Positions 1 to 64,000 of a stretch of DNA of 64,000 nt are shown piece after piece. A program made the position numbers and the translations under genes. The notes beneath the pieces are model-generated. The model saw nothing but the letters and a program-made list of their open reading frames with translations, ran no database searches and had not been told where the DNA came from. This DNA is from Polytrichum commune (Eukaryota; Streptophyta; Polytrichopsida; Polytrichales; Polytrichaceae): NCBI GenBank assembly GCA_950295325.1, contig OX485804.1:11160001-11224000 (forward strand), given 5' to 3'. Numbering within the stretch: position 1 is the first letter of the stretch; each line of letters begins with the position of its first letter.

Positions 1-679
1 ATCAGAAATTTGTGTGTCACCACGAAGTTGGTGCAACGACCAGTTGAATCTCATGCTTTTTGTCACGCACAGAATGTAATGCTGTGGACCTTGCTTGCCT
101 GTTCGAGGTATTCCTTGCCTCCCCAGTTGGGTTGGTTGCTTGTTCTTTTGATCAACTGTTTTAAAATTTGAGGATATGTGTCTGATGTTCAAGAAATCAT
201 ATATATATATATTTTTGTGCACAGATTGTGTGGTCTCAAATTTTGTTGATAGTGTCAGGCTTACAAGTAGATTGTTGATGAATGAACCTCAGCTGGACAA
301 GTGTTGTCAATTTAATTGGAACATTTCAGAACCTTCATTATGTATATCCAGATAGATGTTCTGCTCCTATTTGAAAATTTCTTCATGTGTAAGGGTGTGT
401 TTTCATAGGAGAAAAACTTGTTCCGTCTTACTCTCTCATCAGCAACTTTGAATACAAAAATATTCAGATTGATTGCTTGGCATCTGAATGGTTTTCCAGG
501 TATTGACTAGGCCCTACACCTAAGGTAGACATGTATCATTTGGACACTTTTCTCTCTGCAGCCACTTCTCATATGATATGAGACACGCGATTGGTGTGAG
601 ACGATTATCAAAGACATGCAATTGGTGCGAGACGATTATCAAATCCAAATTGTGCCCCTAGCCATTTGCCTCATAACTT

Positions 680-960
680 TTGGAGCTCAAACGAATATGT
701 TATTTATTATTGATGTGAAGATTCTAATGTTCATTAAATGGTCAAATTGATCTCCCTCATTTATGTTGACTATTAAACTTGGAATGACTACCAAAATTTG
801 AGCATTTAGTCTTATCTCCTTCAAACATGTCTTTTTGGTGTTTGTTTTTAGGTGCACACTTAACCACATACCACTCAAATGTAGATGTATGTTTAAGTCT
901 AGTGTTGGATTAAGTCACATCCGCCTTATATAATAAGAGAATCCAATGATAATTTCTATT
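680..960 (+). repeat. Dispersed repeat family R1, copy 1
   Basis: The segment shares diverged sequence with about 6070-6240 and 32940-33180 on the same strand, and with about 14380-14640 in inverted orientation. Shared words include 'tgttgactatt', 'atgtctt', 'tggtgt' and 'ccactcaaat'. The copies are diverged and carry no reading frame, so this is probably an old non-autonomous element. Its boundaries are approximate. Confidence 0.55.
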
Positions 961-1269
961 CAAATTATGTGCTTGGAACAATCAAACTAATTACTAAGTA
1001 CATACTTGCCTATCCTGGCACCACAATATTTTACTTGTGCACACCTGAAAATATAGTGAATTCAAGTCTGTTGAGTCTATTGGCAAGCTCCTACACATCT
1101 AAAGGCCCTTTGCTCCGAAAATGAATTTGGATTATATAAGTTGGACCTCTTGATCCAGAAAACTTGAATTTTACATACAAGTATTTCTTAAAATTGAGTT
1201 CCAAACACTAAAGTAATTCATATGGTACTTTAGTATGTAGTAGCTGAATGAAGTGAAACAGTGCAATGA

Positions 1270-1520
1270 ACGGTGAGAACCGATTGCTGTAGTTAGAGAT
1301 GAACCGGTTGAGTTTGAGAAATAATCGATTCTAACTCAAGACTTCAGGGAAATTACCGATCCATTTAGAATAATTTACAGAATTTTCCCAATTCAATAAA
1401 GAAAACCCGAAAGATGTTAACATGTAACTGGTTGGTCTCGGAAGCACTAGGATCTTGATCGATTATGCCTTAAATCTCCTTGGACACTGGAACGGTGAAA
1501 TTGGATATAGACTAGAATAT
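1270..1520 (+). repeat. AACCGGTT-type dispersed repeat R2, copy A
   Basis: This copy contains 'gaaccggttgag', 'gagaaataa', 'actcaagactt', 'catgtaactggttgg' and 'cactaggatcttga' in the same order as the copies at 14.8-15.8 kb. The family has no coding potential. It is recognised by repeated AACCGGTT or near-matches to it. Edges are approximate. Confidence 0.6.
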
Positions 1521-2067
1521 CCATATTGTGATTTCCAGACTTTCAGATGCAAGCTAGCTATAACTACAACAAGGAATCCAACATGAAACCAAGCCTAGAC
1601 TTTTAGCACAAAGACCTCAAAATTTCCAGTGGTCCCTGTTGGAATAGTGAGCGAGACCCCAACACAGATCCAAATAGCCTCAATAATTAATACAGTTTCA
1701 ATGTAAATTAAAATACAATTGGGTTGCACCCGAACAGTTGACTTGGGAACAGAATTATCATGAGATCCATTTTGCATTACTCTATTTTTAATATTTGTAT
1801 TAAAGAAACATAAAATGTTGACTTGTAAGTACATGGTGGCCATCCAGAGTGACTCACCAATTCCTCACCACATGCACAAGGCCACCGTGGCGTGCCACCT
1901 GGAGCCTCCGTGGCGATCTCCGACGGAACTCCCTAGGGAACGTCGAGGGCGCATAAGGGAACATAAGGAACGTAGAGGGCGCATTAGGGAACATAGGGAA
2001 CGTCGAGGGACAAATCTAGCGACGTTGTGTTCCAGAATCCTCAAAGGGAGCTGATAAAGGTGAATGC

Positions 2068-2125
2068 CACGTGTCTGAAATCTATGCAGGAGAGATTCGT
2101 GTATACACTGACTCGAGTCACGTCA
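2068..2125. promoter_or_regulatory. Candidate promoter elements of the esterase gene (G-box, bZIP-like palindrome)
   Basis: A G-box core CACGTG lies at 2068-2073. A perfect 12-bp palindrome TGACTCGAGTCA lies at 2109-2120 and runs into ACGTCA at 2120-2125. These are known bZIP/bHLH-type core sequences in plants. They lie 245-300 bp upstream of the chosen start codon. Their function is inferred from position and motif only; no transcript start is visible. Confidence 0.35.
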
Positions 2126-2370
2126 CGGCTTTTAGAAGGTACTACTAATAAGCAAAGCAAGCTTCGGACCTCCTAATAGCCTGCTTTGTCGGGGAGGGAT
2201 CGCGGGATCGAATGCTCCAAAATTGTGTTTCGAACTCGGAATTTTTGTGCTCGGTGTGGTTGCGGCGGCAATTTTTCAAACGACGTGGTTTCCAACGATG
2301 TGCGACACGCCTGATTATTTTTCGTTCATGTGGAGGTTTTGGGGGTGTGAAGAAAAGAGAAGTGGAGCAG

Positions 2371-5300
2371 ATGTCGCCGCCTACGTGTCTCCCGATGCCG
2401 AGCTTTAATCTTCTCTCCAGGATTAACAGCAACAGGAAGAGTAGCAGGATGGCGGTGCAGGCGGCCGCAGCGGAGGAGTGTGTAGAGACGATTGTGGAGG
2501 AGAAGAAGGGCGAGAGGCAGAGCTCTTTCACTCTTGGGGTCAGCAACGAGAATGCTCGCCCGGAGCATCTGGTCATCCTCGTCAATGGAATCGCTGGAAG
2601 GTGAGTAGTAGTTAATGCGGCCATTCTTACAGGATCAATCGTACTAACTTAAAGGTAAGCAGGAATGGACACATGGACAATTGGAGGGAAATGCATGAAT
2701 GACAGATTGTATTTGGGTCATTGCTTTTGTCCCTGGGGGTCTCCGAAGCTCAATATCCATTGCTCAGAATGCCGGTTGCTACAATATCTTGTCGGATTCA
2801 ATATCATCAGGAGAGTTCAATCGACTTTTGGTGGGGATCGATGGGTTCCAAGGTTTTTAGCATAAGAGAAAATGGGATTGAGGAACATCTGTTTCATAAT
2901 TGCAAGAAATGAAGAATGCGCATGCTTTGTGTTGTGTTGAACACCTCAAGGTTGCAGAAATGGAGGGAAATATATGGATGACAGAATGCATTTGGCTCAT
3001 GTCACTGGGCTCTCCGAGGCTCATAATCCATTGTCTAGAGTGTCGGTTGCTACAGTGGTTTGTCGGATTCAATAATCATCAGGATAGTTTACAGACTTTT
3101 GGCGAGGAGCGATTGGGGCTTAAGTCTTAAGCATATGAGAGATTGAGATTGAGGATCATCTGATTCATGATATTGTGGGTTCGAGATCATTTGAAGAATG
3201 TAAATGCTAAGTATTGAACACCTCAATTAAGGCCGTAGAAATGGAGAATTGGAGAAAAATGCATGGATGACAGGATGCATTTGAGTCATTGAAGGCGGGA
3301 AAGATGGGTAGCCCATTGCTTTTCCTCCGGGGGGTCTCCGAGCCTCATGAATCCATTGTCCAGAGAGACTGGGATTGAGGAGCATCTGTTTCACAATTAT
3401 CTGGGTTCAAGATCGTGTGAGCTTTGTAAAGCATTTCCTGCAGTGGGGGCGGGTGGGATGGGATCTTCTGTTATTTGTTCTCTCCTATTGCAAGAAATGA
3501 GGAATGGGTATCCTATTATGTGTTGAACACCTTATGGTCGGAGGAATGGAGAAATAAAGAATGGGAGGGAAATGCATGGATGACATAATGCATTTGGCTC
3601 ATTGATTTGTCCCTGGGGTCTCCGAGGCTTATAATCCATTATCCAGATTGTCGGTGGTTCGGTAGTTTGTCGGATTCAATAATCGGGTTAATTTACCGAC
3701 TTTTGGTGGGGATCGATGGGATCGAAGGTTTTAATCCTAAGGGAGATAGTGATTGAGGAACATCTGTTTTATAGTTTTTCTGGGTTCAAGATCATTTGAG
3801 GTTCGTAAGCAATTTTCTGCAGTGGGGAGGAATGATAAGGATTCTTTGTTCTCTCGTGTTGAATATCTTGACCCGCCACCATGTCACCCCAAAATGGACC
3901 AGTCTGGTCCAGAGGCATCCTACATAATTTGGGACTTCACTTTAAACTAAGGTAGCTGACTTATTTGTAGAGCCACTGCCAATGCAAGAATATCAGAACA
4001 TTCCCCGATGCAGAAGTTGTACCAAAATAGGCAACACCCTCATTTAGATGAGTTGAATTGAATGGTTGATAACTTTGCTGACATAGCACACCTTCGTTGT
4101 ACAAATCTTTGTGAGGTAAACATGTGATATCAGCAAGGGTGGATTCTTATCTATCAGCCTACACACCGTAACTTGAAGTTATATCTCGAGAGTCTAGAGG
4201 GGAAGCTCTACCTAGAATTCAGCAATATCACATAATATCTAAAGATTCACCAATTATATATTTGTCTGTGTTATGTATAACTCTACAGTGGTGTCACACT
4301 AATAAGCAGACCATAGAAATGTTGTTTGGTTTTGAATGCAGTGCCGAGAATTGGAGATTTGCTGCTGAGCAATTCAAGCAGAAGCTTGCTGATAAAGTAG
4401 TTGTGCACTGTATGTACGCGCACCTAAATTGGTGTTGTTCTTGTTCTCTTTTGAATGTGATGCAGCTCAAATTGAAATGGTTTCCCTAGTTAAAACAAAT
4501 TGAGTGTTTTGTGTACGTTGCAGAAGTTATTGGTTAGAGATTAGTTATTGTAACAAGCTCTGGAAATCTGCAGGTAGTGCCACCAATTCTGCTTTGAGGA
4601 CCTTAAATGGCGTTGATGTCATGGGGAATCGTCTTGCTGATGAGGTCCTCTACCATCTCTTTCATATTTCCTCTTAAGAGCAGTCAGTGCTTACTTGTCG
4701 TTACATCTCATTATCAACGATCTTTGTAAAAATAACAACACACGAATAAGAAATATGCAAACAATCTTGCTGAATGAAACTCATTTTTCTGCAGTTGGCA
4801 CTTTCAGGTCATGAAAGTAATTAAAGATACGCCTGGTGTGACAAAAATTTCATTCCTGGGTCACTCACTTGGTGGCTTGATTGCACGATATGCCATCGGC
4901 CAGTTGTATGCGCCGCCTGGTAATGAACCTATATCTTAATTAGTCGTACTCTTTGTATGTTATGTTCATTACTCACCTCTGTTTTTGCTTTCGTCCTAGT
5001 GATGCTAGTTTGTGTGGGCTTCATGAATTTTGAGGAAATGTGTGCTCTTTTGTTGATGTTTAGTTTGTCATGTTGATGAATGCCCTCTGGAAAGTAGACC
5101 TATCCTTTGACTCAATGGGACTTTTCGTCGGGAGTTGGTCCCCGTATGATTTATCATTGGTTGTGTTGTAATCAATATTATCTTTCCACTTATAGTGCAT
5201 GCTCGGAGGTGGTGTTTTGAATTTGAACGAAGAGCAACCTATTTTGGTACACTGAGGGCCAAACTTAATTTAGCACTTCTTGGCATGCCAAAATGTGGTT

Positions 5301-8288
5301 GACCCTCATGAATCGATATACAATGTTCTTCATTCAAACCTCCACACTACCACTAAGCATGCAACGCAAACTTACCGAGCATGGAAGGTATTCCATGCTA
5401 AACAACAACTCACGACCAAAAGTCATGTGGAGTTAGAAAACGACTCTAGTTTATTTTGCTTAACGAGGAGTGATCAACGCTTGTGTCTGCAATTATTGGG
5501 TTCCATGTACTAGGCTCATTTCTGAATAATATTTGCTGATAGTGGAACCACTGGTCTATCAAACATAGGGGGCCCTAATTCTCGGGTTCTTCTCAGGCGG
5601 TAAGAGCCTTTGGCAAGATATGGAAGCAGGAAGGAGTGGAAGGAAGGAGAATGAAGCTATTTTAAGTGAAACTGAAACTGAAGGGAATGGAAGAGAGCAT
5701 ATATCAGCTTCTTGCAACACTCCTTTGGAGGGGACTATAGCAGGGCTTGAACCTGTCAACTTTATTACACTTGCCACACCCCATTTAGGCTGCAGAGGGA
5801 AACAGAATGTGAGTAGACTTCCACATCAACACTATGAGTAAGTTGATATCGATGTTCTTGCTTTGATAAATCTAAGGTAGACGGGCCTTATTTGGTAACT
5901 TTTAGTTCTTTGATATCTTATCCTACTCAGATTTGCAAGGTTGAAATTTCTGTGTATTCACTAATATATCTGAAGAAGCTAGGATCAATCCCAGAAAGTT
6001 TTGGAGGTAATCTTGAATTGCTATGAAGTGTCAAAGTCCACTGACAATGAGCCTTAAGAAGGCCACTTAGGTCCCCCCAATTGTGTTGACTATTGAGTGT
6101 AAAACGGTTAACAAATTTTGAGCATGTAGTTCAATATCTTTTTAAAACAAAGGTCTTTATGGTGTCTGTTCTTAGGTCTCCACCCAACCACCCACCACTC
6201 AAATATACGTATCTGATTATCACAAGTAACCGAAATAGGTCATCTAACCTTAATGTAGACGATACATGGATGATTCTTAAGATATCAATCTCTATCTATC
6301 TGCATGTTGTTATGATCACTGCTGTGGTTGTAAACAAGTCAGCAGTAGAAAACAATTTTTACTACTGTTTTTGTTCCCTCATTGAATTAAAGCTGTATTT
6401 CCTTGTTCCCGAATCCCCAAGTTTGCTCTGAATCTACTCATGTCTTCTCCTCCTTGATGTGAAGATCTCACTCTACTTATTGACATGATGATGTACTTCT
6501 CATTTTGTATTTTCCTGGCTAATCAATTTTGTGCAGCTGCCATTCCTATTTGGAATTGCTTCACTCGAGAAAGTTGCTCCCTTAGTTTCACACTGGTTTG
6601 TTGGAAGAACTGGCCGGCACTTATTTCTTGCTGATGGGGATAAAACACACGATCCTCTTCTGCAACGGATGGTCACGGATTGCGACGAGGGGAGGTTTTT
6701 GTTAGTAACTTTTCTTATCCCATTTACATTATTTTCTTCAGGCCTTTGATGGCAATGTATCGAGAGGCAACATTTTGGGCTTAAGATTACAACCAAAGAA
6801 ACTAGTTAATTGTCATGTGTGATGCCAATATTTTGTGGATGTTGTTGGTTAATTTTGAAGGTTGATAATGTGATCCTGCCATTAGATCAACTATTGTCAC
6901 TCTAGATTTAGGTGTTGCGGCGTACACAGCTGACTGGAAAGGTGTATCTTGGTTTTGTAGATCAGCATTGCGATCTTTTAAGCAAAGGACTGCATATGCA
7001 AATGTCTACCTTGATCGTATCCATCCTCTGACATTTCTGAAATTATTGAACTTAATGACAAATATTCTCAGAATTGAATTGAACATTGTTGTAGGTTTTA
7101 GGTTAGTCATTTGTCTGTGTCCTTCTGTCTGCGAGAATGATTGGTGTGCATACAGTTGCTGTCCTGTGCTGGAGGGATCAATAGTTCTCATGTCAGATGC
7201 TACCCACAATTATGTGGATTTTAAAGAAAATTTCTTTATGCCACCTGGGACCTTGGTCTAGTTTATTTCTGCAAGTTGTCCTGAACACCCTGAAGGCATG
7301 GTTGGATGGCGGACTGCATCGATTCGAAGGGAAAGCGAAATGCCAGAGGTACTTCATTCTTATCATTCTTCTGTGTCTTTTTGGCAGTTGGACATACATT
7401 TTAAAGCTTGTTGTGATCACATTTGTGAAGGATAGAACAGACAGAAAGACACTGAAACTTCTTTTTCTTTTCACAACTTTCAACCCGATGTGGATGTTGA
7501 AATGCAACAGGTTCCGCTTAAGGCCATGGAAGAAATGTACCCACATGTTGTGGGGATGGCAGTTATACCAAAGGATGAGGATACAGATGATGGTAGTGAA
7601 TCAAAGACAGCACCCGCAGCTGATGCAATTGAAGGTAAGTTAACTTCTAGATTGAGACTGTTATCTGAGGAAGGCTGTTCTGACATATTCATCACATATA
7701 ATTCCTGGGAATTTATGTATCAGTCGGTAACTGATTGGAGCCTGCTATGGAACTCTAGTGGTGCACTTGATTGACATATTCTTATGACTTATAAATATGA
7801 CCTACTTATAAATAGTCTAACACTGTTTCTGGTTTCCCCAGAGGATATGGTTTCTGGCCTTCAAAAAGTTCGGTGGACGATATATGATGTGAATTTCATG
7901 AATGCTGTGAAGAAGAACGAGGCTCACAATCTTATTCAGGTGCGTGAATCTAATTGGTGCACTAACTTGACATGGTCAGGACCCGAATAACTACAGAGAC
8001 GCATTTATATTCAAGATGTTACATTTTGATTACACAGTGAAGTTTTCAGTCGACTTCTTCCTTTGAACACCAATTGAGAGAGAGCGCTTGTATTCTCACT
8101 TGTGAACAATTGCCTGAGAACAAGAACATCTACTTCAGTATGGAAGTAGGTTGGTATAGCACTTGCACAAAACATCTACTTCAGTACGGTTCCTCTGACC
8201 AAATAATAAGGTTATGCAGGTGAAAACAGCATCTATACATAGTGAAGGTGCAGATGTGATATATCACATTCTCGATAAGCATTTTTGA
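2371..8288 (+). CDS. DUF676 / putative serine esterase (lipase-like alpha/beta hydrolase)
   Basis: Eleven exons: 2371-2600, 4342-4409, 4574-4644, 4808-4919, 5597-5808, 6537-6700, 6961-7016, 7296-7348, 7511-7634, 7842-7939, 8220-8288. They join in frame into 418 residues. The protein belongs to the plant DUF676 family of lipase-like hydrolases, which are predicted to cleave ester bonds; the substrate is unknown. Visible motifs are HLVILVNGIAG at the end of exon 1 (strand/oxyanion region), the nucleophile elbow GHSLGG (residues 141-146, Ser143), FITLATPHLG, GRTGRHLFLADGD, VGWRTASIRR, and a C-terminal GADVIYHILDKHF. The Asp of the family's 'YDHMVGWRT' block is kept, but the next residue reads as Arg, not His (codon split across exons 7/8). 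The frame is open upstream to 2212. I chose the ATG at 2371; the ATG at 2449 is also possible because the N-terminus is poorly conserved. Intron 1 is long (1.74 kb) and holds a repeat array. Confidence 0.88.
2664..3870 (+). repeat. Four-copy diverged tandem repeat in intron 1 of the esterase
   Basis: A unit of about 270-350 bp occurs four times in a row with internal deletions. Landmarks recurring in order are 'gggaaatgcatg', 'catttggctcatt', 'ggtctccgagg', 'ataatccattgtc', 'ttgtcggattcaata', 'gacttttggtggggatcga', 'gattgaggaacatctgttt' and 'gttgaacacct'. Copies begin near 2664, 2936, 3236 and 3550. None codes for protein. The array accounts for most of intron 1. Confidence 0.8.
6070..6240 (+). 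repeat. Dispersed repeat family R1, copy 2 (esterase intron 5)
   Basis: This matches the copies near 700-900 and 33000-33180 through 'gtgttgactattga', 'aaaacaaaggtctttatggtgtc' (diverged) and 'caccactcaaatata'. It sits inside the intron between exons 5 and 6 of the esterase, so it is transcribed with the gene. Confidence 0.5.
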
Positions 8289-10599
8289 AATGTATCTGGA
8301 GAATATGCATCCTGGATGTGCGATCGAAGGCAAAGGCTTGGACAAACCGATTTTTAGTGTGTAGGTCCACAAAGACTTGTAGACCACACCATTAAGGCTT
8401 ATGATTTCTCTAGTTCGCTAATTTGTCCTAGAAGTTGTTTTAACCGCTAACACCAGTATATTTTAACTTAGTGGTCAGCTACCTGTTATCTTGTCAATAT
8501 ATTGCTTGACAGAGTGCAGCAAAATAATTATGAAAACACATCAACAACAAGTAATAGGAGTCCAAAAATATGGCGGACTATTGATTGCAAATTCAATGTA
8601 TAAGTGCTCAACCTTTTCAAGGGCTGCATTACTTGGAATTTGCATTTTACCAATGTGGTGCAACGTGCCTGAAAGTGAGCTTTCAAATGGAAGCAGGCCG
8701 TCTCAAACAGAACAAACTTTCAGTTATCTTATTGGAATTCTCTTAATCCCTGTGTGTGTAAGCATTTACTCATGGGTGATGAATGTATGGCAGAACTCGT
8801 ACTTCCAGGTAGTGATTCATCAATCTGGAATATTGTCTCTTGGGGCACAATATAGATGTTAGGTTGCCAAGCCGCTCCCTACTGTCCTGTGGGGTCTCCT
8901 AGCATGTCTAATAATAGTAACCATAACTAGGAAGTTGTCACTTATTGGTTTTTGTTGGACTTCACATTTCTTGAAACTGAGGTATACGAATAGGCTTTTG
9001 ATTCCTTGAAGAAAATTTCTAACAATACCTTGTGATATCATCAAATTGAGAAGGTAAATCTATCCAAACTACTGTATGAAGCCTCAACGAGGAGTTTAAA
9101 GAAGAATAAGTCTGGATCTTTGAGGATCAGCGTGAATGAGCAATCTAGGCAGTCCTTCAAAGGAAAATTAGGAGCCCTATGGCATAAATTGTTGACACCA
9201 AAGTAAACACTTTGAAATCTATCTACTATTAAGTCCCATTATTCAGAACTTAGCATTAGGTCTTTTTGCAACAATTATCTGAGACTTGTTAGCCTGGTGG
9301 AACCACAACTCATTTCAACAACTATATCCTAATCAGAACATCTGGCACGTGCCCTCAAAAGTGATGCACTTGCTCATACTACATCTTGCTGTAACAGGTA
9401 ACTGTATCAAAGAACGCAAGTTAACTGTCTTTGAGCTGAATGCTTATGGTAGAGTCATAATGGTCCAAATGGGATTTGCCATGTGCACATCCATCCATAA
9501 GTATCTCATGAGATTATTCCAATTTGGACTAGGATAGAATTGGCAGCTTGTGCGCACATCAAGGAGAGCACCATGCAATTAAACACCTGAATGCTTCTTC
9601 ACTTTAGCATGTGCCCATGGATATGGCTATCTGAATAGTGTTGGTGTCCGATAGAGGCACATGGTTCTTACCCGCATTCATATCATCCAAACCGACATTG
9701 TTGGACACAAACTCAACATGTTTTTGACCATTTGACTCAGGCAATACCCTATCAACCCATACACGTGTGGCAATTCCTCATTCCTCAATTGCTTACAGTG
9801 AAAAAATTAAGATGTGTAACATGAGGATATTTATCCCAACCCAAAGTTACCTTTATCTAATGGTGCACCATTTGGATGTTGGTGAAATTACACTTGCACG
9901 CTACTTGTACGTGCATGTCCTCTCCACAATACACTATCCTCCGTTGCATTCTTGCTCTAAGAACATTATCATAGTAACTAGAGAGACGCAAATCAAAATT
10001 CGCACCTTCTACACCAATTGCAACAGCTGCAACCATCTCCTCCCCCTGGCCTCCAAAGCCACGCCTCCTTCATGAAATCATGCAAGTTTTAATCTTTTTA
10101 AGGGCGAGGTGTTGAAATTGAAAATCAATCCCAACAAGGATGAGCCCAAGCTCCATTAAGCACTATGAGCATACGAGACCTCAGCAGTGAATTTTCTTGC
10201 AAATCTACTACAATAGTAGAATTGACATGAATTTTCACACATGCATGATGAATTTCACTAACGCAAGATGAGTTGCCTAGGACTCATATACTTGTAGTGA
10301 TTTTAGGTGCACCGGAGGGTCCAAAAAAGCGGTCATGGCCCATCAGTCTCTTGCATTTTGATGGTTCAATGGAAAACAGAATATTCAACATCTGTAGTTG
10401 CCAAGGACAAAAGAATTTTGAAGTTTTGTGACAGAGATATATATATGCATATGCACCCCCAGCCTTGTTTCGTGTAACAATTTGCACTTTTTGGGCAACT
10501 ATTCAAGCACCAATAATGGTGAACTGAAAGTCAATTGCTATTGTTCACTCCCAACCCATTGACTTCTACACTCTGGTTTGTTTCTATGAAGGTGACTGA
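8289..10599. other. Intergenic region, no supported gene
   Basis: This follows the esterase stop codon and probably begins with its 3' untranslated region. A 123-codon open frame at 8491-8862 contains a hydrophobic stretch (FSYLIGILLIPVCVSIYSW) but has no recognisable family and no splice partner. Frames at 9286-9537 and 9767-10075 are also unrecognised. I treat all as chance or decayed sequence. Confidence 0.45.
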
Positions 10600-10935
10600 G
10601 GGCCGCTTCACACGGTACCCAAGTCCTAAATCCCAAGTCACTTGAGGTTAATCCATGTAATCTCAACCGTTGAGAGCATGGAAGTTGGGATTTATATGGC
10701 AACACTTTTTGGAGGCGAGGCTTGGGACTTGTGTTGTGAGTTGGGTCGAGAAAAAAACTCGATCCAACTCTTAATTTAAGTCTTGTGAATATTATTGCAT
10801 AAAAGAATCAAGATCTGATGTTAATAATAATTAACCATATTTCAATGATTACTTGAGGCTCACAAGTTGGGACTTTGCCTCCATGTTGGGACTTGCTAAC
10901 ATGAGTGGCACTTGGGACCTCGTGTGAACTGGTCT
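10600..10935. mobile_element. MITE-like inverted-repeat element (PIF/Harbinger-like ends), about 336 bp
   Basis: The left end reads GGGCCGCTTCACACGGTACC. The reverse complement of the right end reads AGACCAGTTCACACGAGGTC, and the similarity continues inward ('cccaagtc' against 'cccaagtg'). A TTA follows the right end; the left flank is TGA. There is no coding sequence. The ends resemble those of the elements at 16449 and 51146. Confidence 0.6.
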
Positions 10936-13900
10936 TAAGTATACCTTCAGAGTCCCCAATCTAACCTTCCCTCTTCATTGGGCAACATGCATTCCCGGTG
11001 CTTTGATTATGTTTCCCTTGCTTGTGGGCGCCCAATAACCATGGTGGAGTTTGAACTTCACTCCCAAGCATATGGATCCTGGGCAACATGTTTTGCATCA
11101 ATGAAAAATTGTCCTGTGTCATTGGAAAATCTATAAACTTATCATTGTGATAGATTAACATGTTTCTTCCAATGACTTAAAAAGAAAGCCTAGGACTCAT
11201 TTGATGGTAGAGCTTACGATGTCAATATTGGTCTTTAAATCTTCAACAATAAGAGTAATATAAAGGACTTGGGTTAGGGTGTCACAATAGACATGATGTA
11301 TGATTTTTCAATGTAGTGCATCATGTCCTTAGTGATGTGACATGTGACACACCGCCAATGTTACTATAAGTACCAAATAATAATAATAATAATAATGATA
11401 ATAATAATTCCCATTATGAGAATTTTCATTTATTCATTTACATTCTAGTAGTTTGGATTGGACTTGTCTCAATGTCCACCAAATTGCTCATATATGTAAA
11501 TTAGGCTCCTTTAGTTGTTGAATTACATTATTTCCTCTTGCATACAAAAATATAAACACATGGCACTTCCCATTAGTATGTTGAATTTTATTTTCCTCTT
11601 CCACACTAAATTATAAACACATGACACTTGACATTAATACGATTTATGCTTTCTTCTACTTGCATATTGGAATGCAAAAGTATCATCTCAAACACTCTAA
11701 TGTGCTATGCTAAACATCATATTGTAAATAGTTATGTATTTCAAAATATTACTTATTTTGACAAATATTGTCATGTTCACAATTAACGGACGTGACACTA
11801 CTAAACCTCTAAGCATCTAGTTTGAACCATTGGCTAGAAATACATGTGACACTAAATCTCATACTAGACAATGTAGTGGAAGTGACATTTTTGTCACGGT
11901 ATGTGGCGTCGACGGCCGCACCTTATCCATTGGGTTTCATCCATCTAGATTTGGATGGATGAATCTTAGTTGTGGAGAGGAAGGCTCCTAAGTGAGGAGC
12001 CTCCTCCTTGGCTTGGCATTCTTGCCAAGTGAGAAGAAAGAGAATCAAACACTCATAAGAGCTCTAATATCTCTTCAAATGCACACCTCTTTGTCGAGGT
12101 GTGTTGTTTATGTGTGACTTTGCTATGGTTTAGTGTTGTTTGTTAGTGCTGGTTGGTACTCGAGCTGCAGTGACACACGATCGCTATTTACACGACATTT
12201 CTAACATATATATATATATATGTAATTTTTTACAATAGTGCATGTGATACTAAATACCAAAGTTAGTGTAGTACAAAACCAAAACCACGTTATGCAACCA
12301 ATGCCTTCCACCACGAACTTCACTTTGCCTCACTCCTTTTGGTTCCACCATCAAAAGTGCTCTCTCCAACTGTCATTTTCCTCTTTGTCTACTTAGTCCA
12401 CATTGTCACTTGGTGACCAAGACGACGTACAATAAGGTACAAAGTAATATCACAACATGTCCCCAATGATCTATATATGGTAGCACCCCTTTGAAAGGGG
12501 CTAGGGATTCGTGGGGTCTATGTGGACTTGTCCAATGGAAAGATGGAAATGAATATTTTAAGACATTTGGATTCCCAAATATCATGAGACACTACAAGCA
12601 AACGAACCGGTGCAATTGACATGCATCATTGAGAAGTAGTCTTACATCACAAGAACATTTGCAAATCTACAAATGTCTTAGATTTGCATACTTCTCTCAC
12701 CGACACAAGATGATCGCTCACAATTCATATGCTGGTAGTGAGTGACCCCAAATAAAGCTAGTGGGATTCAAGTGGAATAAATGTCTTTCTACTTGATTTT
12801 TAATTTTTAATTTTTTATATTGTTAGAGTCTTTCATCCACAATGGGATGAGTTTGCATAGATGCCACGAATTCTAAGCCTTTGAAGGACATTCACTATCT
12901 TGATGGTCTTTCTCAGTGCATGTACAAAGGCACCAAAACTATGCACGTGGTTGTTGGGTTACTCATCCATGCAAGTGCAAACATAGTTTCAACATTTACA
13001 TACTCACCAGTACATCATTAGTGAAACCCCCTCTCAGTTTGATTTATTAGATAGATTTCAAACTTTAAAACTATCATTGACTTCTAAAATCATTATGTTT
13101 GACACACACACACACACACAATATCTATCTATCTATTGCAAACACCATAATTATTTTTGAAAGTCAACAATAGGCTCAAATATCATAATTAGTGTGGACT
13201 ATGGATTATTCTAGTCATTGGTCCTCTATTATTTTATATGATCAAAGTTTAATGAGGGCCCATTCAAAAAACACCCTCCATCTATCCCTTTATGCCAACT
13301 ACATCGAACTGTCCTGCTTATGTGGCCTGTATAATATCTAGAATTTGATTGGAATTATAATTTTGTGATGTTGAAAACTAATGTGGGTCAATTTCATGTT
13401 TAACCCACACCAAATACATAGCTATAATTAGTGTGTATCACATGAATTTATTACAAAGACTCGATTTGATGTGGGTTCATCTATAATTGAACACCGTTGG
13501 GTATTTCAAGGGTCGAAGGCCTCCCAATATTCATTATACATAATTAATGGCCGGAAGGTGTTGGGAACTATCCAAAGATTCAATGTGGGTGTCTAACTTC
13601 AACCTGAACCTACTTTGGTCTTTCCGATACTCAAGAGATTTCACAATTTCCTTTTCAAAGTGTATGTAGCATTGATGTTGGAAGGTGTTGGGAAGTCTCC
13701 AAGAGGTGAAGTGGGTAAACATCCATTTTAAGACACTTCCTAGGAGATTTGCATCCATAGCTAATTGATTTTGAAATATCCATTTAGGCCCAAGGTGGCA
13801 CTCAAATTTTTTTGAGCGCATTTCGTTTTTTGCCTATATTTTGTCCATATGTTGAGCACATGGCTCAATTTGATCGTAAAACATGGTGTTTGTATTTTAC

Positions 13901-14379
13901 TAGTACTTGAAGCTTGTCCATAACCATTCAAATATACTTAAGCGTCCGATTAAGAAGAGCGACCACATAAGAGCATCCCCACACTTGCTCCTTAGAAGTT
14001 AGAGTTTGGCCAAATGAAATGGGGCCACAACCGTTATAGAGTTGTTTGTGGACCCCCGCCACCCTACGGAACCCCACAAATTGAGGACTTATCATGGGGG
14101 AGTCCAGGGTACCTCGGGCAAGGCAACATAGACTTGGGAAAGCAACTGAGCAATCCTAATTTTATATATTGGACATGCGTGTAGACATACATGATAAAAA
14201 TTCTTGACAATCAATTGGTGGTTGTGTTGAGGGCTAATGACTGTGGCTTTGTGTTAGAGCTTGCCATTGTACTTAGAAACCAACCAACAAACCCAATCTC
14301 AACTATTGAGTTTGCTACATGATGGGTGGACATGTTCTAAGCCCCCACACAAGGTAGACGTGCCTAATTCGATTTTTTT
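10936..14379. other. Intergenic region with microsatellites, no gene
   Basis: AT-rich sequence with no supported gene. It contains an AAT/ATA microsatellite at about 11376-11410, a TA run at about 12207-12222 and a CA run at about 13101-13120. A minus-strand open frame at 13534-13821 (95 codons) has no recognisable motif. A stretch at 11870-12210 with 'gaggagcctcctcc' and 'gcttggcattcttgccaag' palindromes is structured but unidentified. Confidence 0.5.
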
Positions 14380-14640
14380 TTAATCTTAAGTGGGCACCTA
14401 TTTTTGCATGGCATGTGGTTAGGTGTGTCTCCAAAAATAGATGTCAAAATGACATATGTTTAGAAGAGATTGGACTTGATGTTCAAAATATGATGAGCAT
14501 CCTGAGCTCAATGATGAACATACTTGGAATGACCATTTAATGAGCACAAAAATCTTCACTTTGATAATGAATAAGACATTCACCTGAGCTCAATGATGAA
14601 CATACTTGGAATGACCATTTAATGAGCACAAAAATCTTCA
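14380..14640 (-). repeat. Dispersed repeat family R1, inverted copy
   Basis: This reads on the minus strand in the order seen at 680-960: 'tgaagatt', 'tttaaatggtcatt' (diverged), then a 'ccacatgcc' region. It overlaps the perfect tandem duplication at 14501-14664, which has duplicated part of this copy. Confidence 0.45.
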
Positions 14641-14664
14641 CTTTGATAATGAATAAGACATTCA
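14501..14664. repeat. Near-perfect 82-bp tandem duplication
   Basis: The 82-bp unit that begins 'cctgagctcaatgatgaaca' and ends 'gaataagacattca' occurs twice, at 14501-14582 and 14583-14664. I see no differences between the units, so the duplication looks recent compared with the surrounding decayed repeats. Confidence 0.9.
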
Positions 14665-14789
14665 CATGAGCTATGAAAACTATGAAGAAAGTGGCTACGG
14701 CCTCGATTTGGATTTGCTAATCGCCTCGTACTAATTGCGTGTTTCAACTTTCATATTCTAGGGGAAGTGGGCTGGTCGGAAAATGTAAC

Positions 14790-15060
14790 CACTGAAGACC
14801 CATCTTCCTTACCGATGAACAGGGTGAACCGACCGCTAGTTACCAATGAACCAGTTGAGCTTCAGACATAAGTAATTGAAGTTCAAGACTTCACGAAAAT
14901 TACTCATCTTTTTAAGAGGAATCTGTGTAATATGCCTCGAATCAATAATGAGAATCCAAAGGATCACAACACGTAACCTGTTGGACTTGGAAACAATAGG
15001 ATTTTGATGGATTATGCTCCAAAATCTCCCTGGACATTGTTCCGTACATTAGGAAATCAC
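14790..15060 (+). repeat. AACCGGTT-type dispersed repeat R2, copy B
   Basis: This copy carries the same ordered words as copy A: 'gctagttaccaatgaaccagttgag', 'gaagttcaagacttca', 'cacgtaacctgttggacttgg', 'aataggattttgatggattatg' and 'tctccctggacat'. It is diverged and non-coding. Confidence 0.65.
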
Positions 15061-15159
15061 ATGTTTGATATCCTAGACACATGAGACTCAGTGTGCGCAC
15101 AGCTAATTAGTTGAAGTAGATTCCATTCAATGTTGGGTTTGAAAAATACCCTGTTAGAC

Positions 15160-15795
15160 AGTGATCGGGGAGATTTTTGGGCATACTATTCGGTTGAGAT
15201 CCGAGTGTTTGCAAGTCCAACCGGTTACATGTTGACATCCTTCGGTTTTCCCTTTATTAAATTCTTTATATTCTATAAATTCTTCTAGAATAATCCGTAA
15301 TTTTCCTGCAGTCTTGAACTTCAACCAGTTATTTCTCAAACTCAACCGGTTAATCTGTAACTAACTGTCAGTTCTCCCTGATCATAGCTGTTGAAGTTCA
15401 TGGTGTCGGGAAATTTCCCAATCATGCTTGAAGAATCGACTGGAATATACCTCAATTTCGTGAAGAGAAACCAAAAGATCACAACATGTAAGTGGTTGGA
15501 CTTGGAAACACTAGGATCTTGACCGACTTCACTCCCTGGACACCGATCCTGTTTAGGAAAATGGTGGCAATGATTGTGGAGAACCGGCAGTTAGTTACAA
15601 ATGAACCGGTTGAACTTGAGAAATAACCGGTTGAAATTCAAGACTGCAGGAAATTTACCAACCATTTTAAAGGAGTTTATAGAATACAACCCAATTTAAT
15701 AAAGGAAAAGTGGAGGATGTCAACATGTAACCGGTTGGACTTTCAAACACTAGGATCTGAACCGTCTGTGCCCAAAAATCTCCCCGAATGGTGGC
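15160..15795. repeat. Inverted pair of R2 repeats with a partial copy between
   Basis: A minus-strand R2 copy at about 15160-15400 faces a plus-strand copy at about 15580-15795, with a partial plus-strand copy at about 15410-15565. The outer ends match in inverse: 'ggggagatttttgggca' at 15168 and 'tgcccaaaaatctcccc' ending at 15785. Both arms carry 'ccggttacatgttgacat' or its inverse, the region around 'cctgcagtcttgaa', and AACCGGTT. A transcript across this would fold into a long imperfect hairpin. No protein is encoded. Confidence 0.75.
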
Positions 15796-16448
15796 ACTGA
15801 ACATATATACATAGTTGCAGGTTTCCAACAAGCACCATGTATGGCCTTCTTCCCAGAATATGCAGTTTGGAATCCGGACAACTAAGGGTGAGTTTCCGAT
15901 GTAGGGTGCTCGTCACTAGATTCTAGATAATAGTGGGTTGGAGGTTTTTGCATGTCCATAATCAAAAGCCGCCAACCAACCATATTCTGGTGGCTTATTA
16001 AGATGTGGAGGGTTGTGAACATGGGTTGCTCGACTTCTATGCACCCATTAAAGTACTTTTTAATCTACAAGTGTCGGTCACTGAAGGATTGAAGACTAGT
16101 TTTAAAAAGAGGAGAATGTTTAAACCTGTAGGAGGAGGCTAGTAAGTGAACCCAAATTGGAGAAGATGAGAGTAGCCACACTAAATATGATATTCTATGT
16201 CATTGTGGTAACTTTTTGGATGACACTTCTTATGAACAAGTGAACAAATATTGTCATGGATGATGGATGAGTTCATCATTTTGTTAGAAACTTGTGATGA
16301 AATATTGTCATGGATGATTGAAATTTGGATGAAGATCGCTTGGTAAGTGACAGTAATTGCAACACTATAAATCTATAATCCCCCAAAAAATCTCAAGGAA
16401 TCACAATTAACGTTGGGTTGAGTGACACTATACCACGGTTTACAATTA
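15796..16448. other. Intergenic region, nothing recognised
   Basis: I see no reading frame of interest and no clear repeat in this stretch. A short local duplication around 'aatattgtcatggatgat' occurs near 16246 and 16293. Confidence 0.4.
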
Positions 16449-16969
16449 GGGCCGCTTTACATGTAGAGGCCGGGCCAATTCGTTGTGTAAGAGGCTTGAA
16501 ATCCTCACTTGTGATTAGTCAAAAGGTTGAAATCGGTCCCAACCCCTTTACATCTAGAAGCCGGACCGATTTGGTGGTATGAAATTTTTAATCAAAAAAA
16601 TGCATGATCTGTCACGGCCCGAGCTCATTGAATTGGGTGCACCCAAAATGCGGAAGGCCAATGTCAAATTTCAATTATTATTTTTTAATAAATAAAATAT
16701 GATTTTTTAGCGAACCATTTCCATTGAATTATGTAAAAATATGAACGGATGTATGCATACATTATGCGAGATCTATTGGATTATGTTAGATTTATTGAAT
16801 CGGCCTACCTGCTTGGCCCTAAGGCCTTTACATATGGGAAAATTGGCCCCCATTTGAATCTTATTATTATAATGTGTAGTTGGGGTTGGCCTCCAACCCA
16901 AAAGGGGCTGAAATTTCATGCAATCGGCCTCAAGGGGAATTGGCCCAGCCTCTAGGTGTAAAACGACCC
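16449..16969. mobile_element. PIF/Harbinger-like MITE, 521 bp, TTA target duplication
   Basis: The left terminus GGGCCGCTTTACATGTAGAG and the inverse of the right terminus GGGTCGTTTTACACCTAGAG match over about 35 bp and continue through 'GGGCCAATTC'. The element is flanked on both sides by TTA (16446-16448 and 16970-16972), the target duplication expected of PIF/Harbinger transposition. It has no transposase, so it is non-autonomous. It lies about 1.1 kb upstream of the pectinesterase. Confidence 0.8.
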
Positions 16970-17592
16970 TTAGTATTAAGCAAGACAATTTAGAATTGAT
17001 GACACAAAATATCATATTTAGTGTAGTTAACACATAAGAAGCTGCCCTACCAGATTCCCTCTACATTTGGGCGGGTTTGTTCTTATTCCCCCTAGAACCT
17101 GCTGGGCAAGTGGTCTACACGGAAACTCACCCTCGCTGGACGCCGGTGGTGCCTTCCGCAAGCTGCCAGATCGACGCGGCAACCGGAATGGCAGGAGTTG
17201 ACGGAGAAAACACAGATTGCTTCAACATCCGACGCTGTTCGTCGGAGCATGTCAAGCTGTAAGTTTGTCTACGACTATAAGCGCAGCATGCTTCAAATCG
17301 TCAAGCTCCATCACAGGAGGTGGCTGCTGCGCCATCCACGATGAGCATATTGAGCTTCGCAAAGGAAGTACTCACCGTCTAGCTAGAAAGAGGAGTTGGT
17401 ACTTAGACCGTGGTTGGGGAGAGCGGAATTGGCTGCATGCAGTTGTAGCTAGTACTGATCCACAACTGACACACTCATGCCATGATCAGGTCCTTGCACT
17501 AGTTGCGCAGGGCGGAGAGACTAGCTATTAGCTGGGACTGATCCTGCCTGCAGGTGGTCAACTTAGTGCAAGCTGTCGATTATACAACCTCG

Positions 17593-18062
17593 GTGGCGGG
17601 TTGGTCGTTACTAGATTATAAGCCAGTGGAATGGGCCTTTTTTGCTTGGTGTAGGATCCAAGAAAGCAAGATCATCCTAGGTCCCGCTTTTGTGGACGAT
17701 CTCAACCTTGGGTATTGGTGCTGGTGGTACTTGAATTCAGAGAGATATATGTTACACTGGCTAGTGAATGGTGGATATTGTTGGTGATAGGCATGATCTC
17801 TTTCTGGTGAGGGACTTCAGTGAACTTGGGATGAATTGATACTCGGGTGGGAAAGCTGTCTAACTCAGGAGTGGCGGGAAGATTGTAAGCCAGTTGAGGG
17901 GCCATTGTTGTCTTGGTGTACGTAGGATCCGAGCTTTGGAATGACCTGACCTGGCAGCAGCTTTAGTGGGCAATATTATTTCTTGAGGTCTTGGTGCTGG
18001 TGGTAGCATCTCTTCGGAGAGAGTATAGGCTAGTGAATTATTGTGGATTTTGGTAATGGGGA
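17593..18062 (+). repeat. Diverged tandem duplication forming the pectinesterase leader
   Basis: Copy 1 (about 17593-17790) and copy 2 (about 17871-18062) share ordered blocks: 'gtggcggg', 'taagccagt', 'gggcc', 'cttggtgta', 'ggatcc', 'cttgg' with 'tattggtgctggtggta' against 'tcttggtgctggtggta', 'agagagtata' or 'agagatata', and 'ctagtgaat'. Copy 2 ends on the pectinesterase start codon ('ttttggtaATGG'). The matching place in copy 1 reads 'ttgttggtgatagg', without a start codon. This suggests duplication of an upstream or 5' untranslated segment. Confidence 0.65.
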
Positions 18063-20566
18063 AGAAATGTTGCATAGTGTCTGTGTTGCTTGTGGCTTGT
18101 GTAGTTGTGGGGTTGGCTGTGGGCATTCCTCTGGGGCTTAAGAAGGCCAGGGAAACGGTCACAGTGGCAGCATCTGACAACGGAATTACCACCGCTTGCG
18201 AGGCTACGTCTTACCCTGCGACTTGCAATCAGACTTTCTCGGGTGGCAACTATACGACGAGTTCAATGGGCGTGACCAAGTATTCGGTGACCGCCGCTTC
18301 GACAGGCATCAACAACACCCTGGCTTCTGTCCTCGACCTTAATACAACAGACGAAAAAATTGCCGCTGCCGTGGAGGTTTGCTTGGAAACACTGGGGTTA
18401 TCCCAGGAGCAGCTGGACACCGCTCTTGCAACTCTGAATAATTCAACAAGTGCAAGCGTACTGCAGACCACACTGATCAAGGACATCCGAGCATGGGTGA
18501 GTGCTGCCCTGGAGTTGCACACCACTTGCATCGACGCCTTCTTGGAAGTCAACACCACTCTCGGTACCTCGCTCCAGACAAACTCGTCCCACACCGACGA
18601 GCTTCTGAGCAATGCCCTTGCGTTTCTTGCCTCCTTCGAAGCCTACGGAGATGATCTCCAATCGTGGAAAGCCTCCGGGTTCAGCCTCCCCAACAATTTT
18701 AGCCTCTCCAACCTAACCAAAGGCATCCATTTCCCCAACCTCACTGGCCTCGGCCACCGGAAGCTGCTTTCTTCCCAACTTCCCGAGGAGAAAAATGGTC
18801 TACCGAGCTGGGTGGATGCAAAGGTGCAGCGCCATCTCCTACAAGCTGCCTCTAATTCAAGCTACGACGCCGTGGTGGCAAAAGATGGATCTGGGAATTA
18901 TACCACCATCCAGGCAGCAGTGGATGCGGCTCCTCAGAAATCTTCCAATCGCTACACAATCTACATCAAAGCCGGGACCTACGCTGAACAAGTGAATGTC
19001 AACAAGAGCACTAAGAACCTCGTCTTTATTGGTGATGGCATGAACCAGACGATCATCACTGGGAGCTTGCATGTCGCCAATAGCACTAACATGACAACTT
19101 TCAAATCAGCAACTCTGAGTAAGTTCGAAATTATTCCAGGGGTCTTCATTTTATTTGGTGGAGATGACATTGCTCACACATTGGTTTCTTGTATGTATGT
19201 GTGGTCAAGCCTTCATCATAGTTTGCAGTCTAACTTCCAGCGGAGCTCATGCAAGTGCCAAGAAGTGTATCAGAATCTGTGACTGCATGCGGCTTCTCCT
19301 TTGGTGGGATATTGAGTCCATTTTGTTTCTTTGATTCGAGTCTGATGATATATATCGAAACTCAATTTTGTACTATATCCATATTATTGTACCGTTCGTC
19401 CATTTTGTCCGCCATCATTCCCGGTATGCATTTCAGAATGCGATCCACTTGGAAACGAGCCGGTTAATGTGTACTTGAACTAACATGTGAGTAGTTGTCT
19501 GTAACGAGTAGGAAAACCGACTCCTAAGTGGGTAGTCACCGTAAAATTTAGATGCTTGAGAAATGGAAAACGGTTGTGTGGACACATGTAAGAGAGCAAC
19601 CTTCTTAAGTAGACTTCTCATTCGCACTTGTGTAATAAGTATCCACTTGAACATCGATGTGGTCAGTAAATACTTCATAATACTTCACGTTTGTCATGAC
19701 GTGGATCCTTCTTCTGCGTCTTCTTTTTCTTTTGCTTAGTAATCTATTTTTGGCATGGAAGAGGAGGGGTACTAGTGCTAATGAATCAAGTCTCAATAGT
19801 TAGGGGACCGTCACAAACAAATGGCTGCTTGAATACTAATTATTCCGACTGTGCGTGGGGATTGTCATGTGCAGTTGTTACAGGTAGCGGCTTCATAGGC
19901 AAATTCTTCAGAGTCGAGAACACGGCCGGATCTTTTGGCCAGCAGGCTGTTGCACTCCGAGTGACCGCTGACAAGGTTGCATTCTACCAGTGCACTATTG
20001 ATGGGTGGCAAGATACATTGTACGTTAACACACTTCGCCAGTTCTACAGAGAATGTGATGTACTGGGCACAGTCGATTTCATATTCGGAAACGCGCAGGC
20101 CGTTTTCCAGTCCTGCAATATTATCGCGAAGAAGACGACGTGGTTCGGCCAGACAAATACGTACACCGCACAAGGCCGGACGGATCTGCACGCCAATACC
20201 GGTCTCTCGTTCCAGAACTGCACCTTCGACGGGACGGATGAGCTGAAGGCCAACACCACAAACTACAAAACGTATTTGGGGCGACCTTGGAAGGCGTATT
20301 CGACATGCGTAATCATGGAGTCAAATCTTCTAGGTCTTATTGACCCCACCGGATGGCTTCCATGGAACACATCCAGTTTTGGGTTGAACACGTCTTACTT
20401 TGCAGAGTATCAAAACTTCGGAGCAGGTTCGAATACCTCAGCACGGGTGTCCTGGTCACACCAAATTACTGATAATACCACCGCCGATAAGTACCAAGCG
20501 AGCAGTTTTATTCAAGCGAGTTCTTGGGTGCCTGCTTACAACATTTCAGTGACATTGACATTGTAA
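18056..20566 (+). CDS. Type I pectinesterase (PMEI domain plus pectin methylesterase domain)
   Basis: Two exons, 18056-19118 and 19875-20566, give 584 residues. The enzyme removes methyl esters from cell-wall homogalacturonan. Residues about 5-27 are a hydrophobic signal anchor after MGKKCC. The PMEI-like pro-domain spans about 45-215 and includes the paired cysteines Cys48 and Cys57. Two basic subtilase-type processing motifs follow: RKLL (235-238) and RHLL (259-262). The catalytic domain starts near 270 with GSGNYTTIQAAVDAAP. It has QQAVAL (377-382, Gln378), QDTLY (400-404, Asp401 general acid), DFIFGNA (422-428, Asp422 nucleophile) and LGRPW (488-492, Arg490), so the active site is complete. 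Many N-x-S/T sequons fit a secreted glycoprotein. The intron (756 bp) falls after SATL, and the exon 1 frame stays open into it to 19282. The start follows the leader duplication described separately. Confidence 0.95.
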
Positions 20567-21039
20567 GTTAATTAGCTTGACATGTGCGTCCATTCTCTTC
20601 AACGTCCAACACCTTTTAGGGTTTTATGGGCTTTAGGTTAGATTAGGTTAGGTTAGGCTCCATCAATTAGGTTATGCAATAACTTAATCCATTCATTCAT
20701 TTGAAAGCATGGTGCGTGTCGCAAGAGATCCCACCATTGTACAATATCTGGTGATCGGAATAAAGCGCCTGACTCCCAGTACTTTGCTTGTGCAAGTGAC
20801 CTTTGCTTTCCTTGCCTTTGTCAACAAGTGTTGGTAGTTGAGAAGAATGGCAACAGCAAATGCTCCACATGTGTAAATATTGGAAGCAATTTGCACTCGC
20901 ACAGAAAGAAATTTTAATTTCCACTCCTAGGAGTTTTGCCAAGGTTAATGTGTAAGGTCGATGCATCCATAGTCGATTGGGTCCATTGAACTGCTCACTA
21001 GGGTCATGTAATGCCGACGTACATGAGATCTATATTATT
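20567..21039. other. Downstream region of the pectinesterase
   Basis: This is probably its 3' untranslated region followed by spacer. A short run of 'ttaggttagattaggttagg' type sequence at about 20635-20657 is too short and irregular to be a telomeric tract. No gene is supported. Confidence 0.4.
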
Positions 21040-21046
21040 TAGGTGA

Positions 21047-22467
21047 ACAAAGTTAGAGGAGAGGCAGTCATTACCGTTCGGTTAAGAGATTTTGTGCCAG
21101 GTGTAGAGAAGTATAAGGCGGTGCAAAATTTTCCCATGTAGGAAGATAGAAATAAGGAGGACTGTAATTTTTTGGTAATTTTATTCTTTAAGTTGAAATT
21201 ATTGTGGGTTTTTGAAGCCAAAAGTTTTTCCGAACATAATACCAATGTCTAGGTCTATCATAACTGCTCATTCCTCCTTACTTTGAGACTCAAAACCATA
21301 ATATATGTCTTGGTAGTATTGGTTGTAACCTGATCGAAATTGAATCCTAGCCTAATCAAATTAAGTTCCAACTTGATTGAAATTGAGTCCTAGCCTGATT
21401 GAAATCACAACAATCTATAGATTGTTGATGGGGTCTTGATCGAGAGTAGGTAACTCTACTATAATGTTTATGTGGTGGCGGCTTGTGATTGATTACACTC
21501 ATAAGAGTTTTGCCAATTGTCATAGCCAAGGAGTAGCATTGAGATGAGCAGATATGGGTTAACCTATAGATTGACTATGTGTAACCCTAAAATTAACGCT
21601 TGGAACTTTGTAGCAATTTCCATATTCATGATTTTTTCAATTTTTTTTTTCAAAGTCTCTTTAATTTTTGCTTCTCTTTTAATGATTTTTTTTTTTTTTT
21701 GCTATTACTCTTCCTAAACAAATGCAAACTCTCTTATTTTATTGGTTCTACATGCCTCAACCTTAAGCTTAGCATCCCCGTCATAAGAGTATTGCCAATT
21801 GTCGTAGCCAAGGAGTAGCATTGAGACGAGCAAATATGGGTTAACTTATAGATTGACAATGTGTAACCCTAAAATTAATGCTTCAAAATTTGTAGCAATT
21901 TCCATATTCACGATTTTTCAATAAAAAAATTTCCATATTCTCCTTAATTTTTGCTTCTCTTTGCATGAAAAATATTTTTTGCTATTACTCGTCCTAAACA
22001 AATGCAAAGTCTCTTATTTTATTGGTTCTACATGTCTCAACCTTAAGCTCTGACAATATCCTCCTCCTCCCTCCTCCACCTGTAACTTCCTAATAGCGTG
22101 GAGTTATTATAGTAGAGACACTTATTCCCAATCAAGACCCCATCGGCAATCTATAGGGTACTGGAACTTTGATAAAGTCATAATCAATAATGCCATGACA
22201 TATGCCTTGGTTTTGAGTGCTAAAATGAGGAGGAATGAGCGGTTAAAATGAGCAGTTATGATAGATTTTAGACATTGGTAATATGTTCAAGCCAACTTCT
22301 GGTTTCAACAATTCATAATAATTTCAAGTCAAGGAATAAAATTCTAAAAAATTTGCAGTCCTCCTGATTTCTATCTTCCTATACATGAAAAGTTTGTATA
22401 TCCTTACACTTCTCTAGATCTAGTCCAAAATCTCTTAAGTGAACAGTTATAGGCACCTCTACTCTAC
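21047..22467. mobile_element. Foldback-type element with about 430-bp terminal inverted repeats and 7-bp target duplication
   Basis: The left arm (21047 to about 21480) matches the reverse complement of the right arm (about 22085 to 22467). Examples are 'ttaagagatttt', 'aggaagatagaaat', 'aggaggactg', 'tgaaattatt', 'accaatgtct', 'tatcataactgctcatt', 'actcaaaacca', 'gatggggtcttgat' and 'ctctactataat'. Flanking both ends is TAGGTGA (21040-21046 and 22468-22474), a 7-bp direct repeat consistent with a target-site duplication. The centre holds two direct copies of a roughly 270-bp segment (period 282 bp). No transposase frame is present. The long arms fit a foldback or Mutator-like non-autonomous element; the superfamily is not decided. 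Confidence 0.8.
21499..22049 (+). repeat. Two direct repeats in the centre of the foldback element
   Basis: Unit 1 (21499-21770) and unit 2 (21781-22049) share 'tcataagagt', 'ttgccaattgt', 'agccaaggagtagcattgag', 'atatgggttaac', 'tgtgtaaccctaaaatta', 'tttgtagcaatttccatatt', 'aacaaatgcaaa' and 'tctcaaccttaagct'. The units differ mainly in the length of their T-rich tracts. Confidence 0.8.
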
Positions 22468-22474
22468 TAGGTGA

Positions 22475-23723
22475 TTGAATCAAGTGCAGGTTCTAGGAAT
22501 AGTACAAAGTCAAGTTACAAAGTCAAGTCAATGTTTACACTTAAGCTAACAAGCTACATGAGCCTCATGCAGCTGCTTTTTATCATTGGACATCTTTATT
22601 TGTTAAGGTAGGCAAACTTATTTCCATTACCCGAAAGCAATTTTGCATAAGTGTAGTACAAGTGTGATATGGGGAGTGAACTTTAATAGGGTTGGAAATT
22701 GATATCATAATACTCAACAAAAAAATTACAATTCGTCTCAAAGTTATGAAATCACTGTAAATTTTCAAAGGCAAGATTCTCTCCCAACCTATATTCACAG
22801 CATAGGTTGATGTATCTCCAAAAACTGGGAGAGGAAAACTTAAATACAATTAGTGTCTTTTTAACTTACCTTTCCATCCCACAAAATGTGAAAGCTACAT
22901 ATTTGATTCTTCATGGCTTGCCCACCATTAGAAAATGATAACTACACGTGGAACTTCACGATTTTGGGAGACTCCATGTACTTATATTTATGTATTTAAT
23001 TTTAGGGGGGGGGGGGGTGTGCTATCGGAAATGAGTATGTCTGCCATATGTATATGGCACTTGGCTTATACTTAAGAACGGACTTGAAAGTTATAAAAAT
23101 TTTGTTAAAATGAGATAGGACCGTGCGGTCAAACTATAGAACAAATCGTAGGTCCAATAGTAATCACAAGTAGGAGGGTTTATGTAATCAAGTACAACAA
23201 AAGAGAATCTTTATTTTGACCTTTTAACTTTTTCGCATTTCAATTCTTGAAGGTTTCAGAGGCCGTATCCGGGCCTTGAAATGTCATATGGAGAGATTTG
23301 AGATCACTTAATGACATATAAGATAAGATTATCAAGACTGACCCAATTTGGAATTTTGCGTTTCACATATAATACAAGTTATATTGTACTAAATATGTAA
23401 TCGTAAAATTGTCTAGCTTCTTTCTTTTCTTTTCCTTTCCACTTTTCTAGTTTTTAGCTAATAAAAACCACAATGTCAATACCAACAACCAATATTTTTT
23501 TACTACGACTTATCAAGTTTTGTTACATGTTTCCAATTCCTCTTGTACACTAGGACACAAGAGATTCTAACAATTCATCAACCAATCCATAGGTAGAGCC
23601 ACATGCATAGCATGTGTATATAAGTATGAGTGACTTGAAAAAGACAAATATACTGCGTGAAAGTAACTACAAATACGAGTCTATATATAAGACTTGTTCT
23701 CACCTTGTGAAGAGTTGGTCTAA
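22475..23723. other. Intergenic region with a poly-G run
   Basis: AT-rich, with no supported gene. A run of about 12 G at 23006-23018 is conspicuous in this composition. Minor open frames (such as minus strand 22583-22849) show no family resemblance. Confidence 0.4.
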
Positions 23724-24264
23724 GGGGTTGTTTACACCATGGACCATGAAGTCGTCCCGAGGCCGTGTAAAATCTATGATTGGTTGTTGAACTCGTCCCA
23801 GGATCACTTCAGTTTACACCAAGGAAACACTTGTCAAAGTGATCATGAAGATCAAGGTCCCCAAAAGAGATATTTTAAGGCCTACATTATCCACCGACAT
23901 GGTTCAACATGTTTTGTGATGGGAGAGGCAAAAGAGATGCTCTAGCTAGTAGAAAAGCCAAGGGCCCATGACAAAGAAATAATATTATAATAAATTTTTT
24001 AAATGAAATTTTTTTGGGTAAGAGAAGAAGTAAACAAGAGAAGACAAACGAATGATCAAAACTGCCCCTTTGAAACTTATATTTAAAAGAATCAACACAT
24101 TCACTTTTTGGTGCATGATCATTCCCTCTTGGTTTACATTCGGTTTACACCCAGTGAGGGGCCCAAAGGCTTTGTATTTGTATATTGATTTCTCAAGAAG
24201 TCGGACCATGGAAGATGGCCTTCTTCCATGCTCCGACTTCATGGTCCATGGTGTAAACGGGCCC
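23724..24264. mobile_element. MITE-like inverted-repeat element, about 541 bp
   Basis: The left end reads GGGGTTGTTTACACCATGGA and the inverse of the right end reads GGGCCCGTTTACACCATGGA. The match runs on through 'CCATGAAGTCG' for about 31 bp. The flanks are TAA on the left and TTA on the right, an imperfect match to a PIF-type target duplication. Near the right end a second palindrome (about 24200-24230) is built on 'gtcgga', 'catggaag', 'cttccatg' and 'tccgac'. No protein is encoded. Confidence 0.7.
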
Positions 24265-24689
24265 TTAGAAGCAAGAGTTGAAACTTGAGGAGCACGGGAA
24301 AGGGTTGATGGGGCCTGGAACTCCTTCGGTTTTCCAGAGCTCCACGTAGCAGCTTTTCGGATTGCCACACTCCTCACAAAAATTCAGCCGCCGCTATTCA
24401 TCGCCACCGCTCTCGCTCTTTCCACTCACTGTGCCTACTTAGCACACTCTGGGAACATTCTAAACTTTCGTCTAAATGAGATTTAAAGAAGGTGTGGAGC
24501 TGAATGAAACAACAGCACGGCAGGCATCGTGAATCCTTATGAATGCCTGTAGGGTTCGATGCTTTGATCCTTGGATGTTTTGAGACATTAGGTGCCGTGG
24601 GAGAGCGAGTGATTGTGTGCAACTTGTTGGGTAAATTGGGAATTGAGTGACATTCGTGTTGCTGGAGGGTTGGCATCGCGACGGCAATT
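24265..24689. promoter_or_regulatory. Upstream region of the methyltransferase gene
   Basis: This 425-bp stretch between the MITE end and the methyltransferase start codon must contain the promoter and leader. I see no clear TATA box. Open frames on the minus strand here have no family resemblance. Confidence 0.3.
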
Positions 24690-27600
24690 ATGAGTGCACA
24701 GATGGTGATTTCGGTGCCACGGCTGCCGTGCTCTACTCTTAATTCTCGTCATGGAACGCACCAGCTTGCCACAGTCTCGAATTCTTTCCAATCAATGTCG
24801 TTGTGGCTCCCGAGCGTAGGATACTTGAGGGGATCCACATGCCAGCTTCGGGATAGGGATTCGGCAGGAAGAGCTGTGAAGTCGACATTCACCCCGTATA
24901 CGGAAGAAATTGATTCTGTAGGTGAAGATTTATCGTCCTGTCCCGTTCCGTCCCGTCCTGTTCTGCGTTTCGCATTATCAGAATCTCTGGATCATTCGAT
25001 GCGAGAATTTGGAATTCTTGTCGCATCCTCTTGTTGTTTGATTCTATCGTGACGGAATTGAATATTAACTGAAAACCTAAGTGGAATCCCCTGAATGGTT
25101 GTACCAGGAACGAACCACCGGTGCAGAAGAGGAAGCATCGACGAGCGAACTTCTGTGTTGTCCAATCTGTTTCCAACCTCTCAGTAGAAAGGGTCCTGGA
25201 GGCCTTAACCGGTAAGTAAACCTAACATTTGATCTGTTGTGGCATCAAAATTGGTGTGCCATGTTAAAGTAGAGTGGGTTCCCATGACCTGTCATGCAGC
25301 AACTATGTGTCATTTCACACCCTCTCCCTCTCTAGTTGCCACCAAGTGATTGCAATACAATAAATGTGGGTTGATGATGAATAGTGTGGGACATGCTACG
25401 CCAAAGCATATATTTAGCATAATGGTTGTTGTTAGGCAGGGGTTAAGCAAAGCAATTTGCATTTTGTTGGTGCTTCTATTCCTGATCGGGCATGAGGAGG
25501 CATATTATCACCCACAATGCCATGGCATGACCACTATGTATGTTATTGGATATGAGTCACCCTGCCGCCAGCTATAGCATGCACTCAATACCTATGTCTT
25601 TATCTACTGCGGCTTGGTATGTAGGGTGCTTACTACATGCCGTGACATGGCCCCTTGCATCCATGACCTAGTTTGTAATGCTCATCCTCATCTAAGAAGT
25701 AATTTTTTTAATTTACATTGATGGGGAGCCTCTTACTCACGTTTGTTTAATTTAAGTCCACTTTACACTTGAGCTGTCAACTGGAGAGCTTGAATGTTTT
25801 CACCAGGCTTGTAACACATAGATGGTACCTTGATGAAAAGCCATGTGGAATGAATACGACAAGCTCGCGTTCAGAATCCTCAGCTACCTCAGGAAGGTCA
25901 CGTTGCGTAGGAGTTCAAGCTCTTTTTTTGGAAACCAAGCTAATTGTTTTTCAAGCATCTTTGGCTTGTCATGAGCTCTCTTTTGTTTAGTACCATTCCC
26001 TCCTTGTTATCTCACTTTGAGCATGGCCACTTTAAACTTGCTCAAACTATTAAGAGCTTGAGGATTGATTGGTCAAAGTTTCAATAGTTAGAGCTTTAGA
26101 TGAAAGCTTGTCAAATCGAAACATTAAACTACCAAAAGTTGTTGCAAGCGCAAGCTTTCAACTTGAGCTCTGGTGGAAAGGGTGCCTAAGACTTACTCTC
26201 AAGCTTGCCACTTGGATTTTGTGCAGATTTGCGATAAAAAGGTCAGGTTTCTCGTGCCCTCGATGCAAAAGGGGTTACTCAAACAGGGACGTGTATCTTG
26301 ACCTTACAGTTTTAGGAGACTCTCAAGAGTATAACGAAGTGTACACACCTGGGATTGAAGTTTTCAGGTACTAAGTCAGTCACCAGTTTTTTTTAAAGCC
26401 TTTAACAAAGCTTGTCCCATTCGCATTGAGTTTGTCAAGTCCTCAACCTATTCAACGGGTGCAACAGATTATACCATTTTTTGCCATTTTCGGAGCGTGC
26501 ATGTAAGTTTCAAACTTCTTGAGACTTGCGCAATCTCTAATTGTAAGTCAGGCAAGCTGTAAAGTTTAGTCATTGCACTCTAAATATGGGATTATCGAGA
26601 TGCAGCAGGTGAGGTTTTCATTCAATTTCAACAGTCCCTGATGTTTAATACATTCGGTGCAGAAATCCATTGGTCTCATTTGTGTATGAGAGAGGTTGGC
26701 GACAAAGTTTCTATAGAGCTGGCTTTCCAGGACCTGATGAAGAGGTAGGTTCCAGCTCATATGCAAACTCATTGATTATTTTATTACTATGTGAATTATG
26801 GATAAATCTCTGAATTCAAGATAATGAAACGTGGTTTCCTCCGCATCACAAGACTGAGTACAACTTCCAGCTTCATGGATAGTATCATGAAGTCATTTCA
26901 GACAATTTTTGTATTTGGAAAAATGACTCTAGTGATCATTATGCCTTCCATCTTTTATCATCTTACTTTTCAAAAAACATGTCGGACCTTGAAGGGTTAA
27001 TAGGTGCATTAGGAATTGCCTTATCTGTGCAGTTCAAGATGGCCCAAGACTACTTGAAGCCACAGAAGGGAGGGGTTCTGCTTGACGTAAGCTGTGGTAG
27101 TGGACTGTTTACCAGACGCTTTGTGAAAAGCGGTGACTACAAGGCAGTTATTGCTCTTGACTTTTCAGAGTCTATGCTTAGACAGACGAGCGAGTTCATC
27201 AAGAGTGATTCATCACTGTCAACTTCGTGAGTGCAAACCATTCGGTTACAGTATAAGACACGTGCTTTCAATCTTCAATTTTGGAATAGATACATACCCT
27301 TGCCAGATTTGCTCAGATTATTCACTTACAGAGGAACTGATATAATGGAAACTTGAAATTGAAATTGAGATTTGCAGGGATATAGCTTTGGTTAGAGCAG
27401 ATGTGGCGCGGCTACCATTTGGAACTGGAACTATTGATGCTGTACATGCTGGAGCAGCTCTACATTGCTGGCCGTCCCCAGCAGCTGGGGTAAGGGCCAC
27501 TTTGCACTATGGTGACCACTATGTAGTGCAAGTGCTTGAGGGCCTAGGAACTGACTTAAGATTGCTAACTAAATAATGACCATGCACAGATGGCAGAAAT

Positions 27601-27989
27601 CAGCCGAATACTGAAACCGGGTGGGGTGTTTGTGGCTACCACATTTCTCACGCCCATCCCTTATTTTGGTAACAATGACATACGAAAGGTATGTTGAAGC
27701 AACTTGGTCTGAACCTATATCTACTACACCTACATGTCATTGAGTTGAAACTATATCTACTCTTCGTGTCATTACGTGCAACCTATATGTACTGGAGTGC
27801 ACAGAGCAAGAAGTTTGATGTATGGTAAATGTAAATTTTCAGGTGCTAAAAACTGTTACAAGAACGAGCACCATTCGATATTGGGATGAAATCGAGTTGA
27901 AGGAGTTATGCTCAACTTGTGGACTTGTAGATTATAGCCAAATTCAACGTAGCAACTTCATCATGGTGTCAGCTAGGAAATCACCTTAA
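24690..27989 (+). CDS. Predicted plastid SAM-dependent methyltransferase with N-terminal zinc ribbon (At1g78140-like)
   Basis: Eight exons: 24690-24917, 25108-25211, 26227-26367, 26663-26744, 27033-27226, 27378-27489, 27590-27688, 27843-27989. They join in frame into 368 residues. Residues 1 to about 65 are Ser/Arg/Thr-rich and poor in acids, as in a chloroplast transit peptide. A zinc ribbon follows: CPIC (Cys94, Cys97) and CPRC (Cys121, Cys124). The class I methyltransferase core has motif I LDVSCGSG (202-209), an acidic residue after 'AVIALD', then VRADVARLPF, GAALHCWPSP and LKPGGVFVATTF. This matches the plant family annotated as uncharacterised methyltransferase At1g78140/At2g41040; the substrate is unknown. 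The ribbon sequence CPICFQPLSR resembles the start of bacterial RlmA as I remember it. The exon 1 donor (TCT|gtaggt) is the least certain junction. Confidence 0.9.
27490..27552. repeat. Mini inverted repeat abutting the splice donor of methyltransferase intron 6
   Basis: Directly after the exon 6 donor (GGG|gtaa) the intron reads 'gggccactttgcacta', a short loop, then 'tagtgcaagtg...gggcc' in inverse. The ends (taaGGGCC and GGGCCtag) resemble the MITE termini elsewhere in this window. The intron is only 100 bp, so this palindrome makes up more than half of it. Confidence 0.5.
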
Positions 27990-29132
27990 GATTTTGTCGT
28001 ATGCTGGAGTGGTTTGTTCTTACCTAAACAAACTGTATGGTAGATGTTTATTTATTTTGCAACTCAAAGAGTTGCGAGTTGTTTTTCCAAAGAACTGCTA
28101 TTTATGATTCCAAAGAGTTGGAAACTTTTCAAGTGTAAACCACTTTTACTCTTTACTGTGCCTATCCAGCTTTCATTTTCTGTACAGGTTTTCCACAGCG
28201 CTATATGTAAAATGGAGACCAAAATGTTCTGACTTAGGCTGCCATGAATTACAGGGTTTGTAATGCAATGCTCATTTGGACGATGCTAGTTACATTCACA
28301 TCCACATCGTCAACGTGTCACTTGATGACCTTGCACTACGCAATTTTCAAGAATATGTAAGGTGTAACTTCAATTATATTTGACCTAAACAACACCTTAA
28401 GACCAGTCTTAAGTTCTAATAAAAACTTGCATTATCATCCTCTCAATAAATAATTCAACCATCCTTAGTAATCACCTCACAAGTTAATGCTTGCTATGTA
28501 GGCTTGTAGCCTTCCTCAACAACTCTTTGCAACTGAAACCAGACATATAAGAGATGGAAAATTCCGGTTTCTGCACACCCTGATTCTTTGAGCATAACAA
28601 CCCCTTCAAAGCTTAACAATGATGTTTTCTCCTACAATAGCGTTATTCACTAAATTTCAGCACCAAAGTTCACACTTTCCCAACTTTTCGGCAAACCAGA
28701 GAAATCCACCAGTCACTCTAAATACGAAGCACTGGGTATGCATCTGTTATCCATCTTCATCAACGTTGCACACATTCTCTGCAGATGCAGTCTTTAGTCC
28801 TCTCATAACATTATCAAGAATTACAAAAAGCATGGGAAATCTGTCCCCTGGGATAACCAAAACTCAAAAGTAAGACAGGTGAAACCGCATTTTGGATCCC
28901 ATCCCTTCTACAACACAAAGTGAGCAAAAGTAAGAATGAAAACTAAGGCATGCTGGGGGCACTTCACCCCCAAAAAGTTGAAACTCCTTCACTATGACCA
29001 CCTCTTCCTACACAAAGAAACTGAACGTTGCACTCACAGTGATCTGACTATACATCCACTATCCCTCTCTGCAAGTGCTGATGTGTCAAAAAACGGTGCC
29101 TGAAACCTCCCTCCCTGCTAAGAAACTCTACA
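27990..29132. other. Convergent 3' region between methyltransferase and zinc-knuckle genes
   Basis: The interval between two facing stop codons probably holds both 3' untranslated regions. No gene is supported. The frame at 28619-28873 has no recognisable family. Confidence 0.45.
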
Positions 29133-31460
29133 TTACCATTGCTGATAACCCCCGCTGCGTCCTCCCGCAGAGTATCCACCGCTGCGATCCTCATAGCCAC
29201 CACCTGCACCATAACTGCCACCTTGGCTGGCACCATACTGAGATGTCTCATCATAACTGTTTCCAGTGTATCCACCAGCCCCGCCACTGCCGTAAGACCC
29301 GCCATAGCCACCTCCTCCTCGTGACCCATACCCTCCACCTCCACCACTACCCAGGGGGCATTCCCGAGAGAAATGTCCCTCCTGCCCACATGTGTAACAG
29401 GGCCGTCCACCGCCACCTCTGCCTCCTCCACCACCGAAGCTTCCCCCATATCCTCCACCGGCACGGCTTCCACCACCTCCTCCCCCATTAGGGCATTCGC
29501 GAGAGAAATGTCCAGCCTATCAAACAACAAAATATCATGTCAATGCCTCTCATACCACTCACAGGACCTATCCACAGCCTGCCCATTAATGTTCCTGTCA
29601 TCTCATTAACACACCACACAAAAGCACAATCTACCTCTATCCCCATGTAAAATAAGACCCTGCCACTAACTATTGGAATGGACAGATTGCACCAACCTCT
29701 CCACAGTTGTAGCATCCTTCACCTCCCTTTGATCCACCCTTCACATTTCCCCAGGTGTCACCATATGAACTTCCCCTTCCTCCATCGCGGTCACGGCCCC
29801 TACTGAAGCTGCTATATCCATCTGCCTCACCACCATAACCAGGAGCAGCTGCTACAGCCGGTGATCGCTGGTCTTCATCACGCCGTGGGCGTCTTGATCC
29901 ACCTGACTGAGCAGTTTGAACAGCTATCTTCTGCAGAAAGATCACAATTGCCAAAATATCAATGAAGGGTGCCTCTACTTGATCCGCAAGTACCATTCGG
30001 CATTCTACTCATGCAATCAGTGACATAGTCAAATAATGGTGCTCTGGTAGGAAGTTGGATCAGAACTGTCCAAAGGCATTTTAGCAACTACAACTTCCGA
30101 TATTATCACAAAAGAATACAACACACACAGGATATCTTACGACCAGCAATACGGAATCCTAACTACAACACTCAGACTGCTTCAAAGTGGAAGGCACCAA
30201 ACCTCAAATGAGGACAACAATTCGTCATATCTTTTCTCCAAGGCCCCCACTTCCTCCCGCAGCATCTTTGATTTCATAGGATCAACTTCCTTCTCGAGTT
30301 CACTCTTGGCAAACGCCAACTCTGCTTCTGCTGCTTTCTTGTCTTCACGTTGCTGTTCAGTCAACACAAGCTGCAACCAAACCAGCCGCTTGTCAATCCT
30401 TCCCCACTTCCAGTTCACAACAAAACTCTACCAAATCCCGCATCATCCCTCAGACAAGTAGAGTCTCCAGAACACCTCCAGTACACGAACCAGGATTCTA
30501 AATGCCAGCTGCACTCACAAATGCACTCTTTACTCGTATACACCACTCTTTCTTCCCAACCCATTTCACATTACTGCCTCATCATTTCCAGGAAAATCAG
30601 CACTCATTTCACTACACAATCACTGAAGGTATCCAGACACCATGTCCCAGATAATTCAAATTTAAACTACACAAAACGTGCACTTCATGATAGCCAGAGC
30701 TTTTACATTAGGCTTCCATTCCTTCGCAGCTTGCTCCTTGAGAACATCGGTCTCCTTCTTTCCTGTCCTCTCAGCAATAACTTGCTCCCGCGGTCTTGCA
30801 GCACCGAACGGATTAGGCTGCACCACAAACCCCAATTCTTAGTTGCACTACTACCAACTCCAACTATACATCATTCAAATGTCATCCCTTCTCATGCGAA
30901 CCAACTTCGTGTACCCTACACAAACCCTCTCGTGCAGGGTATTTCCAAGCATCGATTCTACTGTAAAGTGCCCAGGTTTCACACCCCGCCTCACCGTCTA
31001 TCAGCAAAAAATTAGTTTAAATTTCCCATTCTATGTACATGGAGGTAGCCACATGTACCAGGCAATCATACCACCGAAGCCACAATTTAGTCACGAGCCT
31101 AAGACTTCACATAATACGCTCTCGTGCCCTAAACTCAAGTCATTACATTTCTCAACCACCGCTGAGCACTGAATTCACGACCCAATCCATACTGCACTCG
31201 GCTCTCTTCCTGTCAACTCCCTCTAAAACCCTATCTCCGCCTCCCTTCATTCGGCTCCAGTCTCCGCATCTTGCAATGCCAGGAAGGAACGCCAACACAT
31301 AACACCGAGGCGCACAAACCAACTGCACCACAGATCCGCATAAACCATCCCCACGTACCTTGCTGGACTTCGCAGGCGACGGAGAGCTGTCAGAGAGAGA
31401 TCCACGAGGCTGGAGGCTGAGCTTCGGCCTGCCCGAGCCCTCGTCCTCCGCGTAGCTCAT
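29133..31460 (-). CDS. eIF4B/eIF4H-like N-terminus fused to a glycine-rich two-zinc-knuckle (CCHC) protein
   Basis: Five minus-strand exons, all phase 0: 31359-31460, 30707-30817, 30203-30370, 29697-29930, 29133-29516. They give 332 residues. The N-terminus has RPKLSLQPR, then [10 protein letters not shown], the pair of short motifs found at the end of animal eIF4H/eIF4B (RPxLxLxPR and FGxARPRE). A charged, probably coiled-coil segment follows (about 72-127: [18 protein letters not shown] onward). An Arg/Ser/Gly linker follows. Then come two CCHC knuckles of form C-x2-C-x4-H-x4-[15 protein letters not shown] (200-213, split by the last intron) and [14 protein letters not shown] (245-258). The tail is Gly/Tyr/Ser-rich with RGG-like runs, ending GGYQQW. 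The architecture predicts a single-stranded RNA-binding protein, possibly tied to translation. The exact function is not established. Confidence 0.88.
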
Positions 31461-31850
31461 CCTGCGCGGTTATTTCCTTCGCAATGAACAACGCTCCACA
31501 CGGAACTCCCCAGGCCGCAAACACGAACGGCCAAGAAGCTGGTTGCGTAAACGAGAATGGCGCACCTGCAAAGACCCTAGCGCAAGCAGCAGAGGCCGTA
31601 GAGGGCGAGGAAAGAGACGAGAAAAAAGAACGTCAGTCTGTGTCAGACCAAGTAGTGACAGAGGCGGCCCGGTGCGAGCAAGAATGATGATCTGAAGCAG
31701 GAAAAGAGAAAATGGAAAGCCGCAACAGCAGCAAATGCAAAGGAAGAAGAGAGAGAGAGAGAGAAATAGAGAGAGAGCGAAAGAGCAACACCAGAGAGGG
31801 AGAGAGAAGACAAGGAAGTTGCGGAAGCCACCCGCTTCCCCTCCCCCGCT
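31461..31850 (-). promoter_or_regulatory. Promoter/leader of the zinc-knuckle gene with GA/CT-rich tract
   Basis: At about 31745-31810 the plus strand is almost pure GA repeat, so the transcript-sense strand is CT-rich. It lies 285-350 bp upstream of the start codon. CT-rich leaders and GAGA-type tracts are common near plant transcription starts. The adjoining sequence (to about 31950) is unusually GC-rich for this window. Confidence 0.4.
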
Positions 31851-34800
31851 CAGGTCGAACCGATCCCCGCCCCCCGGTCTTCGCCTTTACCCGCCGGGTT
31901 TGCCCCGTTGGCCCGGCCCGTGACGCGATTTCCCGGCCGATGGTTCTGGTGACACTCAAAGCCGTTGGATCTCTCATCGGACGGCTTGGATTCGTGTCTG
32001 CTGGTGGATGCTTGTGAGCAAGGGCGGGTATCGTATGGGCCGTTGAATAATTACATCGGACGGCTAATGATCGAAATATCTGAACTGAAGTGCATGCAAG
32101 TAGCCTATTTCCGTAGATGCTTTGAAGGAGGCTTGGCAGTCGTTGGTTTAGGGTTTGGGGGTCTGCACAGTCATCCACAAAAACACTTGAATTTAAGTTA
32201 GAGAGTCTAGATACACATGACTCATAGAGTGTGGATTTACACAAAGGGTCCAAGACAAAAGAAACTCCAAAGTCTAGCAATCCTATTTGGTAGAGAGCAA
32301 ATTATTGAACCCTGGGAGTTTACACTAGGGTCTGGGTCCAAGGCATGACAAAATGAAGCAGCTCTAATGTGACATCACTTTACCGCCAATTTTTTAGGGG
32401 TCCCCACTCCAAAAATATTCTTCGTTTGAGAACCCATTTCCCAAGACTGGGTTCAATCTTGATGCCAACGATACGGTCCATGAAGGGGTGCTTGAACTCC
32501 AAGTCTTGCACTTGGACCCTAATGTAAACCAACTATTGTCATGGACCTTTGTGTCATCATCCATGTGCCCGTGCACATTAAGCCTAGTGTTATGTAATAC
32601 ATCATAAAAGAAAAATGCAAGCCGTGCTAAACTTAAAAATTCAAACAAATCCAAACAAATCCAAAGGCCATACACAACAAAATCAACATCCTACATAAGA
32701 TTATTAAGCAATGTGCGTTCATTCATGTAGGCCTCAAGAACATAACCATGGGATACCGCAAGTAGTGTAGATTCAATCATGTTATGTATTGCATATGCTA
32801 AGCTAACATAAGATTATGTAGATGGGTTTTAAATGGTCACAAAATTTTCTTCATCAGTCCACTTCTCCTAGGATATTGAACATGATTTTAGTATTAGATG
32901 ATTAGTCAATCCAAATCAAGGCCGCAATCATTCTCCTTATAATTTATGGAGCTCGTCTAATATATTCTTCATCATTAAATTGAAGATTCTCTTTCTTCTA
33001 AAATGATCATATAGTTGGTGACCCTTTTTATGTTGACTATTGAACCTAGAATGGTTAAATTCCTTCCGAGCAAGGAGTCCAATCTCTTTTAAACACATGT
33101 CTTTGTGGTGTCCATTCCTAGATCCACACACCACTCAGATATAAATATTCTATTAAGATAAGTAACCAAATGAGGGTTGCTTACTTCTACATGGACCCTA
33201 TGAGGTCACTCTTTTTAATCAAGCACCTATATGTGAGTGGTATATGACAAGGCTTTAACCCCTAACTTCCCAAGCAACCCATTTATGGTTGATGAATGAT
33301 TTCTTCCCTACATTAACCCCACCTAACTCATTCATTCACAATCAAATAACTATAAACATCAAGCCAACATGGACATCAGCCCATAAACCCATGACCAATG
33401 CAATTTGGAGACGATTAGAAGTGTAAAAAAATATCAAAGTGGGAAGTGGGAAGTGGGAAATGGTCTTGTTTTTGTGGTGTTAGGAGCCTATGTGAGGGTG
33501 TGGAATCCAATCAATGTTTGCCACTTAAATGCAAACTTTGCATCCCATTTGCATGAACATCAAAGATGTTTATTTTAGTAAGAATGAAACTTTTTTAATG
33601 TTCATGTAAAAATGGAATTTGCACTCATATCAACCATTCCGTCTAACATTTGGACAATTTATGGGATAGTCTACATGCTCCAAATGCAAGGTGACTAGCC
33701 TATTATGGTTTGCACATTTTGACATGAGAATTGGTGAATGTGCTCAACTATTGAGTTGCTCCAATCTAGTGGACATACATTACACTCTTTTTCCAAGTGA
33801 ATTTGATTGGTCAAAGACATTTTTTGGGGGATATAATAAGGCATCGTCTTGTGCATCACTTCCTTCAATTGCTATAATCTAAAGGTTCAAAGGATCTTTC
33901 GTGCCCTTTTTCCCTCAAAGTAGTTCATTTTCCATGTTTCAAAACTTGTCCATGAAAATTCCACAACCAACATTGAGTGGAATGCACTCAAAACAATCCT
34001 TTCATAGGCTTGGGGAGTTAAGGGTTAAGTTAAAGACATACATCAGAAAGACATGTGTTATAATGAGATTGGACACCACGATAGATTCAATAGTTAACGC
34101 AGTTGGGCTGCCCTATGTGATTGTTTGAAGAAGTACAGCACTATGTAAACAATTATTTTCACATGACAACAACCACTGTGCTCATATTGTAATAATGTGA
34201 GAAGTTGAGCGCTGTGTAATTGATGTACAGAACATAACAAAACTCAAGGAGGTGCCAGGTTACAAACACCTCTTCTCTAAGATGTACTAAGGTGTACATT
34301 TGGTGCAATGATACAGAGCCCATTCAAAGCTCTAAAAGCTATGATATCCATGGCTAAATCACCATCTATGTAATATCACCTTTCAAGCTATGAAACTCAT
34401 GGAATTGTGCGATGAAACTCACAAAGCCGATTTTAGATTTCAATACAACTACTGTGTAGTGGTGAGTGTGCCAAATTGCTGCAGCCCTCGAAAGTGGTTC
34501 AATTTATTGTACAGCTGATTGCAAATAAACCCAACTCGATGTCATGGGCTGAAACCTATAGATGAGCATTATTGTTCAGATTTGCAAAGTGCCCATGTTT
34601 GTGGACTTGGCAATTTGGAAAAGTCACTGCTCAGTGGCATAAAAAATAGCAGATGGCTTGGTGATGATTGTCATTCTTAGTGGTGCTCCTATAGTTCTAA
34701 GTGTATCACAAGCACCTAACCATCACTTTTCCCTTCACCCTAGTTCAAGGGTGGCCAGTTCAACAAATGGATAAAGTGAATATTACCTCTTGCAGAACCA

Positions 34801-34867
34801 GCAGTGAGAAGGAACCGCTACATACCTTTCTATCCTCCCTCAAGATTGCTTCGAAGCTGCATTTTTA
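31851..34867. other. Intergenic region, no supported gene
   Basis: This contains an R1 repeat copy (about 32940-33180) and otherwise AT-rich spacer. Plus-strand frames at 33691-33882 and 33901-34128 are unrecognised. A local triple 'gtgggaa' repeat lies at about 33440-33460. The end of the interval is probably the RPC3 3' untranslated region. Confidence 0.45.
32940..33180 (+). repeat. Dispersed repeat family R1, copy 4
   Basis: This shares 'tttatgttgactatt', 'tcttttaaacacatgtctttg', 'tggtgtcc', 'ccacacaccactca' and 'agataagtaacc' (diverged) with the copy at 6070-6240. Boundaries are approximate. Confidence 0.5.
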
Positions 34868-37800
34868 TCAAAAATCATGAAACAGCAATATTGCATCATC
34901 TACTTTTGACAAGGAATTCTCCAATATTGTAGTAAATTGATGGTTATCCTTCACTTGCTCCTCTGGAGTGCCAGGCACTTGAGCATGAGCACCTTCATTG
35001 GCTATTTCTTGAACTTGCTGTGTAAATCCCAACACCTACACAAATAATAAATCAGAGTAAGATAGGCTATTGTCATGATTCTGATGTATAAGTATGGACC
35101 AATGTTGGTCTGGGTATCATCTTTTTTGATACCATTTGGGTATCTATAATGAGGTTTTCACATTTTTTGGATACCAGTAGAGTATGGGTATTCGACAATA
35201 TTTTTGTTTTTGATACCATTTGGGTCCATATACCATGCAAGAACCGTCATACCCAGGCAAAATCGCCCTAGTACCATATGGTTCAGAATGGTCCAAATAA
35301 TCCCTCAGGTATACAAAGATTCTCCCACCTTGACATACCCACCAAATATCAATATTTGACTGGTATTACAATTTTGATACCTGCGGGAAATTTCTTTGAT
35401 ACCATTATCAATGTTCATTATTGATACCATGCATTCACCTGTATACCAGTCCAAAACTGGTAAAGATCTCTTTCCGTGTGCACTTGCTGATGTTTCATCC
35501 CTCCACACATCTAATGTCAATAGTAGAAGGTGCACAACAAGAGGAAAAAAGAAAATCAAACGATCAATGTTCGCTGACACTAACATGAATCACAGAATCC
35601 CTTCGCCTACAGGCTACTGCCTCATTTAAGACGTGGATTCTTTCAGTGTATAGTCACAGGTCAGAATCTAAACAATGCTTTCAGTTTGTGAAGTGTACCT
35701 CCTGCTCCTTCTTGTGCTCGTCAGCTAGTCTTGAGCATATACTTACTGCAGCGCAGTATAGATCATCCAACACCCTGTGTTGAACACCTTCATAATTGAC
35801 TCTCCAAAAGTATTTGGACTTTCTCGCTGTTTGCTCTGCCCGTTTTGCAATCTCCTGCACAATAAACAATTATAAACACTCAGACATTATCTCTATTATC
35901 TATCGTAGAAAGTTTTGGAACATTTGGCATTGCTCTGGGCGGAGTTGCAACTGAAAATCATAAGTCGAACATAGGTCTGAGATATTGCACAGAGCTATGT
36001 AGATGAACAACAATGTTCATATCTTAGTAGTTCCAATGTGAAGAGTACGTTCTCCTCCATTTGAGAAGATATGCATATTTCTAAAAGCAGACATCTTTTG
36101 AATATTAAAAGACTTTCATGCAAGGGGGAAAGAAACTAACAAATGATCACTTCTTTACACAGTCATCCTCTACTTCCATTCAAATCCTGGTGAACTTGGT
36201 TCAGAATATACCTAGTCGATTGTCATTTTTAGTTTACTCTATTCCTTATGTTTGAGAATAGGTAATAAGCCAGCAGAATTTGCAATTAGAGGAAATGATG
36301 AGATACCTGCACTTGCACATATTGGTCCTTGAGGAGCCGGCGAAGTAATTCTTCTACATTGGTTGGCACCATGGCCCTTTCTCCAATCTGGAAGTTGGCA
36401 TCCCACCATTATAAACCCCAAAGAAAGGTTTTTAGCTTACAAAATCATTCTCAACATGTTGTACTCAGCATTTGAGAAATTGAAGTTTGCACAATATTCA
36501 CCTGCTTCTGCTCTAATTGTCCCTTCATAGCCAGTAATTGAAAAATACGACAGCAGTCCCTCCCAAAATGTTGTAGGATTATTCCTTCCACCTGAATGAA
36601 GTGTGCAACTATGACATTGTTCAGTCACCTGATAGTAAATGCATACAGAAAAATAAAATAAAAATCAGGACTGCATCCTCCCACACTGTGCAATTGATAA
36701 TATTCATGCATTAGTTGGTGGAAAGTGCCAGCAATTAAAACATGCCAGCTTGAGTCAATTGGGACACATACCTCAATTCGTTGGCATAATTCTATTATTT
36801 TCCTCATGTCTGAGATGCAATGTTAAAGTAGGCACACAAAGTAGAACACAAGAGCAGGAAAAGCAGCTACATATATTGTGATGACCATATATTTAAGAGG
36901 CGTTTGGTAAGTATCTTAAGAGCTCTTTCCACAGAAATTGGCATTGCATACTTCCTAGTTAGCCAATATCTACAAAAAGCATTTACTCTTTGGCAAGTTG
37001 TCTGTTGGATGGATACTAATAAGATAGCTGTTGTCTCTTTCCATGGGTCCGCTGCTTTCACAAGATCTAGAAAAATAACCACTTGAATCAGCTTCAAGCT
37101 GTTGTACAATCTCTTGGATTCGCTCCAAAGTCATATGTTGACCCCTGGGTGACGATTGCACAGTCTCTATAATTGATTCCATGGATAGGGTAGCTGCATC
37201 ACAAAAGAAAATTGTTATATAGTAAGGATACCGCACATCATGTAATAGTTAATATAAGTAACGGGTCTTTACAAAAGGGTTCAAAATACCTCACTTCTGA
37301 CATTCGTTTTGTACCTGAATATTGCTCCTGTGCAGATGACTCGTGCATCCGTGTGGCATCAAGCAATGCAGCCAAAACTATTCCAGCCCCTATGTTAACA
37401 CGGGATTGCACTAGCCTAACACATGCCTGCCACCACCCAAAGGAAAGGAACATGTGACAAATTTAGCTCAAAACCATGTAGAGACCAGGAAGATGACTAG
37501 ACAAACAGGTATAGTAATTTGAGCAACTGCTTGATAATTCTAGGTAGGACATTGCACTAGGCAAGTGACATCAACAATGGTCCATTGAGACCCTGGCATC
37601 TTGAATGCAACCCACACAAATAACGTTGCTGCAGACAATAAACAAGAGAACATAATTATCTAACCTTACAAGGAGTCTCATACTTTTTGCACAATTTTAG
37701 CCGAGAATTAGCAATAGTCATCAACCAATAAGCTGGATAGAAGATATTTCACAAGACATTCCAATAACCCCTGAAGCTTCTTATTTGATGGAGACAATTA

Positions 37801-40800
37801 GAAAGTGAGATGTACTTGTGCTCCACTCCTTGCATCTTTAAAACGAAAGTAAAAAAACTATCATAGAGCTTACTGTTGTAGTCTATACCTGATGTCTTAA
37901 CCTCCGTACGAATTCCTCAAAATTGACCCGCCATAAGATATCCTTCTCAGTAATAGTAGTAGAAGTCTCAGCATCCATATGGAGGACGTTTGTGGTCATC
38001 TGCATTTTATATGTACATTGGTGGCCCATGATTAACATGTTCTGAAGCTTTTGAAGAAGAAGAGCACGGACTTCTAACAAATAGGTATTGTTTTCACAAC
38101 TACTTTTCCTGGATATTGAGCAAGTGAAAACCAGCATTAACAGGATTGTCAGAGTTGCCTGTTTTACACCATTTTAAGGAGGGTTTCCAAACATAAGGGC
38201 TGTACTGAACAACTTGAAGACTGATGATACTGTGATGAATGAACACACCATCTGACTTACATGAAAGGTCTCATCAACTTCCTTGTCCATTGCCAAGCCA
38301 GCTAAGTCATCTGTTGATGTTGGCATTTGGAACCTCTCTATACTCAATGCAGCTGCTGCAGTCACATTTCTTTGCTCTTCAGAAATTGTTTCATGTATTG
38401 CCAAATGTGGCTCACCTAAACATGCTAATAACATGTTTGCGCACTGCTGGTGGAGCCAGAATGGCGTAAGGTGTGCATGCATGAAAAGCTAAATTTGCAA
38501 GGACCAAATGAAACTGCATACACAAGTACTGCACAAGAAAATAACATATCCTAATGTCTGGTTCATTATGAATATGAAATTTGCTTGCCAAACTTTTGTT
38601 GATGGATAATGTAATCAACTATGACAATCAGCTTGTGGTTGGCTTTAAATGCCGATATCACCTTGTTGTACCTTCTGAGAAGATTCTGGTGCACTCGTCC
38701 AAGGCAAAACTGGCTCAGAGGATGGGCACCGCTCAATGTAGTGTGCCTGAAGCAGCACTTCGAATGTTTCTTTCAACTCCTTCGTGATCACTTGCACAGC
38801 TGGTTAGTGCAGAACAAAACAGGAATTAATATTTAATACTTATGCACCCTCCTTCAATGTCTGTTTGCTGCAATACCCGGACGTCTTCATGGTCCTCATG
38901 AGGAGGCATGTCTGTCTCAAACTAAGAGAATTAGATGGCAATCCTCATGTTACAAGAACTTAGAATAATCTTTCTTCCATAGAAGCACTAGACGCAAATA
39001 GGACCAATCCAAGAAATTTAAGACTCAAATTACAGATTCAGAAGTGTCAAATCTCTATCATGATCTAGAGACTATGATCGACGCATGAATATCTATCACA
39101 TAACTAAATGTAAATGCACCTCAGTGCGGGGTCAGGCCATTGCGATATTCTAGACTACAGGTGGATATCCAGTGACACGTAGGTGCTTAGAAGATAACCA
39201 ATTAAGTGCTTGTATTGCCGATGTATGCTCTCTTTGAGTCCACAGTAATTAAGTGTTTTGCTGTACCTCTATCATGCATCACAATTGCAAGTCTCAATGA
39301 GCCTGCTCTAATATCATCACCAAGTATACCGTAATAAATTAGCTGCAATTCTACCTTTGCCAGCAACTGCAGCCCCTCTTTGTATTATCTGCTCCAGAGT
39401 TAGGCGGCCATGTTCAAGAAGCTCCTCAATCAAAATCTCTGCCTGATAAGCCAACTACCACTGAAGTCAGAACACCAACTTCTATACTTACATTTTGGAA
39501 CTTTGGAACAGCGAGGGTGCATGGACGTTGATTCAAGGTTCCAAAACGGCCGGCCGTCAATGGTGGCGGCATGTTTAGCAGACGGTGCAAGGATGACCCA
39601 GGACATTCATTCATATGCATGGAGCAATGGACCGAGATGGGCCGAGGTGGCACGGGCGTTGCCGGCGGCATGTTGAGAGCATGATGAGAGCAGGGTGGAG
39701 GGATGGCCTGGGACATCAATTCATATACATGGGTGCACCAAGCCAGGACGGCAACTAGTGTTCTAGAAGTGGAGCAATTCTCTCATCTATGACGCAACTA
39801 GAACTTACAATAACAACTGGAGTAGAAGAGATTTAGTTGGAAGTAGTTGATTATGCGTTCAAGGTGTGACGATAGAAGTTCTTGAAAGATTACCAACATG
39901 AGGTAAATGACCATGGTCCTCCTTTGGCCTCGAAGCCAACCACTACAACATCTTTGGGGCTTCACAAGAACGGGAACTTTTTCAGTAATATAATAGTGTA
40001 GGTATTCCTTGATCAAAAGGGTTATGATGAGTCACATTTTGAAATATATGATTAAGTCCAACCACAGAAGCAGTCCAGGGATATGTAATGAAAGTCTTGA
40101 TGAAGTTGCGAAGTTGCATCCAAAATCCTATGAAATTGAACATGCTCATCACTATTGAATTGGTTCATGCATGTCTTACCTCCTCACCGAGATCGTCGCG
40201 CACCATTGCCACAAACTTTGGAAATCGCATGCGATGAAGGATGTTGTCACAAATAGCAATGTAGGAAGTGGGCACCTGCGGAGGCAATGTCGCGATGGCG
40301 CCTGCAAGCAATCAATCCAAATTAGAAAAGCAGCGAGAATTGAGTAGTTGCACACATGCTCTCATCTCGGAGTAACTCCGAATTGACACTAATGTCTCAA
40401 TACGGAAGAATTTAAAACAGGAGAAGATTGACTCGGAATTTTGCCAGCATTACCATCTTCCTGCTGCTGCGCTTTGAACCCTTGGACGCAATTATGCTGG
40501 AGAAGCACAACAATCGAGTTCTCGACTTCAAGTGGATTCACCTCAGCGAGGCGGCCGATATCTCCTATGCTTAATGGGCCACCATTGACCAAGCATCTGC
40601 AAACTTTCTGGACACAACCAACCCCTTAACACAAGTTCAATTCCACATATGTCACTGTATCACTTGCAAGTGCAAGACACATTGAAATCTCTTGATTGCG
40701 CATACCAAATTCGAAGTCCAAATAGTTAAGTGAATGCTTGAAATTGGCAGCGACTGGGCTGAAAGCAAGATTTTCTTTACTTTTAAGTAAGTTAGTCTAA

Positions 40801-41007
40801 GCAAGCCACCTGCAACAACTTCTCTGCCAATGTCTCACAACAGAATACCAATTGAAGACAAACACATACACACATACGTGACACATTCCAATAGAGAATT
40901 TATGAAATATCGAAAACAGAAAAAAATTGGAAACCCACATGAACAATGTCCCCGAAGTGAGTGAGGATCAGATCGCATGCGAGCTTCCGCCCATGCGTAG
41001 TTGCCAT
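34868..41007 (-). CDS. RPC3: DNA-directed RNA polymerase III subunit RPC3 (RPC82 homologue)
   Basis: Fourteen minus-strand exons: 40939-41007, 40454-40607, 40180-40301, 39355-39442, 38672-38799, 38261-38446, 37889-37999, 37315-37426, 37017-37193, 36772-36809, 36502-36591, 36307-36387, 35699-35854, 34868-35035. They give 559 residues, near the family's usual size. RPC3 belongs to the RPC3/RPC6/RPC7 subcomplex that directs Pol III to its promoters (5S, tRNA, U6). It is built of winged-helix domains. The N-terminal winged helix is clear (LILTHFGDIVH, then LVNGGPLSIGDIGRLAEVNP). The second has EELLEHGRLTLEQII. The middle holds DILWRVNFEEFVRRLR and SRVNIGAGIVLAALLDATR. The C-terminal part has MRKIIELCQRIEVEGIILQH and YFWRVNYEGV, and it ends with DDAILLFHDF. 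The start of exon 6 (acceptor at 38447-38449) is the only weak junction. Several introns carry local repeats. Confidence 0.93.
35036..35698. repeat. Low-complexity 'GATACC' repeats in RPC3 intron 13
   Basis: The last RPC3 intron contains many diverged copies of 'gataccatttgggta' and related words ('gggtatc', 'ggtatac', 'gataccattat') on both strands between about 35095 and 35450. They look like an inserted, internally repetitive element. No reading frame is convincing. Confidence 0.5.
39560..39730. repeat. Local tandem duplication in RPC3 intron 3
   Basis: Blocks 'ggcggcatgtt', 'ggatgacccaggacattca', 'ttcatatgcatgg' (from 39565) recur as 'ggcggcatgtt', 'ggatggcctgggacatcaa', 'ttcatatacatgg' (from 39664), a period of about 100-115 bp. 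The insert is more GC-rich than the surrounding intron. Confidence 0.55.
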
Positions 41008-41272
41008 CGCCGCTTTTCCAGATTCCCACTGTTCCCACTCTTCTCAATGTATGACTGAAGAGAAAACGCCGCCAAATCAGATATATGGAACACATGTACC
41101 ACTGCATGTACCCATCCCGTACATATTAGGTGAGGTTTCTCTTTTATCATGTACGTGACCAGCACATTTCAGAGGATTGAACCCTTCCTCCTGCCCCCGT
41201 TGGGAAAGCCATCGCCATAGCAGGAGACTTATTAGGCCGCAGAGCGAATCGACAAGAGGAACGCCTGTCATC
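41008..41272. promoter_or_regulatory. Shared divergent promoter region of RPC3 and NDUFA5
   Basis: Only 265 bp separate the two start codons, so transcription of both genes must start within it or very near it. I see no obvious TATA box in either direction. A bidirectional promoter is inferred from spacing alone. Confidence 0.55.
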
Positions 41273-42355
41273 ATGTTTCTGAGGCGATTCGCAGGGCCGT
41301 TGCTGGCGAGTGTTAAGGAATCCACAGGGCTCGTGGGGTTGGACGTGGTGCCTAATGCACGGGAGGTTCTCATCTCGCTCTACCAGCAAACCCTGAAAGC
41401 TGTGGCTCCCATCCCCGAGTCTGCGCAGTACAGGAAATCGGTGGAGGCTCTCACTCACCATCGCCTCCAGGTAAATGGCGTCACCGCACTCTCATATTCG
41501 ATTCGAGCTGAGTAGGATTTTCTGCGTTTAAGAGCACAGCGGTGCAACGCCCTCTGCACACGGATTGGATTGGGGGTTGGAGTGCATTTTGGCTGTTCAA
41601 TGTGTAGTAGGAACATTGTTTGGGAGTGATTTAGGGTTTGGTGCAATGTCAAGTCGGGATTCACATGAGCCGAGTGCGGGTGATAGTAGATTACGGGTCT
41701 CCTGCATCATAACTCAATTCTAGCTGTGTAGGGTATGGTCCGTTCAAAAGCTCTGCACACGGATTGGTTTGGGGTACATTTTGTATGAGTACATTTTGGC
41801 TGTTCAATCCTTAATCGGATCAATGTTGGTGCAATGTCGAGTCAGGATTCACGTGTGCCAATTGCGAGTTACAGTAGATTACGGGTTTTGTGCCGCATAT
41901 TTCAATTCGAGCTGTGTAGGGTTTGCTCCATTCAAAAGCGCGGCGGTGCACAGCTCTGCACACGGATTGGATTGGTGGTTGAAGTACATTTTGGCTGTTC
42001 AATTATAGTTGGATCAATGTCAGAGTTATTGAGAGTTTGGTGTATTCAAGGTTCAGGTTTGGTGTGATGTCAAGTCAGGATTCACATGTGCCCATTGCGG
42101 GGATATGTAGTAGATTCTTAACCACATGCTTGATTTGTGTAGGTGTGCCAAGAAGAAGAGGATTGGGAAAACATCGAGAAGAGGATTCAGGGTGGGCAGG
42201 TTGAGGAATTGATTGTCCAAGCTAAGGACGAGCTGCAGCTTATACCCAAGATGGCCGAGTGGAAACCCTGGGAAGTTCCTGAGGGCTACAAGGTGGAGGT
42301 CACCGAAGATGATGACTCCGTCCCTTCCCATATCCCCATTCATAGGCAGAGGTAG
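41273..42355 (+). CDS. NDUFA5: NADH dehydrogenase (complex I) 1 alpha subcomplex subunit 5
   Basis: Two exons, 41273-41470 and 42143-42355, phase 0, give 136 residues. This is an accessory subunit of mitochondrial complex I located in the matrix arm. The N-terminus MFLRRFAGPLLASVKES is basic/hydrophobic like a mitochondrial targeting region. The family core follows: TGLVGLDVVPNAREVLISLY, then YRKSVEALTHHRLQVCQ, DWENIEKRI, QVEELIVQAKDEL and MAEWKPWEVPEGY. I remember the Arabidopsis protein as somewhat longer, so this C-terminus may be short. The start is the first ATG of the frame; upstream in-frame sequence lacks one. The gene is divergent from RPC3. Its intron is almost filled by a three-unit tandem repeat. 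Confidence 0.95.
41490..42120 (+). repeat. Three-unit ~200-bp tandem repeat in the NDUFA5 intron
   Basis: Blocks 'ctgcacacggattgg' (41553, 41753, 41955), 'acattttggctgttcaat', 'gtgcaatgtcaagtcgggatt' and variants, 'agtagattacggg', and 'gctgtgtagggt' recur in order with spacing near 200 bp. The array takes up most of the 672-bp intron. The first unit begins just after exon 1, with 'attcgattcgagctga' at about 41492. Confidence 0.85.
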
Positions 42356-43815
42356 ATGATCTCTGGTATAATCTGCTAGGTGGTCATCTGGCTGAAGAAA
42401 ACTATAATGTACCATTCTGCACACTTCACACAAGGTGATGAGCTGCGATTTTCATTTTACATGGAAAGCACGGTTTCTACACTTCATTCTGATATCACCC
42501 AAAGTAATTTGCATGGCTCTGTGAATGCAGTAAGGTACGTGGGTGGTATTATGTGGTTAATTTTTTTAATTTGGCACTTATATTTGATTGGTGTGTGTGG
42601 GTATGTGAGGATCAAAGAACAAAGAGCATAAAGAAACATGTTTAATATAGATTGGGCTATGTCTTCAAATTTTATTAACAACTTCACACTCAATAGTGAA
42701 CACAATTGGGAGGTCCTATATATTCAGTTAAGATATCAACAAACAGACACTTTTGATAACCAAAACTAAATCAGGGGAGGTCTGATTTATAATCCGATTT
42801 TTGCTGATGCTTTGTTGCAGAGCTGCTAATGCAAAATAAGATTAGCTTTGTATACCTAATTGGTAGAAGGTGGAGAATATGAAAAACAAACCGAATAACA
42901 CCCGTACCTTATAGAGAGACCTAGACGAGTGTCATATTCCAGACGAGAAGAAAGCCTTCACCAAATGCTCATGTGTACCAAATCAGAATAAGAGCTCATG
43001 TCTTGGGTACACATGAGCATCTGGTTGTGATGATGATTCCTTAAGTGCCAACCAACAGCAAGAGAAGCCATCGGACAGAATTAATCTCTAGGTTGTTTCT
43101 CTATATCTGAATGGCAGATGGTAGCAATTACTAAATGGTCATTCCAATCTGCAGATAGTGCGACCAGAATCTCCATAGGTTCATTTTTCATCACAGCAAC
43201 AAAGAGATTACGTTGGAAACGAGGGACTTGGGGTTGCCAAAAAACCATCATGGCTTAAGATGTGCATGATTTAAGTTAGCAGCACTCTGACTTGACATGC
43301 TTCAGCCAGAATGAGAGGGCTTTCAATTTTGGCAGATTCTCAATAGGGTCAGCCTTCATTGCAGCTCTTCTGAGAACAGTTAATCATAGGATGTAATTGA
43401 TGGCTCGTTGGAGATCATTCACGACACTTTATTCTTATCAAGTCCACCAAAAGTTGCTACTAGTATCACTTGTTAAACATAAGCATATGAGTGCCACTCA
43501 CAGACTCTGCACCCCAGTTTTCAAAAAAGTGTGTTTCACTTGCATATCCAACAGTTAGAGCAAGGGGCAACGAGGGGTCCTTATCTATCATACTTCCAAC
43601 ACTTTCAGCGCCAAACTGCAGTTCCACACCCATATTCTATTCACCTGACCTCCACCCTCCTGACTTGCCATGTGATCCCAGCCTCAACATGCCTTGTTTT
43701 CTCCATTGATACACTCAAGATAAGCTCAAAACACTCTCCAGGTTTCCATGGGTTCATGTGAGGGCATTTATTCCTGGAATTCCCACCATGTGAGGGGTGG
43801 AGCATAACTTGGGAT
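42356..43815. other. Downstream of NDUFA5, no supported gene
   Basis: The first few hundred bases are probably the NDUFA5 3' untranslated region. Frames at 43491-43761 are rich in Pro/Ser/His but have no recognisable motif, no splice context and no family. Confidence 0.4.
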
Positions 43816-43903
43816 TTGGGCGAACCAAGCCATACACTTGTTCCTTGTTGGATGCCTAAACCCTTGCCTCCAAGGAACTAGTGTACAGGTTGGTTCGCCC
43901 CAG
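43816..43903. repeat. Compact 88-bp hairpin
   Basis: The left arm 43816-43847 contains 'gggcgaacca' and 'acacttgttccttg'. The right arm 43871-43903 is its near-perfect inverse ('caaggaactagtgt' and 'tggttcgccc'). A 23-base loop separates them. No coding potential. It could be a tiny MITE or a small-RNA hairpin. Confidence 0.6.
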
Positions 43904-44029
43904 CCATTACTCGGGTGTTGGGGCAATACATAGAGGTGGAATGCAGTGGTCGAATCCTACCTCGGATCGTAAACATGGCAAGAAGGCCCTCTAGGTTGGG
44001 TGTTTTGGAAATGAAGGGTCCGGCCTGTA

Positions 44030-44159
44030 GGCTCCCACCCTTTGGGTCAAGGGTTTTCGTAATAGGGTAGGCCTAAGAGACAAGGCATTATCCGAAAATA
44101 AGGACCCCTGAGGGTGGGAGCCCGAGCAAACATGCTTATTTCCAATGATGCCTTGTCTC
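44030..44159. repeat. Interlocked pair of inverted repeats
   Basis: Segment A 'ggctcccaccct' (44030-44041) is the inverse of A' 'agggtgggagcc' (44111-44122). Segment B 'gagacaaggcat' (44077-44088) is the inverse of B' 'atgccttgtctc' (44148-44159). The order A-B-A'-B' is interlocked, not nested. Each pair extends with mismatches. Confidence 0.55.
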
Positions 44160-47100
44160 CACGGCCTCACCACACGTGAAGATCTAGCCGTAATTTCTAG
44201 ATGCTTCCACATATAATTGTAAATCATAATGTCCTCTCGGTGGGCCGTAGAGAGATTATGCAATGTGAAGTACCTTGTAGTAATAAATAGAATATAGGGT
44301 CAAGTCTTTACGTAATAGATAATGCATGGAGGGGGCTGCATTGTGAAGAATGAGGATACCATGCAAGGCGGAATCTGAGCATAGATGTTCCTCATAATGC
44401 ATTACCAAATGTAAAGGCCCAAGGACGGATTTTAGCAACTATGATTGGTTGAGAAACGTAATGCGCTTTGAAATACGTGGGGTGCACTATGCAAAGTAGG
44501 AGTACCTCACATTACAAAGGGAATTTTGGCCTAGGTCTTTACGTTTATGAAAAACTCTCCCTTTTATCCTTATCGTGAAGTAACCAAAGAGTGGGGGACC
44601 AAAATCCCATATGTGCAACTTGTCACACCTGTGTTGTGACCAGGAAACCTAGGGATGAAACTCCTTTTGCTTCTAACTTGTTCCAAGGCTAATATAAAAT
44701 TTTGAGAAAAAAATTGAGTTCATTTCTTGAGTTTGATTCTATTTGGGGAGTCCATAAGTGGTGAAAGGAGCAAAGAATGCCTAGATAAGACATGTGCGTT
44801 CTTTTATTTATGTAAAGATGAAACATCATGACCAAAGAAATTGAGAATATTATTAGGGGATTGTTATATCAAGCTCACAGTGCTTTAAATGACCTCAATC
44901 AATATGTAAGGTGTTGACTAGGCTCTAACTTGTCATCTGAGTTGGCCAAGTTCATCATTTTAACACATAGTTGATACCTTGCTCCTCTTCATGTGTGCGA
45001 TGAAAAATCAAAAATTGACAGGCCATGTGACCGTGCGATGCCTCTTTGTGGTTGTTTTACCAAACTACATGGTTGATTTAACAATCCCCTATAATTATTT
45101 ATGTAAAGATCAAACATGTCAGCACCTAAAACTCAACAAAGCCTTCCAAGACTTTCCGGTTTCAGTCAAAATGGGGGAATCCACCGTACACCTCATCCAC
45201 CCAAATTTCCATCCATCAATCGTGAAGGGCAACTTACGTGTAAAATCCCCCCATTGGACATACCTACATGCAAGGTACGTCCAATTGGGCGATCTTACAT
45301 ATATATAAGATCCTCCAACGCATGTACCTTGTATGGAAAGCTTCTAGCATCAAACCTAATCTCCTTGAATTTGGCATTTACATTTTGATAAATCATAGGC
45401 TTAAATCATTTGAAATAGCATTGAAATCCACAATGAAATGAAGCCTTGTTGCAGCATTGAATTGAAGCACAATTGTAACATCTCATTGTAATGTGTTGTA
45501 CTAAATGAAAGATTACTTTTGAATGAATGCTATGTAATCAAATGACAACTACTTCGTATGGGTACCAATCCAGTAATTGAGATCATGCTAGAACTACTGT
45601 ATGTATCATTGGAGTTTGTTGCACACATGCAATCTAAGGTTGTGAATCATGGTTGTTGAATGCCTTGCAGCCAGGTTGTTGCAATGGTAGGATTTGGAAT
45701 TGCAAGAGTGGTATCACAATCTGTTAGATTAGCAAATGATGAATGACCTCTAATATACGTAACAGTTGGGGAGTGATGATCAAAGTTTCCATATGCCATA
45801 TGATCCAACATAATCTTCCTCCCTTCGTCACTGTGCCAATATCGACACTCTTGGTCATTCATGTGATTGTCAGACACTCACATCACACATTCTTGCCTCT
45901 TCGATAAGGCACCAGTATATTGTTGAAGGTGCAGTCAGAACATTAGTGGTGGCGGAAAATTGGAGTACTTGAGTGCTAGTGTTGCCATTGTGCGCGCAAT
46001 TACACATGAACATTGTTGGAGCATCATGGTGATACATTTTCCTTGTTGAAAATCACATTGTCACAACGTCCTGAATTGCCAAAGTCGCATAAACGTCATT
46101 TGTCTGCAACACCAACGAAGCATGTTAGCAAAGTGTGAAAACATGATGAAACTAAAGCAAGGTATGCATGTGCACAAAATCCATAGAAATCTACTTGCTC
46201 CAGTACCCATATTTCACATGTTTGTTAGTGTTCGATGTCATGTAGTTCAGCGTCGACACCAAAATGACATTGAACACACCAAGCATAACTTTGAAAACCC
46301 TATGCCTTGTAATGTGCACCCCCATTTTGACAAGCACCAGTGCCTCGTTTACTTGAAAATTTGCAGTTGCTCGAGCATACTTGTCGGTTGATATGTTTGC
46401 CTACCAACTCTAGAATGTCAATGGCAAGATTTGTTGTAATTTTTTGCAAAGTATGTTGAGGCCGCGCGGAATCATCCCTGTCTTTGGACTCAAGAACAAG
46501 GGACGTGGTTTACCATTAGCGAATATTGGGCAAAAAGACATGATCAACTTATAGGTGTGCAAAACATCAATTCTAAAACAATTGACATGAGCCCTATGTT
46601 TCGTCACTGAGGAATTGCGGACTTTCACGTTGTACTTCATTTTTCCCCTTGACCAAAATAGTAAATCACAAAAATATGCAAAGTAAGATAATAATTTTCT
46701 TCAAAATTGATGCAAATTTTGAAAGCAAGTACCTAACAAAACTCTCCAAAGTTGTCCTTGTGTGAACTGAATTTGGTCTCCTGCACCTTCTTAATTCTTT
46801 GGCACCTCGAACTAGAAAAAGTCGAAGACAAAAGTAGCCAAATTTAAGATTCACACATGTTGGAGTGTTTGGCCGACACTTTGGTTGTGCCGGAACCATT
46901 GTCTCTTTGGCAAAGTCATGGACTCTTCTTCACGTCTCCACCAATACTAGTTGTTGAGGGCACTTCAATGAAATTTCACTGCAACAGATGTCTACACAAG
47001 TTTTTGGCTGTCTGTAGGACAGAGACTATGCATCAACTTCTTCGTTTCAAGAGCAAATTTCCTAACTACTTTGTGTTCACACTTGGACATTACTTGTTCT

Positions 47101-50100
47101 TGTTATTTTTGGTCCATTGTATTTAATGTGGATGTTATCTATAGTTTTTATATATATACAAGTGCTCCCTAAAATGCATTGAAAGAAATCTAGTTAACTA
47201 TAGTTATTTCGGCAATTCTTGATTATTTATTTTTAAAATTTCGGGTGATAAATGAGTAGCTTCAATCCTTGACCCGTATTTGAGAAGAAGGTGCACAAAA
47301 TCCAAGAAAGGTTTGGTATAGTAAATAGCCATGGATTGGCATGAGCAAAGTAATTAGCTACAATTGTAGTCTTTCATAGTAAAGGACAGAGCCTCACAGT
47401 TCTACCGTTTTCTTGTTTGGCCTACCATGCACAAATAAGTCGCCTTAGTGCCATCAATATATTAGTGAAGTTGTAAATAATAATCGCATTATAAGACAAT
47501 GCAACAATTAAGTTTAAATGATGTAATAGAAATTAGATCTTATGTTAAAATATGATCAACACCTACTTGCTTTGGGGGTACAATTCACTACTCTTCTTGG
47601 TGACCATCAACATAATTTCAACCAACATGTCAACAAAAGGCTTCACATCTTCCGCCCCCGAAATTTATCCAATAGTCTGAGAGGTATCATACTTCTTGAA
47701 TTGATGCCAACTATCAAATGCCCTCAACGCCCAATGTTCTAAATACCTCAACTTCCTCTTGCCATCATTGTTGATATTTTGCATATTTTTCTTCAATACC
47801 TATGTGTATTTATGAGGAGGCTCATGAACTATTTTCTCCTCTCCAAGTGCAAGTCACACCATAAATGAACATTTTTGAAAATCATTTTCAACAAACGCAT
47901 CATGTAGAACAAGCTCTACATTGCTCACATAATCATCACCTATGCTACCATCCAAGTCATTACCAAAACTTGTTTTGTATGAGAGACAATATGAAAATTA
48001 ATCACTTGGAGTTGGAACCAATTACCACTTCGGTTGTCAGGCTCTTTGGTAGTGTACTTGGTGGTTTATGGGTTGTCCTTGGTGGGTTTGGGAATATCCC
48101 TAGTTGATGCTTGTGGTGGATTGCCTCTACTAGGGTCCAGGGTTCTTTGTTCACTCTTCACGTGGCAGATATGCATCCGAGGGGCTCTACCTCCCCTCAA
48201 AGTGGCCGCATTTTACTTGGTTCTTGATTCACTTTGCCATAGTTTTTTGGCCTTCTAAAAACAAAAACAAAATCAAAATCAAAAAAAACGATAGAAAGAT
48301 AGAAATCATCTCCAAGAAAGACAATTTCATCAATCTCCATATGAGAACTTCCTTGAATAACTTTAACCAATATCTGTGAGTGTGACTCAAAAATTGAAAT
48401 CACATGCACAACACCAAAAGACAAATACTTGGGAATGTGCTTATGGAACCATGAGTATTGCCCTTGGGCAATGCTCTCGTATCCAAAAGGCGTCCTCCCT
48501 CATGCCTCCTCCTACTTTTATATTCCCATTTAATATTCCCATTTTCTTTACTATGAACTACATTGCAAAGGAGAATATAAAAAAATCGAAATAAGTTTTG
48601 GCAAAGGCAGTCAATACAAACTAGGAGCAATTAGACTGTGACAATTGCAACAACAAATTGAGGAGAGGCAATTAAAAATGATCATACCTAGCACATATTG
48701 TCATTATATGGCATAAACAAAGGACAATTGCCACGCCTTGGGAAGCTCGCCACCATTCCAATAGATCTAACCCCCACATAAGAGGTGTTGCCGTCCTCAT
48801 AATGTGCACTTTTAGCAAACGTGGATCATCACTTAGTCCAAAAACTACAATTGCTTTGATTCGTATAGGCAAGTGGGGGGCATATGCGCTAACATAAATG
48901 CACATATATATGGATATGATTATGATGAGCACATTAGTAGTGATTATTATGATATCTGTATCAATCCATTGAATTAATATAACACGTATGATCTGTATCA
49001 ATTCATTGAATTAATATAACACATATGAAAATGTATATTCATGTTTTCATCATATTTTATTGTTCAGACATTCAAATAAACATTGAGGGTACACCTATTG
49101 CTCTTGAAATTTAGATAGCTTGGAATTTTATCAACAAAGTTGCTCATGGAATTAGTTTAACCAAACTATCTATTTTTCTTTGAAAAAAGAAGGTCTAGTC
49201 GTACTTGGATATTGGTTAGTTAACAATCATGATCCTACTGGACTTGGCAATATCAAAATGTACTCTCCAAGAGTGGAGAATTGATTGACGTGCTCACAAA
49301 TGAGGGGAATGAGAACTAAGGCCTTGATTGCATTGATTTTTTTAAAGTGTAAAACACTTATACATGAAGATATCTACCTCTACTAAGTTCAACTTTCAAA
49401 TCAATCAAGTTGACATATAATATCCATGCTTAAGAACAGAAACAACCATAATGTTGGCACTCTGGATGAAGTAAATATAAATGCCAAGCTTATTCGCCCA
49501 CGTAACACTATGAAAATAACCTCAACATTGTGACATGAGGTACCATGACATATTGTGTCCAATATAGTACACAATCATGAAATATCTTAGAGAAGGTACA
49601 ATCTATATTTTTGGTTGTTGTATCATGTAGTATGCACACAATACGGGACGATTTACCATGTACATTATACTAGCGTGGGGCCATGCTATCCTGACTTGTT
49701 ACACCCGTGGTGTAGAATTAATGTCCCAGATCATCCCCGCAATGTCCGTTTTGCATGCCACAAGATTGGCTGACCATTTTGGAACTTTGGGACGCTGATT
49801 ATGGCATCATCCACCCATTCTTTGACAATGTTTCATTACTAATTGTTATATTACAACAAAACATGTTGTAATGTACTAGTGTTATCATTGTAGTAATGTT
49901 TCATACTCTCGTTTATACTCTATATCATTTGTTCTCCATGATACTTGACAACGTGCGAGTGGATTTGATAGGGATTTGATGCTCCCCATTGTATATTCCG
50001 TAAAGAGTAATGTCATGACTCATGTAGAACATCAAAATTGACTCCCACCTTGCTCTTCATTATTAATTATCTTAAGAGATTTTCATCTTCTCCTACGACA

Positions 50101-51145
50101 TAATACGAGATAGTTAGCATGGGTGGAATGGACTTTGGATTGGAAGAATATGGATCCAAATCCCATCCCTTTCCATATACACCCACAAAATACTAACATA
50201 CCACTTTCATACAAAGATTCCCATTTCCAAGCATCCCTACACCCCATTCCTTTGCTTTAAAACAAAACCATTTCCCTTTAATTTGACACACAAACCACAT
50301 TCAATGTGATAAATACCAAGTCCATCTACCCAAGATGACCATTAGACATGTACTCCCTTGGTTCACTATTACTCGTCTTTCACTAAATATACAAACAAGT
50401 GGTTTTGTAGTACAATTGTGATTGTGGCTATTTATAGTCAAATGCATAGTGCATTTTTCTTTTCTATATCAAAAAATATAGGATTTAAAGGATGAAGAAC
50501 ATACCCAAGCCCTATGAGAATAATGCACATGTCATGTTAATCTTAGTCACATGTTGCAAAATTGCCCACCAAAAGGTGGCAATAGCTTATGGGCAAAGAG
50601 GCTCTACATGTACGCTTGCTTCCCTAGGTAGCCAATCTATCTATCTACATATCTACACACTTTATTCAAACATGCGTGTCACAAAGGTCATGCTCCCTAA
50701 GGAAGCCCTCAATTTATAAAGAACCAATGTACAATTAAGGTCTTTATGACCTTGTCCTTTTTTGAGCTTGGGACTTTTATGATGTCCCAATGTCTTGATT
50801 GTAAATATGTTTATAAACCCCCAAGCGTCTAAGAGGCCCAAACTGGGCATGTCCAAGGAAAAAAAACATACTCAAACTACATACTTTCATATTTAGCTAA
50901 TCGTCATTGTCAAAAATGACCCTATCTAGATTCAACCTATTCTTCAAGTGCATTATTTGTATAAGTTAAAGGTTGTAACATTATTGAACATTTACGTTCA
51001 AATAGGCAACATGGATGCCTTTGGAAGCAAATACATATGTTGTATTTTGATCATTGATGTCTAGTATAAGTGTATTTATGGTTTTCTCTTTGACGTAATG
51101 ATGTGGGAGTTCATGGCCAAAGGCTTGGACTTTGGGCTTGGCCTT
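44160..51145. other. Long gene-poor region
   Basis: Nearly 7 kb without a gene I can support. Diverged direct repeats lie at about 44255-44310 and 44488-44556 ('tatgcaatgtgaagtacctt' against 'tatgcaaagtaggagtacct', both followed by 'gtctttacg'). Frames at 45647-45877 (minus), 46122-46391, 46857-47126 and 47542-48107 may be remnants of a decayed transposon, but I recognise no transposase, reverse transcriptase or integrase motif. A 37-bp tandem pair lies at 48954-49027. Confidence 0.4.
48954..49027. repeat. 37-bp tandem pair
   Basis: The unit starting 'atctgtatcaat' and ending 'aatataacacgtatg' is repeated once immediately. Only two bases differ between the copies. Confidence 0.85.
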
Positions 51146-51297
51146 TGGAGGCTTCACACTACTATGCTTGGCCGAAGGCTCCGATTCTTATATTTTATTG
51201 ACTGTTTTCAACCCACTTCTTTGGACCCTCAACAAAGTTTGGCCACTCAATCCCACAACGTCTCAACTTGGACAGCCATAGTGTGAAGCGGCCCTCA
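51146..51297. mobile_element. Degenerate short inverted-repeat element of the AGGGCCGCTTCACAC type
   Basis: The right end in inverse reads CTGAGGGCCGCTTCACACTA, which is nearly the left terminus of the element at 10600. The left end keeps only 'ggcttcacactactatg'. The flanking 'cttggcc' words also repeat in inverse. Boundaries and membership are tentative. Confidence 0.4.
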
Positions 51298-52563
51298 GGT
51301 TTTGAACACATAAACATGTAAATCACAATCTATCACCTTAGTGAAGCCTGTATGAATTGTGTATATGGCCGTCTATTGAGACCCCACGTGGCACATCCTC
51401 CAATGCAATGAGAATTTATTTTCTTTTAATATTTTAAAGAAATTACATGTAATATCCTATCCTATGTTCGGGGAAAACCGACGGCTAGTTCATTATCAGC
51501 CGATGGATTTCCCCTCATGGCCGGTCCAAATTTCCAACCATCGGATGGCAATCCGACTGTAATTTCAATCCTCCGGCAATTAGCTAATGGACTAGAAAAT
51601 GTCCCGGAAATGTAGCCGATTCTTCTTGTGAGTTACTGGATTTCAGCCGGAAGCATCCAGAACGCTATTTGTATGGGGCATTTGATGATGCACTTGAGGA
51701 AGTACCCTAAGCCTCAAACTTTTTGAATTATGCAACCTTTCCATGACCAAATCCAATTGCTTCTATGAAGAATTGGGGGACCCTTGGCCTTCAAGCGGTG
51801 AAGGCATTGCTAGGTTCAATTCATGCCAAGGATATTAACTCTTCAAATTTAAAGTTTTGAACATGCCTATCTTTTCACTTATTCAAGATTTTGTACTAAG
51901 AAATGATTTCTAATAAATTTTCATACATTTTTTAAACAATTAGTGCCGATATGAATTCCTTTTAATCGGATATTGGCCAATGAAAATATGAAAATATAGG
52001 CAATTGGCCGATTGATTTTACAAAAGACCGGCTCTTGCCGATGTAAATTGGGTAAAATCCGACCCTTCGTAGCAACTACCGGCAATTAGCCACTAAAGCT
52101 TCAAAAACTTCCCGAACTCTGATCCTATCATATTCCACTGTTGTGTAAATGTATTCCATTATATATGAGAAGGAATATTATGGCCTGCTGCAGTGGGACG
52201 TTTCCTGATTAGCCTAATGTAAGCACCTCATTTTCATATTCAGGAAAGCTTAATAGTAGTAAACCGTTCGGTGGGAATGGGACCCAGCATTCAAAATTTG
52301 TCAGGGGCCGTTGCTCCCTGGCCCACACGAGATGGATGAAACACGCCACATGAAGAATCATCCATCCAGCACTACGAACACTGCACTCGCAGCCAGCCAC
52401 GGGAAGGATGGAATCCATCACAAAGCAGATGAGAACGCGACAAGCCAGCCGATCCTAGCGAAGGTATGGATGATAAATGAATGATGGATGAAATCTGAGC
52501 AGTTTGAATCTGTCTCCGCGGCCGTCTTCCTTCTTCCTCTCGCACACTCCCGCTCTCGCCTGT
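51298..52563. other. Spacer upstream of the large unknown gene
   Basis: No gene is supported. Words such as 'ccggcaattagc', 'accggcaattagcc', 'gccgat' and 'ggccgatt' recur at 51480-51680 and 51960-52090 in both orientations, which may mark another decayed repeat. From about 52330 the base composition shifts toward GC as the promoter of the next gene approaches. Confidence 0.35.
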
Positions 52564-53195
52564 CGCCAATGGCCTTGGAAGTTCGCCTCGCCCAACGATT
52601 TGTTGTTGCGTAAGTGTACATCCATTGCATTGCTGGCCCGGTCAAGCCTCGCAACGGCTCCAAAACCAGGGGTGGGTTATTAATAGCTACGTTGGAGTGG
52701 AGTTCGTGTTTGGGAGTGGAGCCAATCTCTCTTGTTTTGGGCCTACCGTAGATTGTAGAATCAATAGAAGTATGTTTAATGCGCATTCCACCTTCTTGAA
52801 TGTAGTCCTCCGAATTTCCCTTTAGCTTCAAATCTTGGGGATGGCTTTGGTGCTTTGAGAGCTGTTCTTTTCTTTCCCCTTTCTTCGAAGTCCGGAACAA
52901 GGATTGTTGTATTTTGGTTTTGGAATGGTTGGAAATTGGGGTGGGAGTTTTTCCTCCTGCTTTGCAATTGGGGGTGGCATTGTCGATTTAGAGAGAGAGA
53001 GGTCAATTTGGAAAGTTAAGGTGTTGGATGCAACAATCAGTACGTGGATTAGGTGCAGGTATTAGGATGGCAATGATGTACTCACATGGCAGTGGACGTC
53101 CCGGAAGATGGGAGGAGCGTGTGCGGGCCGTTGAGAGGGAGAGGAAAAAGCCTTGAGCTTATTGGACAGTGCATTGGCGTTTGGGTTAGGGAAAA
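52564..53195 (+). promoter_or_regulatory. Likely promoter and 5' leader of the large unknown gene
   Basis: The stretch is richer in GC than its surroundings and precedes the first coding exon. It contains a short GA run at about 52990-53001. Exact transcript start and any leader intron cannot be seen. Frames on the opposite strand at 52418-52900 have no family resemblance. Confidence 0.3.
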
Positions 53196-56100
53196 ATGGA
53201 AGTAGCAAGGATGGAAAATGTGGAAGAGAATCTGGATCTTCTCAACTTTGATCAAGAGGACGATAATCTGCTGTTGGCAACAAGCCCTGTCCCAGAGGTT
53301 TTCTTAGGGGTATCCCCTCCATCACCGGCACCTATTAGTGATGGTAACAAGAAGGCATCCCCCTTAGGAGAGCTTGAAAACCGTAATGGTAACGGTGAGT
53401 GTTTCTTGTCAATCCAGAATCTTAGTTTCTGAAACTTATGTTGAAAATTTGAGTGCTTCTTGAAACATTGCATGTAATTGGTGGGAATTCACTCTGCGGT
53501 AATTAGGCGGGTATACAACACCCTAGGAATTAAGACCTCCTTCTCTTTTCTAAATGGAAGAACAATAATTTCGTACATTGCCTTACTTGTTTAGGTAGGG
53601 GATTGATGATGTCATCATCATGCTGCGCATATGTTTGGATTTCCTTTGCACTAATGCTGCCTTCACTATTCAAATCGCAGGAGAGCAAGGAGAGCAAGGA
53701 GGACCAGGGAGAATGGTTGCTCTGCAGATTGACTTAAATGTGAAAGTAGAGCCGACAGTTTCCAATTCGCCCAATATTCCTAGCTCCGTGCTGTCGGTTT
53801 TAGATCTTAATGCAGTCAACAAGCTCAACATCAACCGTGATATGGGTGAAGCTACATGGTCCCGGAAAGCTCCTGCAACAAAAGGTGCGTTAATCGTGTA
53901 TGTTCTGAGAATGTGGAGACGTGAGTAGGCATGGGATTCGGAGATATATTATTACTGTAAGATGTTGTGGCCACTCTAATTTCTGCTGCACATGTTGGGT
54001 GTCACTTGTCCCAAGAGGGTTGGAAGGACTTGATACAAAGAAGCATAGTAGGAATATATCAAGAAGAATAAACATGTCAGAGCACATGGCAGCCTGCAAT
54101 GAGAGACTCATAACTTGTTGGAGCCACACAATGCTCAACCTTATTTCCTCCATCTAATCAGTGCCTTTCATAAATATCACAGTACCCTGAATTGCAACTG
54201 TCAATTCACCTCAAATTGTTGACAATATATACCCGGGTGTGTTCAGACATATTCTTAATTTGTTGCTGTGGTGTAGGTTCCGTGCAATTAGATGGCATTG
54301 CAGAGACATCCCCGGTTAAGAATCCTTGCTCCATTGCAACCCAACTTAGCAGAAGCTACCTGGACATTGAGAGAGAGCAAGCAGGAATGACTCCAGAGAA
54401 GGGCGACGGAGAACCCACTGTCCATCGAAAGAGCAGGACAAGACGCTCAACGACACTGCGCAAGTCTCTAGCTTGGGACAAGGCTTTCTTTACGGATGAG
54501 GGTAATGTCCTTGTACATGTCAAGAATTATGTGCCCCGTGTGCTCTTGCAAGGGATTTGTCATTGTGGTGCTTGGACAGTTTGACAGTTTTGCTTGACGC
54601 TCAAATGCAGGTGTGTTGGACAATGAAGAGCTATTTGCTGTTGTCTCTGATACTCCGAGGGAACTGCCAATGCCGGAATTGTCGAGCCTTTGGAATGTTC
54701 CAGAGAATCTTGTTATCTCAAGTGATGTTGTGTCAACCGGTGCCACATCCAGTGCTCTCAAGCCAGAATCAACGACCCTTTGGAATGTTGAAGAGAATCA
54801 TGTCACGCCAAGGGAAGTTGTATCAACTGTTGCTACAGCCAGTGCTCGCAAGTCGGAACTGGCGACCCTTTCGGATGTTCCAGAGGGGATTGTCGTCCTA
54901 GCTGAAGCTATACCAACCATTTCCACGGCCAATGCTCGCAGGATTCAAAAGCAGTCGGTGTTGAATACTACTCATGCCAATACTCCAAAGCCATCCCAAG
55001 GTCAGCTGCAAACTATCTTTTGACGAGATTATTTGATTCCTCTTGTTATTTCGCCTGAACATCCAAACAAGCATAGAATTTTCTCATACTCTCACATGCT
55101 CTTCGTGCAGATGCTGCACCACCTTCCTCAGGTCGCCCTGTGCGGCAAATTAAAACAACGGGTTCCCATGCATTTTCAAATGCTTACTCAAGAGCTGCAG
55201 CCTTACCACAGGGCTCCACATCCATACCATTGCCAACTGGTTCGTCGTCGAGAGCAGTAAGGCAACCTGCTGGAGGTCACAGACTATCTGCTGAGCACGT
55301 GCACGGGTCCAGCTCAGATGTAAGCTCACATTGTTGAGATGTTCAAAATTGCACCATTCCAACATGTCAAGAATTGGTAGCTAATGACTGTTCCATCTTG
55401 TGGTTGATAGGCTCGCAGTGCTTGCACTACCAAGCAACAGCAGCAGCAGCTGCAGCAACAGGAACCGGCAGCAGGATCAGGCTTACACCATCAAGCAAGA
55501 ATTGCCGCCATGAAGAAGGCACACGAAGCTCCAGGGCAAAAGGGGCCACGCGTTTGGAATCCAATCAAGAAAGTAGATAAACATGTTGAGGAGGTGCCTA
55601 AAGGGAAGCCACCAGTGATGCTTCGGTGCAATTCCACCCCAAATCTGCAAGGCTCTCCTTCATCACTTTCTCGAAGAATGTCCATTATGTCCAAGAAGGT
55701 GAAAGACACGCTAGGAAAAGTGATGACAGGTAACATTGAAATACAAAACATTGCATCCATGGAACTATACATCACTTTGAGTAATGTTCTCTCCTTGTTT
55801 ACTTGCCATTCCTTGTGTTATGTATAAGCACTACGCTGGGTCCCAACTCGACCACCATCTATGTCTATGGGGTGGTGATTCATATCTGTTACTGGACATT
55901 CGCAGGTCGATTGCAAAAACCAGCTTCAACCCCTTCCTCGCCGCATGTACCATCTCCAAAGAAGACTTCAATATTCTCCAAGAAGCCTTTGGCATTGCCA
56001 GCTGTGTCGGAAGTGAAGGACCCGAGTACCAGAGCGAGGTCGACTCATGCTGCTGCCCCAACTGTAGAGAAGCAAGCTCCTAAAGGGCCGGTGTACACCG

Positions 56101-59100
56101 TCAGAGACATGTTACAGGGTAAAGTACCTTCCTCGATTCGGAGAGATAGTGTAGGTCAGGGCCCCACCCTGACGAGGAGCAAGAGTGCATTTAGTGCCCC
56201 TGGACTTCCGAGAGTTGCAGGAGCTGGGCCCGTGCGAGTCATTCAACCTGTGGCACCTCTTACAACAGAACCTCCAGCCGTGGCTGCACAACCCACTGGC
56301 TTGCGCAAACCGTCGCCCAAACTCGGCTTCTTTGATTCAGTACGTTCACACTGTCAACAACTTAGTCTGTGCTGTATAAAACGTAGAGACCCAAAATCTT
56401 CACAGTTATGCCATTTGAAATACTTGATGCCTGAAATTTAAATTGGAGTTACATGATGGAAGTCAGCTGATTGGTCTTGACTTTTTGATCGCAATCTGCA
56501 AGATCTCATGATTTGCAATTGTGGTGGTGCAGTCTAGGACACCGTCAATGCCACAGAAATCATCAGCAATTAGTCAACCTTTTCAAGGGAGCTTACCTGC
56601 AAGGCCGGAAAGTGAGGCTTCAATTGCAACCTTACCAGGTGGAACACATGGGAAGCATTTGCAGGCACAACCGTCTTCCGATGCCAATGCGTCACATCTA
56701 CGGTATGGAGTGGTATCTGCACCTACTTCACCTAGAGCCCATGTCTTGTACCCAAGTTCTCTGCAAGGCCACTCATCCAGAACCACAAGGGCTTCATCAC
56801 CAACTAGGGCTGTTGCTGCTGTTGCAGATTCTCATACGAACCACAAAGCTGAAACTCACCAGCTTGTAGGGAAGAAGCTTCAGTTTGGACAGAAACCTAA
56901 AGCATTTAAGCCATTTAAGCCATGTGCCCCATCTAAGCCATGGGACTCTGAGTGGGCCAAATCCTCAGAGCCAAGTGAGGACAGTGCAGACATACGAGAT
57001 TCTGAAAGGAAGAAGGGCATGGAACCAGAGGGGTGCCTCGACACTAGAAATGTTCCAAGCGAGAATGGCACTGATCATGCTCCTGTTCCATCTGTGTCTG
57101 TGGGAGGTGAAGATGGTCTTGGACAACCTGGCTTGCCTCTACAGCCAAGAGGAGACACTGGAATGAAAGAGGACATCAATAGTCTATCAGGCAAATCATC
57201 AAGCTCAACTAGTTCGGTTGATTCAGGATGTGGGACTATTTCTGCTTGCATCAAAGACTTTGGAGTGCTGTCGGTCAGTGCTGAGTGTTGTGACAGTCTG
57301 GAAATCGATAGACTGACTTCAGGCTCTAAAATTGTCTCCGAAGCCCTTGTGTCTTCAAGCCCTCGAAATTCAATCTCCGCACACACTGAGGATTTATATT
57401 ACTCAGAAACAACCTGCCTTTCATTACAATCCTCTGCACTTGTGCCTTCGGTGCTCAATAGTACCTCATCAACTCACAGGACCACCGAGGAGACAGCAGA
57501 GATCTGTGGCACACAGCCTTTACCAGAAAGGGCTAATTGTTCAGCTTCTTCGAAGCTCTCAAGTGACCTTGACCCACAATCAGGAGTAGCAGATCCCTGT
57601 CAGCTAAACTCGGGATGTGAGACAAATGGATCAATGGGTGGTATTTCTCTTCTTTCATCATGTTGTGATGACCTTGACTCTAAGAAACCAATGCCGATTG
57701 GCAAGGATGGAGGTCAAGCAGAATTGATGTACTTGCCTGAGGCTGGGCAAAGTGCTAGAGTCCAGGAACAGGACCTTTCCAGCTCCCAGAATGGATGCGA
57801 AGGATTTAAGATCACATCTCCATCCATGTCACCTACTCATTTCAGGAAGACAGATTCTGAGCAGATACTTACTCCACGCCATGCTGCTTCTATCCCAGTG
57901 ACCAGTGCAGATGTCCCAATTTTCTCTGAAGCTACCGAGTCGATGACATTAGTGGGTGCTGGAATATCACCAGCATCTCGTTCGAAGCTGGCCACATGGA
58001 AGGAGGTCTCTGAGGTCATTGACAGCAAGCCAGCTTGGGATTGCTCTCCGATTATTGACAGCAAGCCAGCTTGGGATTGCACTCAGGTCATTGACAGCAA
58101 GCCAGCTTGGGATTGCTCTCAAGTCATTGACAACAACCCGGCTTGGAATAAGTCTCATACTGCATGTGAGCTCCCTGAGCATTTAATCAAGGTTGGCGGT
58201 GAATCCACACCCAGAACTCAATTAAGTTCACCCGCGTCTAAGGAATGTTTTCAAACTACTGGTTTGACAAATAAGGTACATGCGTCTCCAAGAAGCAGGA
58301 GTTTTAGGGAGACATCTACTAGGCTGGGTACTCCTAGAAGTGACTACAGTTCACCAGTGGCACAGAGCAAATTTTCCCGGAACAACTCGTGCCATAGGCC
58401 AGCATGGCATTCAGGATCCCCGGGTGAAGTTTCCCCTGCGTCTGGAAAGAATGCTAGGTTAGTCTCTCCTAGCCATGCCCCAGATGCGGCTGGCAGCTTT
58501 GAGACTTTAACGTCTTCTCGCAGCAACTCGTTGCGCACTCCTGATGGCTCTGCGAAAAGGGTGGTCAGGAAGATTGTGGAGTTTGAGAGTCCATCCTCCC
58601 AGTGGTCAGACTGGCCTGTCCTTGGAGCTGCTATTTCGGAGGATCAAGTCCCAGGGTCTGGAAAGAAAGAAGAGGAAGGTTTGTCAAAGCCTAACCTGCC
58701 CAGACCCTCATCAACAGACCACATCATCATAGAGCCTTCCTCTGAGGCACAACTAGCCAGTTCCGCTGCAGCTGGTATGAGCACTCCGCCGTCGAAGCCT
58801 GCTGAATTAGCTGAAGCTGATGCAAATGATCGAAACCCATTAGCTGGGCTGAATGTCGACTGTACGCCTGGTTCAAACAAGAAAGGATCCTCATTATTCT
58901 CCTTTGCAAAGAAAGCCGTTGGTCGGCTGAAGTCATCTCCAATCTCTGCAGATTTATTGTCAGGACAAGAGAATGAGGAATCTCCTAGGTCACACAAGAC
59001 CAGCCGAAGGCTGAGCAGATCTTCCAGCCACAACACTTCATGTAGCCCTGCAGTTGAACCCAGAGTACTTTCTCCATGCTCAGAAGAAAAGATGCGCTCC

Positions 59101-59419
59101 TTAGAAGCAACTGGACAGGTACACTTCCTATACATGCCTAAAGACAATAATCATGGCATAATTTTGGTTACTCCTGAATTCAGAATCTCGTATTGCAGTT
59201 TGCAAGAGAGGTATTGCAACTGGGAAAATCGCCGGCAGACGCCCCTGTCACGGTGCATTGCCTGGTGGAAGGTACTTGCAATCTGGTAGGGCATATCAAG
59301 AATTTTTATCTTGTGTATTTTGGGGTGTCAACTTTATCCTCGATGTAGACACTGACTGTAGTTTGCTGTGTTGTTATCATGTAGGTACGTATGAATGGGC
59401 ATCAGCTGGGTCCATTTGA
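53196..59419 (+). CDS. Large plant-specific Ser/Pro-rich protein of unknown function (SLAWDKAFFT motif)
   Basis: Ten exons: 53196-53394, 53681-53884, 54277-54501, 54611-55000, 55111-55319, 55411-55729, 55906-56339, 56533-59118, 59199-59271, 59385-59419. They join in frame into 1557 residues; one exon supplies 862 of them. No catalytic domain is visible. Features in order are an acidic start (ENVEENLDLLNFDQEDDN), a basic patch then LRKSLAWDKAFFTDEGVLDNEEL (about 193-216), three 30-residue repeats (231-320), a Gln run, several basic Ser/Lys stretches (KKVKDTLGKVMT; SPKKTSIFSKK), four 12-residue repeats (1155-1202) and many S-P/T-P sites. The C-terminus reads FAREVLQLGKSPADAP, then CLVEGTYEWASAGSI. 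The SLAWDxAFFTxxGVL motif is, as I recall, shared with uncharacterised plant proteins annotated GTSE1-like. Low complexity and basic patches would suit a microtubule- or scaffold-associated protein, but that is a guess. Confidence 0.85.
54673..54942 (+). repeat. Three 90-bp coding repeats (30 residues each)
   Basis: In exon 4, units at 54673-54762, 54763-54852 and 54853-54942 encode diverged versions of PELSSLWNVPENLV...STGATSSALK. All three stay in frame. The period is exactly 90 bp. Confidence 0.85.
58015..58158 (+). repeat. Four 36-bp coding repeats (12 residues each)
   Basis: In exon 8, units at 58015-58050, 58051-58086, 58087-58122 and 58123-58158 encode VIDSKPAWDCSP, IIDSKPAWDCTQ, VIDSKPAWDCSQ and VIDNNPAWNKSH. 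The first three are almost identical at DNA level. The fourth is diverged. Confidence 0.95.
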
Positions 59420-62400
59420 CTACACCAATCTCAAGTACATAAATTCTGGCATTTCAACCTGATCACCGAACTGGTTACTTAGGTTATGAAATTAAGGTCC
59501 TGGCATTCAACAGCTAGTTGATCAACATGCTTCCGCAGAGTATTAATCGTATTATTTCAGGGAAATCAAGTGCATCTTGGTTGCTGGAAGGTCACTTTGA
59601 CATCCAGAATTTCTCTAGAGCTCGAAAAATGGAATGCATGCCTGGCAGTTGCAGCTGTGCATGTATATTTGTTCATCCTACCTATCAATCTACGTCTCCC
59701 CATTGGAGTCGTCTACAAACCAGGCTGTGCATGTCAAACTAGAAATGAAAAGGGTGGACTTGGCATTGGATTCTGTTTAATCTTCCAATTTACCAGAATG
59801 GACCATATAAAACTGCAGCAATTCTGAACAAATTTAAGTTTCGTAAATGCAGTCAATCTACGAGAGTCCTTCAAGCTGATTGTTTATGTATGTCTTCACA
59901 ACTCGAGATGGCCCGGAATGTTGTCCTGCACCCGTCATGGATCGCCTCATATCCCAGGATGGGGACCAGAGCAAGCCTATGTAATAAAGCGAGGCGCCGG
60001 AAACATGGTTCAATGCTTCAGTTGTGCTGTTCCCCACTCCTGGTAGTCTTCATCAACATGTTCATGTATGATGGCTTTCCACTTCTGACGTTGGCAATTT
60101 GAAGTCAAAAGTGCTCTAATGGGCTTTATATATTGTAAATGAAACTAAAATGATGCTGTAAATGATATTTTGTATCATATAAGACGAATGCACAATGTCT
60201 CAGTACTTGACTTGGCTTCTTACGTTTTGCAGGATGCCGTGATTTCACATCAAAATGTCGATAGGAATTGTTACTTTTTGGCATAACCGGTTCAAATTTC
60301 ATGCAGTGAACATGACAGAAATTTTCTTCTTTGTTCAAAGTACCAAATCATTCCAGACGCCCTTTGTTTTGTGTTTCCTGCTCAAAGTCCAAGTGGAAAA
60401 TTAAAAGCCATCATACAGAGCTACCGATTTGCCCATTAGGTTCACAATCCTGCCTGTGTTGTGGCAAGGACCAGAGTTAGCAAAGTGTATACCCTAAACA
60501 TGAAGTTTTTTATACTGTTTGCCTACCGGAGTTGCCTAACTTCAAAAACACAATCAAAATTCTCAGAAACATGATGAATTGCATGTAGTTAATTAGGGGT
60601 CTGGGTAGTGATCGGTCGTCTACAAACTGTCAACAACTTCGTGATTGGATTGTATGATTCATCACAAATTGAAATGCCAGTTGAAGAACTCATGGCCAAA
60701 TTTCAAAAATTCACCAGCAACTTGTATCTAGTGACTAGAATCGTTTGAAAAGTGCCCTATGTAGTGGTCTAAATTGAGGTACTAAACAATTGGGTGTAAC
60801 AAATACTGCCTGATGGGCTGCTCAACTACAGTTACTAGAGCAAGCAATCAACTAGGAATGTTGAAGGAGATTGCCTTTAGAAATTGCCTTTAGAGAATGG
60901 TATTTCCCTCTAGCTCAGATGTAATATTAGGTAGTCCTAAGTCTTTCTAGACCATCTAGTCCAACTAGACCATCATGTTGATATTAGCCTCTATTTCACA
61001 AAGACCATTGCACTCGGTCACTTCAAGGAATTAGCCTTTTTGACATCATCTCGATGTACTTTAAGTCCCATAAGCATGTTGGCTTCTTGGACTTTTCAAT
61101 CAATTTCATTTCATGACACTACATGAACAACACTCTTATATATTATTCATTCTCTGAAACTTCCACCATGCACAAAACATAAGACTTGTGTGAACATCCT
61201 TCTTTCTAGGACCTAGTGCTAAGATCAAATTTGTATACAGTTTTTCACCTATATATACATTCGTATACATGTGTATTTTTAGTCAATCTAGTCAACTATG
61301 ATCCTAACTTAACCATGCTTTATATCTATAGCACTCTTCTAATCAATGTAATACATATGTTGTAGGTGAGAATCCTTTTCATTCACATATAAATAAACAT
61401 CGATTTCTCACAAATATGTTATTGTTGAATATTTGGTTGCCTTTGTCACATGTTGTCCTCATTTTGCCTAGGGGCTTGGACTCATACCACATGCTAACAT
61501 GAGTGTAAAAGGGGTAATATTTGAGGCATTAGTGTACATTGTATACATAAGGTTGATGTGTAATGTTTCTTTAGTGTGTACATTAAGAAAAGGTTGTTAA
61601 GGGGGGCCTAAGGTTTAGGGAGTTTCTTGACAATAGATGTGTTAGTTCATCCAATTCACAATTCCATCCAATATTATCATATGGTAATAGTCCTCACTGA
61701 CTACCCTATTCCTTCTTGTTGGGATTTGCATTTGGGTTCTAGGTTCTTACATACTAAAGGTTGTTGGAGCTCCCTTGAGTTTTGCTCTCTAGATTGTGGC
61801 TAAGTTTGTTTGATATAAATATCAAATTACATGCTATATATGGATGATAAAAGTTCAATGACTCATTAATTCAAAAATGCACGTGGATTGTATATGTAAT
61901 AAAGGCCTACTTAATTCATGATTCATATTTTTGTAAATGTAGTGAAGCAATTTGTCACATTAAATTGAAAAGCTTAGCATAAATCCATGACTCCGTTTTC
62001 TAACATGCCGTTAGTACGTATATAATTGTTTTTCTTAATCTTCTCATATGTAAGGGATTTGATTACATAGTGACCCACACGCACACTTCATTTAGGGTTC
62101 CAATGAAGAGTTTATCTCCATGCCATTTTGCATGTTGCATCAAGCCATTGTCCTAAATATGTATTCTAGTAACTTGTAGATTAATTTAATATTGTATGAA
62201 TTTTGTATAGATTCTGAATTTAGATCATGAAATATGATTTTCCCACATCACAAGAGTGAATTCAACTTCCACACATGCATGGAATATTATTATCCTTAAG
62301 TCATACCCATTGTTTCTTTTTTTGGAAAGAAAAAAAATAGGTTAAGAGATAATTCAATCTCCCATCTTAGAGCCACTTTAAGTATTCTTTGTGATAAAAA

Positions 62401-62649
62401 CATGAAGGTGGAAAGGTTTATGAGGGGAGTGCTATCATTTGAGCAGTGAGCAATGAGCAATAAATGGTAATTTATGGGAAAGTTGCTATGGTAATTTATA
62501 GCTATTTAGATTTTTGTAGATCGTAATTTAGCCTAGATTAGAACCTTTACCAACACTTGGCATTAGTTTTGTCCTAGATACCGACATAATTAGTTCTAAA
62601 CATTGAAAGCAACTACCCAAATAAATTAAAAATAGCCTAAGTAAAATTC
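59420..62649. other. 3' region of the large gene and following spacer
   Basis: The first several hundred bases are probably 3' untranslated sequence of the preceding gene. The rest is AT-rich with no supported gene or clear repeat. Confidence 0.4.
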
Positions 62650-62714
62650 AAAGGTAGCGCTACCTTTGCTCTTGAAAGAGCATCAAACTGGTACGCGCCG
62701 GTTTGATGCTCTTT
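62650..62714. repeat. Palindrome and overlapping hairpins
   Basis: A perfect 18-bp palindrome AAAGGTAGCGCTACCTTT lies at 62650-62667. Next, GCTCTT-ga-AAGAGC forms a small hairpin (62668-62681). The same AAGAGC also belongs to AAAGAGCATCAAAC (62675-62688), the perfect inverse of GTTTGATGCTCTTT (62701-62714) across a 12-base loop. The two hairpins share bases and exclude each other. Confidence 0.85.
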
Positions 62715-64000
62715 TGAGAAGGTCATTCCGGGCTTGTTACTTAATGATAAGATGCCTACAAACTACTCTACTTACTAACGTCTTCATTTCCCTCCTCTAC
62801 CTTGTCATCTACAAAAGGGTTGCAAAGCCTCTGTTTGGACCTTCGATGGACATGTGTCAAGGTGACCGTTATAACCTTAGTGACACACTCTGCATATGGA
62901 GGCACCAACTTCATGTTGGGAGGTGATGAAGTGTCTAGTATTATGCTTCTCCTCATCACACCAAAATAAACATTTAGATGCATGAATACTTTCAAAGCAC
63001 AAAATAGGTTGGATGGACATCAATTAACATGTGCTTAAATAAACTATAATACCAAAGAAAACACACAACATAGATGTAATACCTCTTTTAAAAATGTATA
63101 CATATAGTGAGGTCATGCATCTTATTGAGTTTGTTGTGGTTGCACACGAGTAGTCAATTTTTTGAGTTTTTCATACTATAGTCCTTAAAATGTCATTTCT
63201 AACTATTTTATCTTAGTTTGGTAAAGTGTATTTTTTTGCAGTATATTATAATAAGATACAACATTTGATTGTTAGTGCTTTTAGAATTCCATGGTAGTAG
63301 ATGACATTTACACACTGTGTAGTTTGTCAACTACAAACACATGGGTTGAAATTCCTTTTATATACCCTTGTACCTTGTCAATTTGGCTAGCATATTCCTT
63401 ATTGCTCACAATTTCCTACTAATCACTCATAAGTTACCGCTCAACGCCCATAAGTTACCACTCATCACCTTAGCTTCCCTTGAGAAATTGCACATGATTG
63501 CAAGCACTTTAGTTGAAATGAAGTTCATGGCTCGATGGCTAAGATGGTGGTATGTAGTGTACTCTAGGTAGTTACTCAATATTTATCTTTAAATTCACTT
63601 AATAAAGGCTCATTTTCTCTTGTTGGAAAGACACTTTGCTTGATTTATGTTTAGTTTAATCAACAAACACATGTTGGTTGGGGGATTTCTTTGAGAAAAT
63701 CACTACAAGGATATCTTAAAAACCCACGGCAAAGGAATGTGTTAAGATACTCACATTTATGCAATGAGTATTATTGTATATGTATACAAAGATTGCAACA
63801 TGGATAGATAATAGGCCCTATTTAGTACACATGACACACATCATTCTAACATACCAATGATTTGATTGAAAATCTACACAAGTTCAGAAAAGGCATTCTC
63901 TTTACTTCATGAAACCAACAATAATTTATAGCTCGTAATTCAACTTTTATACAAACTTTAGTAACTTGGGAAAAATAAAATAAACAAGATTCTGCATAAT
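62715..64000. other. AT-rich spacer to the end of the window
   Basis: No gene is supported. Short frames at 62666-62926 and 63368-63571 lack family resemblance or splice context. I see no clear repeat. Confidence 0.4.

Follow-up and report, generated by a model that had tools for sequence, protein, structure and literature searches.

Two long inverted arms that enclose a duplicated core, with the same seven bases on either side, raise the question of whether the segment 21047-22467 of the Polytrichum commune DNA analysed here (a 64-kb stretch, hereafter the window, with a GC content of 41%) is a mobile element and, if so, how it was mobilised. An earlier note had described it as a foldback element, and this is still the best reading, with the anatomy being as described. 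We consider it probable that the element is an old, degenerate, non-autonomous foldback (long-TIR) DNA transposon, with Mutator-like mobilisation being the most plausible.

Genomic setting

Two open frames lie upstream of the element, at 18041-19282 and 19775-20566, the second of them about 0.5 kb before its start. In these frames Pfam searches recovered a pectin methylesterase inhibitor domain together with a pectinesterase domain in two consecutive parts. The pectinesterase domain appears to be split between the two frames as it would be by an intron, an arrangement that would point to land plant nuclear DNA. Of 15 open frames of the window that were scanned against Pfam beyond those at the element, three gave domain matches (pectin methylesterase domains in two and a methyltransferase in one) and none gave a transposase. 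The initial part of a methyltransferase domain (Methyltransf_25, E=2.9e-6) lies in an open frame at 26883-27227, which is probably an exon. No tRNA genes were found in the 64-kb window.

Structure of the arms and the core

Local alignment of the two arms in inverse orientation yields 271 identical columns out of 426 (gaps counted), with a score of 291 as against a mean of 31 and a maximum of 46 in 200 dinucleotide-preserving shuffles, which confirms the inverse match noted earlier. The arms had been put at about 430 bp; they are indeed long, but the measured lengths are 412 and 361 bp. With gaps set aside they are 78% identical over 347 columns (49 transitions and 27 transversions; K2P = 0.266, bootstrap 0.209-0.341), and arms of this length and similarity qualify as the long TIRs of a foldback DNA transposon. 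The alignment contains ungapped blocks of 198 bp (77% identity), 81 bp (75%) and 51 bp (84%), of which the inner 51-bp block has a K2P interval (0.063-0.351) overlapping that of the core. For most of its length the short tandem repeat of the left arm lies opposite gaps of the right arm, and a 13-bp duplication is seen within the right arm at 22234-22258. The ratio of observed to expected CpG falls to 0.19 in the right arm, compared with 0.47 for the left one, 0.45 for the core and 0.50 for the window, and tells little.

Table 1. Features of the element and its immediate flanks, in window coordinates
Feature	Position	Strand	Remarks
Left TAGGTGA, candidate target-site duplication	21040..21046	+	7 bp exact; or 9 bp with two mismatches
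Left-end bases without aligned right-end counterpart	21047..21053	+	arm alignment begins at 21054
Left inverted arm	21054..21465	+	412 bp; alignment to right arm, score 291 against shuffle maximum of 46
Short tandem repeat in left arm	21329..21405	+	period 22, 3.5 copies; alternatively two 35-bp copies 43 bp apart
Core unit 1	21499..21769	+	BLAST/alignment to unit 2
Core unit 2	21781..22049	+	direct copy of unit 1, 87-89% identical
Right inverted arm	22106..22466	-	361 bp; alignment to left arm
Right TAGGTGA, candidate target-site duplication	22468..22474	+	7 bp exact

The core consists of two direct copies of a unit of about 270 bp separated by 11 bp, in full agreement with what had been claimed for it. 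The copies are 86.8% identical by BLAST and 88.8% over 267 ungapped columns, and outside the T runs two parts reach 92% and 96%. Their K2P of 0.122 (0.079-0.167) has an interval that does not overlap that of the whole arms. Given that the core K2P (0.12) is lower than that of the arms (0.27), the core duplication looks later than the divergence of the arms: if rates were equal, the core would have been duplicated after the arms had begun to diverge, the alternative being that the arms were already non-identical at insertion. It is preferable to regard the core duplication as a local event of later date, and not as something that defines the mobile unit.

Two other identities for the core were tried and rejected. 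A retrotransposon with the two copies as its LTRs would leave only the 11 bp between them, and their 14-base flanks match over at most 3 bp. For a SINE, there is one A-box-like motif per unit, but both B-box-like motifs sit in the arms, the + strand match in the right arm and the - strand match in the left.

The flanking heptamer

The earlier note had TAGGTGA flanking both ends exactly. The two copies are indeed exact over 7 bp, but they do not abut the arms equally, with the right copy one base and the left copy seven bases from the arm homology. The bases 21047-21053 find no partner in the alignment at the right end, which leaves the left terminus imprecisely defined. The chance of such a candidate target-site duplication ranges from 0.1 to 6% according to the freedom given to the ends. 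Among random pairs of places in the 64-kb window, a 7-bp exact match was obtained in 0.1% when one copy had to abut its end while the other was allowed to lie up to 7 bases away (20000 trials), in 0.3% (114/40000) with the ends sliding over 8 and 4 positions, and in 0.5% within 14-base flanks (20000 trials); slides of 7, 10, 15, 20 and 30 gave 0.5, 0.65, 1.9, 3.2 and 6.1% respectively (4000 trials each). With both strands counted, the window has 10 occurrences of the heptamer, the flanking pair among them, where about 8 are expected from base composition. Since the flanks match over no more than 3-4 bp when either arm or the core is taken by itself, the heptamer match goes with the whole unit. 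The pair is therefore suggestive of an insertion of the whole unit, without proving it.

Just beyond the right end, at 22503-22528, there is a perfect 13-bp tandem pair of TACAAAGTCAAGT, whose ACAAAGT recurs at 21047-21053 in the unmatched left-end bases; this sharing is probably due to chance.

Length of the duplication and the superfamily

hAT elements make 8-bp duplications, and those of Mutator-like elements are usually of 9 bp (8-11). At this locus a hAT-type 8-bp duplication is reached only with one mismatch. The 9-bp reading, TTAGGTGAA/CTAGGTGAT, has two mismatches, a level passed by 4.3% of 5000 random pairs; both mismatches lie at its edges, as they would in only 3 of 36 placements. 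Seven matches in a row with a mismatch on either side are 1.2-1.5 times likelier under a 7-bp than under a 9-bp duplication (identity 0.73-0.78). The second flanking base on each side also differs, and counting both makes 7 bp about 2.6-3.5 times likelier (calculated by hand, identity 0.73-0.77). The pattern in the sequence thus leans slightly to 7 bp over 9 bp.

If the arms were identical at insertion, the flanking duplication is expected to have decayed like them, and as the equally old arms differ at 22% of columns, it need not be intact. At 73-77% identity, survival of all seven bases would be expected for 11-16% of true 7-bp duplications of that age, and survival of exactly seven of nine for 29-31% of true 9-bp duplications. 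One step of a published survey of plant MULEs, in the part cited here, accepts 9-10 bp duplications with up to two mismatches, and the TIR library of this tomato survey demanded 80% similarity over 100 bp (PMC3310237). The outer 198-bp arm block (77%) falls below the latter threshold, and the 9-bp step is passed. Hence the misfit of 7 bp with Mutator that the earlier note had seen is not supported, given that the arms differ by 22% and that the published step tolerates two mismatches in 9-10 bp (PMC3310237). Its remark that the superfamily is not obvious stands, and the exact pattern, at 1.2-1.5 times the likelihood under a 7-bp duplication, speaks in its favour. Mutator is said to account for most foldback elements, with exceptions (PMC4079207); according to the portions of the reports cited, these include Galileo, a member of the P superfamily with 7-bp duplications (PMC4168063, PMC3169594). 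No Mutator end motif was identified in the element. The Mutator-like assignment, while the most plausible, derives only from prior knowledge and is a default rather than a result.

Coding potential, further copies and other repeats

A total of 36 open pieces of at least 30 aa overlap 20900-22600, of which we scanned the 28 overlapping 21047-22467 and one outside it. None of the 28 matched any Pfam family at the curated cut-off, and neither a MULE transposase nor a P-type transposase was found among them. With E-values of up to 5, four pieces gave matches, namely to DUF6402 (0.0069), DUF3332 (0.13), DUF4683 (0.57) and DUF4131 (2.8); being all below the cut-off, these were judged to be chance and a coding origin on their basis was rejected. 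Rfam yielded no match in the window at the gathering score, and none in 20900-22600 up to E=1.

A BLAST search with 21000-22520 recovered no further copies in the 64-kb window outside the element with E up to 1e-3. Viral contigs and prokaryote genomes (exact-pattern scans) and plasmids (BLAST) gave no match, and a phage collection gave a single 37-bp match that we judged to be chance; these are non-host collections and uninformative on the copy number in the host.

Elsewhere in the window, inverted pairs that span less than 4 kb and have arms longer than 100 bp are confined to 14804-15787. This region contains three copies of a repeat of about 220 bp in alternating orientation (about 14815-15039 on +, 15165-15396 on - and 15567-15787 on +), and a related copy is present at 1248-1489. 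The heptamer CACTGAA is found beside this cluster at 14790-14796 and 15795-15801, but since the outermost copies share the same orientation it is not a clear target duplication. A tandem duplication at 14501-14672 is identical over 82 bp and 98.9% identical over 90 bp, and is much closer than the surrounding repeats. Degenerate arrays are seen at 2661-3827 (unit spacing of about 270-310 bp) and 41493-42110 (about 190-230 bp).

Comparison with known foldback and long-TIR systems

The element can be likened to several published systems, in the case of MuTAnT, the tomato MULEs and FARE by their descriptions. As described in the cited sections of the respective reports, the MuTAnT elements of Medicago and the tandem-TIR MULEs of tomato resemble it in their long TIRs and in their foldback shape or duplicated modules, and are of similar size (0.2-1.6 kb for MuTAnT and 0.9-1.4 kb for one tomato family); MuTAnTs, like the element, are often near genes (PMC3310237, PMC4486113). 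They differ in copy number, with 218 MuTAnTs and 14 and 29 members in two tomato families against one copy of the element in the window, and in their duplications of 9-11 bp, against an exact 7 bp (or 9 bp with two mismatches) here (PMC3310237, PMC4486113). Plant Mutator-like long-TIR elements have been described both with and without gene fragments (PMC3310237, PMC4486113). FARE of Arabidopsis, classed with MULEs, likewise has long palindromic ends (cited in PMC3169594, PMC4486113). Plants are already known to carry elements built in this way, and the view of the earlier note that the combination is unusual is not supported, with both long-TIR Mutator-like and foldback-shaped plant families in print (PMC3310237, PMC4486113).

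Outside plants, the passages cited for Tm1 of root-knot nematodes describe unequal foldback-like arms and asymmetric 7-bp motifs outside the inverted repeat, comparable to the seven left-end bases of the element; Tm1 differs in that its duplications are mostly of 9 bp (8-10 bp for 45 of the 53 elements), its arms are built of repeats of about 14 bp and its host is an animal (PMC3169594). Galileo of Drosophila, a P superfamily member, shares very long TIRs and mostly 7-bp duplications with the element in the account cited, but differs in its host and in its target GTANTAC, which TAGGTGA does not resemble, and no P transposase was seen in the element (PMC4168063).

Origin of the element

Under the preferred reading of a foldback transposon, a transposase encoded elsewhere, most plausibly Mutator-like, would have bound the arms, and the element would have inserted itself some 0.5 kb downstream of the pectin methylesterase gene, with a duplication of 7-9 target bases. 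The arms would then have diverged, and the internal unit of about 270 bp would have been duplicated later, probably in place.

The inverted duplication could instead have been made in place, for example by template switching during replication or repair, leaving a hairpin locus that may feed small RNAs and a TAGGTGA pair that is due to chance. The single copy seen in the 64-kb window would be in keeping with this, as would the chance of up to 6% for the heptamer under the loosest ends and the strong folding of the transcript, at -493.6 kcal/mol (+) and -473.1 kcal/mol (-) as against about -306 for 20 shuffles each (z about -16 and -29) and at most -450.6 kcal/mol for 21 other stretches of the same length. 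However, any long inverted repeat folds strongly. Arm transitions leaving a wobble pair number 28 on the + transcript and 21 on the - transcript (two-sided p 0.39), a balance that gives no sign of selection for a hairpin; Rfam offers no match for such a locus up to E=1, and TAGGTGA stands one base from the end of the right arm. We regard an origin in place as unlikely. Less likely than this is that the arms are two separate, oppositely oriented insertions of one dispersed repeat with unrelated sequence between them. Unequal lengths and a divergence of 22% are indeed what independent copies would show, and another repeat of alternating orientation is present in the window at about 14804-15787, but the flanks of single arms match over at most 4 bp as against 7 for the whole unit, and a third copy is absent from the 64 kb.

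Between these two alternatives ranks, as likewise improbable, a foldback element whose 7-bp duplication is true and whose transposase, of the P superfamily (Galileo-like) or another, has a 7-bp stagger. The match is of exactly 7 bp with mismatches on both sides, which is the pattern favoured 1.2-1.5 times over an origin from 9 bp, but only 11-16% of true 7-bp duplications would be expected to keep all seven bases after decaying as far as the arms. To our knowledge, P elements are rare or absent in plants. Galileo combines long TIRs with mostly 7-bp duplications, and one copy with tandem repeats in its arms is on record in the part of the report cited, but its target GTANTAC is unlike TAGGTGA (PMC4168063).

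Implications

We know of no plant foldback family with true 7-bp target duplications, and that the element belongs to one, produced through a transposase with that stagger (for example a P-like one), appears very unlikely. The locus indicates that the length of the flanking repeat is a weak guide to the superfamily when arm decay has reached one fifth. The element would matter more only if a 7-bp duplication were proved by young copies of a plant foldback family; otherwise its significance is mainly one of annotation.
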